A DNA stretch of 64,000 nt, taken from NCBI GenBank assembly GCA_903844155.1, contig CAIMSU010000103.1, forward strand, positions 1-64,000. Direction: 5' to 3'. The notes under the pieces were generated by a model that made no database searches, had not been told where the DNA came from, and worked only from the letters and a program-made list of their open reading frames with translations. Of this stretch, positions 1 through 64,000 are shown piece by piece (position 1 is the first letter of the stretch; the number at the start of each line of letters is the position of its first letter). The position numbers and the translations under genes were made by a program. Origin of the DNA: an uncultured Pseudomonadota bacterium (lineage in GTDB: Bacteria > Myxococcota_A > UBA796 > SXON01).

Positions 1-243
1 CCCGGCGCTTCGGCGCCTACCGGGATGGGACTTGCACCCACAAGGTAGATGCAGCCCGCCGCCGCGCTCGTCCCCGCCTGCGCGGATTCGGGCTCGGAGG
101 CTTCAGGACGCACCATGTTCGCCAGATAACCGCCCCCGGCCCAGGGCTCGGGCTCGGGCTATGATCCAGAACCGCAGAGGGGGGTTCTGGATCAATGCGG
201 ACGCCGCCACGAGATAGGGGTGGACGCGTCAAGGAGCCATCTC

Positions 244-852
244 ATGTTGAACGTCCGCATCATGGTCCACCAGCGAGCCAGGATCAGCCTCATCGCCCTG
301 CTCCTCGCCGCTCCCGGCGCCGCCCGCGCCGACCCGCTCGCCCTCCGCCTCCCCACCGCCGGCACCGTCGTCGCCATCGGCTGGGGCGACCTGGCCGCCG
401 GCTACTGGCAGGCGCCCGGGCTCGGCTTCGCCGTCGACGGCCACCTTCCCGGCCAGCTCGGCCTCTACATCGGCACCCGCGCGCACACGGGAAAGGGGAT
501 GGGCCTTGATTTTGGCATCGCCGGCGGGCCCGAGGTCACCCTGGCCGGCCCCTCACTCAAGGACGGACTCCCCGCCTTTGACCTGATGATCGCGCCGTGG
601 TGTGACTTCGCGCTTCGCGGCCGGGGCGTCTTCGACGTCGGCTTCACGCTCCCCGGGACGGCCGGCTTGAGCGTGTTCGGCGCGACGTGGTCGGCGCCGC
701 TTCTGCTGGAGGCGTCCGGCGGGTGGACGTTCGGGACGGTCCGAATCGGGCTCTGGGGAAACGTGGGCGGAACGTACGCGGTATCGGACTGGATTCCGGA
801 GGGCAACGGCGGCCTTTGGCTCGGCGTCGCGCGCGAGAATCGCACGCGCTGA
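244..852 (+). CDS. hypothetical exported protein (signal-peptide-like N-terminus, Gly-rich beta-type)
   Basis: ORF 220..852; hydrophobic leader ISLIALLLAAPGAARA; start uncertain (220/244/262). Confidence 0.55.
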   Translation: MLNVRIMVHQRARISLIALLLAAPGAARADPLALRLPTAGTVVAIGWGDLAAGYWQAPGLGFAVDGHLPGQLGLYIGTRAHTGKGMGLDFGIAGGPEVTLAGPSLKDGLPAFDLMIAPWCDFALRGRGVFDVGFTLPGTAGLSVFGATWSAPLLLEASGGWTFGTVRIGLWGNVGGTYAVSDWIPEGNGGLWLGVARENRTR

Positions 853-951
853 GCCCCTCCGGCGCGGCAATGAGGCGCGCTGGGGACGGATCCCGCCCTT
901 GCCGTCCACCCCTCGGACGGTTAGCCGGCCCCCCCTGAAGGAGTCTGGCCC

Positions 952-1389
952 GTGAACATCATCCCGGACCTTCACCTGGCGCTGCTCCAGGTCGTGCCGT
1001 TCCTTGTACTCGTGGCCGGCCTGCAGGCGATCCTGTTCAAGCCCATGCTCGATTACCTGCACGATCGCGCAGCCGCCACGGTCGGTGCAAAACATGACGC
1101 GCAGGAGCTCGTGAAGCGGGCGGAAGCCCAGAGCGCCGAGTACGAGGCGCGGCTCAAGAAAGTATTGGCGGAGATCGCCGCCTATCGCAGCGGCCTGCGG
1201 GTCGACGCGCACAAGGCGCACGCGCACCAGGTCGCCGAAGCACGCCGCGAGTCGGATGTGCTGCTGCACAGCGCCGTCGGGGCCGTTCAGCGGGATGCGG
1301 ATGCCGCGCGAAAGGCGGTCGGGGCCATGGCCCACGAGCTGGCCGGCCAGATCGCCACGACCGTCCTCGGTCGGCCGGTGGAGGCGTAG
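952..1389 (+). CDS. F0F1 ATP synthase subunit b' (first of two b-type subunits)
   Basis: N-terminal TM (LLQVVPFLVLVAGLQAILFKPMLDYL), long charged coiled coil, first gene of the atp operon. Confidence 0.8.
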   Translation: MNIIPDLHLALLQVVPFLVLVAGLQAILFKPMLDYLHDRAAATVGAKHDAQELVKRAEAQSAEYEARLKKVLAEIAAYRSGLRVDAHKAHAHQVAEARRESDVLLHSAVGAVQRDADAARKAVGAMAHELAGQIATTVLGRPVEA

Positions 1390-1986
1390 ATGAACCTCGC
1401 AATTCTCGGCATCTCCCAGGCGTTTGCGAGCGAGACCGCCCCGGCTGGCGGCGAGTCGGACGAGTACGCGCTGAAGCCCGACCAGATCGCGTTCGGCGCC
1501 ATCAACCTCACGATCTTCCTCGTCATCCTCTACTTCCTCGTTCGCAAGCCGATCAGCGCCGCCATCGCAGCGCGCGCCGCTTCGATCCGCAGCGGCCTGG
1601 ATGACGCGGCGCGGGTTCAGGCAGAGGCGAAAGCAAGGTTCGACGCGGTGGAGCGCAAGCTCGCCTCGCTGGACGACGAGCTTGTCGAGCTGCGCGTGGA
1701 TGCCCGAAAGGACTGCGATCGGGAGATCGAGGTGCTCAAGGCCCGGGCCGACGTCGAGGCCGCCCGCGTGCGGGAGAGCGCCGAGCGCGCCATCCGCGAG
1801 GAGACCGAGCGCGCCCGCGCGGAGATCCGCCAGGAAGCCGTGCAGATCGCCGTCAAGCTCGCCCGCGAGACCATCGCCCGCAGCATCTCGCCGCAGGACC
1901 AGGAGCGCCTCGCCCGCGAGTTCCTCGCCGCGGTGGACGCCGACAAACCCGCCCGTGCCTCGCTGCTCCCCGGAGGCTCCACGTGA
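1390..1986 (+). CDS. atpF: F0F1 ATP synthase subunit b
   Basis: TM (FGAINLTIFLVILYFLVRKPI) plus long coiled coil; immediately follows b' and precedes delta. Confidence 0.88.
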   Translation: MNLAILGISQAFASETAPAGGESDEYALKPDQIAFGAINLTIFLVILYFLVRKPISAAIAARAASIRSGLDDAARVQAEAKARFDAVERKLASLDDELVELRVDARKDCDREIEVLKARADVEAARVRESAERAIREETERARAEIRQEAVQIAVKLARETIARSISPQDQERLAREFLAAVDADKPARASLLPGGST

Positions 1987-2537
1987 TCGAAGGTTCCGTC
2001 ACCCGTCGCTACGCCAAGGCGCTGCTCGAGATCGCGCAGGAGGCCCACGCGGTCGACCGCTACGGCAACGAGCTGGAGCGCTTCCAGACCGTCTGCCGGC
2101 TCGAGGGTGGGCTGCTCGGAAACGGGCTGTGCAACCCCGTCTTCACCCTCCCCGAGCGCCGCCTCGTGCTCGAGCGCGTGCTCCCCGGGCTGAACCTTGA
2201 CCCGACGGTCGCCAACTTCCTGCGCCTGCTCCTCGAAAAGCGCCGCATGGACGGCCTCGACGGCATCGTTCGCGACTACCGCGCGTTCGCGGACGTCGAG
2301 GCGAACCGCGTCCGCGCCTCCGTCACCACCGCCGCAGCGCTCGACCCCGTGTCACGCGTGCAGGTTCAGCGCGCGCTGGAGGTCGCCACCGGCAAGTCCG
2401 TGGTCCTCGACGCGAAGGTCGACCCTGACCTCATCGGCGGCATGGTCGCCCAGGTCGGCAGCCGCGTGTACGACGCGTCGATCCGCTCGCGCCTCGACGC
2501 GCTGACGCTCACCCTCTCGAATCCCGGCCGTTCGTAG
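1983..2537 (+). CDS. atpH: ATP synthase F1 subunit delta
   Basis: VTRRYAKALLEIA...VANFLRLLLEKRRMDGL; ATP-delta pattern; operon position; overlaps atpF. Confidence 0.92.
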   Translation: MIEGSVTRRYAKALLEIAQEAHAVDRYGNELERFQTVCRLEGGLLGNGLCNPVFTLPERRLVLERVLPGLNLDPTVANFLRLLLEKRRMDGLDGIVRDYRAFADVEANRVRASVTTAAALDPVSRVQVQRALEVATGKSVVLDAKVDPDLIGGMVAQVGSRVYDASIRSRLDALTLTLSNPGRS

Positions 2538-2582
2538 CCGCTTTTTCTCCCCGCTTACCCGCCCGAATCAGGAGCCGCCCCC

Positions 2583-4112
2583 ATGGACATCCGCGCCGAA
2601 GAGATCAGCCAGATCCTCAAGCAGCAGATCAAGAACTACGACGCCCGCGTGGCGGTCAGCGAGACCGGCACGGTGCTCAAGGTCGGCGACGGCATCGCCC
2701 GCATCTACGGCCTGGAAAACGCCCTCGCCGGCGAGCTGCTGGAGTTCCCGGGCGGGTTGAAGGGCATGGTGCTGAACCTTGAAGAGGACAACGTCGGCGT
2801 CGCGATCTTCGGCGACGACAAGACCATCAAGGAAGGCGACGTCGTCAAACGCACGGGCGAGATCGTCTCCGTGCCCGTCGGCCCGGCCACCCTCGGCCGC
2901 GTCGTGGACGCGCTCGGCAACGCCATCGACGGTGGCCCGCCGATCCCTCGCGACATCATGCGCCAGGTCGAGCTCAAGGCCCCCGGCATCGTCGCCCGCA
3001 AGTCCGTCCACGAGCCGCTCGAGACTGGCATCAAGGCCATCGACGGCATGATCCCCGTCGGCCGCGGCCAGCGCGAGCTCATCATCGGCGACCGGCAGAC
3101 GGGCAAGACCGCCGTCGCCATCGACACCATCATCAACCAGCGTCAGTTCTTCGACGACCCCGTCAAGAAGATGCACTGTGTCTACGTTGCCGTCGGCCAG
3201 AAGCAGTCCACGATCGCGCAGGTCGTCGAGAAGCTCAAGCAGTACGACGCGCTCAAGTACACGACGATCGTGGCGGCGCCTGCGTCCTCGCCCGCCCCGC
3301 TCCAGTTCATCGCCTGCTACACCGGCGCGACCATCGGCGAGTACTACCGCGACAACGGCATGCACGCGCTCATCGTCTACGACGATTTGTCCAAGCAGGC
3401 CGCGGCATATCGCCAGCTCTCGCTCCTGCTCCGTCGCCCGCCCGGCCGCGAGGCGTACCCCGGCGACGTCTTCTATTTGCACAGCCGTCTGCTCGAGCGC
3501 GCCTGCAAGGTCAACGACGCGTTGGGCGCGGGTAGCTTGACCGCCCTGCCGATCATCGAGACGCAGGCCGGCGACGTTTCGGCGTACATCCCCACGAACG
3601 TCATCTCCATCACCGACGGCCAGATCTTCCTGGAGACGAACCTTTTCTACGCCGGTGTTCGCCCGGCCGTGAACGTCGGCCTCTCGGTCTCCCGCGTCGG
3701 CGGCTCGGCCCAGCTCCAGGCGATGAAGGACGTCGCCGGCACGCTCAAGCTCACGCTCGCGACGTACCGCGAATTGCAGGCGTTCTCCGCCTTCGGTTCG
3801 GATCTCGACGAGGTCACCCGCAAGCAGCTCAACCGCGGCGCCCGCTTGGTCGAGCTCCTCAAGCAGGACCAGTACTCGCCGGTCCCGATGGAGCTGCAGT
3901 GCATCCAGATCGTCTGCGGCACCGAGGGCGTGTACGACGACGTCGCGGTCAACGACGTTCGCCGGTTCATCGGCGATCTGACGAGCTACTTTGAGGGCCA
4001 CGAATACACCGTCGAGCTGCGCAGCAAGCTCACCGCCAAGTTCCGCGCCGGTGGCGACCTGCGTGAAAAAGTCCTCGCCGCCGCTCGCAAGTTCCGCAGC
4101 ACCTGGAATTAG
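2583..4112 (+). CDS. atpA: ATP synthase F1 subunit alpha
   Basis: [18 protein letters not shown] Walker A; full-length alpha homology. Confidence 0.98.
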
Positions 4113-4115
4113 CCC

Positions 4116-5021
4116 ATGGCCACGCTCCGCGACATCCGCACCCGCATCGCCTCCGTCAAGAGCACCAAGCAGATCACCAACGCCATGAAGATGGTGTCGG
4201 CGGCCAAGCTGCGTCGGGCGACGGACGCGGCGGTCTCGGCGCGGCCGTGGCAGGAGACGCTGACGGCCACGCTGCAGCGCGTGGCGGCCGGGTCGGGCGA
4301 GATCGAGCATCCGCTGCGCCAGCCGCACGGCACGCTCCGGAACGTGATGCTCGTCGTCATCAGCTCCGATCGGGGCCTTTGCGGCGGGTTCAACGGGACG
4401 CTCCTCCGGCAGTCGGACGCGTGGATCAAGAACCAGCAGACGCAACCCGTCACCGGGCAGGGCGACGGCGGCCACGTCGCGGTTCGCATCCGCACCTTCG
4501 GCAAGAAGTCCCGGGACTACTTCAAGAACCGCAGCTACGTCGTTGACGAGAGCCGGATCGAGGTCACGACCGTCAACTTCCAGGCCGAGGTCAGCGCGCT
4601 GTCCGACGTCATGGTGTCGAAGTTCACCGCGGGCGAGGTCGACGAGGTCTACGTCGCCTACAACCAGTTCAAGAACACGCTCACGCAGATCCCCACCTTC
4701 GTACGCGTGCTCCCGCTGTCGATCGAGACGACCGCGGTCGCCGACCCGCACGCTGGCGCCGCGACCGCTGACTACATCTACGAGCCCAAAGGCGCCGCGA
4801 TCCTCAACACGCTGCTGCCGCTCTACCTGCGCACGCTGCTCCTCCAGTGTTTCCTGGAGACGGGTGCTGGCGAGCAGGCCGCGCGCATGACCGCGATGGA
4901 CAACGCCACGCGCAACGCCACGGATCTCATCAAGTCGCTCACGCTCGACTACAACCGCGGTCGCCAGGCGGCGATCACCAAAGAGCTCATCGAAATCGTC
5001 TCTGGCGCGGAAGCGCTCTAA
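4116..5021 (+). CDS. atpG: ATP synthase F1 subunit gamma
   Basis: RDIRTRIASVKSTKQITNAMKMVSAAKLRRA and C-terminal AMDNATRNATDLI..LTLDYNRGRQAAITKELIEIVSGAEAL. Confidence 0.97.
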   Translation: MATLRDIRTRIASVKSTKQITNAMKMVSAAKLRRATDAAVSARPWQETLTATLQRVAAGSGEIEHPLRQPHGTLRNVMLVVISSDRGLCGGFNGTLLRQSDAWIKNQQTQPVTGQGDGGHVAVRIRTFGKKSRDYFKNRSYVVDESRIEVTTVNFQAEVSALSDVMVSKFTAGEVDEVYVAYNQFKNTLTQIPTFVRVLPLSIETTAVADPHAGAATADYIYEPKGAAILNTLLPLYLRTLLLQCFLETGAGEQAARMTAMDNATRNATDLIKSLTLDYNRGRQAAITKELIEIVSGAEAL

Positions 5022-6476
<1,455 letters not shown>

Positions 6477-6491
6477 CTGGAGGCCGGCCCC

Positions 6492-6788
6492 ATGTCCCAA
6501 CTCAACGTTCGCATCGTCACCCCGCGCGCCATCCTGCTCGACACGATGGCCGACGGCGTCCAGGCGCCCGGTGAGATCGGCGAATTCGGCGTTCTCCCCT
6601 CGCACATCCCGTTCGTCACCACGCTGAAGCCTGGCGTGGTGACCGTGCATGGTGCCCAAGCGGTCGAGGGCACCGTCACCCGGCGCTACAATGTTGGGAC
6701 CGGCTTTGCCGAGGCGGGTCCAGACCGCGTCACCGTGCTCGTGGAGACGTGTGAGGAGATCACCGGGAACGCGATCGCGACGCACTGA
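6492..6788 (+). CDS. atpC: ATP synthase F1 subunit epsilon, short form (beta-sandwich only)
   Basis: LNVRIVTPRAILLDTMADGVQAPGEIGEFGVLPSHIPFVTTLKPGVV; only 98 aa. Confidence 0.9.
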   Translation: MSQLNVRIVTPRAILLDTMADGVQAPGEIGEFGVLPSHIPFVTTLKPGVVTVHGAQAVEGTVTRRYNVGTGFAEAGPDRVTVLVETCEEITGNAIATH

Positions 6789-7119
6789 CAGCGCCGGTGC
6801 GAGTCGTTCGGCATCCTTTGGGCGGCTACGTAGGCCCCGCGCCGCGTAACGCCCCTACGCGGAACGCCGCGATGATCCTACGCGGGGAGCGCCGGCAACG
6901 AGAGACCGCGTGCTCTACTCGAGTCATGCCCCCCTCCCAGCTTCGCCCGGCTCGCCGTCTGCGTTGCCGGCAATCCTGGTGCTCGGCGACGCCGCGTCCG
7001 GCGGACGAAGCCCCGGGGACTGAGCGCGCCAGACGACCTGGGTGTACGCACCCTTTGTGCCGGAACGGCGGTCATGTCCGCTGATCAGGAGGCTGGACGC
7101 GAGGCCGGACGGGTGGGAG

Positions 7120-8130
7120 TCATGGCGCGGAAGGCGGGACGTCGGTACCGTCGCAGACGATGTTGCCGGAGACGGTGAGGCCGCAGCCGATACCCCCATG
7201 GCCGCCCCTCTGATACTCGGCCCAATGGTCCCCCGAAGGCGCGGGGATGACTTCAAACGCCCCATACCCCCAGCAGTCTGCCTCGCTCCCATCGAGGACC
7301 ACGCCGCATGTGGCGTTGTCACCCGCGCTCAAGCTGGAGAACTGCCCGGCGGCGGGCTCTACGGTCAAGGTGTAGTCGCCACCCCAACAGGTCGGGTATC
7401 CGTCTGCGTCCAGTACGCAACAGTGGTCGATGCCACAAACCATGGAGGTGAAGCCCGAGTCAGTCGGGGTCAAGCTTTTGTAACCGGAAGCGTTGGTGAA
7501 ATAGCTGTCATCGGAGCCCCAACAGGTGGGGGTTCCAGCGTCGTCGAGGGCGCCCTGGACCGTCTCCCCCCCCGCTAGTGTGCTGAATGTTTGACCGTTG
7601 GGGGGGAACACCTCACCGTCAGGCGGCGGGGCAGAGAAATTCCCGCCCCAGCAGAGTAGGGCCCCCAGATCGTCAAGGGCACAGCCGTCCCAGCCGTTCG
7701 CTACCACGGCGGTGAACGAACCCGCCGGCGCGGGCCAGTCCGGGTCCCCGGGGAAGCAGGCAATGGCGCCGGATTCATCGAGGACGCAAACCCCGAACGC
7801 GCCGACGCTCACCTGAGCAACGGTCGTGTCAGGAAGGGAATCGAGCTCCCCGTGGGTGTCCTGCCCCCAGCAGGCGAGCCTGTTGTCATCGGCGACCGCG
7901 CAGCAATCGGCATCGCCGCAGGACAGCGCGATCCATGGCCCGGGGGTGACCGGGGGCCCGGTGTCGTGGGCCGAATCGCCGGCGGAGTCGTGGCCCGTGT
8001 CGGCGCCGCCTGTCTCGGCATTGGATGACGGCGAATCGGAGAGCCTGTCCTTGTGGGACCCGGCCTCGCAGGACCCGACCATCGCCAGCAGGGCACTCAC
8101 TCCGGTGTAGGCGATCAGGCGCTCGCTCAT
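7120..8130 (-). CDS. RCC1-repeat-like lipoprotein
   Basis: repeated CWG/GxxxxCVLD modules, lipobox-like SCEAG, D/S/T/G linker; start overlaps the stop of the upstream gene (ATGA). Confidence 0.75.
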   Translation of the reverse strand: MSERLIAYTGVSALLAMVGSCEAGSHKDRLSDSPSSNAETGGADTGHDSAGDSAHDTGPPVTPGPWIALSCGDADCCAVADDNRLACWGQDTHGELDSLPDTTVAQVSVGAFGVCVLDESGAIACFPGDPDWPAPAGSFTAVVANGWDGCALDDLGALLCWGGNFSAPPPDGEVFPPNGQTFSTLAGGETVQGALDDAGTPTCWGSDDSYFTNASGYKSLTPTDSGFTSMVCGIDHCCVLDADGYPTCWGGDYTLTVEPAAGQFSSLSAGDNATCGVVLDGSEADCWGYGAFEVIPAPSGDHWAEYQRGGHGGIGCGLTVSGNIVCDGTDVPPSAP

Positions 8131-10958
8131 GATTCCTCCTGCGTCGCTTCGTCGATGTCTTCGGCGTCCCCATCGTCGTCCCAGGCTTCCTGGTCGTCGT
8201 CCGAGTCGAGCCAGGCTGGATGTTGCGGGTCCGCAGGACCGAGCGGGCCGATGGTAGGGCCGGGCGTGAACGGGCCGGGATCGCGGGGATCGTTGGTCAT
8301 CTTGCCGAGTCGCGGGGCGGCTGTGAGTGGGGTGTCAACGGGCTTCCCGAGCGACGCCCCGTTCGACGTGGGGTGGACGTACTCGGCGTTTGTGAAGATG
8401 CAGATCGGCGCCGGCGCCTTGACCGGGTCGGCCGTTCGAACGAGAAACTCAAGCTTGAAGCCGATTCGCGCTTCATCCAGCACCGCAGCGTGAAAGCCAG
8501 CCCACTCCCAGAGCAGGCTGTCACCCGTGGGGTGTGGGTAATGTTGAGCGTCGGTGGTCGAAATGAGCGTCTCGTCGACCAACGGAACGACGGAATAGTA
8601 CTCAAACTCGCTCAAGGACTCCGACGCAAAGGTCACCTCCACCTCGGACGCCAAACCGCTGGTTGGGGCGAAATACTGGTCTACCCAGAACAGGTAAGCG
8701 TAGGTCCAATCGCCGTGCGTGCCGGCCACCAGCTCGAACCGGATGACGGTCAATCCCTCGCCGTTCTCCAGGATCCTCACAGCATCGGAGTCGTTGATCA
8801 ACGCCTTTAGACGACCAAAGGCGAACCAAGCCGGTCGCTGCCAACAATCCGGGTCCTGTTGAAAGTTGTTGCCCGCGCGAAGCTCATTGTGAAGGCTACA
8901 CCCCGATGTCGGTCCCCAGTTCGAGTACGAGCCAGAGGTACCGGTATCCAACGGCTCGCAAAAGGTGAACCAGGAGGAGGAGGCGACGCCCGAGGCTACG
9001 TTGACGGCGAGGGTACGGACCACCATGGATGCCTGAAAAATGGTGGTTGTATCGGCGCAATAGCCTGAACCCAGCGCTGCGGTGGTGCTACCAGAGGGGT
9101 TTGGATCGACCGCCGGGAACCCGATCTCCCCCAACGTGATGTCGAACGTGATCCCAAGCGGATCGCAGACGGCGCGCAGGCCGTCGCGGAAGGTATGGAT
9201 GTCCCGCGCCTGCCGCGCGGCGTCCGCGTAGAGTCGATAGTTGCCGGAAGTATTGTCCTGGAACGTCCCGGTCTCGTTATGATCCGACCCATGGTACCAG
9301 TGGTATCCGAGTTCATGAACAAGGTCCGCAGCGGTCAGACCGAGAGTGTCTATCCCCAAGGGCGAGGCTGGCGGCCAGGAAAAGCCTGCCAACGTGCAGG
9401 CCGCAGTCCACGCTCGGACCGCCGCTCCTGGCACCGCCGCAGTCTGGATTTCGCGCCACCAACCTATCTCCGTGTCCATCGCCTGTACCACGGCGCCAAG
9501 CCACGACACGCCCTCCGCAAAATCGTCCTCGCCAGCGTCGTCTTTGTGCCACGACGCCAACTCCGCGACCCGAAACCGCATCTTCGGCAACAGGTTCCGG
9601 ATCGGGCCGGCGATGAGCGCACAGTAGCGCCCCGCCTCCGCTGCACCTTGCGCGATCACGTGGGACGTTGAACCGGCATCGGTCACTGGCGAGCCGGTCG
9701 GCCAGAAGCCGTTCAGCTCGTTCCCAAGCTCGATCGCCGCAACGACATGGTAGACCTCGAGGCCGATCCCAAGGTCCCCGAGGGCGAGGTGGAACTGCGC
9801 CAGCCACTCGCCGATACCTGTCGCAAACGCCGCGATCGCCAGACTTTTTCGCCGCGCACACTCCTCGCGGTAGGCAGTGGCGTCCGAAGGGTATGACCCG
9901 TCCCCCGCGACCGTGTCGCCGGTCGGCCAGACGTTCACTGCGTAGAGTTCATGATGCTGAGCCGCGGAGGTCGCGTCCGCAGAAGCAGCCGCCGGGAAGG
10001 CATACGCCGGGTCCCAGTAATCCCAGTAGAGCGGATCCCACCCGTCCGTGCCGGGAATGAGCATTCCGGACTGCCAGCTCGGCTGGCCTGCCCTCACGTC
10101 GCCCCAGCTCGTTGTGTAGGGCCCGCCGGGGTGAGCGCTGGTCCGAAAGGGGCTGGTAGCAGCGCTCGCCGTAAGGGTTGCGGTCGGCTTGCTCACCCCC
10201 CAGTTCAACTTGTCACCGCCGCCGCGGTTGAACGGGGTGAGGTTGACCTTCAGCCCGAGGAACAGACACTTATGGAGGAGCTGGGCGCAGAAGGCCAAGC
10301 GCCCGTAGCCCAGCCCGGTGGTCGGGTCGACCCGGATGTTCTGCAGGATCTCCGATGGGGGCGGAACCACGGCCCCGTTGTCCCAGATGGGCTTTCCAGC
10401 CGCGTACGAGCCGTTCGGGTTGAGTACCTTCGGGTCCGGGTTCGGGTTCGGAAAAAGGCAGCCCCAATAGACATCGCACGCCTCCACGCGCCGGAGGGTG
10501 TCCCCGCCCATGTCCGCGATGTCGGCGGCGATGTCGCCGTAGGTCCCGAGGCGGTGCTCGTCGCTGTCTTGTGTCCCGTCATCGCGCGGGTACACGCCCT
10601 CGGCCACCCCGAACCGGTACGTGCCGGCCATCGCGCCCACCCCAAACCCGACCGCGTCCAACTCTCGCTCCTCGCGTCGGCTCGCGCCACGCCGCGCGTG
10701 CATGACCCCAGAAATCAACGAGGCCGCAACGGCTTCGTCCGCCGCCGACCAATGCGCGTGCGGCTCGACGCCGCGCGCGCGCAGGGCGGCGAACAGCTTC
10801 CGGACCGTCGTCGACCCGGTCCATTCGGGCCGCCGAACCTCGATATCCAGCACGGAGCAGCCCGGTCCGCCCGGCGTCAGGAGCGCCCCCGCGTCCCTCG
10901 CCGCCGCCCCGTGCGCCTTGGACCAGTCGATCGGCTCGATCCGCCCGAATTGGCTCAC
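8127..10958 (-). CDS. putative clan-A-type glycoside hydrolase (TIM-barrel-like) with acidic C-terminal tail
   Basis: part of ORF 8127..11303; GTG start at 10958 preceded by GGAG; motifs IELGNELNGFW and LGEIGFP; N-terminal 115 aa of the long ORF overlap another gene in a different frame and look non-coding. Confidence 0.6.
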   Translation of the reverse strand: MSQFGRIEPIDWSKAHGAAARDAGALLTPGGPGCSVLDIEVRRPEWTGSTTVRKLFAALRARGVEPHAHWSAADEAVAASLISGVMHARRGASRREERELDAVGFGVGAMAGTYRFGVAEGVYPRDDGTQDSDEHRLGTYGDIAADIADMGGDTLRRVEACDVYWGCLFPNPNPDPKVLNPNGSYAAGKPIWDNGAVVPPPSEILQNIRVDPTTGLGYGRLAFCAQLLHKCLFLGLKVNLTPFNRGGGDKLNWGVSKPTATLTASAATSPFRTSAHPGGPYTTSWGDVRAGQPSWQSGMLIPGTDGWDPLYWDYWDPAYAFPAAASADATSAAQHHELYAVNVWPTGDTVAGDGSYPSDATAYREECARRKSLAIAAFATGIGEWLAQFHLALGDLGIGLEVYHVVAAIELGNELNGFWPTGSPVTDAGSTSHVIAQGAAEAGRYCALIAGPIRNLLPKMRFRVAELASWHKDDAGEDDFAEGVSWLGAVVQAMDTEIGWWREIQTAAVPGAAVRAWTAACTLAGFSWPPASPLGIDTLGLTAADLVHELGYHWYHGSDHNETGTFQDNTSGNYRLYADAARQARDIHTFRDGLRAVCDPLGITFDITLGEIGFPAVDPNPSGSTTAALGSGYCADTTTIFQASMVVRTLAVNVASGVASSSWFTFCEPLDTGTSGSYSNWGPTSGCSLHNELRAGNNFQQDPDCWQRPAWFAFGRLKALINDSDAVRILENGEGLTVIRFELVAGTHGDWTYAYLFWVDQYFAPTSGLASEVEVTFASESLSEFEYYSVVPLVDETLISTTDAQHYPHPTGDSLLWEWAGFHAAVLDEARIGFKLEFLVRTADPVKAPAPICIFTNAEYVHPTSNGASLGKPVDTPLTAAPRLGKMTNDPRDPGPFTPGPTIGPLGPADPQHPAWLDSDDDQEAWDDDGDAEDIDEATQEES

Positions 10959-10986
10959 GGCCGCTCCACGTCGCGATCCTCGCCCA

Positions 10987-11415
10987 CTACGTCCGCAACC
11001 GGAACGCCCCGGCGGCGGTGACGTAGCCACTCTCGATGTTCGTGCCCGAGGCGTTCTGCACCGCCAGCGCGTAGCGCATCTTGACGCCGAGCTTGGTGAC
11101 GTCGTTGAAGTCGGCCTGGATCGTGGGCGCGGCGCTGCCGGCTGCGGTGAAGGCAAACAGCGCGAACGGCGCCGACCACACCCGCGCGTCGATGCTCCAA
11201 TACCCGACGATCTGCCACTGGAACTGCGGCGTGACGTTGTCGCCGTGCGTGTGGAAGCTGATCGCCTCCACGTGGGGTCCAAGGTCAGTGCCGTCAGCGA
11301 CATCGATGTCGATGTAGCGCGGTGTCGCGACGAGGCCGTTGGTCTGGGCGAAGTACTCGAACAAAAACGGGATCACGCGGACTTTGCCGGTTCCCTGGGT
11401 GAGCTGGAGGGCCAT
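10987..11415 (-). CDS. small conserved-looking protein of unknown function, operonic with the GH-like protein
   Basis: 142 aa ORF MALQLTQGTGKVRVIPFLFEYFAQ...; 28 bp upstream of the GH-like start. Confidence 0.65.
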   Translation of the reverse strand: MALQLTQGTGKVRVIPFLFEYFAQTNGLVATPRYIDIDVADGTDLGPHVEAISFHTHGDNVTPQFQWQIVGYWSIDARVWSAPFALFAFTAAGSAAPTIQADFNDVTKLGVKMRYALAVQNASGTNIESGYVTAAGAFRLRT

Positions 11416-11487
11416 TGTGCGGTTCTCGGGGTGGAGCCTCGTCGGCGAGATGCCGGCGATGAACGCAGGTTAGCGTGCCCTAGTCTG

Positions 11488-11694
11488 TCAAGGGGTTTTT
11501 TGGTCTTTTTTCATGGCCCCCCGCTCACCCTTGTCGGCGACGCTGTCCGACTCGTCGGCGTCGGTGTCGGCCGCGGAGTCCGGGACGGAGTCGGAGAAGG
11601 AGTCCGCGGAGGTTGAATCCGCGGTTGAAACAACTGAATCGGGCGGCAGTGCCGTGCGGCAAGCGACAAGGAGGGCGAGCAAACCGAGGGTCAT
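11488..11694 (-). CDS. small lipoprotein, D/S/T-rich tether
   Basis: MTLGLLALLVACRTALPPDSVVSTADST...; ATGA overlap with the upstream ORF. Confidence 0.5.
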   Translation of the reverse strand: MTLGLLALLVACRTALPPDSVVSTADSTSADSFSDSVPDSAADTDADESDSVADKGERGAMKKDQKTP

Positions 11695-12092
11695 GGAGCC
11701 ATCGTAGCCCCAACCCCCATCCCCGCCCACACCAGGATCAGCGGCACCCAGAGCACCAGCGCGTCGGGGTTGTCGTTGAGCGCCGCCGCCAGCAGGATCA
11801 ACGCGCCAAATCCGTGGCTCACGAGGACGAACCGTCGCAACCAGAGCGGTGGGCGACGCACGTTGAGCAGCAGCAGGCCCCCGCTGACACCGCAGGCGAA
11901 CGCCGCGACGACCACCAGGAGAGCGAGGAAGGCCAGCGCACCGCCCGACCACATCCCCGCGTAGCTCCCACACAATCCCACAAACGCCCCGCCGACCACG
12001 TCCACCACACCGACCGTCACGCGGAGCAGAACCCGGAGCACGGGCGTTCGGGAGGGCTCGCCAGGGTCGCTTGGCGGGTGGGACCCGGACAT
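11691..12092 (-). CDS. small multi-pass membrane protein
   Basis: 133 aa with about 4 hydrophobic segments. Confidence 0.6.
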   Translation of the reverse strand: MSGSHPPSDPGEPSRTPVLRVLLRVTVGVVDVVGGAFVGLCGSYAGMWSGGALAFLALLVVVAAFACGVSGGLLLLNVRRPPLWLRRFVLVSHGFGALILLAAALNDNPDALVLWVPLILVWAGMGVGATMAP

Positions 12093-12093
12093 C

Positions 12094-12765
12094 TCAGTGC
12101 GGCAGCCGGTCGAGCGTGTCAGAGTCCAGAACCGTGGTGTGAGAGGCCTTGCTGGTGTCGACCACCCCTGGCGTGTCGACCATCATCCCCACGAAGGCCA
12201 GCCCGGAGCGCATGTTCACGACGATACGGCTGGCCTTTTCGAGCTTCGCCGGCACGACGACGGGGTCCAAGCCGCCATACGCAAAGCTCCACACCCACTT
12301 TCCGGGCGGCAGACCGTGAAAAACCACGCCGCCGTCGTCGTCCGTGGTCCCCGAGACCGCTGTGCCTCCCGGCCCGGTGCCCGTCACCGCCACGCCGGGG
12401 ATGGGAAGCTCCGTCTCGTCCTGAACGACCACGGTCACGTCGCCCGCAGCCCCGGCGACCTCGCGCACGTCGACGTTCTCGCGACATTCGCCAGGCGGAG
12501 GCGTGACGACGTCGTGCTTGGGTCCACACGCGGCCAGCCCGACCGCGAGCGCGGCCGCGTGCAGCACCCGCCCGTCAAAAGCGCGACGCACCTGCACACA
12601 CAAGCGACCTGGACCCGCAACCGCGCGCTCGGCCTCATCCTCCGTCATCGCGGAGAGGTTGACGACGACGTGGTCGCACGTGGCACAGCGTCGCTCTCGC
12701 TCACCCGGCGCCAGGCGAATCGTGGGGTCCGGGCAGGGACCGGCGATGACGACGGGGGTCCGCAT
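12094..12765 (-). CDS. carboxypeptidase-regulatory-like domain lipoprotein with N-terminal CxxC segment
   Basis: GDVTVVVQDETELPIPGVAVTGTGPGGTAVSGTTDDDGGVVFHGLPPGKW; CATCDHVVVNLSAMTEDEA; LAACG lipobox-like. Confidence 0.65.
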   Translation of the reverse strand: MRTPVVIAGPCPDPTIRLAPGERERRCATCDHVVVNLSAMTEDEAERAVAGPGRLCVQVRRAFDGRVLHAAALAVGLAACGPKHDVVTPPPGECRENVDVREVAGAAGDVTVVVQDETELPIPGVAVTGTGPGGTAVSGTTDDDGGVVFHGLPPGKWVWSFAYGGLDPVVVPAKLEKASRIVVNMRSGLAFVGMMVDTPGVVDTSKASHTTVLDSDTLDRLPH

Positions 12766-12768
12766 CGC

Positions 12769-13404
12769 CTATCCGGCCGCCTGGAACACGCAAAACGCCG
12801 CCCCCTGTGGGTCCAGCAACGTGTCAAAGGACCCAAACCCTGACGCCTCCACGTCGGCAGCCTCCACGCGCGCGCCCAACCCCAACGCCCGCTCCCGCAC
12901 GGCGTGTCGATCCGCGACGAGTACGTGGCAGAGCCACTGATCGTGGGTCCCCGACACCAGCGAACCGACCTGCTCCTCGCCCCGCCAGAGTCCCCCGCGG
13001 GCCGGCACGGTCAACCCAACGGTCGCCGCCAGCCACGCCCCCGAGGCCGAAACATCGGTGGACTCCAGGATGTGCCACACAAACAGGTCCCGCCCCTCCG
13101 CCGCCGAGGCGACCGTCGGCACCCCGCGAGGATCGAGCAGGACAATCCCCGGTGGACTCTCCGGCCTGCCCGCCACCCGCCCGCCCGCGCTCGCCACCGC
13201 CCGCGCGCAGGCTTCGGGATCGGCCACGCGCACAAAAGGAGCCCAGTGGGGCACGATCTTGCTGTTCCGGACCCCCGCCACGCGCAGGCCGTCGACCGCG
13301 AAACCTTCCCCGGCCAGCTCCCACCCAAGGAGCTGGTGGTAGAAGGTTCGCGCCGCAGCGGCGTCGGAGGTCAGCAATTCGTGCCAGATGAATGGGGAGG
13401 GCAT
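12769..13404 (-). CDS. VOC-family (glyoxalase/bleomycin-resistance-like) protein, two-module
   Basis: MPSPFIWHELLTSDAAAARTFYHQLLGWE...FDTLLDPQGAAFCVFQ; ATG at 13404 rather than the ORF-track start. Confidence 0.8.
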   Translation of the reverse strand: MPSPFIWHELLTSDAAAARTFYHQLLGWELAGEGFAVDGLRVAGVRNSKIVPHWAPFVRVADPEACARAVASAGGRVAGRPESPPGIVLLDPRGVPTVASAAEGRDLFVWHILESTDVSASGAWLAATVGLTVPARGGLWRGEEQVGSLVSGTHDQWLCHVLVADRHAVRERALGLGARVEAADVEASGFGSFDTLLDPQGAAFCVFQAAG

Positions 13405-13472
13405 GGTGGAAGCGTAGCGCGGTTGCCGGACGCAACCGCCTTTGTGTTCCGATCTGGGGTAGTCAGTTCCTA

Positions 13473-13485
13473 TTTGTGGTACAAA
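13473..13485. promoter_or_regulatory. short inverted repeat TTTGTGGTACAAA upstream of DUF4143 ATPase
   Basis: TTTGT-GGT-ACAAA, 8 bp before the ATG at 13494. Confidence 0.35.
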
Positions 13486-13493
13486 TCGGAACC

Positions 13494-14642
13494 ATGTACA
13501 CCCGTTTGCAGCCGATCCCCGACCGCAGCTTCTTCCTCTTCGGCCCGCGCGGCACGGGCAAGTCGACTTGGCTCCACCAGCAGCTCCCCGAATCCCCGTG
13601 GTTCGACCTGCTGGACTCGGAGGTGTACCTTGACCTGCTCGCCAACCCCGCACGGTTGGAGCGTCGGCTCCCGAGCGGGCACGCCGGCTGGGTGGTGATC
13701 GACGAGGTCCAGAGGGTCCCGGAGCTGCTCAACGAGGTCCACCGGCTGATCGAGAGCCGCGGCTTGCGGTTCGCATTGACAGGGTCGAGCGCCCGAAAAC
13801 TGCGACGCGGCGGCGTCAATCTGCTTGCCGGGAGAGCGCTGACCCTGCGGATGCACCCGCTCCTCGCCGGCGAGCTGGGGGAGGCCTGGCAAGCCTCGCG
13901 TGCCGTGAGCATCGGCGCGCTCCCGTTCGCGGTGACCCGCGAGCGCGACGAGGATGCACGGGTGTATCTCCGCGACTACGTGCAGACCTACCTGCGCGAG
14001 GAGGTGCAGGCGGAGGGCCTGACCCGCAACCTGCCGGGCTTCGCGCGGTTCCTGGAGGCGGCAAGCTTCTCACAGGCCGCGCCGCTCAACGTCACCTCGG
14101 TGGCGCGCGAGTGCGCCGTGGAGCGCAAGGTCGTGGAGGACTGGTTCGGCGTGCTGGAGGACCTGCTGCTCGCGGTCCGGCTGCCAGTCTTCTCCCGGCG
14201 AGCGGGGCGAGAGCTGACGCCCCACGCGAAGTTCTTCTACTTCGACGCCGGTGTCTACCGCGCCCTCCGGCCCCGCGGCCCGCTCGACTCCGAGGCCGAC
14301 ATCGATGGCGCGGCGCTCGAAACGGTGCTCTTCCAGGAGATCCGGGGCTACAACGACGTCATGGCGCTCGGCTACGATCTTTCGCATTGGCGCACGCGAA
14401 ACGGCGAGGAGGTCGACCTCGTGGCCTACGGAGCCCGCGGCCTGCAGGCGTTCGGGGTCAAGCGCTCCTCTCGCGTCCGATCGGAGGATCTCCGTGGACT
14501 TCGGGCATTCGGAGAGGATTATCCACCCGCGCAACGCTGGCTCCTGTACGGGGGCGACCGCGCGTATCTGGAGGACGGCATCTCCATCCTGCCCTTCGCG
14601 GAAGGGATCCGGCGGCTTCCGGGGATCCTCGCCGGGCCGTGA
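13494..14642 (+). CDS. ATP-binding protein, AAA + DUF4143 type
   Basis: FLFGPRGTGKSTWLHQQLPES Walker A; WVVIDEVQRVPELLNEVHRLIE; C-terminal nuclease-like domain (RTRNGEEVDLVAYG). Confidence 0.85.
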   Translation: MYTRLQPIPDRSFFLFGPRGTGKSTWLHQQLPESPWFDLLDSEVYLDLLANPARLERRLPSGHAGWVVIDEVQRVPELLNEVHRLIESRGLRFALTGSSARKLRRGGVNLLAGRALTLRMHPLLAGELGEAWQASRAVSIGALPFAVTRERDEDARVYLRDYVQTYLREEVQAEGLTRNLPGFARFLEAASFSQAAPLNVTSVARECAVERKVVEDWFGVLEDLLLAVRLPVFSRRAGRELTPHAKFFYFDAGVYRALRPRGPLDSEADIDGAALETVLFQEIRGYNDVMALGYDLSHWRTRNGEEVDLVAYGARGLQAFGVKRSSRVRSEDLRGLRAFGEDYPPAQRWLLYGGDRAYLEDGISILPFAEGIRRLPGILAGP

Positions 14643-14663
14643 CGCGCGCCAAGCGCGCCACCT

Positions 14664-15842
14664 TCAGCGCTGGTCTCGCGCCCCTGACCCGCGGGCGAGC
14701 GCCTCCCGGATCCCCGGGACGACCGCCATGGCGATCTGCTGCGCACCCGTGGGGCTCGTATGGACCGGGTCCACGAACCACGCCCCCCGTTGGTAGCCAC
14801 CATCCAACGCCGCCAGGTCCACAACGACCAGGTGATGGCTCTGGCCAACGTCGCGGATGATGGCGTCGGCGCTCAAGGGGGCCCGCACCGGTGCAGCGTC
14901 GAGCCGCAGCGCTCCCGCCCAGAGCGCCGCGCGCGCAGCGGGATCCGTCGTGGAGTGGGCCCGGTAGAACGCCTCGATCGACGTGCCGGGACAGAGTCGG
15001 GAGGCAACGCCGGCGAGGGCGAAGGTGTTGAAATGGGGCGGGAGGGCGCCGCGAGGGGGCAGGTTGGCCGCGCACTGGGGCGCGCTGTGCACGTAGACGC
15101 CGGTTGGCGGGTGGTCAAAGCTCCGGAACAACGTGGTCAACACCATGGGGACGGCGGTGCTCTCGGCGACCTCCGTCAGCTCGGTCCGGAAGCGCGCGTC
15201 GACCTTGTCGACGTTCCGGATCGCAAAGTCGTCGGAGATCGCAAGCACCCCGGGGTCCGGGGACTGGCTCCGAAGGCGGCTGAGGGGCGAGAGCCACTGG
15301 TGGATCCACGAGTGCGAGAGGACCTGCTCCAATGGCAACGTCCAAAGCGTGACGGCCCGGATCGAGCCGTCGAACACCGACTCGTTGTAGTCGTTGTGGC
15401 CGGTCATCACGACGATGGCATCCGGCTTGAACGGCCCAATCTCCGTGATGAGCCGCCAGACGCCCGCTGTGGAGTAGCCCGGGATCCCCAGGTTCACGAC
15501 CTGCAAGTCCGGTGCGAGCTCGGCCACCCACGAGGGAAAGTTTCCGTCCCGCGGCGTGGGGACCCCCATTCGCACGGTAGAACCGCCCAGAACCACCACC
15601 CGCGGCCGCCCGTCCGGGGCCGGCACAGGCACCGATAGGCGGCGATCAAACGGACAGACGAGCCCGGCGCTGTCGATGCGGCACTGACCGATTCGCGAGT
15701 AGCCCTTGCTCGGCGGAGGCTCACCGGAGACGAGGTGTGCAACGCCCTCGATGGCCCCGAAGGCGCCCACCGTCGTCAGAAGGCCGAATATAACGCTGCG
15801 AACCGTGCGATTCACGGAGCAAGCCCGGCATGCGAGGGGCAC
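14664..15842 (-). CDS. SGNH/GDSL-hydrolase-like membrane-anchored protein
   Basis: VVVLGGSTVRMG, VNLGIPGYST, IVVMTGHNDYNE, DPVHTSPTGAQQIA. Confidence 0.75.
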   Translation of the reverse strand: MPLACRACSVNRTVRSVIFGLLTTVGAFGAIEGVAHLVSGEPPPSKGYSRIGQCRIDSAGLVCPFDRRLSVPVPAPDGRPRVVVLGGSTVRMGVPTPRDGNFPSWVAELAPDLQVVNLGIPGYSTAGVWRLITEIGPFKPDAIVVMTGHNDYNESVFDGSIRAVTLWTLPLEQVLSHSWIHQWLSPLSRLRSQSPDPGVLAISDDFAIRNVDKVDARFRTELTEVAESTAVPMVLTTLFRSFDHPPTGVYVHSAPQCAANLPPRGALPPHFNTFALAGVASRLCPGTSIEAFYRAHSTTDPAARAALWAGALRLDAAPVRAPLSADAIIRDVGQSHHLVVVDLAALDGGYQRGAWFVDPVHTSPTGAQQIAMAVVPGIREALARGSGARDQR

Positions 15843-16087
15843 AAAAGCAAGGTGCGGACCACGACAGCGCCCTACCGTCCCCGCCCGGCCGGGTCAACGC
15901 GCGGGGGCCATGCCCCGCCGCCACCTGGCTGGCCAAGTTGAAGGCGCGACTTCGTGCCCCGCACGAAGCGTGCCTTCGACGCGGTCAGCAGCGGTCGCGC
16001 TCGCCCGAACCTGCGCAGGTGTGGACGGGTCAAGAGAGGTCACGAACACGCGTGGCGGCTCGAAAGCCAAGGCGCGACGAGAATAAA

Positions 16088-16123
16088 CAGCCAACACCGG
16101 ACCGAAGGGGCCGGTGTTGGCTG
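16088..16123. repeat. perfect 13-bp inverted repeat / hairpin (CAGCCAACACCGG-N10-CCGGTGTTGGCTG)
   Basis: read directly; 10-nt loop ACCGAAGGGG; leader region of the next gene. Confidence 0.8.
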
Positions 16124-16292
16124 CACGACGCCGGCCGATTGCAGGTCGCTACGTTACCCTCCGTCAGCCGACGTACCGCCGGCAAAGGTCCCCCATGTCC
16201 CGCTCGCTCTGACTGTCCCCCCAACCCGGGGTTCCCGGGTCCACGCACCGCGAGCGCTGACCGATCTTCGGGGCGTTTGCCCTGGAGATCCA

Positions 16293-17420
16293 ATGTCCGA
16301 TCAGACTTCTTCACTCGCCAACGTCGACGCGATCGTCGCCGGCGTCATCGCACCAGCCGCCGCCACTGTCGACCGCGATGGGGCATTTCCCGCCGCTGCC
16401 ATCCGGGCGTTGGGTGAAGCCGGGATCCTCGGCCTTCTCATCCCCGAAGCCAACGGTGGCCTTGGCCTCGGGCCGGACACCGCCGCGCTTGTGGTGGAGC
16501 GCATCGCGGGCGCCTGCGCCAGCACGGCCATGGTCGTCTGCATGCACTTCTCCGGCTCCGCGGTGCTCGCGCAACACGGAACTGTCGAGGTCCAACGCGA
16601 GGTCGCAGCCGGCCGGCACCTCTCCACGCTCGCGTTCTCGGAGACCGGCTCGCGCAGTCACTTCTGGGCGGCGATGTCCAGCGCGAAGGTCGATGGCGAC
16701 ACCGTCGTCCTGGACGCGCAGAAGTCCTGGGTGACGTCTGCGGGCCACGCGACCGCGTACGTCTGGTCGTCGCGCCCGGCGACTGCGGAGGGTTTTTCGA
16801 CGATCTGGCTGGTCCCCCGTGGATCCGCGGGCCTGTCAGCCCCCGCCGGCTTCGACGGCATCGGGCTACGCGGCAACGACTCGACGCCGATCTCGGCCGC
16901 TGGCGTCCGCATTCCCGAGGCGAACCGGCTCGGACCGGACGGCAAGGGCTTTGACGTGATGATGGGGATCGTCCTGCCGAACTTCAACCTGTACAGCGCC
17001 GCCGTCAGCATCGGCCTCGCGAGCGCGGCGCTCGCCCGAACCTGCGCGCACGCGGGCGCGACCAGGCACGAGGAGGCAGGCACGTCGCTCGCCGAATTGC
17101 CGACGATCCGCGCCCACATCGCGCGGATGCAGATCAAGGTGGACATGACCCGGCTGCTCTGGCTCGACACCATCGCGGCGATGGGCGCCGGCAGGCCCGA
17201 CACGATGCTCCGCGTGCTGGAGGTCAAGGCGGCAGCCGCCGAGACCGCGCTGGAGGTCACCGCGACGTGCATGCGCGTGTGCGGCGGCGTCGCGTTTCGC
17301 AAGGAAGTCGGCGTCGATCGCGCGTTCCGCGACGCCCAGGCCGCCAGCGTGATGGGCCCGACGACCGACGTGCTGTGGGATTTCATTGGCAAGGCCGTCA
17401 CCGGCCTGCCGCTCTTCTAA
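16293..17420 (+). CDS. acyl-CoA dehydrogenase family protein
   Basis: GILGLLIPEANGGLGLG, ACASTAMVVCMHFSG, LAFSETGSRSHF, TCMRVCGGVAF; ATG at 16293. Confidence 0.85.
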   Translation: MSDQTSSLANVDAIVAGVIAPAAATVDRDGAFPAAAIRALGEAGILGLLIPEANGGLGLGPDTAALVVERIAGACASTAMVVCMHFSGSAVLAQHGTVEVQREVAAGRHLSTLAFSETGSRSHFWAAMSSAKVDGDTVVLDAQKSWVTSAGHATAYVWSSRPATAEGFSTIWLVPRGSAGLSAPAGFDGIGLRGNDSTPISAAGVRIPEANRLGPDGKGFDVMMGIVLPNFNLYSAAVSIGLASAALARTCAHAGATRHEEAGTSLAELPTIRAHIARMQIKVDMTRLLWLDTIAAMGAGRPDTMLRVLEVKAAAAETALEVTATCMRVCGGVAFRKEVGVDRAFRDAQAASVMGPTTDVLWDFIGKAVTGLPLF

Positions 17421-17440
17421 CCCCGGAAACCGGAGGTACC

Positions 17441-18289
17441 ATGCGCCCTTTCATCCTCGGTGCGGTCGCCTATGACCCAAAGGTCGTAACCATCTGGGAC
17501 GGCTTCAAGCTGTACTTCGAGGCCAACGGCCTGTCGTTCGACTACGTGCTTTTCCACAACTACGAACGGCAGGTCGAAGCCCACTTTGCGGGCGTGATCG
17601 ACGTCGCGTGGAACTCACCGCTGGCATGGGTCCAGGCGCAGCGGATCGCCACCCGCCTCGGGCGAAGGGCCCAGGCGGTGGCGATGCGAGACACCGACCA
17701 GGACCTGACCTCCGTGGTGCTGGTGCGGACCGAGGGGCCGGCGACGATTGCCGACCTGACTGGGCGACGAATCGGCGTTGGAGCAATGGATTCACCGCAG
17801 GCGACGCTACTGCCGCTGCTGCAGCTCGCGGAGCGGGGCCTCGACGTCCACCCCGACCATCCCAATGTCGTCCGGCACGACGTCCTCGTCGGCAAGCACG
17901 GCGACCACATCGGCGGCGAGCGTGAGGCCGTACGGGCGCTCCTGCACGGGGATGTCGATGCTGCCTGCATCATCGACGGCAACCTGGCCGCGTTCACCCA
18001 GGAGGGCACCGTTCGTGCGGGCGCGTTGCGCGTGCTGGCGACGACCCCAGCCTACGACCACTGCAACTTCACCGTGTTGGACGGCACCGCCACCCGACCG
18101 CTGACCCGCTTCCTGGCGTTGCTCCACGGAATGTCCTGGGGCGAGGCGGACACGCGGCGGCTGATGGATCTGGAGGGGCTGAAAGCCTGGCGCCCGGGCA
18201 GGACGACTGGCTACTCGGCGTTGGACCGGGCCTGCACCCGCTTCGGCACCGCCGACGCCTTCGTTGCCCAGCAGGTCGCGCGGGGATGA
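17441..18289 (+). CDS. PhnD/phosphonate-binding-like periplasmic-binding-fold protein without signal peptide
   Basis: FEANGLSFDYVLFHNYERQVEAHFAGVIDVAWNSPLAWVQAQ; starts MRPFILGAVAYDPKV with no leader. Confidence 0.7.
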   Translation: MRPFILGAVAYDPKVVTIWDGFKLYFEANGLSFDYVLFHNYERQVEAHFAGVIDVAWNSPLAWVQAQRIATRLGRRAQAVAMRDTDQDLTSVVLVRTEGPATIADLTGRRIGVGAMDSPQATLLPLLQLAERGLDVHPDHPNVVRHDVLVGKHGDHIGGEREAVRALLHGDVDAACIIDGNLAAFTQEGTVRAGALRVLATTPAYDHCNFTVLDGTATRPLTRFLALLHGMSWGEADTRRLMDLEGLKAWRPGRTTGYSALDRACTRFGTADAFVAQQVARG

Positions 18290-19500
18290 CGCGGCGACGG
18301 GTCGTGGACCTGACCGGCGCGCGCATGGACCAGGGCGCCGCGCTGATCGTCCGCCACGCCCTCGCTGACATGGGGCCGGGCGACGAGGTCCGCGTGGTCG
18401 GCGACGACGCCTCCCTTGTCCCGACGCTGCGGGCGCTCGCACGCGCGCTCGGCGCCCCCTTCACCGTCGAGGCGGATGGCGCCTGCGTCCTCGGCGCGTC
18501 CACCCACCCCGACGGCCGTCGCACCGGCGGCATGCTCGTGCCCACGGCGCCGGCCGACCACGCCCACCCGCGATGGGGCCTCGCGGCGCGCGGTACACTG
18601 GTGGAGGCCGGTGGACCCGAATTCGCCTTTCCGCTCGCCGAGAAGCGCGCCGTCTGGACCGACGAATTGGCGCGGCTCTACGCGCAGGCCGCCGCGGCGC
18701 AGTGGGACCCAGCGACGGCGATCCCGTGGGCCGAGCCGCGCTGCGACGACGACGCCGTGGAGGCCGCGGTCGTGCAGGTCATGGCCTACCTGGTCGAGAA
18801 CGAGACGGCCGCGCTGCTGGTCCCGGCACGCTTCTGCGCCCAGGTTCACCCGCACTTTCGCGAGGTGCTCCAGCTCCTCGCCATCCAGACCGCTGACGAG
18901 GCCCGTCACATCGAGGTTTTTACGCGTCGCGCCGGGTTGGAGGCGCCGCGCGGCCCCGGGCCGGCCCCGATGCCACCCCTCTCGACCGTCGGCGGCCAGA
19001 CCAGCCTGAAGAGCCTCGTTGACGAGCCCGACTTTGCCCTTGCAAGCTTTCTTCTCTCCGTCCTCGGCGAGGGATCGTTCCTGTCCCTGCTCCGGTTCCT
19101 GGACCGCTACGCGCCCGACGCCGTCACCCGCGCCGTCGCCCGCCTCGCCGCGCAGGACGAGGCCCGCCACGTCGCCTTTGGCCTCGCGCACCTCGAACGT
19201 CAGACAGCCCTCGACCCGTCGCTCCGGCCCCAGCTGGCGGCAGCCGTCCACGCGCGCCACGACGCCTTGGCGCACACCGCCGGGTTGAACGCCGAGGTTT
19301 TCGATGCGCTCGTGCTCATCGCCGGCCACCAGCCCAATCGCCCAGCGTGGGACCCCGTCGGCATCGCAACAGGTTGGAACGCCGTGCAGGAGCTGATCGC
19401 CGAGATGGACGCGGGCCGGCAGGTTCGGCTCCGTCGACTCGGGTTCTCGGGGGCCGAGGCCGCGGCGTTGAGCGCGCTGCATACGCGGAATTTCATGTGA
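18286..19500 (+). CDS. fusion: TusA/SirA-like domain + ferritin-like diiron domain
   Basis: VVDLTGARMDQGAALIVRHALADMGPGDEVRVVGDD (TusA-like) followed by ENE...ADEARHIE and GEGS...QDEARH; ATGA overlap with preceding gene. Confidence 0.65.
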   Translation: MTRRRVVDLTGARMDQGAALIVRHALADMGPGDEVRVVGDDASLVPTLRALARALGAPFTVEADGACVLGASTHPDGRRTGGMLVPTAPADHAHPRWGLAARGTLVEAGGPEFAFPLAEKRAVWTDELARLYAQAAAAQWDPATAIPWAEPRCDDDAVEAAVVQVMAYLVENETAALLVPARFCAQVHPHFREVLQLLAIQTADEARHIEVFTRRAGLEAPRGPGPAPMPPLSTVGGQTSLKSLVDEPDFALASFLLSVLGEGSFLSLLRFLDRYAPDAVTRAVARLAAQDEARHVAFGLAHLERQTALDPSLRPQLAAAVHARHDALAHTAGLNAEVFDALVLIAGHQPNRPAWDPVGIATGWNAVQELIAEMDAGRQVRLRRLGFSGAEAAALSALHTRNFM

Positions 19501-19583
19501 CGCGAGCCCGACCGGCGCGGAGATGACCGGCGGGCGGGATCGGGTGTTTGACGGGGGTTTTGGGGAGGAGGGGGTGACGGGCG

Positions 19584-19914
19584 CTACTTGCAGCCCGAGA
19601 AGATGGTTGCGGTGCAGGTGAGGTGGTCGCCCGAGCCCGGTCCTGTGTCGTCGGCCGATTCCGACGGATCGAGTGAGCAGGCGGTCACGTCCCACACTGA
19701 CCCGACGCCGAGACGGGCGTGCATCCCATTGACGACGGCGGTGCAGACGGCGATGCACGTCGCGTCCCTGCCGTCTCCGGTGTCGGTGCCCGCCGTGTCC
19801 GGGGCCTCGGCGCGCGCCAACTCCGCAGCAGTCACGCCGCGGTTCACGGTGACCGGGGGGGATCACGTCGCAGCGCGCACAACCGGCAAGCCACGACAAA
19901 AGCAGGAGCACCAT
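19584..19914 (-). pseudogene. lipoprotein gene interrupted by a frameshift at a G7/C7 tract (19855-19861)
   Basis: MVLLLLSWLAGCARCDVIPP is in one frame and VTVNRGVTAAELARAEAPDTAGTDTGDGRD... in another; removing one C from the tract joins them. Confidence 0.65.
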
Positions 19915-19949
19915 CGGAATAGAGTACCATTGCCGCCTCGGAGCCCGCC

Positions 19950-28614: not shown

Positions 28615-29088
28615 ATGCCTGTGAACTTCACGCTGAACGGTCGCGGGGTCTCCGTGGAGGCAACGCCCATGGCGCGCCTGCTGGACGTGCTGCGCGAAGA
28701 CCTGCGTTGCACCGGCCCGAAAGAGGGTTGCGGCGAGGGTGAGTGCGGGGCGTGCACTGTTCTTGTAGACGGGCGCGCGGTGAACAGTTGCTTGATCCCC
28801 GTGATCCAGGTCGAGGGGGCGACGATCCTGACGGTCGAGGGCCTGGCGACAGACGGGCGCCTGCACCCGGTGCAGGAGGCCTTCGTCCGATGCGGCGCGG
28901 CCCAGTGCGGCATCTGCACGCCGGGGTTCCTGGTGACTGCGCGAGCGCTGCTGGACGAAAACCCGCATCCAAGTCGGGAAGAGGCGCGCGAGGCGCTCGC
29001 CGGGAACCTGTGCCGCTGCACCGGCTACCAGAAGATCATCGACGCGGTGTGCGAGGCGATCGTGCCCGTTGGAACGGCGGGATGCTGA
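28615..29088 (+). CDS. xanthine dehydrogenase/CO-dehydrogenase-type (2Fe-2S) small subunit
   Basis: GCGEGECGACTVLVDG...CGAAQCGICTPGFLVTA...NLCRCTGYQKII. Confidence 0.93.
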   Translation: MPVNFTLNGRGVSVEATPMARLLDVLREDLRCTGPKEGCGEGECGACTVLVDGRAVNSCLIPVIQVEGATILTVEGLATDGRLHPVQEAFVRCGAAQCGICTPGFLVTARALLDENPHPSREEAREALAGNLCRCTGYQKIIDAVCEAIVPVGTAGC

Positions 29089-29918
29089 CCTGTACCGCCC
29101 CCGTCCACCAGCCGCGGTCGCTGGACGAGGCCATCGCCTGTCGCGCCATCCATCCCTTCGCCACCGTGCTCGCCGGCGGGACGGACATCATGGTCTACCT
29201 GGAGGCGGGCAGCCTGAAACCATCCTCCCTCCTCGATCTCTGGAAGGTCGACGCGCTCCGCGGCATCACCGTCCAAGCCGACGGCGTTCGGATCGGCGCG
29301 CTGACCACGTGGACCGACATCGCCCGTGAAGCGCGGATGCCTGCAGCCCTGCGCGACTGCGCCCGTACGGTCGGCGCTTTGCAGATCCAGAACCGCGGGA
29401 CCGTCGGCGGGAACATCGTCAACGCCTCGCCTGCCGGGGACTCGCTGCCGATGTGGCTGGTGCTGGACGCGGTGTTCGAGGTGCGCTCGTGGCACGGCAC
29501 CCGGCGCATCCCCGCCGCCGAATTCTGGCGCGGGTACAAGCGGATGGACCTCGCGGCCGACGAACTGCTCGTCGGGGTGCACGTTCCCGCGGTTTCGGGC
29601 GACGTGCGCTACCGCAAGGTCGGCACACGGCTGGCGCAGGCGATCTCCAAGGTTGTCCTTGGTCTTCGCGTGGCGACGGTCGACGGCCTGGTCACCGAGG
29701 CCCGAGTGGCGTTCGGCTCCGTCGGCCCCACCCCAGCCCGCGCCACAGCCGTTGAGCACGCCCTCGTCGGCCGGGCGCTCTCCCCCGAGACCGTCGACAA
29801 CGCCGTTGCTGCCTTGCAGATCGCACCCCTCGACGACATCCGCTCGACCGCTGACTACCGCAACGACGTCGCCCGGCGCATCCTCCGCGCCGAGCTCCTC
29901 GCGCTCGCTCGCGGGTGA
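29082..29918 (+). CDS. FAD-binding medium subunit of xanthine dehydrogenase/CO-dehydrogenase type
   Basis: TVLAGGTDIMVYL...GALQIQNRGTVGGNIVNASPAGDSLP...YRKVGTRLAQAISKV. Confidence 0.9.
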   Translation: MLTCTAPVHQPRSLDEAIACRAIHPFATVLAGGTDIMVYLEAGSLKPSSLLDLWKVDALRGITVQADGVRIGALTTWTDIAREARMPAALRDCARTVGALQIQNRGTVGGNIVNASPAGDSLPMWLVLDAVFEVRSWHGTRRIPAAEFWRGYKRMDLAADELLVGVHVPAVSGDVRYRKVGTRLAQAISKVVLGLRVATVDGLVTEARVAFGSVGPTPARATAVEHALVGRALSPETVDNAVAALQIAPLDDIRSTADYRNDVARRILRAELLALARG

Positions 29919-30793
29919 GCCTGGAGCTGCGGCCCGCGGTCCTTGGCGCCGAGGGCGAGCCCGCCACCGTTCATCGCCCCGACTGGGCCGTCAACCGCGT
30001 GCTCGTCGGCGACTGCCTCTCCCAGATGGCCGGGCTCCCGGCACGCAGCGTCCACCTCGTCCTCTGCGACCTGCCCTACGGCACCACGAACAACGCCTGG
30101 GACAGCGTCATCGACCTCGGCGCGCTCTGGCAGGCGTACGAGCGCGTGCTCGCGCCCGATGGCGTCGTCGTCCTCACCGGGCAGGGGCCGTTCACCGCGC
30201 GCCTCCTGCTCTCCCGCGAGGCGTGGTTCCGGTACAAGCTGTGCTGGGTCAAGTCCAAGGCCACGAACTTCCTCAACGCGAAAAAGCAGCCGCTACGCCG
30301 GTATGAGGACGTGCTGGTGTTCACGCCCGCGGGCGTCGGCCGGTACTTCCCGCAGATGCAGCCCGGCGCGGCCTACGACAAGGGCGTGCGAAAGGACCAG
30401 CAAACCGGCAGTTACAACGACATGCAGCCCGCGCGCGTCAAGACCGACGGCGGCCGCTACCCGACCGACGTCGTCTACTTCAAGACCGCCGAGAGCGAGG
30501 GGCCCGTCTGGCACCCGACGCAAAAGCCCGTCGCGCTGGGCCGCTACCTCGTGCGGACCTACAGTCGACCGGGCGAGGTCGTGCTCGACAACGCCTGCGG
30601 CTCGGGGAGCTTCCTGGTCGCGGCGTTGTCGGAGGGCAGAAACTACGTGGGCATCGAGTTGAACAAGGCGACCCGGCAGTTCCGGCGGGACGACGTGGAC
30701 CTCGTCGCCGTGAGCCAGGAGCGGCTCCGGGCAACCTGGGCGGAGCTGCCGGATCGGCAACGGTCGTGGGTCATGCCAGACGGACCACGGTGA
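29915..30793 (+). CDS. DNA N4-cytosine/N6-adenine methyltransferase
   Basis: DLPYGTTNNAWD catalytic motif; HPTQKPVALGRYLVRTYS; LDNACGSGSFLVAAL. Confidence 0.88.
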   Translation: MSLELRPAVLGAEGEPATVHRPDWAVNRVLVGDCLSQMAGLPARSVHLVLCDLPYGTTNNAWDSVIDLGALWQAYERVLAPDGVVVLTGQGPFTARLLLSREAWFRYKLCWVKSKATNFLNAKKQPLRRYEDVLVFTPAGVGRYFPQMQPGAAYDKGVRKDQQTGSYNDMQPARVKTDGGRYPTDVVYFKTAESEGPVWHPTQKPVALGRYLVRTYSRPGEVVLDNACGSGSFLVAALSEGRNYVGIELNKATRQFRRDDVDLVAVSQERLRATWAELPDRQRSWVMPDGPR

Positions 30794-33167
30794 GCGCGTC
30801 GCCGCCTTCCTCGGCGTTGGCGGGACGGAAGTCGCGGACGTAGCGCGAGGCCGGGAGCCAGCGGCGGACGGCCTCCTTCAGCACCCCGGTGCCGTGGCCG
30901 TGGAGCAGGAAGACGACGCCGGTGCGGTTCGTGTGGCTGTCGAAGAACGGCTCGATGGCGTTGAGCGCCTCGTCGACCCGAAAGCCACGGAGATCGAGGG
31001 TGTTTGGCGCGACGGCCACGTGGACACCTGCCAGCGGCTCCATCTGCGACGCCGTCTTTGCCGCCGCGACAATGACACGCGCGTGATGCCGCTTCTCGCC
31101 CCCGCCCATCGCCGAGAGCTCGGCCAGGCCCACCCAGCTCGCCATCCCCCTGGAGGAGACCTTCGCCTTCTCCCTCGCGATCTCGACGACGTCGACCACG
31201 CCGAGGAGCGCGTGACGCACGCGCTGCCCCACAACCAGCGCCTCCGTCGGCGGACTCGCGACGGGGACCGGCGCCGCCACGGCACCCTCGTCGCCCGCTA
31301 CCGCCACGGCCCGCAAGCGACGCAGCGCCTCGTTCGCGCCGCGCAGGCTAGGATCGGCCTGCAACGCCGCGACCAGCGCCTTCACCTCGTCCTCGCGCTC
31401 GCGCATCCGCGCCCGGGCCTTGTCGACCTCCTCGGCCACGGCCCGCTCGATCCGTCGCGCCAGCACCGCCTCCCGCGCCGCCATCGTCGCCATCTGCTCG
31501 GCGACCGTCGCGCGCTCAGCCCGCAGCCGCTCGGTCTCGCGCCGCGCCTGGCCACGCTCCTCGTCCAACGCCTCCAATTGCCGCGCCAGCGCCCTCGCCG
31601 CCTCGTCCATCACCCCCTCGGCCCGCTCCAACACGGCCTCCGGCATGCCCATCTGCCGGGCGATCGCGAGCGCGTGCGAAGCCCCTGGCGCGCCCGTCTC
31701 CAGACGGAACGTCGGGCGTCCATCCACGAATTGTGCGGCGGCGACGGCGAACCTCAGATCCGCGAGCGCCAACCCCTTCATCTCGGGAAAGTGGGTCGTG
31801 ACCGCCACGCGCGCGCCGGCGTCGACGAGCGCCTCGACCACCGCTCGCGCGAGGGCCGCACCCTGCGTCGGGTCGGTGCCGGCCGTGATCTCGTCGATGA
31901 GGACGAGGGCGCCCGGCCTCGCGGTGGCGATGGCGCGCGTGAGGGACTGGACGTGCGCGGAGAACGTGGAGAGGCCGTCCGCGACCGACTGCTGATCGCC
32001 AATGTCGGCGAAGATCGGGTCGAAGACGTCAACGCGGGCGCCTGGAGCGCAAGGCAACGGGAGCGCCGCGCGGACGAGGACGGCGAGGAGGCCGAGGGTC
32101 TTGAGCGCGATGGTCTTGCCGCCAGCGTTCGGTCCGGTGAGGACGAGGCCGGGCGTTCGAGGCGTCAATTCCAGGTCGTTGCCGACGACGTTGCGGGCGA
32201 GCGGGCGCTCGGGGGTTGGCAGCGCCGCCAGCGCGAGCAGCGGGTGCCGCGCGTCCTTCACGGTGAGGACGCCGTCGGTCTGCACCTGTGGCAGCGTTCC
32301 GGCCAGCCGCGACCCAAATCCGACCCGCGCGCACACGAGATCGAGCCGCACCGAGGCTGCCAGTGAGGCCAGGATCGGGGCTCGTCCGCGCCCGACCTTG
32401 TCCGAGAGCTCCCCGAGGATCCGGCGTTCCTCGCGGTACAGCGCCGACTCCGCCTCGGTGAGATCGTTGTGCAGCTCCACCACCGCCGCGGGCTCGACGT
32501 AGCTGGTCTCGCCGGACTGCGAGGTGCCGTGAACGATGCCAAGTCCGCGTCGAAAGCTCGATTTCACGGGGAGGACGAAGCGGCCGTTCCGCTCGGTGAC
32601 GTAGCGGTCCTGGAGCATCGCGCCGAGGCCGTCATCGCGGATCAGCTCGTCGAGGGTGGCCTGGATGCGGGTTCGGAGGCTCTCCTTTCGGCGACGCAGC
32701 TCGTCAAGGAGCGGGTACTCGACGCCGGACAGCTGGCCGAGGGCGTCGAAACTACGGCGCAACAACGCCAGCAGTTCCGCGTTGACGTCGATGGGGTGAG
32801 CGACGAGGAAGACGGCCGGAGCTTCGTCTGCGACTGACTCGGCCCAGCGGCGCAGGATCGACAGGCCCTCCAGCCCGCCGGCGACGGCGCGGAGGTCCTC
32901 ACATTCGAGCGTCAGCCCGCGGCCAGCCCGCTCCACGGCGCCGCCGATGTCCAGTACGCCACCGACGGGACATCGCAGTCCGCCGCGTTCAAGCTCCCAG
33001 AGTTCGCGCACCTCCTGGTACGCCGCGCGAATGGCCGACGCGTCCGAGAGCAACGGCCAGGTCGCAGCCGCCCGCGCGCCCGCAAGCGTGCGACAGCCCG
33101 CCGCCAACGCCACGAGGACGTCGGGCCAGCCGAGCACGAGGAGCGAGCGTTCGAGGTCCGGGGACAT
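30771..33167 (-). CDS. mutS2: endonuclease MutS2
   Basis: GPNAGGKTIALKTLGL, DIGDQQS, STFSAHV, C-terminal Smr LDLRGFRVDEAL...LHGHGTGVLK. Confidence 0.95.
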   Translation of the reverse strand: MSPDLERSLLVLGWPDVLVALAAGCRTLAGARAAATWPLLSDASAIRAAYQEVRELWELERGGLRCPVGGVLDIGGAVERAGRGLTLECEDLRAVAGGLEGLSILRRWAESVADEAPAVFLVAHPIDVNAELLALLRRSFDALGQLSGVEYPLLDELRRRKESLRTRIQATLDELIRDDGLGAMLQDRYVTERNGRFVLPVKSSFRRGLGIVHGTSQSGETSYVEPAAVVELHNDLTEAESALYREERRILGELSDKVGRGRAPILASLAASVRLDLVCARVGFGSRLAGTLPQVQTDGVLTVKDARHPLLALAALPTPERPLARNVVGNDLELTPRTPGLVLTGPNAGGKTIALKTLGLLAVLVRAALPLPCAPGARVDVFDPIFADIGDQQSVADGLSTFSAHVQSLTRAIATARPGALVLIDEITAGTDPTQGAALARAVVEALVDAGARVAVTTHFPEMKGLALADLRFAVAAAQFVDGRPTFRLETGAPGASHALAIARQMGMPEAVLERAEGVMDEAARALARQLEALDEERGQARRETERLRAERATVAEQMATMAAREAVLARRIERAVAEEVDKARARMREREDEVKALVAALQADPSLRGANEALRRLRAVAVAGDEGAVAAPVPVASPPTEALVVGQRVRHALLGVVDVVEIAREKAKVSSRGMASWVGLAELSAMGGGEKRHHARVIVAAAKTASQMEPLAGVHVAVAPNTLDLRGFRVDEALNAIEPFFDSHTNRTGVVFLLHGHGTGVLKEAVRRWLPASRYVRDFRPANAEEGGDALTVVRLA

Positions 33168-33266
33168 GGTGGGGGCGGCGGTATCAAGGCTGGAGGCTGG
33201 AGGGGGGCATCACGCGGGCCCCAAGCCGCAGAACCGGACCCGCTCGGACGCGGTAATTAGGTTGGC

Positions 33267-33956
33267 ATGCCCGTCCCCGTCGCCGCTCACCCGCTCCTCG
33301 TCGCGCGTTTCCTTTCGGTCCAATTTCCGCGCCCTCTCGGGGACCTCGCCGACCCGCTCATCAGCGCCCTACTGGCCCTCGACAGCGCGGAGCTCGTCGC
33401 CGAATACGTCTCGATGTTCGACGGCGAACCGATCACCAGCGCCGTCGGTCCCTCCGGCGATCCGCTGCGGCTCGCGATCCGCGACCTCCTCCGACACGGA
33501 GGCTTCAAGCCCACCGGCCGCTCCAAGCCCGCCTCCGAGTACCTCCTCAAGGCCGCCGCCGACGGCTTCCTCAACCCCATCAACGCCGCAGTCGACGCCT
33601 GCAACGCCGTTTCGCTACACAGCGGCTTCCCGATCTCGGTCGTCGACCTCGACCGCACCTCCGGCCCGCTGCGCATCGCCGTCGCCCCCGACCCGGCAGG
33701 AAGTGCCGTCGACTTCGTCTTCAACGCCTCCGGCCAGACCATCGACATCGACGGTCTGCTCTGCCTTTTCGACGATGACGGCCCCTGCGCGAACGCCGTC
33801 AAGGACGCGCAGCGCACGAAGACCACGAACGCGACGACGCGCACCCTCTCCGTGATCTGGGGCGTGCGCGGCCATGAACCGCGCCTCGACCTGACCGCGA
33901 GGTGGTACGCCGCCCTCCTTCGTCAGCTCGGCGCGGAGGTGACGTGCGCCCCCTGA
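33267..33956 (+). CDS. B3/B4 tRNA-binding-domain-like protein
   Basis: PASEYLLKAAADGFLNPINAAVDACNAVSLHSGFPISVVDLDR. Confidence 0.75.
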   Translation: MPVPVAAHPLLVARFLSVQFPRPLGDLADPLISALLALDSAELVAEYVSMFDGEPITSAVGPSGDPLRLAIRDLLRHGGFKPTGRSKPASEYLLKAAADGFLNPINAAVDACNAVSLHSGFPISVVDLDRTSGPLRIAVAPDPAGSAVDFVFNASGQTIDIDGLLCLFDDDGPCANAVKDAQRTKTTNATTRTLSVIWGVRGHEPRLDLTARWYAALLRQLGAEVTCAP

Positions 33957-34609
33957 CGCCACGGCTCGCGATGGTCGCCGACGAGGTTCGCCGATGTACC
34001 ACTTCTGCAGAGAGCAATTGTGGTACATCGCCGCTCGTCGTCGACGTGGGGTGTGACCACGCGGGGCTCTCCCTCACGTTGCTCCACGAGGGGCTGCCTG
34101 CGCGGATCGTAGCAGTAGATTGCAACGCCGCGCCGTGCGCCCGAGCCCGCGCGAACGCCCTGGCCCTCGGCCTGCCGCTCGACGTCCGGCAGGGCGGGGG
34201 GCTCGATCCGGTCGAGGGATTCGTCGAGGTGGTCAGCATGTGCGGCGTCGGGTCGGGGACGGCGGTGGAGGTGCTGGAGGGGGCGCGGGATCGCGTTGGC
34301 GCGGCGGTGGTGCAGCCCAACGACGATGGAGCGGGCGTGCGCGCTTGGGCCCGGGGCGCGGGGTGGCGGGTTGCGCGCCAGCGGGCGGTCTGGGATCGGG
34401 GGCGGTACTACGGGGCGCTGGTGCTGGCGCCGGGGGCCTACGATCTCGACTACGCCGAGCTCATGTGGGGAGTCGGAGCGCAGGTGGACCGGGAGGCGCT
34501 GGGGCGACGGCTGCGGGGTGAGATCGCGCGACTTGGCGCGTTTCCGGCGAAGGAAATGGAGCTGCGGTGGGCGAAAGAGGCGTTGCGGCGCCTGGGACTG
34601 CCAGGTTGA
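33944..34609 (+). CDS. trmK: tRNA (adenine22-N1)-methyltransferase-like protein (TrmK family)
   Basis: LVVDVGCDHAGLSLTLLHEG...DVRQGGGLDPVEG...VVSMCGVGSG...AVVQPND; palindromic element copy 1 in the N-terminal linker. Confidence 0.75.
   Translation: MRPLTPRLAMVADEVRRCTTSAESNCGTSPLVVDVGCDHAGLSLTLLHEGLPARIVAVDCNAAPCARARANALALGLPLDVRQGGGLDPVEGFVEVVSMCGVGSGTAVEVLEGARDRVGAAVVQPNDDGAGVRAWARGAGWRVARQRAVWDRGRYYGALVLAPGAYDLDYAELMWGVGAQVDREALGRRLRGEIARLGAFPAKEMELRWAKEALRRLGLPG
33993..34029 (+). repeat. 37-bp palindromic element copy 1, inside trmK in frame
   Basis: GATGTACCACTTCTGCAGAGAGCAATTGTGGTACATC. Confidence 0.9.
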
Positions 34610-34718
34610 CCGGGCCGCGGACGGGCTGCGAGGGAGGATGTACCACAATTGCTCTCTGCAGTTGTGGTACATCGGCCGCGGCCACGATGGCGCAGAAGAT
34701 GCACGGGTCGCCGGTCAT
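34461..34718 (-). pseudogene. truncated HIT-family gene (N-terminal CxxC only)
   Basis: MTGDPCIFCAIVAAA then palindromic element and unrelated sequence antisense to trmK; ATGA coupling to the upstream gene. Confidence 0.5.
34637..34673 (-). repeat. 37-bp palindromic element copy 2
   Basis: minus strand GATGTACCACAACTGCAGAGAGCAATTGTGGTACATC, 35/37 identical to copy 1. Confidence 0.9.
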
Positions 34719-35183
34719 GGTCCGAGCAGCTCGCGCAACCTCGCCGCCCCAACACCTCGCAATTCTTCGGATTTCTTGCCCGTCAACTTCGCCAGCACCT
34801 TCACCGGGTCCGCCTCCTCCTGCTTGAGCGCGCGGTAGGCCTTCTCGTTCAGGTCCAGCGCCGCAAACCGCTCTTTCACCAGCTCCCAGGCCTTCTTCTC
34901 GCGCTCGCCCAAAAACTGCTCCTTGAGCTTGAGCAGCGCCGCGGCCTCCCGCGTCCGCCCCGCCGCCTTCAACTCCTTGCACCGCACGTCCGACCGCGAC
35001 GTGAGCTGGCCGATCGAGGCCTCCTTCGGGATCTCGACGCGTTGGGCTCGCAATTCCGCGATCCACGCGCTGCTTAGCGGATCCGGCAGCAATGCGGTGG
35101 CGACGGGCGGATCCGCGGGCTTCGGGGCTGGCAGTCCCTTGTCGGCGAGCGCGCCGAGGAGGGCGTTTTTGAGGTCGGACATG
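34715..35183 (-). CDS. hypothetical cytoplasmic protein (charged, helical)
   Basis: MSDLKNALLGALADKGLPAPKP...; ATG 35183. Confidence 0.6.
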
Positions 35184-35218
35184 GGCGGCTGGTAACCGAC
35201 GCGTGGTACCCTCAGCGG

Positions 35219-35682
35219 ATGGTGACGGCGCTGCTCCTCCTCGCTGCATTTCCGAGCGCGGAGGCTGAGACGCCGGACTCCCGCGACCCCTTCGTCGCGC
35301 CGCAACCCGGCGAACTCTCGGGGTGCACCCTGGTCGGCACCGCGTGGAGCGACGGATCCCGGGCGGCCCGAAACCCGTGATCGACACCGACGGCCCCGGC
35401 TGGCTCCCCGGCTATCCGCTCCAGAGCGACACGCTCGTCGGCACCGAGCTCGGCGGGAGCGCGCCCGCCGCGCTGATCATCGACCCCTCCGGGACCGCGC
35501 ATACCCTGCGCCTCGGCGCGTACATCGGTCAGAACTGGGGCACCGTTACGGCGATCGGTCCGGAGAGCATCACCGTCACCGAGGAATACCAGGCCATCGA
35601 CGGCGTCCTCGTCGTCAACCCGATCGTGATCCCGCTGGGCCGGGCCGCCCCTCCGGTTGCGCCCGCGCCGCCTTCCCGTTAG
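35219..35682 (+). pseudogene. PilP-like pilus assembly lipoprotein region, split between two frames
   Basis: MVTALLLLAAFPSAEAETPDSRDPFVAPQPGELSGCTLVGT... in one frame, then LVGTELGGSAPAALIIDPSGTAHTLRLGAYIGQNWGTVTAI in another; junction GTGA at 35377. Confidence 0.5.
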
Positions 35683-35810
35683 CCCCCGCGGCCGCCCATC
35701 CTGGGCGACCCGCGCCGGCCCGCGATGCCCATCCTGGGCTTCCAAGGTACCCCCGACGCGGATCTCTTGAGCCTCGCAAGGGCTCGTTTCGCACCCAAGG
35801 AGCCATACAC

Positions 35811-36428
35811 ATGGCACGTTATCGTGGACCGCGGCTGAAGAAATGCCGTCAGGTGGGCGTGGTGCTTCCCGGACTCACCAATGCTGGCTCGCTCAAGCGC
35901 GCCAACCCTCCGGGACAGCACGGCGCTCGTCGCAAGTCAAAATCGTCGGACTTCAAGGAGCGCCAGACCGAGAAGCAGAAGCTGCGCCTGCACTTCGGCG
36001 TGCTCGAGAAGCAGTTCCGCCGCTACGTCACCGAGGCCAGCCGGCGCAAGGGCCCGACCGGGCGCATCCTCATCACGCTGCTCGAGTCCCGGCTCGACAA
36101 CATCGTGTGGCGCCTTGGCCTCGCCGAGACCATCCCCGGCGCGCGCCAGCTCGTCGTGCACGGGCACATCACCTGTGACGACGTGCGTACCGACCGCCCC
36201 AGCTTCCACGTGAAGCCCGGCATCGTCGTTGCGATCCACCCGAAGTCGCGCGAGAAGCCCTTCATCCAGGCCAAGCTTGAGCACGCGAACAGCCGCGTTC
36301 GCCCCGGCTTCCTCGAGTTCGACCCGGCCAAGGCCGCGGGCAAGCTCGTCGTCCAGCCGGAGCGCGAAGACCTGCCGTTCGAGTGCGATCCCCAGAAGAT
36401 CGTCGAGTTCTACTCGCAGCAGATCTGA
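35811..36428 (+). CDS. rpsD: 30S ribosomal protein S4
   Basis: MARYRGPRLKKCRQVG...ESRLDNIVWRLGLAETIPGARQLVVHGHI. Confidence 0.98.
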   Translation: MARYRGPRLKKCRQVGVVLPGLTNAGSLKRANPPGQHGARRKSKSSDFKERQTEKQKLRLHFGVLEKQFRRYVTEASRRKGPTGRILITLLESRLDNIVWRLGLAETIPGARQLVVHGHITCDDVRTDRPSFHVKPGIVVAIHPKSREKPFIQAKLEHANSRVRPGFLEFDPAKAAGKLVVQPEREDLPFECDPQKIVEFYSQQI

Positions 36429-36465
36429 CCCTCAGCCGTCCTGCGGGCGGTCTGGCCTCGGCCGG

Positions 36466-36909
36466 TCAGCCTCGCGGGATTCGTGGGTACTCGCCTGCGA
36501 CCGGAGCCGTCCACGCGTTCGCGCGCTGGGCGGCTTCTGCATTCGGAAGGTCCGCGGCGGCATAAAATGCGTCCGCCTCGGCCAGCAACCCGGCGACGTC
36601 AACCCCGTCCCGCGGGCTCGCGCAGGCGACGAGCTTTTCGTGCGCCTTCTCCCATTGTCCACGTGCGCCGCGGGGATTGCCGCGTCGCCAGTGCTCGAAG
36701 CTCACGGCGAGCTGGATGAGGCCCTGCACAAAGCGGCGATCGCCGCCAGTGCGTTCACGGCCCTCCGCGGGCGCTCCCGCGAGCGCGTGCCAGAGCGACT
36801 CCCAGACCTCGTGGGCCTCAAAAAACTCGCCGGCGTCAAAATGCGCGCGGGCGGCCTGAAAACGGGGGTCCGCCGAGGGAAACGGTGGAGGTGGTCCGTG
36901 GTCCTTCAT
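36466..36909 (-). CDS. DUF309-family protein
   Basis: ARAHFDAGEFFEAHEVWESLWHAL...FVQGLIQLAVSFEHWRRGNPRGA. Confidence 0.85.
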   Translation of the reverse strand: MKDHGPPPPFPSADPRFQAARAHFDAGEFFEAHEVWESLWHALAGAPAEGRERTGGDRRFVQGLIQLAVSFEHWRRGNPRGARGQWEKAHEKLVACASPRDGVDVAGLLAEADAFYAAADLPNAEAAQRANAWTAPVAGEYPRIPRG

Positions 36910-37988
36910 GCGGTTGAACCGGCACTTTGGGCGACCCGCGCCACGTCCGGGCGACGGTCGGCGCGCCAGGGGGCGGGATCCTCGCCGAGCGCGATGAGGA
37001 CGCCCAACGCGTGCGCAGCGGCAACGTCCGGGGCGGTCGCCACGGCGTCGCGCAGGGCGGGAATGGCGACGGCGCCGTACTTCCAGAGGGCGTCCATGGC
37101 CGCGAGGTAGAACCCGCCGAACGCCGAGCCGGTGGTGTTTCCGAGGTAGGAGACGAGGGTTGGGACGGCCGCGAGGTCGCCAAGCTCGCCAAGCGCCCAG
37201 ATCAGGTTCGTTCGAACCGGGTACTGGATGCCCATGCCGGCGCCGGGGCGGCCCTCAAAGTCGAGCGCCTCGTCCTTCAGCGCGCGCAAAAGCACGGGTG
37301 TACCCTCCCGAAGCCCGATCCGGCCGATGGCGGTGGCGGCGAGGCGACGCTGCGTGAAGCCGCGGCCGGGGTCGACGTCCGTGGCGCGCAGCGCGTCGAC
37401 GAGGAGGGGCAGGGCGCGGGGGTCAGCGGAGAGGCCCAGCGCGTTGAAGATGACGTGCTGTTCGCGGCGGCCGGCGACCGCGAGCGATGCGGCGAGCGCC
37501 CCGTAGTCGCGCTCAGGCTGGTCGAGGGCCAGGGCGAGGCGCTCGGGGAGCGGGGGAACGTCGAACGCGAGGCGGCGAGGGCCGCCGACGGTCGGGTAGG
37601 TCCGACGGTCGCGGGCGTCGAGGAGGGCGATGGCGACGGTGCGAGCGGCGATGGCGTCGGGTGAGCAACGGACGGTCGCGAGGGCGACGGCGAGGGCGTC
37701 CTCATCGCGACCGCGGGTGGAGCGGGCGCGGGAGAGCGCGGGCAGGGAGCGAGCGTCTCCACGTCGCCCGAGGGCGCGGGCGGCGGCTCGGGTCACGGCG
37801 GCACGGTCGTCGGCAAGCTGCGCTTCGATGAACTCCCGGGCTTGATCCTCGGGACGCACGGCGAGAGCGGACACGGCGAGGACGGCGAGGCGCTCAGTGC
37901 CGCGGCGGATGGCGCGCGCCAGCCCGAGGCCGTCAAGCTCGCCCAGCCCGCGGCCGGTCAGCAGGCGGTCGGCGAGCGGGATCGGCAT
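36906..37988 (-). CDS. HEAT-repeat protein
   Basis: tandem helical repeats (AVTRAAARALGRRGDARSLPALSRA; AATAIGRIGLREGTPVLLRAL; LIWALGELGDLAAVPTLVSYL). Confidence 0.8.
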   Translation of the reverse strand: MPIPLADRLLTGRGLGELDGLGLARAIRRGTERLAVLAVSALAVRPEDQAREFIEAQLADDRAAVTRAAARALGRRGDARSLPALSRARSTRGRDEDALAVALATVRCSPDAIAARTVAIALLDARDRRTYPTVGGPRRLAFDVPPLPERLALALDQPERDYGALAASLAVAGRREQHVIFNALGLSADPRALPLLVDALRATDVDPGRGFTQRRLAATAIGRIGLREGTPVLLRALKDEALDFEGRPGAGMGIQYPVRTNLIWALGELGDLAAVPTLVSYLGNTTGSAFGGFYLAAMDALWKYGAVAIPALRDAVATAPDVAAAHALGVLIALGEDPAPWRADRRPDVARVAQSAGSTA

Positions 37989-38038
37989 GGCGACAGCGTA
38001 GCGCGCGGGACCGGCCCGAACCGGCGCGCGTCAAACGA

Positions 38039-39112
<1,074 letters not shown>

Positions 39113-39219
39113 TGGGACGATCCGGTTCGGGCGCGCCGCTAACGCCGAAAATCCACTGCGCAAGTGGGGGGCGGCGAATTCGCTGGCAGGACGGCCGGCG
39201 GGCGGTGTAGGCTGCTCCG

Positions 39220-39735
39220 ATGTGGCTGTTGATCGCGCTCGTGGGCTGTCTGGCGACCGGTGGAGGCTCGGCCGCAGACACCGCGACGTGCTCATACGCG
39301 GAAAACAGCGCAGAGTCGGACGACTGTTGCTGGCAGGACCGGGTGACGATGGCGTCGGTCCGCTTGATCGCCGACGCGGATGCACCATCGGCAGCCGGCG
39401 GCGCGCCCGAACTCACGACCATCACGACGCAGGCCGGGCTGGATGCCTGGTGGACGTCGACGGGGCTGACGCCGACGGGATCGATAGCCTTTGGCGGCGA
39501 GATCGGCGTGGGGTTCATCGGGCACGTCGAACCCGGCTGCCAGGACCGGCAATTGGTGGGGGTTCGGATCGGCGACGCCCCAGACACATGGTTCGCCGGG
39601 GTGCAACAGGACTCAACCTGCGAGGCGTACGACACGGCCACGTGCCCTGGACCCGGCACGCCGCATGCGACGCTCTACGCCGTGCCCCCCGGCGAGGTGT
39701 CGGAGTGCGACTTCGGGAGCTTCTGCGACGGGTGA
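39220..39735 (+). CDS. hypothetical Cys-rich lipoprotein
   Basis: MWLLIALVGCLATGGGSAADTATCSYAENSAESDDCCWQD. Confidence 0.55.
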   Translation: MWLLIALVGCLATGGGSAADTATCSYAENSAESDDCCWQDRVTMASVRLIADADAPSAAGGAPELTTITTQAGLDAWWTSTGLTPTGSIAFGGEIGVGFIGHVEPGCQDRQLVGVRIGDAPDTWFAGVQQDSTCEAYDTATCPGPGTPHATLYAVPPGEVSECDFGSFCDG

Positions 39736-39907
39736 CGATGCCTGATACGGTGCTCCTCCGGCAATTCATATCAGCCTGATATGAATTGCGGGATGAGGAT
39801 TGTCACGTCGGGAGCCGCGCGAGGGGGCAAAGGGGAGCGGGAGCGACCGCGCGGGATGCCGGATCGGAGAGGATGAGCCCAGAAAAAGCCTGGAAAACCC
39901 GCCCAGA

Positions 39908-40429
39908 TCACCGCTCGCAGCGGTCCTCGAACGCCCACGTGAACGTGAACGACCCTGAGCCGGTGCAGCCCCAATCGGCGACCGGTCGCGACCATGAACC
40001 GTGTTTTTCGTCGGTGACGACGAGGTCCGCTGTGTTGGGGTACCCGCCACCGGGCAGCCGGCTGACGACCGCGCCCGACGCGTCCTCAAGCCCCGACTCG
40101 CCCGCATAATCGGCGTTCGGCGCGGATGGATCCCACGGCGGATGGAACGAGGCGTAACCGAAGATCCCAGCGACCTCGGCGGACCCGCAGGTTGTGACGA
40201 TTGGGACGTCAAAGAGGATCTGTTCGTCGCCGTTGACGAGGATCGCGGCGTTGGACGGCCATGCTTGGTTGGCTTCGGCGCAGACGCTCGTGGCAACTTC
40301 GCCCTCCGCCTCCCCCGTGACCCCGTCGCCATCCCCCGTATTGATGGTGACGGTGACGGTGCCGCCGCCCCAGCCGAGGACCTCCGGCTTGCACGCGACG
40401 GGCCCACCAAAAACCAGCAGCAACGCCAT
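39908..40429 (-). CDS. hypothetical lipoprotein
   Basis: MALLLVFGGPVACKPEVLGWGGG; TGATG overlap with upstream dihydropyrimidinase. Confidence 0.55.
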   Translation of the reverse strand: MALLLVFGGPVACKPEVLGWGGGTVTVTINTGDGDGVTGEAEGEVATSVCAEANQAWPSNAAILVNGDEQILFDVPIVTTCGSAEVAGIFGYASFHPPWDPSAPNADYAGESGLEDASGAVVSRLPGGGYPNTADLVVTDEKHGSWSRPVADWGCTGSGSFTFTWAFEDRCER

Positions 40430-41841
40430 CACCTGAGCAGCTCGCCAACGCCAGCGCGCTTCACGAACTTGCCGCCGCCCGTCACCTCGGCCTTGCCGTT
40501 GTTGCAGACCACGCGCCCGCGCGAGAGCACGACCTCGCTCCAACCCTGCACCTCGAAGCCCTCATACGCGCTGTAGTCCACGCGCATGTGATGCGTGAAC
40601 GGGTTGTTGATCGAGATCGTCTCCTTGCGGTTCGGGTCGAACACGACGATGTCCGCGTCACTGCCGACGGCGACCGTGCCCTTCTTCGGGAAGAGGCCGA
40701 AGGTCTTGGCCGCAGACGTGCTCGTCAGTTCAACCCACCGGTTCAACGAGATCTTTCCGCCGACAACGCCGCCGTGGTGCATGAGCGAGAGCCGGTTCTC
40801 CACACCCGGGGCGCCGTTCGGGATCTTGGTGAACGACTCCCGACCAAGCTCCTTTTGTCCGTTGAAGCAGAACGGGCAATGGTCGGTGGCGACGGCGGAG
40901 AGGTCGCCGAACTTGAGCCCCTGCCAGAGCGAGGCCTGGTTCCACTTCTCGCGCAGCGCGGGCGTCATGACCCACTTTGCCCCTTCGAAGTTGGGACGAT
41001 CGTAGATCGTCTGGTCGAGGAACAGGTACTGCGGGCAGGTCTCGGCTTGGACGTCGACCCCGCGCGACCGCCCGAGCTTGACCTGCTCCAGGGCGTCGTG
41101 GGACGAGAGATGCACAATGTAGAGCGGCACTTTCGCCACTTCCGCGATGGCGATCGCGCGATGCACCCCCTCGGCCTCCATGCGCGTTGGGCGGGTGAGC
41201 GCGTGCCAGCGCGGGTCCACCTTGCCGTCCGCGACCGCCTCGCGGATGATCTCGTCGATGACGATACCGTTCTCGGCGTGCATGCAGATGCGGGTGCCGT
41301 TCTCGCCGGCCTGCCGGAACGTGCGGTAGAGCGTGCCGTCATCGACGTAGAGCACGCCGGGGTAGGCCATGAAGAGCTTGTAGCTGGTGATTCCGTCGTC
41401 GCGCAGCCGCTTGAGCTCGCCAAGTCGGTCGACCGCCATGTCGGTGACGATCATGTGGAAGCCGTAGTCGATCGTCGCTTTTCCCTCGGCCTTCTTGTGC
41501 CATGTGTCGAGCGCGTCGAGCGTTGAGCCGCCCTTGGCCTGGATGGCAAAGTCAATGATCGTCGTCGTGCCGCCGTGGGCCGCCGCAAGCGTGCCGCTGG
41601 CGAAATCGTCCGCCGACGTCGTCCCGCCGAAGGGCATGTCCATGTGCGTGTGCGGGTCGATGCCGCCAGGGATGACGTACTTGCCGGTCGCGTCGATGAC
41701 GCGCGTGGCGCGCCCGGCGACGTCCAGAGAACCAGCGAGGTTCTTGCCGATGGCGGTGACCTGTTCGCCCTCGATGTAGACGTCCGCGTAGTAGTCGTCG
41801 GTCGCGGTGACGATGCGGCCATTCGTGATCAAGGTGGACAT
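40429..41841 (-). CDS. dihydropyrimidinase/hydantoinase
   Basis: YVIPGGIDPHTHMDMPFGGT, YKLFMAYPGV, HAENG, VHLSS, ETCPQYL, DHCPF. Confidence 0.93.
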   Translation of the reverse strand: MSTLITNGRIVTATDDYYADVYIEGEQVTAIGKNLAGSLDVAGRATRVIDATGKYVIPGGIDPHTHMDMPFGGTTSADDFASGTLAAAHGGTTTIIDFAIQAKGGSTLDALDTWHKKAEGKATIDYGFHMIVTDMAVDRLGELKRLRDDGITSYKLFMAYPGVLYVDDGTLYRTFRQAGENGTRICMHAENGIVIDEIIREAVADGKVDPRWHALTRPTRMEAEGVHRAIAIAEVAKVPLYIVHLSSHDALEQVKLGRSRGVDVQAETCPQYLFLDQTIYDRPNFEGAKWVMTPALREKWNQASLWQGLKFGDLSAVATDHCPFCFNGQKELGRESFTKIPNGAPGVENRLSLMHHGGVVGGKISLNRWVELTSTSAAKTFGLFPKKGTVAVGSDADIVVFDPNRKETISINNPFTHHMRVDYSAYEGFEVQGWSEVVLSRGRVVCNNGKAEVTGGGKFVKRAGVGELLR

Positions 41842-41949
41842 CGCGGAGCTCCTGAAGGGCGTTGAGGGGAGAGGTTCTATCACGCATGCGGCCGACTACC
41901 GCCGTGGTCGCGCCCCAGCGTCTGCCGAAAGGTGTAGACTCCACAAGCG

Positions 41950-42411
41950 ATGATTCTGCCCGATCAACGAACGCTGCTGTTGCTGCTGGCCCTCCTTCTG
42001 GCGTTCTGGCTGCTCACCCGCGTCCACACGCGCGAGTCAGCGCCTCCGCCCCGCCGCACACCGGTGACGATCAACGAGCTCGGGCGGTGCGTTTTCGAGG
42101 TCGCCACTGGCCACGACTTTGTCGGTTACCGCGGGCTTTTCCTCGCTGGCGCCGAGGCGCGGACCGTGCTCGGGGACGCCGCCGAGGTCTACCTCGACCG
42201 CAGGACCCGGGAGTTCCTGGAACGGGCGATGACCGCGTTGCAGGCGCTTATTCCCGCTGGCTCCCACTACGAGGGCATCGTCGTTGGCGACGACGGCCAG
42301 GCCACGATCTAGGCACGCACGCCGGACGGGGCCCTGACGACGCTGCCTGTAGGCGGGGTGATCCAGGTCGGGGTCGTGTGGCGGCTGGTGGACCCGCCCG
42401 TGCTGCGCTGA
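41950..42411 (+). pseudogene. hypothetical membrane-anchored protein with in-frame TAG at 42310-42312
   Basis: ORF 41950..42312 followed in the same frame by ARTPDGALTTLPVGGVIQVGVVWRLVDPPVLR and TGA at 42411. Confidence 0.5.
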
Positions 42412-42466
42412 CGGGCAGCACGGGCGATCGCGTTACGTCCGCGTCACCACCTGCTGGAGATCACCG

Positions 42467-42859
42467 ATGAATTGGCCCCTCGTTCTACGGCTTTCTGGCT
42501 TCGGGCTGTTCATGGCCCTGGCCACCGTCTTCATCATCCCATCGACCGTCGAGCCGATGGTGTGGCTGCCGATCCTCCTCACCGTCGCCGGCCTGATCGC
42601 GCGCTACGCGCCCGGGAAGTACTTCCTCCACGGTTTGGCGACGAGCGGCATGAATTGTGTTTGGATCACCAGCGCGCACTTCATCTTCTACGACACCTAC
42701 GCGGCCGGTCACGCCGATGAGATCGCCAGGTCCCAGGGCCTGCCCCTCTCGCCGCGCCTGATGATGCTGATCGTCGGGCCGATCGTTGGGCTGATCTCCG
42801 GCTGCATTCTCGGACTGTTCGCGTTCATCGCCAGTAAGCTCATCAAGCCTGCCGTGTAG
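42467..42859 (+). CDS. small multi-pass membrane protein
   Basis: 130 aa with several hydrophobic segments. Confidence 0.65.
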   Translation: MNWPLVLRLSGFGLFMALATVFIIPSTVEPMVWLPILLTVAGLIARYAPGKYFLHGLATSGMNCVWITSAHFIFYDTYAAGHADEIARSQGLPLSPRLMMLIVGPIVGLISGCILGLFAFIASKLIKPAV

Positions 42860-42871
42860 GCCGGGAGCGTC

Positions 42872-43183
42872 GTGCCCTCCAAGCGAGCCGTCATGGTCGC
42901 CGCGCTGCTCGTTGTTCACACGGCGGTGAGCGTGCGCGCGCTGAGGGACCACGACTTCTTCTGGTTGTTCCGCTTCGCCGTGGCGGACTGGCCGCAGGGG
43001 CAGATCTTCTCCGACCTGACCTGCATGCGCCTCGTCGTGACGTCGTGGATGGTCGTCGACGCGCGCCGGTCCGGGCGAACGGTGTGGCCCTACCTCCTCG
43101 CCACGTTGCTGCTCGGCTCCTTCGGCCCTTTGACCTACCTTCTTGTCCGGGAGCTGCGTCCGACCCCGGCACCGGTCGGCTGA
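42872..43183 (+). CDS. small membrane protein (DUF2834-like appearance)
   Basis: FWLFRFAVADWPQGQIFSDLTCMRLVVTSWMVVDARRSGRTVWPYLLATLLLGSFGPLTYLLVRE. Confidence 0.6.
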   Translation: MPSKRAVMVAALLVVHTAVSVRALRDHDFFWLFRFAVADWPQGQIFSDLTCMRLVVTSWMVVDARRSGRTVWPYLLATLLLGSFGPLTYLLVRELRPTPAPVG

Positions 43184-43250
43184 CGCTGGCCGAGTCCCGG
43201 GCCACCGGGCTAAGGCCTGCCGCTCCCCGAGGTTCCGAGTGTCGACCCAG

Positions 43251-44747
43251 ATGCCCCCGTCCTTCCCCGCGCGATCCTACGAATTCACCCCCTACGTCGC
43301 CGCACAAAACTGGATTGGCGGCCAATGGATGGACGCCGCCAGCGGCGCCACGATTCCGGTGGAAAACCCGCGCCACGCGCGCGTGATGTCCCACGTCTCG
43401 ATGTCCGGATCCGCGGACGTGGACCTGGCGGTCAAGGCCGCGCAGGCGGCATTCAAGACCTGGCGCAACGTGCCCATCAAGGAGCGCGCCGATGTCTTCT
43501 ACAGGTTGAAGCAGCTCATGGAGCGCGATCTCGACGAGCTGGCCTGGCTCGCCTCGCACGAGAATGGCAAGACCTTCGCGGAGGCCAAGGCGAGCGTGCA
43601 AAAGGGCATCGAATGCGTGGAATTCGGCGCCTCGCTCCCGAACATCGCGGCGGGCGAGCAGTTGGACGTGAGCCGCGGCGTGAACTGCCGGATCGAGCAC
43701 GAGCCGCTCGGCGTCGTCGCGGGCGTGACCCCGTTCAACTTCCCGATCATGGTCCCGCTCTGGATGTTGCCCCAGGCGCTCGTCGGCGGGAACACGTTTG
43801 TGCTCAAGCCCTCCGAGCAGGTGCCGCTCGGCGCGATGAAGCTCGCGGTTCTGCTGAAGGAAGCAGGACTTCCCGACGGCGTGCTCAACATCGTGAACGG
43901 CGGCGTCGACGCGGTCAACGCGATCGGCGATCACCCCGACATCAAGGCGATCGCGTTTGTCGGCTCGACCAAGGTGGCGAAGCTGCTCTACGCGCGCGGC
44001 GCGCAGACGGGCAAGAGCATGCTCTGCCTCGGCGGCGCCAAGAACCACCTCATCGTTGTCCCGGACGCAGACGTGGCGTTGACGGCGGCGAATGTCGTCG
44101 CCAGCTACACCGGTTGCGCGGGGCAGCGCTGCATGGCCGCGTCCGTCCTCCTCGCCGTCGGCGACGTCCACCACGTCATCGACGAAATCATCGTCCAGTC
44201 GAAGAAGCTCCAGCTTGGAACGGAGATCGGCTCCATCATCAACGCCCCTTCCGTCGAGCGCATCAACGGCTACATCGACGACGCGGAAAAGCGTGGTGCG
44301 AAGGTGGTTGTCGACGGCCGCGGGAAGACCGGCGATGCTCCTGGGGACAAGGGCTACTGGGTCGGGCCGACGGTCATCGACGGCGTCTCTACCGATATGC
44401 CTGCTGCGACCATTGAGATCTTCGGGCCGGTCCTCTCCATCGTCCACGTTCCGAACCTCGACGCCGCCATCGCCATCGAGAACGCGAACGCCTACGGAAA
44501 CGCAGCGTGTATCTACACAACCTCTGGTGCTGTGGCCCGTTATGTGACTGAGCGCGTGGAGGCCGGGATGGTCGGCGTGAACGTTGGCGTGCCGGTGCCC
44601 CGCGAGCCCTTCGGATTCGGCGGGTGGAACGACTCGAAGTTCGGGAGCGGCAACATCACCGGCATGGACGGCTACCGCTTCTGGACGCGGCCCCGAAAAG
44701 TCACGACCAAGTGGCAATTGCAGGTCGACACCAACTGGATGAGCTGA
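43251..44747 (+). CDS. mmsA: CoA-acylating methylmalonate/malonate-semialdehyde dehydrogenase
   Basis: GVTPFNFPIMVPLWMLPQAL, FVGSTKVAKLLY, GAKNHLIVVPDAD, GCAGQRCMA, FGGWNDSKFG; start 43251 (alt. GTG 43239). Confidence 0.92.
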   Translation: MPPSFPARSYEFTPYVAAQNWIGGQWMDAASGATIPVENPRHARVMSHVSMSGSADVDLAVKAAQAAFKTWRNVPIKERADVFYRLKQLMERDLDELAWLASHENGKTFAEAKASVQKGIECVEFGASLPNIAAGEQLDVSRGVNCRIEHEPLGVVAGVTPFNFPIMVPLWMLPQALVGGNTFVLKPSEQVPLGAMKLAVLLKEAGLPDGVLNIVNGGVDAVNAIGDHPDIKAIAFVGSTKVAKLLYARGAQTGKSMLCLGGAKNHLIVVPDADVALTAANVVASYTGCAGQRCMAASVLLAVGDVHHVIDEIIVQSKKLQLGTEIGSIINAPSVERINGYIDDAEKRGAKVVVDGRGKTGDAPGDKGYWVGPTVIDGVSTDMPAATIEIFGPVLSIVHVPNLDAAIAIENANAYGNAACIYTTSGAVARYVTERVEAGMVGVNVGVPVPREPFGFGGWNDSKFGSGNITGMDGYRFWTRPRKVTTKWQLQVDTNWMS

Positions 44748-44750
44748 GGG

Positions 44751-46112
44751 ATGACGATGACTTCCCAAGAAATGATCGCGCTCTGCAAGAAGCACACGCT
44801 TTACACATGGGCCGCTCAGGATGCCGTCGACCCGCTCGCCATCGCGAGCGCGAAGGGCGTGTACCTCTACACCGTCGACGGGCAGCGGATCCTCGACTTC
44901 AACAGCCAGCTCATGAGCGTGCTCATCGGCCATGGTCACCCTCGCGTCATCGCGGCGATGCAAAAGCAGATGGAGACCCTGATCTACTGCTACCCGCAGA
45001 CCGCGACGGAGCCACGCGCAAAGCTTGGAAAGGTGCTGTCCGAGCTGCTCCCCGGGGACATCGACAGCTTCTTCTTCACGACCGGCGGCGCCGAGGCGAA
45101 CGAGAACGCCATCAAGATCGCCCGGCAGTACACCGGCCGCTTCAAGATCCTGTCGCGCTACCGCAGCTACCATGGGGCGACGAACGCCACGATGCAGCTC
45201 ACCGGCGACCCGCGACGTTGGGCGAGCGAGCCCGGCGCCCCCGGGTTCGTGCGGGTGATGGACCCCGTTCCCCTCGAATTCTCCTTTGGGGCGACCGAGG
45301 AAGAGCAGACAAAGAACCACCTGATCTACCTCGAAGAGATGATCCAGTACGAGGGCCCGAACCAGATCGCGGCGTTCTTCATCGAGCCGGTGACGGGGAC
45401 GAACGGGGTGCTGATCCCGCCGAAGGGCTGGCTTGCGGGGGTGCGGGCGCTCACGCGTAAGTACGGCATCCTGCTCGTCTGCGACGAAGTCATGGCGGGC
45501 TTTGGACGCACGGGGAAGTGGTTCAGCTTCGAGCACGGCGGCCTTGTCGGCGATCAAGCGCCCGACATCGTGACGATGGCGAAGGGCTTGACGAGCTCCT
45601 ACGTGCCGCTTGGCGCGATGGGCGTGAGCGCTGCGATCGCCGACTACATGCGCAGCCACGTGTTCTCTGGGGGGCTGACCTACAACTCGCACCCGCTGGC
45701 GATGGCCTGCGCGGTGAGCGTGCTGGAGGTCATGAAGGACGAGAAGATGGTCGAGAACGCGGCGGCGATGGAGTCGGTCATGCGACGGGAGATGGACCGG
45801 CTGACCGCCCGGCACCAAAGCGTCAAGGAGGCCCGTGCCATCGGCCTCTTCGGCATGTTCGACCTTCGCAAGAACGGCACCGGCGGCCCTCCGCACGGCC
45901 GCCCCGGCGAGATGATCGCGCCCTACAACGGCGCGCACCCGGCGATGGGCAAGCTCGGTAAATTCTTTCGGGACGAAGGGCTCTTCACCTTCATGCGCTG
46001 GTCGAGCTTCTCCGCGATTCCGCCGCTTTCCATCACCGAGGAGCAGCTCTGCGAGGGCTTCGCGATCGTCGACCGCGGGCTCGACATCACGGACGCGGTG
46101 TTCGAGGGGTGA
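44751..46112 (+). CDS. class III aminotransferase (beta-alanine/omega-amino-acid type)
   Basis: FFFTTGGAEANENAIKIARQYTGRFKILSRYRSYHGAT; LLVCDEVMAGFGRTGKWFSFEH. Confidence 0.9.
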   Translation: MTMTSQEMIALCKKHTLYTWAAQDAVDPLAIASAKGVYLYTVDGQRILDFNSQLMSVLIGHGHPRVIAAMQKQMETLIYCYPQTATEPRAKLGKVLSELLPGDIDSFFFTTGGAEANENAIKIARQYTGRFKILSRYRSYHGATNATMQLTGDPRRWASEPGAPGFVRVMDPVPLEFSFGATEEEQTKNHLIYLEEMIQYEGPNQIAAFFIEPVTGTNGVLIPPKGWLAGVRALTRKYGILLVCDEVMAGFGRTGKWFSFEHGGLVGDQAPDIVTMAKGLTSSYVPLGAMGVSAAIADYMRSHVFSGGLTYNSHPLAMACAVSVLEVMKDEKMVENAAAMESVMRREMDRLTARHQSVKEARAIGLFGMFDLRKNGTGGPPHGRPGEMIAPYNGAHPAMGKLGKFFRDEGLFTFMRWSSFSAIPPLSITEEQLCEGFAIVDRGLDITDAVFEG

Positions 46113-46513
46113 CACCCCAACCGACCACAACTGCGGAGAGCAGAAGTGGTAGATCCGGCGACGCGCGGTTCGGCGGCATGCTGGCAGTCGGTATCGTCGC
46201 GGGCGCGCTCGGCGCGTGGGCTGGCTGGTTGGCGCGTGGAGAGCTTGGCCCTCCGCACGGCACCGAGCAGTACACGCTGACGGAGGCGGTGCCGCTGCGG
46301 TCCGACTCGAGGGTCGGGGTCCTGCCGGCGGGGACCACGATGTACTTTGACCGGGGCTTTGACGAGGGGTTCGGGCGGTGGGTGGTGTACGTGAACGCGA
46401 ATGAGCGACCGCCCACGGCGCGTGGCCCGGCTGACGCGATCGCCCCGCTCTGGGCTGACCTGAGCGGCGACGATCCGCCTCCCGTGTGTGTCCTGGCCGG
46501 AGCGACGCGCTGA
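46109..46513 (+). CDS. hypothetical single-TM protein
   Basis: GTGA overlap start at 46109 (alternative ATG 46178); palindromic element copy 3 within first codons. Confidence 0.5.
   Translation: MTPQPTTTAESRSGRSGDARFGGMLAVGIVAGALGAWAGWLARGELGPPHGTEQYTLTEAVPLRSDSRVGVLPAGTTMYFDRGFDEGFGRWVVYVNANERPPTARGPADAIAPLWADLSGDDPPPVCVLAGATR
46119..46155 (+). repeat. 37-bp palindromic element copy 3 (diverged)
   Basis: AACCGACCACAACTGCGGAGAGCAGAAGTGGTAGATC; same CCAC-N3-TGC-rGAGA-GCA-N3-GTGG layout. Confidence 0.75.
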
Positions 46514-46616
46514 CGGCGAGGGGTTTGAGCGGCGTCCCACAGCGGGTCGTGGATCGGCGCGGGGCCAGGCGAGCCGCCCCAAGGCGCCCGAAGCCCCCGC
46601 GCCCGGCGTGAACGGG

Positions 46617-46645
46617 TTGCCACCGGCCGCGAACCCGCGTACCCT
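46617..46645 (+). promoter_or_regulatory. candidate promoter TTGCCA-N17-TACCCT
   Basis: exact 17-nt spacing, 25 bp before the ATG at 46671. Confidence 0.4.
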
Positions 46646-46670
46646 GCAGCCAACCGAAGCAGGTGCCACG

Positions 46671-48575
46671 ATGATCGCTCTCTTCCTCGCCGCCGTCCAA
46701 CTGGCCCGCGCGGGCGCTGCGGCCGATTTCCTGCCCGGTGTCGAGGGGCAGACCGGCTTCGGGCCCCCGGTCGTGGACGCCAGCGGCACGGAGGTCGCGT
46801 TGACGCGCTGGGACCGCGCGGGATTGTGGGCCTGGGACCAGAATGGGGCGCCAGCGCCCGTCAGCCTCTCGCGCGGGGCGGGCTTCCACCCGGTCTTTTC
46901 GGGGACTGATCTGCTTTACAAGGCCGTGACCAGCGGTGTCCAGCAGGCCCTGCTCTCGCGACGTGACGGCGGGCGCTGGGTGAATTCCTTGCTCGACGAA
47001 GGCCCCCACGTCGGCCAGCCCGCGATCCTCGCGGGCCGGATCGCCTGGCCCGGGCCAGACGCGCTTGGCGTCCGGTCCCCCGCCTCCCGCCGCGCCTACG
47101 CAGACCTCGATGGCATCGACATCATCGCCCCGGACGCCGGCGGGGAGCGGCTTGCCTGGGATGACGACGCCGGGCTGCTTCACGTTCGCGACGTGGCTAC
47201 GGGCCTGACCCGGACATTCCCCGACGCCGGGGCGGGGGCCTACCCTGCCTGGAGCAGCGATGGCGCGCTCGTGCTCCACCACGACGGCGACACCGTCACC
47301 ATCGTGAGCCCGGCCGACGGCAGGTTCGTCACGGTTGATGGCCGGGATCCGGCCTGGGTGCCCGGGACACACCAGATCGTCTACGCCGCGCTGGTGACCG
47401 GGAACGAGGTCGGCGACGAAAACACCGCCGGCATCGGCCCCTACGAGGTGGAGTCGTCCACGCTCTGGTCGTACGACGTCGCTACCGGCACCTCCACCGT
47501 GCTGCTCGACGACGCCGCCGTCCACGCTCGCTTCCCAGCGCCGATCGGCCGGTCGGGCGCGCTGCTGTTCGTCGACAGCCGCTCCGGCGATCTCTACCGG
47601 CTCGATCACGCCGTCGCGACGCGGGTTCTTCCCTCGTCCGCCCTCGACTTCGCGCGGGACGCCCCACCGCCCCCGCCCTCGGACGCGCGCGTTGAAGTCT
47701 CCGTCCCCTACATGCACCAGCTCTGGGACACCCCCGACGACTTCAACGGCAACTGGTCGTGCGGGCCGACGTCCTGCCTGCAAACGCTTGCGGCGTTTTC
47801 CACGCTTCCAAACTCGGACATCACCTGCTCCTGGCCCAGCTCGCACACGAGCCACTGGGGATGGTATGTCCCGAACGTCTACTCGTTTGGGGGCTACACG
47901 TACGACACGTGGGGGCTCGCTGCCGGCGGCCAGTGCCAGGGCGCCCACGGGTTCATCTGCGAGCAGTACGGTGGCGCGGTGTGGTCGCAGATGACGGCCT
48001 TCATGCAACAACACGGCGTTGACTCGCAGGAAGTGGGGACGGACTACAACAGCGTGGTCTCCGAGACGAACGCGGGGTATCCGATGTACGCATCGGTCTA
48101 CGTCCTTGGCTACGGGCATATTTTCGTGATTCGCGGCTATATTTCGCAGGACGGCAGCCCGATCCACACCGTGGTGGTGAACGACCCCTACGGCAACGCA
48201 GGGACCGGGAGCTGGGGCAACGACGACGGCGAAGACATCGTGTACGACTGGCCCGGGTACAACAACGGGAATCTGGCGTTTGACCTCTCCGAATTGTTCA
48301 CGGCGCACGGCGTGTACCCCTCCAGCGGCGGCGGAGACACCGGCACGCCGCCCGCGGACACGGGCACCCCGCCCGTCGACACCGCGCCGGCCTCGGACAC
48401 CGCGCCGGTCACAGACAGCGACACCGCCGGGACCGCGGACTCCGGCGGCATTTCGCGGCCCGGGACCGAGACGAAGGTCGACGGGATCGGCTGCCAGACG
48501 GCACCTTCGTTCCTCGACGGCTCCGTCGGCACGCTGCTTCTCGCCCTGGGCCTGGTCCGACGGCGGCAGCGCTGA
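46671..48575 (+). CDS. secreted C39-like cysteine peptidase with N-terminal beta-propeller-like repeats and MYXO-CTERM-like tail
   Basis: VPYMHQLWDTPDDFNGNWSCGPTSCLQTLAAF; GHIFVIRGY; VVVNDPYG; C-terminus GCQTAPSFLDGSVGTLLLALGLVRRRQR. Confidence 0.8.
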   Translation: MIALFLAAVQLARAGAAADFLPGVEGQTGFGPPVVDASGTEVALTRWDRAGLWAWDQNGAPAPVSLSRGAGFHPVFSGTDLLYKAVTSGVQQALLSRRDGGRWVNSLLDEGPHVGQPAILAGRIAWPGPDALGVRSPASRRAYADLDGIDIIAPDAGGERLAWDDDAGLLHVRDVATGLTRTFPDAGAGAYPAWSSDGALVLHHDGDTVTIVSPADGRFVTVDGRDPAWVPGTHQIVYAALVTGNEVGDENTAGIGPYEVESSTLWSYDVATGTSTVLLDDAAVHARFPAPIGRSGALLFVDSRSGDLYRLDHAVATRVLPSSALDFARDAPPPPPSDARVEVSVPYMHQLWDTPDDFNGNWSCGPTSCLQTLAAFSTLPNSDITCSWPSSHTSHWGWYVPNVYSFGGYTYDTWGLAAGGQCQGAHGFICEQYGGAVWSQMTAFMQQHGVDSQEVGTDYNSVVSETNAGYPMYASVYVLGYGHIFVIRGYISQDGSPIHTVVVNDPYGNAGTGSWGNDDGEDIVYDWPGYNNGNLAFDLSELFTAHGVYPSSGGGDTGTPPADTGTPPVDTAPASDTAPVTDSDTAGTADSGGISRPGTETKVDGIGCQTAPSFLDGSVGTLLLALGLVRRRQR

Positions 48576-48667
48576 CGCGGCACCGACCCGGGCCGAGGAC
48601 GGAGTCCCGCGCTGACCAACGGTTACAAGCCCAACCCCCGCCCGGCGCGGTACGCTCGGAGGCTGCG

Positions 48668-49324
48668 ATGTCATTGCGATCTTCACTCTCTCGCCTCCTG
48701 CGCGTTGTCGCCCTTCCGCTCGCCGTGTCGGCCTGCGCCGCGACGCCTGGCCCAGGCGAAGGTGCCGCGGTGAAGCCCGACGCGGCGGACCCGCTCGCAG
48801 GGCCGCAGGCCGCGGTGCTCACGTCCCACGACGGCGCCGCGACCGTTCGGTCGACGATGCCGTCCGTTCCCCAATCGGGGCAGCCAGCTCCGGCGCTGCA
48901 CCTCAAGAACGTGGAGGGCGGTGACTTTTCGCTCAGCGCGCTCGCGGACCCGACGGGCGAGTCCTCCCCGAAAGGGGTGCTCGTGGCGTTCATGGCGTCG
49001 TGGTGCCAGTACTGCTCCAACAGCCTGCCGACGCTCGTGGCGATCGAAAAGGCAAACCCGGATCTGGAGGTCGTGGCGGTGACCGTCGACGACCGTCCGG
49101 ACATGCAGACGGCCGAGCTTGCGAAGGTGCGGAAAGCCGGGCTGACGGGCCCGGTGCTCGTGGCGGACCAGGACGCGATCAGGGACTGGGTTGGCGGCGG
49201 AAAGTCGGTTCCAAAGTACTTCTTCGTCAACCACAACGGGCTGATCGTGGCGCACGACGATGGGTTTGGCGGCAAGGTCGAGCCGCTGATGCCGAAGCAG
49301 GCCGCGCGCGCGCTCGAGGACTGA
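48668..49324 (+). CDS. TlpA-like thioredoxin-fold lipoprotein
   Basis: LAVSACAATPG lipobox; VLVAFMASWCQYCSNSLPTLVAIEK. Confidence 0.88.
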   Translation: MSLRSSLSRLLRVVALPLAVSACAATPGPGEGAAVKPDAADPLAGPQAAVLTSHDGAATVRSTMPSVPQSGQPAPALHLKNVEGGDFSLSALADPTGESSPKGVLVAFMASWCQYCSNSLPTLVAIEKANPDLEVVAVTVDDRPDMQTAELAKVRKAGLTGPVLVADQDAIRDWVGGGKSVPKYFFVNHNGLIVAHDDGFGGKVEPLMPKQAARALED

Positions 49325-51646
49325 GTGGAAGGCGAGGCGCGCCCGGGATGGGGCATCGGGGTCGCGGCGGTGTCCGCGGTCGGCCTTGGGGTGGCGGTCT
49401 ACCTCACGCATCTGCACATCGAACTCTTCTACGGAAAGGGCGTTGGCGACTCGCTTTGCGACCTGTCCGCAGGATTCAACTGCTCCGCAGTGAATGGATC
49501 GCCAGAGTCGGAGATCCATGGCGTGCCGCAGTCGATCGCGGCGATCCCGATGTTCGTGGTCACCGCGCTGCTCGGGCTCTACGGGCTTCGGGGCGCCGAC
49601 GCGCAGCGGCGGGTCGCACCGGTGCTCGCCGGCGTCGGCCTCCTCGCGGTGCTCTACAGCGCCCATCTCGCCTGGATCAGCGCCACGGTGATCGGCGCGT
49701 GGTGCTTGTTCTGCATGGTGCTGTACGGCGTGAATGTCGGGCTGCTCGGGCTCGGCCTCGCGCGCTCCGGCCCCCTCTCGCGCGCGCCCATCACGCTCGC
49801 GCTGTCGTTTGTGCGCACGCCGCTGGTCGTCGGCGGGACCACGGCGGCGTTCGCGCTCTCGTTCGCGGGGACCTGGCTGGGGTACACCCACGTCCGGGAC
49901 AGCGTCGTCGCCGAGTCGGCGAAGGCGGCTGTTGCGGCGGTCGCGGCGAGCCCAAAGCCGGCGCTGGGGAAGCCCGAGGCCGATCCGGGAAAACGAAAGA
50001 TCAAGCTCGGGGTGGCGAAGGACCTCCCGGTCCCCGCGGGCGCACCTACTCGCGGACCCGCGAGCGCGAAGGTCACCATCGTCGAGTTCAGCGACTTTCA
50101 GTGCCCCTTTTGCAAGCGCCTGGCCACCACGCTGCATCAAGTGCAGGGCGAGTACCCAGACGACGTGCGGCTCGTCTACCTGCAGTTCCCGATGAACACC
50201 GACTGCTCCAAAGCGCCGCTCAAGAAGTCCCTCCATCCCAACGCCTGCCACGCGGCGGCCACCGCCGTGTGCGCGGGTCGCCAGGGGAAGTTCTGGGAGA
50301 TGCACGACGCCCTTTTTGACGCCCAGGCGGACTTTGGCGACAAGGAATGGGCGGTGCTCGCGGGCGCCGTCGGCCTCGATCCCACTGCGTTCAACGCCTG
50401 TTTCGCCTCCGACGACACGCAGGCGGCCATCCTCGCGGACACCCAGGTCGGCGCCGACCTTGGGGCCAGCGGGACCCCGACCTTCTTCGTGAATGGCCGG
50501 CAGTTGACCGGCGCCCAGCCGATCGAGGTCATCCGCGCGGTCATCGACGCAGAGCTCGCCGGGAACAAAGCGGCGCTGGATCTCGATGTCGCGATCGGCA
50601 CCGAGACGACCGGGCCCGTGACCGTCGGCACCGACCCCGTCGCCGTCCCCGGCACAAGCGCCACGATCGATGCCCTTGAGGCCTCGCTCGATGGCAACCG
50701 CGCCGTGAGCAAGGCAGGGGCGGTGCCCGCTCGGAGCGTCTCCTGGTACGACGCTGACACGGCCTGCAAGGCGGCTGGAAAGCGCCTCTGCACCGAGAAG
50801 GAGTGGTTGTCGGCATGCACCGGCGCCACCCCGATCGACAGCGACCGCAACGGCGTGTTTTCCGACGACGATCAGGGCGGCAGGGCCTACGGCTACGTTG
50901 GTGACCGGCTCTCCGGGGCCTGCGCCGACTCCCGGAACCCGGACGCCGTCGGGGAGCTGGTGACGGGAAACCACCCGAAGTGCGGTACGCCCGAGGGCGT
51001 CTACGACCTTGTTGGCGGTGTCAAGGAGTGGGTGGGGCTGACACCGGGAACCGCAGCCACCAAGGGCGGCTCGTATTCGTCCGGCGATTCCGCGCGATGT
51101 GGCTACTACCGCGACGACATCGCGCCGGAGACGAAGGACCCTGCCACCGGCTTTCGCTGCTGCAGCGGCCCCGCGGACCCACCACCGACCGAAGCGCGCC
51201 CCGGTCGGGATGTCGGCGAAAAGATCGATGCGCTCTCGCTCCCGCTCGTCGGTGGCGGCAAGGTCACCACCCGATCCCTCGGCGGCCACCCAGCGATCGT
51301 CACGTTCTGGGCAACCTGGTGCGCTCCCTGCCAGAAGGAGATGCCGGCCCTCGCCGCGCTCTACACCGCCCACAAGGCCGATGGCCTGCAGATCCTCGCC
51401 GTCTCCGTCGACAAGGACGAGGCCAAACTCACGGCATGGCTGTCGGCTCATCCGATGCCCTTCCCGATCGCACGCGACCCCGATGGCGCGATCCTCAACA
51501 CGTTCTCGAATCGCGGGCTGCCGACGACCCTGTGGGTCAAACGTGACGGGACAATTCGGCTTCGCACCACCGGGATTCCACCGGGTGCGGAGAAGCGGCT
51601 GGGCGAGCTGGTCGATGAACTGCTCGCCAGCGGCACTGCGGGGTGA
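49325..51646 (+). CDS. four-domain fusion: VKOR - DsbA/thioredoxin - FGE/SUMF1-like - TlpA thioredoxin
   Basis: CDLSAGFNCSAV...VIGAWCLFCMVLYG (VKOR); FSDFQCPFCKRLA (DsbA-like); SWYDADTACKAAGKRLCTEKEWLSAC...GVYDLVGGVKEWV...GGSY (FGE-like); FWATWCAPCQKEMPAL (TlpA). Confidence 0.88.
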   Translation: MEGEARPGWGIGVAAVSAVGLGVAVYLTHLHIELFYGKGVGDSLCDLSAGFNCSAVNGSPESEIHGVPQSIAAIPMFVVTALLGLYGLRGADAQRRVAPVLAGVGLLAVLYSAHLAWISATVIGAWCLFCMVLYGVNVGLLGLGLARSGPLSRAPITLALSFVRTPLVVGGTTAAFALSFAGTWLGYTHVRDSVVAESAKAAVAAVAASPKPALGKPEADPGKRKIKLGVAKDLPVPAGAPTRGPASAKVTIVEFSDFQCPFCKRLATTLHQVQGEYPDDVRLVYLQFPMNTDCSKAPLKKSLHPNACHAAATAVCAGRQGKFWEMHDALFDAQADFGDKEWAVLAGAVGLDPTAFNACFASDDTQAAILADTQVGADLGASGTPTFFVNGRQLTGAQPIEVIRAVIDAELAGNKAALDLDVAIGTETTGPVTVGTDPVAVPGTSATIDALEASLDGNRAVSKAGAVPARSVSWYDADTACKAAGKRLCTEKEWLSACTGATPIDSDRNGVFSDDDQGGRAYGYVGDRLSGACADSRNPDAVGELVTGNHPKCGTPEGVYDLVGGVKEWVGLTPGTAATKGGSYSSGDSARCGYYRDDIAPETKDPATGFRCCSGPADPPPTEARPGRDVGEKIDALSLPLVGGGKVTTRSLGGHPAIVTFWATWCAPCQKEMPALAALYTAHKADGLQILAVSVDKDEAKLTAWLSAHPMPFPIARDPDGAILNTFSNRGLPTTLWVKRDGTIRLRTTGIPPGAEKRLGELVDELLASGTAG

Positions 51647-52878
51647 CCTCCCGCCCCGTCCCGGTCGCGGTTCTCGGCACGGTCCTGGTCACCGTACCGC
51701 TCACCGCGCTGGCCACGCTCTGGTGGACGGCTCGGCCACGTCCCACCGACGCGCCCATCGTTGCCTCGAGCGTGCCGCCGACGGCTTCCCGCTCGGACCC
51801 TGCCCGCACCGATCCCCCGAAGCCGGCCGCAGCCGACCCGCCGGCTCTCGCACAGGCGGTCGACCCACCCCGGCTTGTGCGTACTGACATCGCCGCCTGG
51901 GCCGCCGGCGCCCGTCGCGTCGCCGCGACCGACCTCGATGGGGACGGCGACTCGGAGATCGCGCTCGTCGGCGCCGACGTCACGGTGGTGACCAGCACAG
52001 GTCAGGCCCTCGCCACGACGCCCGCGGCCGGCGGCATCAACGTACTCGAGGGCTTCGGGGGCGCGTTCTACGCGGGGTGGGGCCGCGACAAGGACGCGCC
52101 GAACGCGAGCGCCAGCATCGTCCGATACACCCTCCGCCAACGTGCCCTGAGCGCCGAGACGGTCGTCGCCCCGACGACGACACGGCCCCAGATCGTCGCC
52201 ATCTCCCCAGCCAAGCCCGCCGGACTCCTGTTGGCGTGGTTCAGCGACAAGTACGGCGTGACGGCAGTCCGAGGTTCGCAAAGCGCGAAGCGCGCGCCCT
52301 GGACGCTGACCTCCGCCGCCGCCACGAGGACCGCCCCCGTATGGCTCTCGACCGACCTCGACGGCGACGGTGTCGACGACCTCGTCTACGGCAGGACCTA
52401 CGGGGACGCGGTCGGGTCCAGCGGCGACGCCTGGGTCGTGCGTAGCGCTGGCGGCGACAAGGTCGCAATTCCGACGACCGGCGGGGTGCGGGCCGGCTGC
52501 CTGGCCGACACCGACGGCGACGGCAGGCCCGAGGTCGTCCTCGCCGACGGCTGGGACAAGGACTACGGGCACCTTGCGAAGGCCGAGATCCGGCTCGTGA
52601 CCTGGGTAAACGGCGCGGTGCAGAGCGTCGTTCTCGACCGCAGCCCCGGCGACTACGACGTGACCCGCCTGCTCGCAGCCGACCTCGACGGGGATGGGAA
52701 ACAGGAGATCCTCGCCGTGACCAACACGAAGCTCAGGGTGATCAGCCGCCGAGGGAGCGGCTGGGTGGCGTGGGACGCGGCGTCGGGTACGGTCGACGCC
52801 GCCGTCGCCCTCGGACGGGGCGGGCCGACGGTCGTCGCAATCGGTCCGAAGCCGGAGGCGCTTGTGATCGGCAGGTGA
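51643..52878 (+). CDS. FG-GAP/VCBS-repeat protein
   Basis: DLDGDGDSEIALVGADV, DLDGDGVDDLVYGRT, DTDGDGRPEVVLADGW, DLDGDGKQEILAVTN; GTGA overlap with upstream gene. Confidence 0.85.
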   Translation: MTSRPVPVAVLGTVLVTVPLTALATLWWTARPRPTDAPIVASSVPPTASRSDPARTDPPKPAAADPPALAQAVDPPRLVRTDIAAWAAGARRVAATDLDGDGDSEIALVGADVTVVTSTGQALATTPAAGGINVLEGFGGAFYAGWGRDKDAPNASASIVRYTLRQRALSAETVVAPTTTRPQIVAISPAKPAGLLLAWFSDKYGVTAVRGSQSAKRAPWTLTSAAATRTAPVWLSTDLDGDGVDDLVYGRTYGDAVGSSGDAWVVRSAGGDKVAIPTTGGVRAGCLADTDGDGRPEVVLADGWDKDYGHLAKAEIRLVTWVNGAVQSVVLDRSPGDYDVTRLLAADLDGDGKQEILAVTNTKLRVISRRGSGWVAWDAASGTVDAAVALGRGGPTVVAIGPKPEALVIGR

Positions 52879-52917
52879 CAGGCGAGCTTCTGCGAGTGCG
52901 CTGCCGTTGGGGTGCGT

Positions 52918-52980
52918 TGCCCTATAAATCAATGAAGCGTCATTATCGTCACCCGGTGTCAAATGATTCTGGAAATACCA
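52918..52980. promoter_or_regulatory. AT-rich intergenic island
   Basis: ttgccctataaatcaatgaagcgtcattatcgtcacccggtgtcaaatgattctggaaatacc, visibly AT-rich against the surrounding GC background. Confidence 0.4.
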
Positions 52981-53019
52981 TCGGAGGGGCCCCCGTGGGA
53001 ACGCCTTCGGGTACACTGA

Positions 53020-54357
53020 GTGCCTGATTGGGAGCGTCCGTTGCTCGTCGTGGTGGTCAGTCCGGACTTCGAGCTCGGCCGGGTGCTGACCACCCTGCTG
53101 GCGGGAGACGGCTGTGCCATCACCGCCTGCGCGGGTGCCGTTCAGGCCCTCGAACTCCCCGAATCGACGACGGCGCTGGCGCTGGTGATCGACGGCCGGG
53201 CGGACGCCGAGGCGTTGTCGCTGGTGTCGGAGCTCCGACGTCGAGGGACGCTCCGGGAGGGGGCGCCGGTCGTCTTCGTGTGCGCGGTTGTGGACGATTG
53301 GGCGGAAATCGCCCGGATCCGCGGGAGACTGGTGGTCAGGCCAGCGAGCCTGCTTGACGTCGCAGAGCTCCTGAGGTGCGCGATCCCCACCCGCCGGGCC
53401 GATGATCCGCTTCGGAGCCGCCCGCCGCCCACCGCACGTCGCGGCGAGGCCCTCGCCAACGCACGGCGCCTCATGCGGTGGTGGGCGACGCGGGCCACCG
53501 GGGTTCTCTGTGTGGAGGGCCGCGCGGACGGCTGGTTCCTGCTTTCGCAGGGCGGACCGGTGGGTCCGGACGGTCTCGCGGCCATCGACCACGCGCTCGC
53601 GGGAGCGGACGTCACGCTTGACCGGTGCGAGGTCGACGAGCCCGGCGACCGGGGCGCGCTCGGACGCCGGCTCTGGAGCGCGGCGCGAGACGCCGTCGCG
53701 GGAGAGTCGGTCATCTCCCTCATCCCGGCGCAGAACGGACTCACTCGGGCCGCGTTCGGCTTGCCGCTCTCGCCCGAAACACGCCGATGCATCGAGCGGC
53801 TGGGAGGGGTCAGCGTGGAGCGACTCGCGCGCCGCGAGCGCGCCTCTGTGGCCGAGGTCGCGGCGGATTTCGCCGCCCTGCGCTGGCTTGGGGTGATCGG
53901 CCTCCGCGACCCGATGACGCCCCCGGTGGACGTGGACGTGGACACGCCGTCCGAGCACCCGGTCCCCACCGAGGTCGAGGTCGCCATGGATGCCCCCTCG
54001 CCATCGCCCCAGGGACGGCAGGCAACGGGCATCATCCTCGATCGCCTCGTGCGAGACGGCATCGACGCGGTCTCCCGGGCCGACTGGCGACGCGCCGACG
54101 AGCTGCTCTCCCGCGCCCGCCGAACCGCGCCCGAGAACCCGATCGTGGCGGCCCACCTCGGCTGGGCGCGGTTTCACAACCCGGACATCGCAGCAGCGAG
54201 GCGTGCCAGCGAAGGCACGGACCTGGTCGAACTGGCGCTCCAGATCGACGCCGATTGCGCTCTCGCCTGGCGGTACTGCGGGGAGCTCGCGACGCTCCGC
54301 GGAGACGTTGCGCTCGCGGCTCGGTGCTTTGGGACGGCGCTCAAGCTCCTCTCGTAG
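53020..54357 (+). CDS. receiver-like domain protein with C-terminal TPR-like repeats
   Basis: LLVVVVSPDFELGRVLTTLLAGDG..., ALVIDGRADAEAL; C-terminal RADWRRADELLSRARRTAPENPIVAAHLGWARF. Confidence 0.6.
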   Translation: MPDWERPLLVVVVSPDFELGRVLTTLLAGDGCAITACAGAVQALELPESTTALALVIDGRADAEALSLVSELRRRGTLREGAPVVFVCAVVDDWAEIARIRGRLVVRPASLLDVAELLRCAIPTRRADDPLRSRPPPTARRGEALANARRLMRWWATRATGVLCVEGRADGWFLLSQGGPVGPDGLAAIDHALAGADVTLDRCEVDEPGDRGALGRRLWSAARDAVAGESVISLIPAQNGLTRAAFGLPLSPETRRCIERLGGVSVERLARRERASVAEVAADFAALRWLGVIGLRDPMTPPVDVDVDTPSEHPVPTEVEVAMDAPSPSPQGRQATGIILDRLVRDGIDAVSRADWRRADELLSRARRTAPENPIVAAHLGWARFHNPDIAAARRASEGTDLVELALQIDADCALAWRYCGELATLRGDVALAARCFGTALKLLS

Positions 54358-54417
54358 GGTGGCGCCGGCCGAGGTTGGAGGCCAGCGGTACCGGGCGCAA
54401 GGCGATACCGTGGCGCT

Positions 54418-55761
54418 GTGACCCAGACCGCCGCCTCCCCCGCACTGCTCCTGGACATGAACGCGCGTCAATGGCGCGTGGTCGGCGCCGCCTGGCTCGG
54501 GTGGGGCTTCGACGTGTTCGATGCCTTGCTCTTCAACTACGTTGCTGCAAACTGCATCGCGAGCCTCCTCCATCTGCAGCTCGGCACCCCGGAGGCCAAG
54601 TCGGCGGCGCTTTTTTGGACGGGCGTGGCGTCCAGCGTGTTGCTGCTCGGTTCGGCCGCCGGCGGCATCTTGTTCGGGCGCGTTGCTGACCGCGTGGGTC
54701 GAAGCCGGACGATGATCGGCACCATGGTGCTGTACGCCATCGGGACGGCGGCGTGCGCGTTCGCGCCAAACATCTGGGTGTTGCTCCTTTGTCGCGTGGT
54801 GTCGGCGCTCGGCATCGGGGGCGAGTGGGCCGCCGGTGCTTCCATGGTGGCTGAGGCCGTCCCCGAGAAGCGCCGACTCGAGGCGGGCGCCTTGCTCTAC
54901 TCCTCGGCGCCGTTGGGGCTTTTCCTTGCGACGTTCGTGAACTGGCTGGTCGCCGGCGTGCTGATGCCCGGGGATCCCGGCAACTCCTGGCGGTGGGTTT
55001 TCGCATTTGGCATTCTGCCGGCGCTCGTCGCCATCGGCGTCAGGCGGGGGATCCACGAGCCCAATCGGTTCCAGCAGGTCGTGGCGAGCGCGCCGCGGCA
55101 GGCCAGCTTCGGCGAGCTCTTCAGCCCGGCCTGGCGGCGGGCCACGTTTTCCGGACTCGCCATGGCGATCACCGCGATGTTGACCTGGTGGGCGTGCAAC
55201 GCCTTCATCCCGTTGGTCGCGGGCGGGGTCGGTGGCCGAGCCGCCGCCGCCGCTGGCCTGACCGGCGCCGCTCAGCAGGCGATGATCGAGGGGTCCAAGA
55301 CGATGGCGACCAACCTCTTCAATCTGGGTGGGCTCGTCGGTACGTTCGTCACGGTGCCGATCGCCAAGCGGCTCGGGCGCCGCTGGATGTACGGGATCTA
55401 CTTCTCGCTCTCGGCGCTCGCGCTGCTCGCCGCCTTCGCCGTCCAGTGGCCCGAAAATGTGCAAATCTACCTGTACTTTCCGGTCGGCATGACGGTTTTC
55501 GGCGTGTTCGGCAGCTTCACGTACTACCTCCCAGAGCTCTTCCCCACGCGGCTGCGGGGCACCGGCGCGGGCTTCTGCTACAACGCCGGCCGAGTCGTGG
55601 CGGCGGTCGGGCCGTTCGTGGTCGGCTCGGTCGCGTCGCGCGGTACGGACGCCCTGGTCACCGCGTTCCACCTGCTCAGTGGCGTGGCCGTCGTCCCACT
55701 CCTGGGGTTGCTGGCGCTCCCGTGGGTCCTGGAGACCAGGGGGCGGGAGCTCGCCGACTGA
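54418..55761 (+). CDS. MFS transporter (AAHS-like)
   Basis: WLGWGFDVFDALLFNYVA; GRVADRVGRSRTM; VVSALGIGGEWAAGASMVAEAVPEKRR. Confidence 0.9.
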   Translation: MTQTAASPALLLDMNARQWRVVGAAWLGWGFDVFDALLFNYVAANCIASLLHLQLGTPEAKSAALFWTGVASSVLLLGSAAGGILFGRVADRVGRSRTMIGTMVLYAIGTAACAFAPNIWVLLLCRVVSALGIGGEWAAGASMVAEAVPEKRRLEAGALLYSSAPLGLFLATFVNWLVAGVLMPGDPGNSWRWVFAFGILPALVAIGVRRGIHEPNRFQQVVASAPRQASFGELFSPAWRRATFSGLAMAITAMLTWWACNAFIPLVAGGVGGRAAAAAGLTGAAQQAMIEGSKTMATNLFNLGGLVGTFVTVPIAKRLGRRWMYGIYFSLSALALLAAFAVQWPENVQIYLYFPVGMTVFGVFGSFTYYLPELFPTRLRGTGAGFCYNAGRVVAAVGPFVVGSVASRGTDALVTAFHLLSGVAVVPLLGLLALPWVLETRGRELAD

Positions 55762-55805
55762 ACGCTGGACGCGGACTGCTTCCGCGGCCCACGGCGCCGC
55801 CCGCG

Positions 55806-56078
55806 CTAGCTGAAGAGCCGCCCCCACTCCATCCGCAGCAAGTCGGCTTGCTCCGGGCGCATGTCCCGCTCGTGGTCGAACAGCCACTCCGCGAGCCGCC
55901 GGCGCAGGTCCTCGTAGCTGATCTGGACCTCGGCGCGACGCTTGGACACGAGCTCGTGGGTGATCGCGTCCAGCGCCCGCGAGTCGATGTGCTGGAGGTC
56001 CCGCAGCAGGGCGAGCAGGTCGGCCGCTCGGGGCTCGAACAGGAGATGCTGGGCAGGGGCGAGGCGAGGCGTCATCAC
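55806..56078 (-). CDS. hypothetical protein
   Basis: 90 aa ORF between MFS and dprA. Confidence 0.5.
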   Translation of the reverse strand: MMTPRLAPAQHLLFEPRAADLLALLRDLQHIDSRALDAITHELVSKRRAEVQISYEDLRRRLAEWLFDHERDMRPEQADLLRMEWGRLFS

Positions 56079-56087
56079 GGTTTCCTA

Positions 56088-57173
56088 TCATGGCCGACCC
56101 GACGGCACGAAGCGGTTGCCTGCGACCCGCTGCGCCCGACCCTGCAGGACCAGGCCCACGAGGGCCGCGGTGACCTCGCCAAAGGGCATGCCTGTCGTCG
56201 CCATCACCCCCTCGGCTGTGTTGCCGACGCCCAGCGCTGCCGCCACGGCGTCGGTCTGGTCGGAAGGGTCCCGTCCGGGTGGAGGTGCCCCGCTGCGCGC
56301 CAGGGAGGCGGCCTGGAGCACTGTGTCCCGCCCGCGCACCATCGTCGCGCCGTCCTCGATCAGGTCGAGGCAACCGGCGCTGGCGGGCGCCCCCAGCGGC
56401 CCGGGGACGGCCAGCACCTCCTTCCCCAGCCGAAGCGCGTGACCCGCCGTGCCCTTCGCCCCGCTTCGGTGTCCCGCTTCAACGACCACAACGGCGCGCG
56501 CAAGCCCTGCGACGATGCGATTCCGCACGGGAAACGTCCACACATCGGCGGGAAGTCCTGGCGGGAATTCGCTGACGACCAGGCCCCCATCGGAGAGCAC
56601 GCGCGCCCGGAGCGTCGCCTGCCAGTGCGGCATCGGGCTGTCCAGCCCCTGCCCGAGCACCGCGACGGTCGCGCCGGGAGCGGCGAGGTGCGCCTCCCGA
56701 TCGATACCGCGCGCCAGTCCGCTCACCACGACGCCGCCCGCGACCGCGACCGCCCGCGCGAGATCGCGCGCCTGCTCAAGCCCGTACGGGGTGCACGCCC
56801 GGGCCCCGACCACTGCGACTGCGGGGCGGGTGAGCAACGACCGATCCCCCTCAGTCGTCAGCAACACCGGGGCGAAGGGCTGTCCGATGAGGGCGCCAGG
56901 CCACTCGGCGTCGGTCGGGACCAGGGCCCGAGGGTCAGACTCCGGGACACGGAGCAGCTTCAGGAGATCAAATGGCAGCCCCGCCACGGCCCATGCCGCT
57001 GGGGTGGCCGAGGCCGCAGCCGCAACCCCGCCGAGGGTGGCGATGACCCCCCAAAGGTCGACACGAGCGGCCGCCGCGGCGAGGCCGGCCCAGGGAAAGC
57101 GAGATGTACACATTGCCGGACTTCCAGACGGAAGCATGCGGTCGGCCAAGGAAAGGTAGCACGCGCTGTACAT
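56088..57173 (-). CDS. dprA: DNA-processing protein DprA/Smf
   Basis: VAVVGARACTPYGLEQARDLARAVAVAGGVVVSGLARGIDREAH...RNRIVAGLARAVVVVEAGHRSGAKGTAGHAL; start uncertain (57173 or 57113). Confidence 0.93.
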   Translation of the reverse strand: MYSACYLSLADRMLPSGSPAMCTSRFPWAGLAAAAARVDLWGVIATLGGVAAAASATPAAWAVAGLPFDLLKLLRVPESDPRALVPTDAEWPGALIGQPFAPVLLTTEGDRSLLTRPAVAVVGARACTPYGLEQARDLARAVAVAGGVVVSGLARGIDREAHLAAPGATVAVLGQGLDSPMPHWQATLRARVLSDGGLVVSEFPPGLPADVWTFPVRNRIVAGLARAVVVVEAGHRSGAKGTAGHALRLGKEVLAVPGPLGAPASAGCLDLIEDGATMVRGRDTVLQAASLARSGAPPPGRDPSDQTDAVAAALGVGNTAEGVMATTGMPFGEVTAALVGLVLQGRAQRVAGNRFVPSGRP

Positions 57174-57250
57174 CCGTCAAGGAAATTCGGCGGCGCCGTG
57201 GCGGCCGTTCCCGCCGTGGCCGCGATACATGACCTCGATCTGGAGCATTC

Positions 57251-58006
57251 ATGACCACCCGCCGCGATCTTCTTGTTGGTGCCTCTGCCCTCGTCGCCCT
57301 CGCATCCACCCTCCCCGCGAATGCGGCGGACAAGCCCGCTGCAACAGGCGCAGCCACGCCTGCCAGCGGCGACAAGGCCGCCACCGACAAGCCCGCTGCG
57401 CCGACCGGTCCCTTCACCCTGGCCCCCCTGCCGTTCGCCGATACGGACCTTGTCCCCTACATTTCGCAGAACACCCTGTCGTACCACTACGGGAAGCATC
57501 ACACAGGCTACGTCACGAAGCTCAACGAGCTGTACGTCGGAAACGAGAGCCTCGGCACGACGACAGAGGCGGTCGCGAAGGCAACGTTCGGCGACAAGGA
57601 CAAGAAGCCGCTGTACAACAACGCGGCGCAGGCCTGGAACCACGCGTTCCTGTGGAACAGCATGAAGAAAGGGGGCGGCGGCTTCCCAACCTCGGGCAAG
57701 TTCGCCGACGCGATGAAGGCCGCGTTCACGGACTCGGATGGCTGGAAGAAGGCATTCAAGGAGGCCGCGACGACCCAGTTCGGCAGCGGGTGGGCCTGGC
57801 TCATCGCCAAGGACGGGAAGCTCTCGGTCATGCACACGGCGAACGCCGACAGCCCCCAGTGGACCGGCGAGGGCACCCCGCTGCTCGTGCTCGACGTCTG
57901 GGAACACGCCTACTACCTGGATTACCAGAACAAGCGCCCCGACTATGTGGCCGCGTTTCTGGACCACCTCGCCAACTTCGACTTCGCGGCGAAGAACTTC
58001 GGGTAG
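57251..58006 (+). CDS. Fe/Mn superoxide dismutase with Tat-like export signal
   Basis: MTTRRDLLVGASALVALASTLPANAA; ISQNTLSYHYGKHHTGYVTKLN; AQAWNHAFLWNSM; LVLDVWEHAYYLDYQNKRPDYV. Confidence 0.93.
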   Translation: MTTRRDLLVGASALVALASTLPANAADKPAATGAATPASGDKAATDKPAAPTGPFTLAPLPFADTDLVPYISQNTLSYHYGKHHTGYVTKLNELYVGNESLGTTTEAVAKATFGDKDKKPLYNNAAQAWNHAFLWNSMKKGGGGFPTSGKFADAMKAAFTDSDGWKKAFKEAATTQFGSGWAWLIAKDGKLSVMHTANADSPQWTGEGTPLLVLDVWEHAYYLDYQNKRPDYVAAFLDHLANFDFAAKNFG

Positions 58007-58013
58007 ACCAGGA

Positions 58014-64000: not shown

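What the first reader, a model, noticed from the sequence alone, without database searches (positions are those of the whole stretch)
18286..19500. TusA-like domain fused to a ferritin-like diiron domain, with the TusA catalytic Cys missing
Seen: first ~75 aa follow the TusA/SirA pattern (hDLxGhxx...hhxxALxxMxxGxxhxVxxDD) but the usual CP active site is RMDQ; the remainder has ENE/ADEARHIE and GEGS/QDEARH ligand-type motifs. Known: TusA relays persulfide sulfur through the Cys of its CP motif. Inference: the domain is likely a docking module or ligand-binding remnant attached to a diiron oxidase/oxygenase.
Basis: partly seen in the sequence, partly recalled or inferred. Interest (0 to 1): 0.7.

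Follow-up and report, generated by a model that had tools for sequence, protein, structure and literature searches.

The report
Cysteine-free TusA domain on swappable enzymes
A small protein domain that normally carries sulfur has lost its sulfur-carrying cysteine throughout this family, and it is attached to an iron enzyme in most bacteria but to a completely different radical enzyme in mycobacteria-like and some other bacteria, always beside the same partner gene, which marks a widespread but uncharacterised enzyme system.

Summary
The TusA relationship is real (profile-profile probability 97%, E 9e-11; best of 100 shuffles 3%), and no member of an 81-sequence alignment has the CP cysteine. 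All candidate diiron ligands (E171/E173, E205-xx-H208, E262, E292-xx-H295) are invariant.

The gene ends a cassette: an acyl-CoA-dehydrogenase-like flavoprotein lacking the catalytic Glu, a PhnD-like binding protein lacking a signal peptide, then the TusA-diiron gene. It occurs in Myxococcota, Acidobacteria, Planctomycetes, Nitrosomonadaceae, Burkholderiales and Actinobacteria. The cassette is homologous to the Rv1679-Rv1680-Rv1681 families of mycobacteria. There the third protein (Rv1681/'MoeX') also begins with a Cys-less TusA-like domain, but fused to a radical-SAM domain. The two forms never co-occur in the 53 genomes checked and form separate clades.

Best reading: the TusA-like domain is a docking/adaptor module that brings either of two unrelated redox catalysts to shared partners, most likely the PhnD-like protein. 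It is not a sulfur carrier. Docking, and swap rather than two independent fusions, are inferred; substrate and reaction are unknown. I found no description of this in the searched literature.

The parts
16293..17420 (+). Gene 1: acyl-CoA-dehydrogenase-fold flavoprotein (Rv1679/FadE16-like); canonical catalytic Glu replaced by Gly (VMGPT for IYEGT). ATG at 16293 taken as start (inferred)
   Evidence: NCBIfam NF049984 400 bits (curated cut-off 600, so related but below it); Glu lost in all 77 aligned members
17438..18289 (+). Gene 2: PhnD/PtxB-fold solute-binding-like protein without signal peptide (Rv1680-like)
   Evidence: PF12974 91 bits; NF049985 222 bits, cut-off 400; model pLDDT 96, Foldseek best PhnD 7s6g E 4.6e-20; 2-12 residues before the conserved GAVAY start in 79 of 80 members
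18286..18289 (+). ATGA overlap: start of the TusA-diiron gene overlaps the stop of gene 2, suggesting translational coupling
   Evidence: sequence read; ORFs overlap in 67 of 79 related loci
18286..19500 (+). Gene 3: TusA-like + ferritin-like diiron protein, 404 aa
18286..18525 (+). TusA-like domain, residues 1-80, without the CP cysteine
18325..18330 (+). Codons for M14-D15, where canonical TusA has the Cys-Pro active site
   Evidence: alignment
18439..18441 (+). Codon for A52; position is Cys in 61 of 81 relatives (motif W-C-R-x-x-G-H)
18643..19497 (+). Ferritin-like diiron domain, residues ~120-404
   Evidence: AF2 model and Foldseek; AurF PF11583 E 0.0004 for this copy, best 2.5e-9 in the family
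18796..18804 (+). E171-N172-E173, invariant; one of the two Glu is the likely helix-1 iron ligand
18898..18909 (+). E205-x-x-H208, invariant ligand motif
19069..19071 (+). E262 (GEGS), invariant ligand
19159..19170 (+). E292-x-x-H295, invariant ligand motif

Best explanation
The gene encodes the oxygen-activating diiron component of a conserved cytosolic three-protein redox system (ACAD-fold flavoprotein, PhnD-fold binding protein without signal peptide, TusA-diiron protein). The Cys-less TusA-like domain is a protein-docking/adaptor domain that brings the catalytic domain to its partner, most likely the PhnD-like protein, which would hold a small, probably anionic substrate. In a second branch of the same system (Rv1679-Rv1680-Rv1681 of mycobacteria and some proteobacteria) the catalytic partner of the TusA-like domain is a radical-SAM domain, so two unrelated radical/oxygen chemistries probably carry out an equivalent hydrogen-abstraction or oxidation step. 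Shown: domain folds, absence of the Cys, cassette conservation, alternative fusions, mutual exclusion in the genomes tested. Inferred: docking, swap rather than two separate fusions, the partner, equivalence of the reactions, the class of substrate.
For: The SBP-like gene adjoins in 79 of 80 loci and all three genes occur in 73, across at least six phyla; SBP and TusA-diiron ORFs overlap in 67 of 79. No fourth conserved neighbour. Pairwise distances of the three proteins correlate (r 0.72-0.77; best of 200 label permutations 0.11). In samples of Actinomycetes and Pseudomonadota every close SBP homologue (>165 bits) has either TusA-diiron or TusA-rSAM as third gene. The TusA-diiron protein is absent from 19 of 19 rSAM genomes and full-length Rv1681 from 34 of 34 diiron genomes. 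Third-gene type splits the SBP and ACAD trees into two groups with a single change (ACAD 100/100; SBP 99/98 for the diiron group). The rSAM N-domain matches TusA (96.5%, E 7.8e-10) and the TusA-diiron N-domain (95%, E 2e-8); in the proteobacterial form the match to TusA-diiron is longer (72 columns) and better than to canonical TusA (53 columns). No CP Cys in any of 81 and no Cys at all in the N-domain of 15 of them. The N-domain varies about 1.7 times as much as the ferritin part.
Against: No direct evidence of docking, and no co-fold could be run. A tree of the N-domains cannot tell one shared origin from two separate fusions (AU p 0.49). A second Cys (W-C-R) is kept in 61 of 81 diiron-type and all rSAM-type domains seen, so some thiol role is possible outside the window's sublineage. 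ACAD is missing next to several copies (L031, L078, L086, L153, L154, L156), so the system may often be two genes plus an optional third.
Confidence: 0.55

Rival explanations
1. The TusA-like domain still moves sulfur, using the second conserved Cys (W-C-R-x-x-G-H in helix 2) in place of the CP Cys, and the diiron or rSAM domain uses that sulfur.
For: The helix-2 Cys is kept in 61 of 81 diiron-type members and in all 15 rSAM-type sequences listed; the fold is that of a sulfur carrier.
Against: The window copy has Ala there and 20 of 81 lack the Cys; 15 of these have no Cys anywhere in the domain while cassette and diiron ligands are intact. A similar W-C motif also occurs in TusA proteins that have the CP Cys, so it need not be catalytic. 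No other gene, hence no desulfurase or Tus/Dsr partner, is conserved beside the cassette.
Confidence: 0.12
2. Two independent recruitments: TusA-like domains were fused separately to a diiron and to a radical-SAM domain, with no swap of the catalytic part on one ancestral domain.
For: The N-domain tree does not resolve a single clade (AU p 0.49), and the rSAM N-domain set as a whole matches canonical TusA slightly better than TusA-diiron.
Against: Both lack the CP Cys, both belong to the third protein of the same cassette, third-gene type changes once on the SBP and ACAD trees, and the complete proteobacterial rSAM N-domain fits TusA-diiron better than canonical TusA.
Confidence: 0.3
3. The domain is a structural or substrate-shielding cap of the enzyme with no intermolecular role, or a regulatory RNA/ligand-binding remnant.
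For: Fast evolution and few invariant residues (R53, G56).
Against: A cap fitted to a diiron helical bundle would not be expected also on a radical-SAM barrel; the fold is retained over great distances.
Confidence: 0.2
4. On the substrate (compatible with the best explanation): the system degrades or transforms a phosphonate-, arsonate- or sulfonate-type compound, with the SBP-like protein presenting the oxyanion.
For: The SBP-like protein has the PhnD/PtxB/HtxB/ArrX/AioX fold; the rSAM domain of the Rv1681 family recurs fused to a phosphoesterase beside periplasmic PhnD, PhnE and an arsinothricin-type ArsM-like methyltransferase; an ArsM-like gene lies near one cassette (L041).
Against: The oxyanion loop STS of PtxB reads SPQ here and pocket positions carry D-H-C and H-G-D-H, so the ligand may differ. 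Only 1 of 80 loci has an ArsM-like neighbour; none has PhnE.
Confidence: 0.3

Closest known systems
TusA sulfurtransferase (PF01206)
   Same: Fold and topology; profile match 97%, E 9e-11
   Different: No CP cysteine in any of 81; fused to an oxygen-activating diiron domain; no Tus/Dsr partners conserved nearby
AurF / VlmB azoxy synthase / aldehyde-deformylating oxygenase / R2lox
   Same: Four-helix ferritin-like bundle with two ExxH motifs and Glu ligands; Foldseek best hits 6d9f and 8wvr
   Different: About 20% identity only; carries the N-terminal TusA-like domain; no His at position 288, four residues before E292, where (from memory) AurF has its extra His ligand; different gene context
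Mycobacterial Rv1679 (FadE16) - Rv1680 - Rv1681 (MoeX) families (NF049984, NF049985, NF049973)
   Same: Homologous ACAD-fold and SBP-like genes in the same order; third protein starts with a Cys-less TusA-like domain
   Different: Third protein's catalytic domain is radical SAM, not diiron; window proteins score below the curated cut-offs
VlmH/VlmB-type pair of an ACAD-fold flavin N-hydroxylase and a diiron enzyme (VlmH from memory)
   Same: Pairing of an ACAD-fold flavoprotein with a VlmB-fold diiron enzyme
   Different: A PhnD-like protein as constant partner; TusA-like domain; no shared gene cluster
AcsF/BchE-type replacement of a diiron enzyme by a radical-SAM enzyme (from memory)
   Same: One pathway step apparently served by either chemistry
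   Different: Here the two catalytic domains also share a fused accessory domain

Membership tests
TusA sulfurtransferase | TusA fold (beta-alpha-beta-alpha-beta-beta) | tested here: met
TusA sulfurtransferase | Pfam curated score reached | tested here: not met
   16.2 bits against 28.6
TusA sulfurtransferase | Persulfide-carrying Cys of the CP motif | tested here: not met
   0 of 81
Ferritin-like diiron oxygenase/oxidase | Six carboxylate/His ligands in a four-helix bundle | tested here: met
   invariant E171/E173, E205-xx-H208, E262, E292-xx-H295
Ferritin-like diiron oxygenase/oxidase | Bound di-metal site and O2 activation | not testable with these tools
   needs purified protein
AurF (PF11583) | Pfam curated score reached | tested here: not met
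   20.1 bits against 29.6; 72 of 81 members hit it at E<=0.1, best 2.5e-9
AurF (PF11583) | Extra His ligand four residues before the last ExxH (from memory) | tested here: not met
   position 288 is Ala/Thr/Val/Ser
Rv1681 family radical SAM protein (NF049973) | Radical-SAM domain with CxxxCxxC | tested here: not met
   window protein is diiron; only the N-domain and the cassette are shared
Periplasmic PhnD-type ABC binding protein (gene 2) | Signal peptide and ABC partner genes | tested here: not met
   no hydrophobic leader in 80 members; no conserved ABC neighbour
Acyl-CoA dehydrogenase (gene 1) | Catalytic Glu (IYEGT or helix-G position) | tested here: not met
   A/G in all 77 at the IYEGT position; no conserved Glu in helix G around residues 222-230

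The most novel reading that the evidence does not exclude
A Cys-less TusA-like domain has become a general docking module onto which bacteria have exchanged whole catalytic domains, an oxygen-dependent diiron bundle in one branch and a radical-SAM barrel in the other, within a widespread uncharacterised pathway built around a cytosolic binding-protein-fold component. Mycobacterial 'MoeX' (Rv1681) would be the radical-SAM member of this pathway and not a molybdopterin enzyme, and FadE16 not a beta-oxidation dehydrogenase.
Probability: 0.4. Interest if true: 0.8.

Novelty: new variant of a known kind. Interest (0 to 1): 0.62.

Why it matters
It would give a rare case of a diiron and a radical-SAM enzyme serving the same step, and the first to my knowledge in which both are carried by the same accessory domain. 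[quoted passage not shown] Both labels now look doubtful. The cassette can be tested in harmless, culturable hosts such as Massilia, Variovorax or Novimethylophilus.

Tried and rejected
Plain phmmer of the protein against the PDB found nothing. Looking for a fourth conserved cassette gene in +/-7 kb of 80 loci found none. The idea that the Cys was lost only in this genome was rejected (0 of 81 have it). The idea that mycobacteria have no TusA-like part in the third gene was rejected. A tree of the N-domains to decide between swap and two fusions was inconclusive. A thiamine-type (THI5/NMT1) role for the PhnD-like protein was considered because PF09084 gives 16.9 bits, below its cut-off; dropped because Phosphonate-bd scores 91 bits. 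No paper was found that describes the fusion or the cassette. Structure prediction was limited to two jobs, so no complex of the domain with its partners could be modelled.

Full report
1. The observation. The ORF window:18286-19500 (+) starts at an ATG overlapping the stop of the upstream gene (ATGA; sequence read) and encodes 404 aa. It is a real, conserved gene: full-length homologues in 15 other genomes of the order and in 80 kept loci (of 185 found) over many phyla. Pfam finds TusA only weakly in the window copy, but 58 of 81 aligned members hit PF01206 at E<=0.1 (best 1.1e-6) and 72 hit AurF (best 2.5e-9). Profile-profile comparison of the N-domain with canonical TusA gives 97% and E 9e-11; 100 column-shuffled controls reached at most 3.3% and unrelated slices under 1%. 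The AlphaFold2 model (pLDDT 91.9) shows the TusA order of strands and helices followed by a helical bundle, whose nearest solved folds are the VlmB homologue, aldehyde-deformylating oxygenase and R2lox.

2. The missing cysteine. No member of the 81 has Cys in the CP position; the consensus there is G-L-D. A second Cys, in helix 2 (W-C-R-x-x-G-H), is present in 61 of 81 but is Ala in the window. Of the 20 without it, 15 have no Cys at all in the domain (one of them truncated); the window copy has a lone, unconserved Cys67. A sulfur-relay role of this domain is therefore excluded for the Cys-free copies and unlikely for the family. The diiron ligand set E171/E173, E205-xx-H208, E262, E292-xx-H295 is invariant.

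3. The cassette. The gene is the last of a three-gene unit. Gene 1 (16293-17420) is an acyl-CoA-dehydrogenase-fold flavoprotein related to Rv1679/FadE16. Its IYEGT catalytic Glu is Gly or Ala in all 77 aligned copies. Gene 2 (17438-18289) is a PhnD/PtxB-fold protein related to Rv1680 with no signal peptide. The SBP-like gene is beside the TusA-diiron gene in 79 of 80 loci (one of them with a 1-kb gap), with overlapping ORFs in 67 of 79; all three genes are together in 73. The ACAD gene is the least constant: it is missing next to some copies (L031, L078, L086, L153, L154, L156). No other gene is conserved nearby. Distances of the three proteins co-vary (r 0.72-0.77, permutations at most 0.11); shared vertical descent alone would also give such a correlation, so this shows that they travel together, not that they touch.

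4. The alternative form. In a mycobacterium-like genome the ACAD and SBP genes pass the NCBIfam cut-offs for Rv1679 and Rv1680, and the overlapping third gene is Rv1681 ('MoeX'; 537.6 bits, cut-off 380). Its first ~65 residues are again TusA-like (96.5%, E 7.8e-10 for 15 sequences), followed by a radical-SAM domain (CNLSCDYC). In the actinobacterial copies the domain aligns only from helix 1 onward, so the first strand and the CP loop seem to be missing. In two proteobacterial genomes the TusA-like part of the rSAM protein is complete, still without the CP Cys, and matches the TusA-diiron N-domain over 72 columns (95.6%), better than canonical TusA (53 columns, 92.7%). There the third gene is convergent, not in the operon.

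5. One or the other. Among sampled Actinomycetes and Pseudomonadota, every close SBP homologue has one of these two third genes: 12 genomes rSAM, 12 diiron, not counting the search centres. SBP hits of 90-116 bits have neither and are other proteins. Nineteen rSAM genomes contain no TusA-diiron protein (only weak ferritin hits up to 30 bits). Thirty-four diiron genomes contain no protein over the Rv1681 cut-off. On trees of the SBP and ACAD proteins the type changes once. The N-domain tree itself is too short to prove common descent (AU p 0.49).

6. How it probably works. Shown: folds, ligands, loss of Cys, cassette, alternative fusions. Inferred: the TusA-like domain docks its catalytic domain on a shared partner. 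The PhnD-like protein is the better candidate, since it is the constant neighbour with overlapping ORFs while the ACAD is sometimes absent. It probably binds a small anionic compound, but the oxyanion loop and pocket differ from PtxB (SPQ for STS; invariant H154-G-D-H157, D207-H-C209), so the ligand is not known. The ACAD-like protein without the base is more likely an oxidase or monooxygenase than a dehydrogenase (inference from the lost Glu).

7. A hint on substrate. The Rv1681-type rSAM domain also occurs fused to a calcineurin-like phosphoesterase beside periplasmic PhnD, PhnE and an arsinothricin-type ArsM-like methyltransferase. This links the domain to phosphonate/arsenic-like chemistry, but in the cassette itself only 1 of 80 loci (L041) has an ArsM-like neighbour. 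I give this 0.3.

8. Novelty. I found no paper on the fusion, the cassette or the swap; the library lacks most subscription journals. Rv1681 is described as a possible molybdopterin protein and TB urine marker, Rv1680 as a putative phosphonate transporter component, FadE16 as a beta-oxidation enzyme. The components are known families; the arrangement is a new variant.

Noticed in passing
window:23564-25549 (+): 661-aa ORF joining a gyrase-B-like ATPase half (HATPase_c and DNA_gyraseB, residues 34-402) to a class I SAM methyltransferase (residues 458-547), with no TOPRIM match reported. An odd fusion; assembly error not excluded.
   Followed up: partly
window:21402-23567 (+): B12-binding radical-SAM protein (HpnJ/BchE-like scores below cut-off) followed by a small rubrerythrin-like protein.
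   Followed up: no
L281:6303-11677 and L282:3839-9241: Phosphoesterase-radical-SAM fusion (rSAM part Rv1681-like, 273 bits) beside PhnD, PhnE and an ArsM-like methyltransferase (340 bits to the arsinothricin ArsM model, cut-off 500).
   Followed up: partly
L084:8209-9324 and L094:8217-9332: Lampropedia loci carry an ACAD gene directly downstream of the TusA-diiron gene (in L084 a second copy).
   Followed up: no
L252:2383-3495 and L253:2385-3497: In two Pseudomonadota genomes the TusA-rSAM gene is convergent to the ACAD-SBP pair instead of in operon.
   Followed up: partly
G020:C377 (L018, L025): TusA-diiron gene is interrupted (in-frame TAG and split match) in one relative; may be decay or assembly error.
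   Followed up: no

What the first reader, a model, noticed from the sequence alone, without database searches (positions are those of the whole stretch)
33993..34029. Palindromic element translated in frame inside TrmK
Seen: the element lies between the N-terminal helix (PRLAMVADEV) and methyltransferase motif I (PLVVDVGCDHAGL), keeps the frame open, and reads RCTTSAESNCGTS. In copy 3 the surrounding ORF reads the element in the same phase (PTTTAESRSGRS), so TT[ST]AES[NR][CS]G is shared by two unrelated proteins. Known: Rickettsia palindromic elements insert in frame in proteins. This could be an independent case in a distant lineage.
Basis: partly seen in the sequence, partly recalled or inferred. 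Interest (0 to 1): 0.72.

Follow-up and report, generated by a model that had tools for sequence, protein, structure and literature searches.

The report
Mobile palindrome translated inside TrmK gene
A short palindromic repeat, one of about 65 copies scattered through this bacterial genome and probably spread by a dedicated transposase-like enzyme, sits in reading frame inside a tRNA-methyltransferase gene, and similar repeats sit in frame inside about 17 other genes, so the protein products should carry short stretches written by mobile DNA.

Summary
Window 33993-34029 is a 37-nt hairpin palindrome lying in frame in a TrmK-family gene (start GTG 33944 or ATG 33971), in the loop between helix 1 and strand 1. 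It belongs to a dispersed family (A; 65 sites in this genome, not seen in 57 relatives). The family flanks a single-copy divergent RAYT-like Y1/HUH transposase gene, whose predicted structure best matches E. coli TnpA-REP bound to its hairpin. A second (79 sites) and a third (28 sites) palindrome family flank paralogous RAYTs. About 20 units lie in frame inside 18 genes (GluQ-RS, RlmD, CaiB, CzcA, a DNA-repair helicase, DTW and others). Element-free homologues of several hosts lack 10-24 residues exactly there. TrmK itself is the least clean case: congeneric linkers vary (13, 16, about 30 aa; here 17), so no exact 13-aa insertion can be shown. Most copies are extragenic (about 15% intragenic against about 76% of random positions), as expected if only in-frame, loop-tolerated insertions survive. 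In-frame palindromes are known from Rickettsia RPEs and from GTAG/CGTC REPs in other bacteria. What is new here is untagged, TIRYT-like families with their transposases and empty sites. Translation and mobility are inferred.

The parts
33993..34029 (+). Family-A palindromic unit GATGTACCACTTCTGCAGAGAGCAATTGTGGTACATC, in frame inside trmK; encodes (R)CTTSAESNCGTS
   Evidence: (CM E 3.6e-13)
33944..34609 (+). trmK-like gene (tRNA adenine-22 N1 methyltransferase family) that hosts the unit; GTG 33944 or ATG 33971 start; SD-like GGAGG just upstream of GTG 33944
   Evidence: AF2 pLDDT 85; helix 6-21, loop 22-30 with lowest confidence at 23-25, strand 31-35
34637..34673 (-). Second family-A unit, inverted, in the intergenic space 27 nt after the trmK stop; 90% identical to the copy inside trmK over 48 nt
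46119..46155 (+). Third family-A unit, between the stop (46112) of an aminotransferase-like gene and the likely start (ATG 46178) of the next gene; probably untranslated
33267..33956 (+). Upstream B3/4-domain gene overlapping the start of trmK

Best explanation
The element is one copy of a REP-like family (A) spread by a cognate single-copy Y1/HUH tyrosine transposase (RAYT/TIRYT type). Proposed mechanism: the 37-nt palindrome folds into a hairpin in single-stranded DNA, for instance on the lagging-strand template. RAYT-A (G000:C113:46393-47175), itself bracketed by two inverted copies, binds and cuts next to the hairpin with its catalytic tyrosine, and a copy is joined elsewhere. The unit has no stop codon in most frames (read from the consensus: about 5 of 6 for family A, 2 of 3 per strand for family B). 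Insertions that keep the host frame and fall in a surface loop therefore survive and are translated as 10-14 extra residues, and others are purged. In TrmK it fills the loop between helix 1 and strand 1. Shown here: palindrome, dispersal, flanking of the RAYT gene, frame, empty sites in other host genes. Inferred: RAYT-catalysed movement, translation, neutrality for TrmK.
For: 65 family-A sites in 8.1 Mb, 31 of them in close pairs, with 0 control hits; in 57 relatives only scattered 2-mismatch hits near control level. Two inverted A units bracket a Y1_Tnp gene: 27-nt match between its flanks, E 5e-5. NCBIfam REP_Tyr_transpos (NF047646) E 5.3e-9, below its 80-bit cut-off. AF2 model (pLDDT 83.7): best PDB match 4er8, the REP-associated tyrosine transposase with REP hairpin, Foldseek E 6e-4, VIA Z 13.8 over 144 residues, rmsd 3.1. 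The pairing repeats: RAYT-B (48% identical) is flanked by family B (79 sites), RAYT-C by family C (28 sites), and two RAYTs of congener G001 each by a different palindrome. In-frame units in about 18 genes. Element-free homologues: GluQ-RS 23-25 aa shorter in four congeners, CaiB 9-10, RlmD 12 (three of four), LMF-like protein 12, CzcA paralogue 10, DTW 24, helicase 14. Family-B copies in the stop-containing frame occur at gene ends, where they supply the stop codon.
Against: No movement, cleavage or translation was observed. The TrmK linker is naturally variable in the genus (13, 16, about 30 aa), so an empty TrmK site of defined length cannot be shown. Junctions are blurred (net gains of 9-14 aa for most single units, 24 in DTW; no clear target duplication). 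The canonical GTAG/CGTC foot is absent. In-frame hosts were picked by a codon-usage screen with equal frame on both sides, so copies that broke a gene could be missed; 13 same-strand, different-phase copies looked mostly like gaps between genes but were not all resolved.
Confidence: 0.85

Rival explanations
1. The palindrome is a native part of trmK kept as an RNA hairpin that controls translation or mRNA decay of trmK, with the peptide as a by-product.
For: Stable RNA hairpin, -21.2 kcal/mol, z -5.4, early in the mRNA.
Against: Same sequence at 64 other places with unrelated neighbours; none of the three TrmK orthologues found in the genus carries it; foreign codon usage.
Confidence: 0.05
2. 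The repeats are MITE-like elements moved by an unrelated transposase, and the RAYT genes are merely places where copies landed.
For: No GTAG/CGTC foot; no biochemical link between RAYT and repeat.
Against: Three RAYT paralogues in the genome are each bracketed on both sides by a different family, and two RAYTs in a congener by others again; chance landing would not give one family per gene. Predicted fold matches the REP-hairpin-bound RAYT structure.
Confidence: 0.07
3. Translation of TrmK starts downstream of the element, so the element is really a 5' untranslated repeat.
For: Di Nocera et al. 2013 (PMC3733652) warn that many N-terminal intragenic REPs may be mis-annotated starts; two of the three orthologues have ATC or ATT at the aligned first residue.
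Against: The N-terminal helix RLA.VA.EV upstream of the element is conserved in all congeners; the first downstream start lies inside motif I; GTG 33944 has an SD-like GGAGG and ATG 33971 is also upstream.
Confidence: 0.03

Closest known systems
TIRYT/TIR repeats and TnpA-Y1 subclass 2.1 (Di Nocera 2013, PMC3733652; PMC6006769)
   Same: Y1/HUH tyrosine transposase gene flanked by inverted, partly self-complementary repeats; some form dispersed families and dimers; subclass 2.1 proteins have C-terminal HTH or Bac_DnaA_C-like domains, and RAYT-A residues 180-261 match DnaA domain IV (1j1v Z 11.1, 82 aligned, rmsd 2.5).
   Different: Three multi-copy families in one genome with in-frame intragenic copies; no GGGGWSAS motif seen in the A, B or C units; subclass assignment is by fold only, Pfam gives HTH_23/MerR_1 at E about 0.1.
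GTAG and CGTC REPs with RAYTs (REPtrons), including intragenic ones
   Same: Short palindromes, singles and head-to-head pairs, one family per RAYT, mostly extragenic, some in frame in ORFs, some supplying the stop codon.
   Different: No GTAG or CGTC tetranucleotide at the 5' foot of the hairpin; different host lineage.
Rickettsia palindromic elements (RPE)
   Same: Palindromic repeats inserted in frame in unrelated conserved proteins, which should add a peptide.
   Different: RPEs of about 150 bp as reviewed in PMC10969869 against 37 nt here; different lineage; here a candidate transposase is identified.

Membership tests
REP (GTAG/CGTC class) with cognate RAYT | Short palindrome dispersed in many copies | tested here: met
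   65, 79 and 28 sites for families A, B, C; 0 control hits in the pattern searches
REP (GTAG/CGTC class) with cognate RAYT | Copies flank a single-copy Y1/HUH tyrosine transposase gene | tested here: met
   HxH motif (H49, H51) and Y109 invariant in 7 paralogues; fold 4er8
REP (GTAG/CGTC class) with cognate RAYT | GTAG or CGTC tetranucleotide at the 5' foot of the hairpin | tested here: not met
   Units A and B begin GATSTA / GAYSTA on both strands; GTAG occurs only within the 3' arm of some A units
REP (GTAG/CGTC class) with cognate RAYT | Predominantly extragenic, often in inverted pairs | tested here: met
   about 20 of about 135 screened units in frame in genes against 76% of random positions; 31 of 65 A units within 80 nt of another
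TIRYT / TnpA-Y1 subclass 2.1 | C-terminal HTH or DnaA-like domain and inverted repeats flanking the gene | tested here: met
   DnaA domain IV match at residues 180-261; flanking repeats
TIRYT / TnpA-Y1 subclass 2.1 | GGGGWSAS motif in the flanking repeats (found in the majority, not in all) | tested here: not met
   not seen in the A, B, C units by reading the aligned sequences; not a strict requirement of the class
RAYT/TIRYT | Transposase binds, cuts and rejoins its hairpin | not testable with these tools
   needs purified protein
Rickettsia palindromic elements | In-frame palindrome in coding genes, absent from orthologues | tested here: met
   for other hosts; for TrmK itself the length comparison is inconclusive
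Rickettsia palindromic elements | Sequence relationship to RPE families | not tested
   no RPE sequence was compared; no Rfam match in window 33000-36000

The most novel reading that the evidence does not exclude
In this genus, several RAYT/TIRYT families running in parallel act as a standing generator of small in-frame protein insertions: their units read open in most frames, so intragenic copies are fixed often enough to remodel surface loops of core enzymes, and some have been co-opted.
Probability: 0.15. Interest if true: 0.75.

Novelty: new variant of a known kind. Interest (0 to 1): 0.5.

Why it matters
REPs are named extragenic. Here three RAYT-linked palindrome families in one genome have entered about 18 genes in frame, several of them core enzymes, with element-free homologues available for comparison. 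Unlike Rickettsia RPEs, each family has a candidate mobilising enzyme in the same genome, so how mobile DNA adds peptides to proteins becomes testable: cut the hairpin with its own RAYT, and assay host enzymes with and without the insert.

Tried and rejected
Orthologues of TrmK in viral contigs: none. phmmer of RAYT-A against PDB: none; a predicted structure was needed. Rfam: no match. NCBIfam on five proteins, partly as taxonomic markers: nothing, so the phylum was not settled. First G001 repeat pattern was mistyped and found nothing; the corrected one gave 40. Target-site duplication: not resolvable from homologues at 60-84% identity. Chance palindrome: rejected. Some alignments failed for truncated or off-target frames and were redone; the acyl-CoA ligase, ketosynthase, TatD and carbamoyltransferase sites remain too variable for a clean empty-site count.

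Full report
Check of the observation. The 37-nt palindrome GATGTACCAC-TTCTGCAGAGAGCAATT-GTGGTACATC lies at 33993-34029. It is inside an open frame that codes for a TrmK-family methyltransferase, and its codons read R-CTTSAESNCG-TS. The window holds three full copies against 0.01 expected. As RNA it folds at -21.2 kcal/mol, z -5.4. Codon usage in the TrmK frame drops to -1.01 inside the element from 0.20 and 0.21 outside. Possible starts GTG 33944 and ATG 33971 are both upstream, and the N-terminal helix upstream of the element is conserved in the genus. The AF2 model of TrmK (pLDDT 85) has helix 6-21, strand 31-35, and its lowest confidence at residues 23-25, in the element.

A dispersed family. 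A covariance model built from 35 units finds 65 distinct sites in the 8.1-Mb assembly (counted), 31 of them with a neighbour within 80 nt, some pairs forming hairpins of 67-80 nt. The pattern shows no comparable family in 57 relatives of the genus, family and order (single two-mismatch hits occur at about the rate of the control pattern). The best-scoring match to the trmK copy and its flanks in the genome is the inverted copy 27 nt after the trmK stop.

A cognate transposase. One Y1_Tnp gene at G000:C113:46393-47175 is bracketed by two inverted family-A units, about 55 nt upstream of its ATG and within about 10 nt of its stop. It is a divergent RAYT: NCBIfam REP_Tyr_transpos E 5e-9, below cut-off. 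Its AF2 model has the RAYT-REP hairpin complex 4er8 as best PDB match, and a C-terminal domain like DnaA domain IV. The pattern repeats within the genome. A paralogue on C268 is bracketed by family B, ATCAAAAcTGACGwCGTCAgTTTTGAT, 79 sites. A paralogue at C113:28371 is bracketed by family C, 28 sites. Congener G001 has two RAYTs with two other palindromes, one with 40 sites. Units A and B share the outer GATSTA...TASATC frame although their cores differ. HxH and tyrosine residues are invariant in seven paralogues.

In-frame copies in other genes. A codon-usage screen and a check of family C find about 20 units in 18 genes read through without a stop. Family A: TrmK, ligase-associated DEXH helicase, DTW protein, TatD, ketosynthase-like. 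Family B: GluQ-RS (two units), carbamoyltransferase (two units), CaiB-like, RlmD, CzcA, acyl-CoA ligase, LMF-like, a membrane glycosyltransferase-like protein, CobW, and one further membrane protein. Family C: P-type-ATPase-like, carboxypeptidase-like and one unassigned (names for family C, the LMF-like and the glycosyltransferase-like proteins are from reading the sequence, not from a family hit). Identities of the others. Homologues from the genus, or a paralogue for CzcA, lack the peptide at the same place: GluQ-RS 23-25 aa, RlmD 12, CaiB 9-10, LMF-like 12, CzcA 10, helicase 14, DTW 24. TrmK is less clean: the linker is 17 aa here and 13, 16 and about 30 aa in three congeners.

Selection. 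Random positions in the same regions fall in an open, equal frame in 76% of trials, against about 15% of screened units. So the repeats are mostly extragenic, and the intragenic ones are the tolerated remainder. Family-B units in the frame with a TGA occur at gene ends and supply the stop. These two points fit purging of harmful insertions, but the screen favours equal-frame cases and 29 of the 79 family-B places were not listed and so mostly not examined.

Mechanism. The best-supported account is dispersal by the cognate tyrosine transposase acting on the single-stranded hairpin, as shown in vitro for E. coli and S. maltophilia TnpA-REP (PMC8266576), followed by selection. For the present genome the pairing of each repeat family with its own transposase gene, the fold, and the empty sites are shown; cutting, joining and translation are inferred.

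Comparison with the known. In-frame palindromes in proteins are known from Rickettsia (Ogata 2000, 2002, as reviewed in PMC10969869). Intragenic GTAG and CGTC REPs were reported in several species by Di Nocera et al. 2013 (PMC3733652), who also described TIRYT genes with untagged inverted repeats. Gene-end stop donation by REPs is in the same paper. The C-terminal DnaA-like domain is described for TnpA-Y1 subclass 2.1 (PMC6006769). I did not find a report of TIRYT-type families inside coding genes, but supplements were not readable. Hence: new variant of a known kind. The taxonomy is not settled: the nearest named records are MAGs labelled 'uncultured proteobacterium' or carrying a doubtful label.

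Copy 3.

Noticed in passing
G000 contigs C74, C101, C113, C259, C268, C321, C323, C335, C349 (starts); C31, C37, C256, C260 (ends); loci L014, L017, L022, L025, L033-L038: Many contigs break inside paired family-A hairpins: the repeats appear to fragment the assembly.
   Followed up: partly
L283, L286, L288, L289, L290; L284, L287 (G001); L285 (G004): Five RAYT paralogues in one genome, at least four with different flanking repeats; congener G001 has two with others again. Looks like repeated birth of RAYT-repeat pairs within a genus.
   Followed up: partly
L224:2523, L228:2533, L233:2544, L241:2533: Family-B units at gene 3' ends supply the stop codon (endings ...YQK*...YQN*...VEK*).
   Followed up: partly
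window 33993-34029 and 34637-34673: Inverted repeat pair, 90% over 48 nt, bracketing most of the trmK gene: could allow inversion of the gene body or gene conversion between the copies.
   Followed up: no
G000:C361 (L321) and L249: Two CzcA/CusA paralogues about 80% identical, one with and one without a family-B unit: a natural empty-site pair within one genome.
   Followed up: yes
L345:1501-1531 (G001): The different repeat family of congener G001 also has an in-frame copy, in a glycosyltransferase-like ORF (...KMGRIRGGRILPILVCVGRLD...).
   Followed up: partly

What the first reader, a model, noticed from the sequence alone, without database searches (positions are those of the whole stretch)
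49325..51646. Single-chain VKOR-DsbA-FGE-TlpA protein
Seen: VKOR module with WCLFC and paired loop cysteines, DsbA-like CPFC, an FGE/SUMF1-like domain (RLCTEKEWLSAC...GVYDLVGGVKEWV), and TlpA CAPC, all in 773 aa, after a stand-alone TlpA-like lipoprotein (WCQYC) ending 1 nt upstream. Known: VKOR-Trx fusions are common. The FGE-like domain plus a second Trx of reductive type in one chain is not something I recognise. Inference: coupled oxidation and reduction/isomerisation, with the FGE-like fold binding Cys-containing substrates.
Basis: partly seen in the sequence, partly recalled or inferred. Interest (0 to 1): 0.72.

Follow-up and report, generated by a model that had tools for sequence, protein, structure and literature searches.

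The report
Four-module disulfide enzyme of Myxococcota
One bacterial protein joins the machinery that makes disulfide bonds, a second thiol-exchange unit and a catalytically empty relative of the sulfatase-activating enzyme; it is a conserved, apparently undescribed family across the Myxococcota, and its empty enzyme domain is the best conserved part.

Summary
Window 49325-51646 (+) encodes one 773-aa chain with VKOR (13-142), DsbA (251-406), FGE-sulfatase (462-612) and TlpA/AhpC-TSA (630-745) domains, all above Pfam cut-offs. It abuts a TlpA lipoprotein gene and overlaps an FG-GAP gene by 4 nt. It is no one-off. About 47 of 281 Myxococcota genomes carry full or three-domain relatives, against 0 of 297 Acidobacteriota at the same threshold. 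The central domain has the FGE fold (model pLDDT 92.6; Z 15-18 to FGE, CalU17, pFGE, TvpA), but the copper-binding Cys pair is missing in all 61 homologues, so it should not make formylglycine. It is nevertheless the most conserved module: eight invariant Cys, kept even in paralogues whose VKOR and DsbA active sites are lost. In a sister clade the TlpA domain is a separate gene next to the VKOR-DsbA-FGE gene. Another clade sits opposite a ccm operon. Best reading: a periplasmic thiol-disulfide hub in which VKOR recycles DsbA to oxidise clients, TlpA does a second (probably reductive) exchange, and the dead FGE fold binds clients or partners. Architecture and conservation are shown; mechanism is inferred. 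New variant of a known kind (VKOR-DsbA fusion).

The parts
48668..49324 (+). TlpA-like lipoprotein (218 aa, WCQYC), conserved partner gene
   Evidence: AhpC-TSA 3.5e-10; orthologues next to family members in G049, G013, G153, G060, G169 and G260, one clade at 99 SH-aLRT
49325..51646 (+). VKOR-DsbA-FGE-TlpA protein, 773 aa
   Evidence: full-length homologues
49361..49750 (+). VKOR domain (aa 13-142), predicted transmembrane helices; C45/C53 and C127/C130
   Evidence: Pfam PF07884 2.3e-23; helices in model; Cys kept in 57 of 61 or more
50045..50560 (+). DsbA domain (aa 241-412), CPFC 260-263, cis-Pro GTP 383-385, four extra invariant Cys 294/308/316/359
   Evidence: structure matches Z about 20-21 to DsbA/ScsC/BdbD
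50660..51166 (+). FGE-like domain (aa 446-614), eight invariant Cys, no FGE catalytic Cys pair
   Evidence: PF03781 2.3e-12; model pLDDT 92.6; fold matches Z 15-18
50837..50872 (+). acidic loop DSDRNGVFSDDD (aa 505-516), candidate metal-binding loop
   Evidence: D505 61/61, D/N507 60/61, N/D/S/T509 61/61, D515 58/61; metal binding not tested
51206..51634 (+). TlpA/ResA-like thioredoxin domain (aa 628-770), CAPC 666-669
   Evidence: PF00578 1.4e-23; Z 22.7 to 3gl3 and about 20 to ResA
51643..52878 (+). FG-GAP repeat protein, overlaps the main gene by 4 nt; probable operon member
   Evidence: FG-GAP 3.2e-12, FG-GAP_3 1.3e-13; not among the conserved neighbours

Best explanation
It is a membrane-anchored, periplasm-facing thiol-disulfide hub. 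The VKOR bundle makes disulfides at the expense of quinone and passes them through its loop Cys to the fused DsbA (CPFC), which oxidises exported proteins. The C-terminal TlpA (CAPC) is a second exchange arm acting on the same clients, most likely to reduce or reshuffle particular Cys pairs such as apocytochrome or metal-centre thiols, with electrons from the genome's DsbD. The FGE-like module between them is a non-catalytic, disulfide-braced scaffold that recognises clients or partners and sets the geometry of the two arms. Shown here: architecture, intact motifs, fold, loss of the FGE active site, conservation, TlpA association as a gene or as a domain, no DsbB hit in the genome. Inferred: periplasmic topology, electron direction in TlpA, client identity, recognition role of the FGE module.
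For: All motifs intact; Pfam for every module. VKOR-DsbA fusions are known oxidases: a Clostridium VKOR-DsbA complements E. coli dsbA dsbB double mutants (PMC12453122). No DsbB, four VKOR, one DsbD and CcmE in the own genome. All 12 three-domain genes examined have a separate tlpA directly upstream, mostly overlapping, and these TlpAs group with the fused TlpA domains (92) apart from CcmG: the same partner, once separate, once fused. A VKOR-DsbA / tlpA cluster without FGE also exists on contig C295. Four members lie opposite a ccm operon. FGE is the best conserved module (0.62 against 0.56, 0.55 and 0.47) and stays closest in redox-dead paralogues (45-55% identity against 19-32% for TlpA and VKOR), so it has a role of its own. 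The catalytic Cys pair is absent.
Against: No biochemical data. TlpA-like proteins can also be oxidants (own knowledge: M. tuberculosis DsbE/DsbF), and a reductase fused to an oxidase risks futile cycling. The ccm linkage is seen in one clade only, and that operon has its own CcmG. Inter-domain geometry is weakly determined (pTM 0.59).
Confidence: 0.5

Rival explanations
1. Double oxidase: VKOR recycles both the DsbA and the TlpA domain, giving one chain with two oxidising arms of different client choice; no reduction is involved.
For: VKOR and both Trx modules are in one chain; the genome has no DsbB hit. Own knowledge: some actinobacterial TlpA/DsbE-like proteins oxidise.
Against: Best sequence and fold matches of the TlpA domain are ResA and DsbE/CcmG-like proteins, known mostly as reductases; a DsbD is present; stand-alone tlpA partners are common in the family.
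Confidence: 0.25
2. The FGE-like domain is mainly an internal structural spacer or dimerisation element without ligand, conserved because its four likely disulfides must fold.
For: The FGE active site is absent; Cys and core Gly/Trp residues dominate the invariant positions.
Against: It is the most conserved module, includes an invariant acidic loop, and stays most similar even when VKOR and DsbA active sites are lost.
Confidence: 0.15
3. An active formylglycine-generating or related oxygenase domain served by the redox modules.
For: FGE-sulfatase Pfam match and FGE fold; a sulfatase-superfamily gene directly follows the closest homologue in G007.
Against: Human FGE C336/C341 positions fall in a gap in the profile alignment; no homologue of 61 has Cys at the first position; the N-terminal third of the profile is not matched.
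Confidence: 0.03

Closest known systems
VKOR-DsbA/Trx fusion proteins (Synechococcus type; Clostridium sp. CsVKOR-DsbA, PMC12453122)
   Same: N-terminal VKOR with loop Cys pair and CXXC followed by a periplasmic DsbA-like domain
   Different: Here an FGE-like domain and a second, TlpA-type Trx follow in the same chain
Formylglycine-generating enzyme (SUMF1, Sc-FGE)
   Same: Same fold; positions of the two structural disulfides of human FGE (C218-C365, C235-C346; PMC4505483) appear kept as C481-C612 and C498-C592
   Different: Catalytic Cys336/Cys341 pair missing; four extra invariant Cys; shorter N-terminal part; fused between two Trx domains
Non-catalytic FGE-fold proteins (pFGE/SUMF2, PorK, DGR variable proteins TvpA and TaqVP)
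   Same: FGE/C-type-lectin-like fold used without formylglycine chemistry (own knowledge); structural matches Z 14-17
   Different: None is known to me joined to a disulfide-forming module
TlpA/ResA/CcmG thiol-disulfide oxidoreductases
   Same: C-terminal domain and upstream lipoprotein, WCxxC, ResA-like fold
   Different: Fused behind an FGE-like domain; forms its own group with stand-alone partners, apart from CcmG

Membership tests
VKOR family (PF07884) | Pfam match above cut-off, loop Cys pair, active-site CXXC | tested here: met
   83.2 bits against cut-off 27.5; C45/C53 and C127/C130 in nearly all 61 homologues
VKOR family (PF07884) | quinone reduction coupled to disulfide formation | not testable with these tools
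   needs assay
DsbA family | thioredoxin fold with helical insert, CXXC, cis-Pro | tested here: met
   PF01323 88.8 bits; Z 20-21 to BdbD, ScsC and alpha-DsbA2; CPFC and GTP-cisPro
TlpA/ResA/CcmG | AhpC-TSA/Redoxin fold with WCxxC | tested here: met
   PF00578 83.6 bits; Z about 20 to ResA
TlpA/ResA/CcmG | reductase function, electrons from CcdA/DsbD | not testable with these tools
   one DsbD in genome; interaction unknown
FGE-sulfatase superfamily (fold) | Pfam match and FGE fold | tested here: met
   47.5 bits against 23.3; 61 of 61 homologues; Z 15.3-15.9 over 158-163 residues to FGEs
Formylglycine-generating enzyme (catalytic) | copper-binding Cys pair C336/C341 (human) | tested here: not met
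   both fall in a gap in the profile alignment; first position never Cys in 61 homologues. A single-sequence alignment puts C592 at C341, which would still leave one Cys missing
EgtB/SenA sulfoxide synthases | DinB-like N-terminal iron-binding domain fused to FGE fold | tested here: not met
   only VKOR, DsbA/Trx, FGE and AhpC-type domains found; SenA/EgtB NCBIfam scores 28.9/19.7 bits, far below cut-offs 420/360

The most novel reading that the evidence does not exclude
The dead FGE fold has become the client-recognition centre of a self-contained oxidise-and-repair disulfide machine, reusing the old substrate-Cys groove to present Cys-containing clients in turn to an oxidising (DsbA) and a reducing (TlpA) arm of the same chain. 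In redox-dead paralogues it survives as a receptor without the oxidase.
Probability: 0.2. Interest if true: 0.8.

Novelty: new variant of a known kind. Interest (0 to 1): 0.55.

Why it matters
Oxidation and reduction/isomerisation of periplasmic disulfides are kept apart in E. coli by separate proteins. A conserved family that places a VKOR-driven oxidase and a TlpA-type thiol exchanger on one chain, around a catalytically empty but strongly conserved FGE fold, makes it testable how both can work together without futile cycling. It also suggests a new, non-catalytic use of the FGE fold in protein folding or cytochrome maturation in Myxococcota. The full pathway is on one gene and could be tested by complementing E. 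coli dsb mutants.

Tried and rejected
Active FGE: rejected on the missing Cys pair. Mis-assembly or a fused frame: rejected by many full-length homologues. A window-only oddity: rejected by the phylum survey. The fold search with the whole model listed only DsbA and TlpA matches, so the FGE domain was folded alone. Literature: searches for VKOR with FGE, SUMF1 or myxobacterial terms gave no description of this architecture; subscription papers and preprints were not searchable. Disulfide pairs could not be measured because model coordinates are not exposed. Sulfatase linkage was considered because of G007 and weakly G036 neighbours and not pursued: two cases, and the FGE site is dead.

Full report
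Observation. The window has one uninterrupted frame at 49325-51646 (+), 773 aa, GTG start directly after the TGA of a TlpA-like lipoprotein gene (48668-49324) and overlapping by 4 nt an FG-GAP protein gene (51643-52878). Pfam places VKOR at 13-142, DSBA at 251-406, FGE-sulfatase at 462-612 and AhpC-TSA at 630-745, each above its curated cut-off. All 20 Cys of the chain lie in known pairs or in the FGE and DsbA modules.

How common. The own genome holds a second gene, VKOR-DsbA-FGE without TlpA (contig C147). In relatives the four-domain chain occurs in G007 (57% identity), G036, G038, G049 (two), G031, G032, G043 and G051, and three-domain versions in at least ten genomes. In a draw from the phylum it extends to many further families. 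Centring the draw on a Polyangium sp. genome recovers the same genomes (for example the UBA6601 and DTSAM18 genomes and the G007 place), so the phylum is Myxococcota in GTDB's sense. There 48 of 281 genomes match at E 1e-60, one of them (G564) by VKOR-DsbA alone. Within the class it is 25 of 71. Well-known myxobacteria that were checked (Sorangium, Minicystis, Polyangium) show only DsbA-like matches at E 1e-20. None of 297 Acidobacteriota matched at E 1e-60.

Family anatomy. An alignment of 61 homologues: Pfam finds FGE-sulfatase and Thioredoxin_4 in 61, DSBA in 59, VKOR in 57 and AhpC-TSA in 47; most members without AhpC-TSA are the three-domain clade. On a tree of the DsbA-FGE part the three-domain genes form one group (96), apart from G288, whose frame is cut by a contig end. 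In all 12 three-domain genes examined a separate tlpA lies directly upstream, usually overlapping. The fused TlpA domains form one group (89), and together with these separate TlpAs they stand apart (92) from CcmG and from the lipoprotein TlpA clade that holds the window's upstream gene. So the same TlpA is either a neighbour or a domain. That lipoprotein clade (99) accompanies the family in the window, G049, G013 and four class-mates.

The FGE module. Folded alone with 33 relatives the domain gives pLDDT 92.6 and matches CalU17 (Z 18.0), TvpA (16.9), Sc-FGE (15.9), pFGE (15.4) and human FGE (15.3) over about 160 residues (Foldseek). Human FGE has an active-site pair C336/C341 and structural disulfides C346-C235 and C365-C218 (PMC4505483). 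In the profile alignment our C481, C498, C592 and C612 fall on C218, C235, C346 and C365, and the active-site pair falls in a gap. In no homologue is there a Cys at the first active-site position. A single-sequence alignment would instead put C592 on C341; even then the pair is incomplete. Four further Cys (489, 533, 553, 613) are invariant in 61 of 61, as is an acidic loop beginning at D505. By mean column conservation FGE (0.62) exceeds DsbA (0.56), TlpA (0.55) and VKOR (0.47). In paralogues of G028 and G047, which lack both Cys of the DsbA CXXC and at least part of the VKOR motif, FGE is 45-55% identical to related intact proteins, while TlpA is 19-30% and VKOR 24-32%. The inference is that the FGE module has a function of its own that outlives the oxidase.

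Context. The own genome shows no DsbB (the search rings in six control genomes), four VKOR genes, one DsbD and CcmE. Another VKOR-DsbA gene on C295 is followed by an OmpA-like gene and a TlpA lipoprotein. In G153, G060, G169 and G260 the family gene is followed by the lipoprotein TlpA and transcribed away from a cytochrome c maturation operon; CcmB, CcmC, CcmE, CcmF and CcmH were confirmed by Pfam in one or more of the four. This linkage is one clade's and does not prove the client.

Mechanism. VKOR-DsbA fusions are established oxidases; a clostridial one complements E. coli dsbA dsbB (PMC12453122). I therefore take oxidation of exported proteins by the first two modules as likely. TlpA most resembles ResA and DsbE/CcmG-like proteins, so a reductive or isomerising role with DsbD is my first choice and a second oxidising arm the main rival. 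The FGE module is read as a recognition or docking scaffold. Domain order, motifs, fold, conservation and gene association are shown; topology, electron direction and clients are inferred.

Novelty. VKOR-Trx fusions, FGE-fold non-enzymes and TlpA proteins are all known. Their combination was not found in the searched open-access literature. I file it as a new variant of a known kind.

Noticed in passing
L053:7542-9794, L054:8499-10850, L029 (G028, G047, G040): Paralogues, in G028 and G047 near prs/rplY/pth genes, in which the DsbA CXXC is lost and the VKOR motif is degraded, while FGE (and in two of them a TlpA CxxC) is kept; related intact genes sit at a similar place in G049 and G043.
   Followed up: partly
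window 46551-48575 (+): Protein with a Peptidase_C39_2 domain and a short Cys-containing C-terminal tail ending in a hydrophobic stretch and RRRQR, resembling a sorting tail; not tested.
   Followed up: no
L035:6883-8229 (G007): A sulfatase-superfamily gene overlaps the end of the closest homologue by 4 nt although that homologue's FGE domain lacks the catalytic Cys.
   Followed up: partly
L191:3161-5675 (own contig C295): VKOR-DsbA gene without FGE followed by an OmpA-like gene and a TlpA lipoprotein gene: a third VKOR-DsbA/TlpA association in this genome.
   Followed up: partly
own genome: 33 FGE-sulfatase matches in one genome; a few, including the two disulfide proteins, match only the C-terminal two thirds of the profile.
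   Followed up: partly
L047 (G013) 5777-6202 (-): A lone TlpA piece 61% identical to the window protein's TlpA domain, with its linker, near a three-domain gene: possibly a remnant of a four-domain gene.
   Followed up: no
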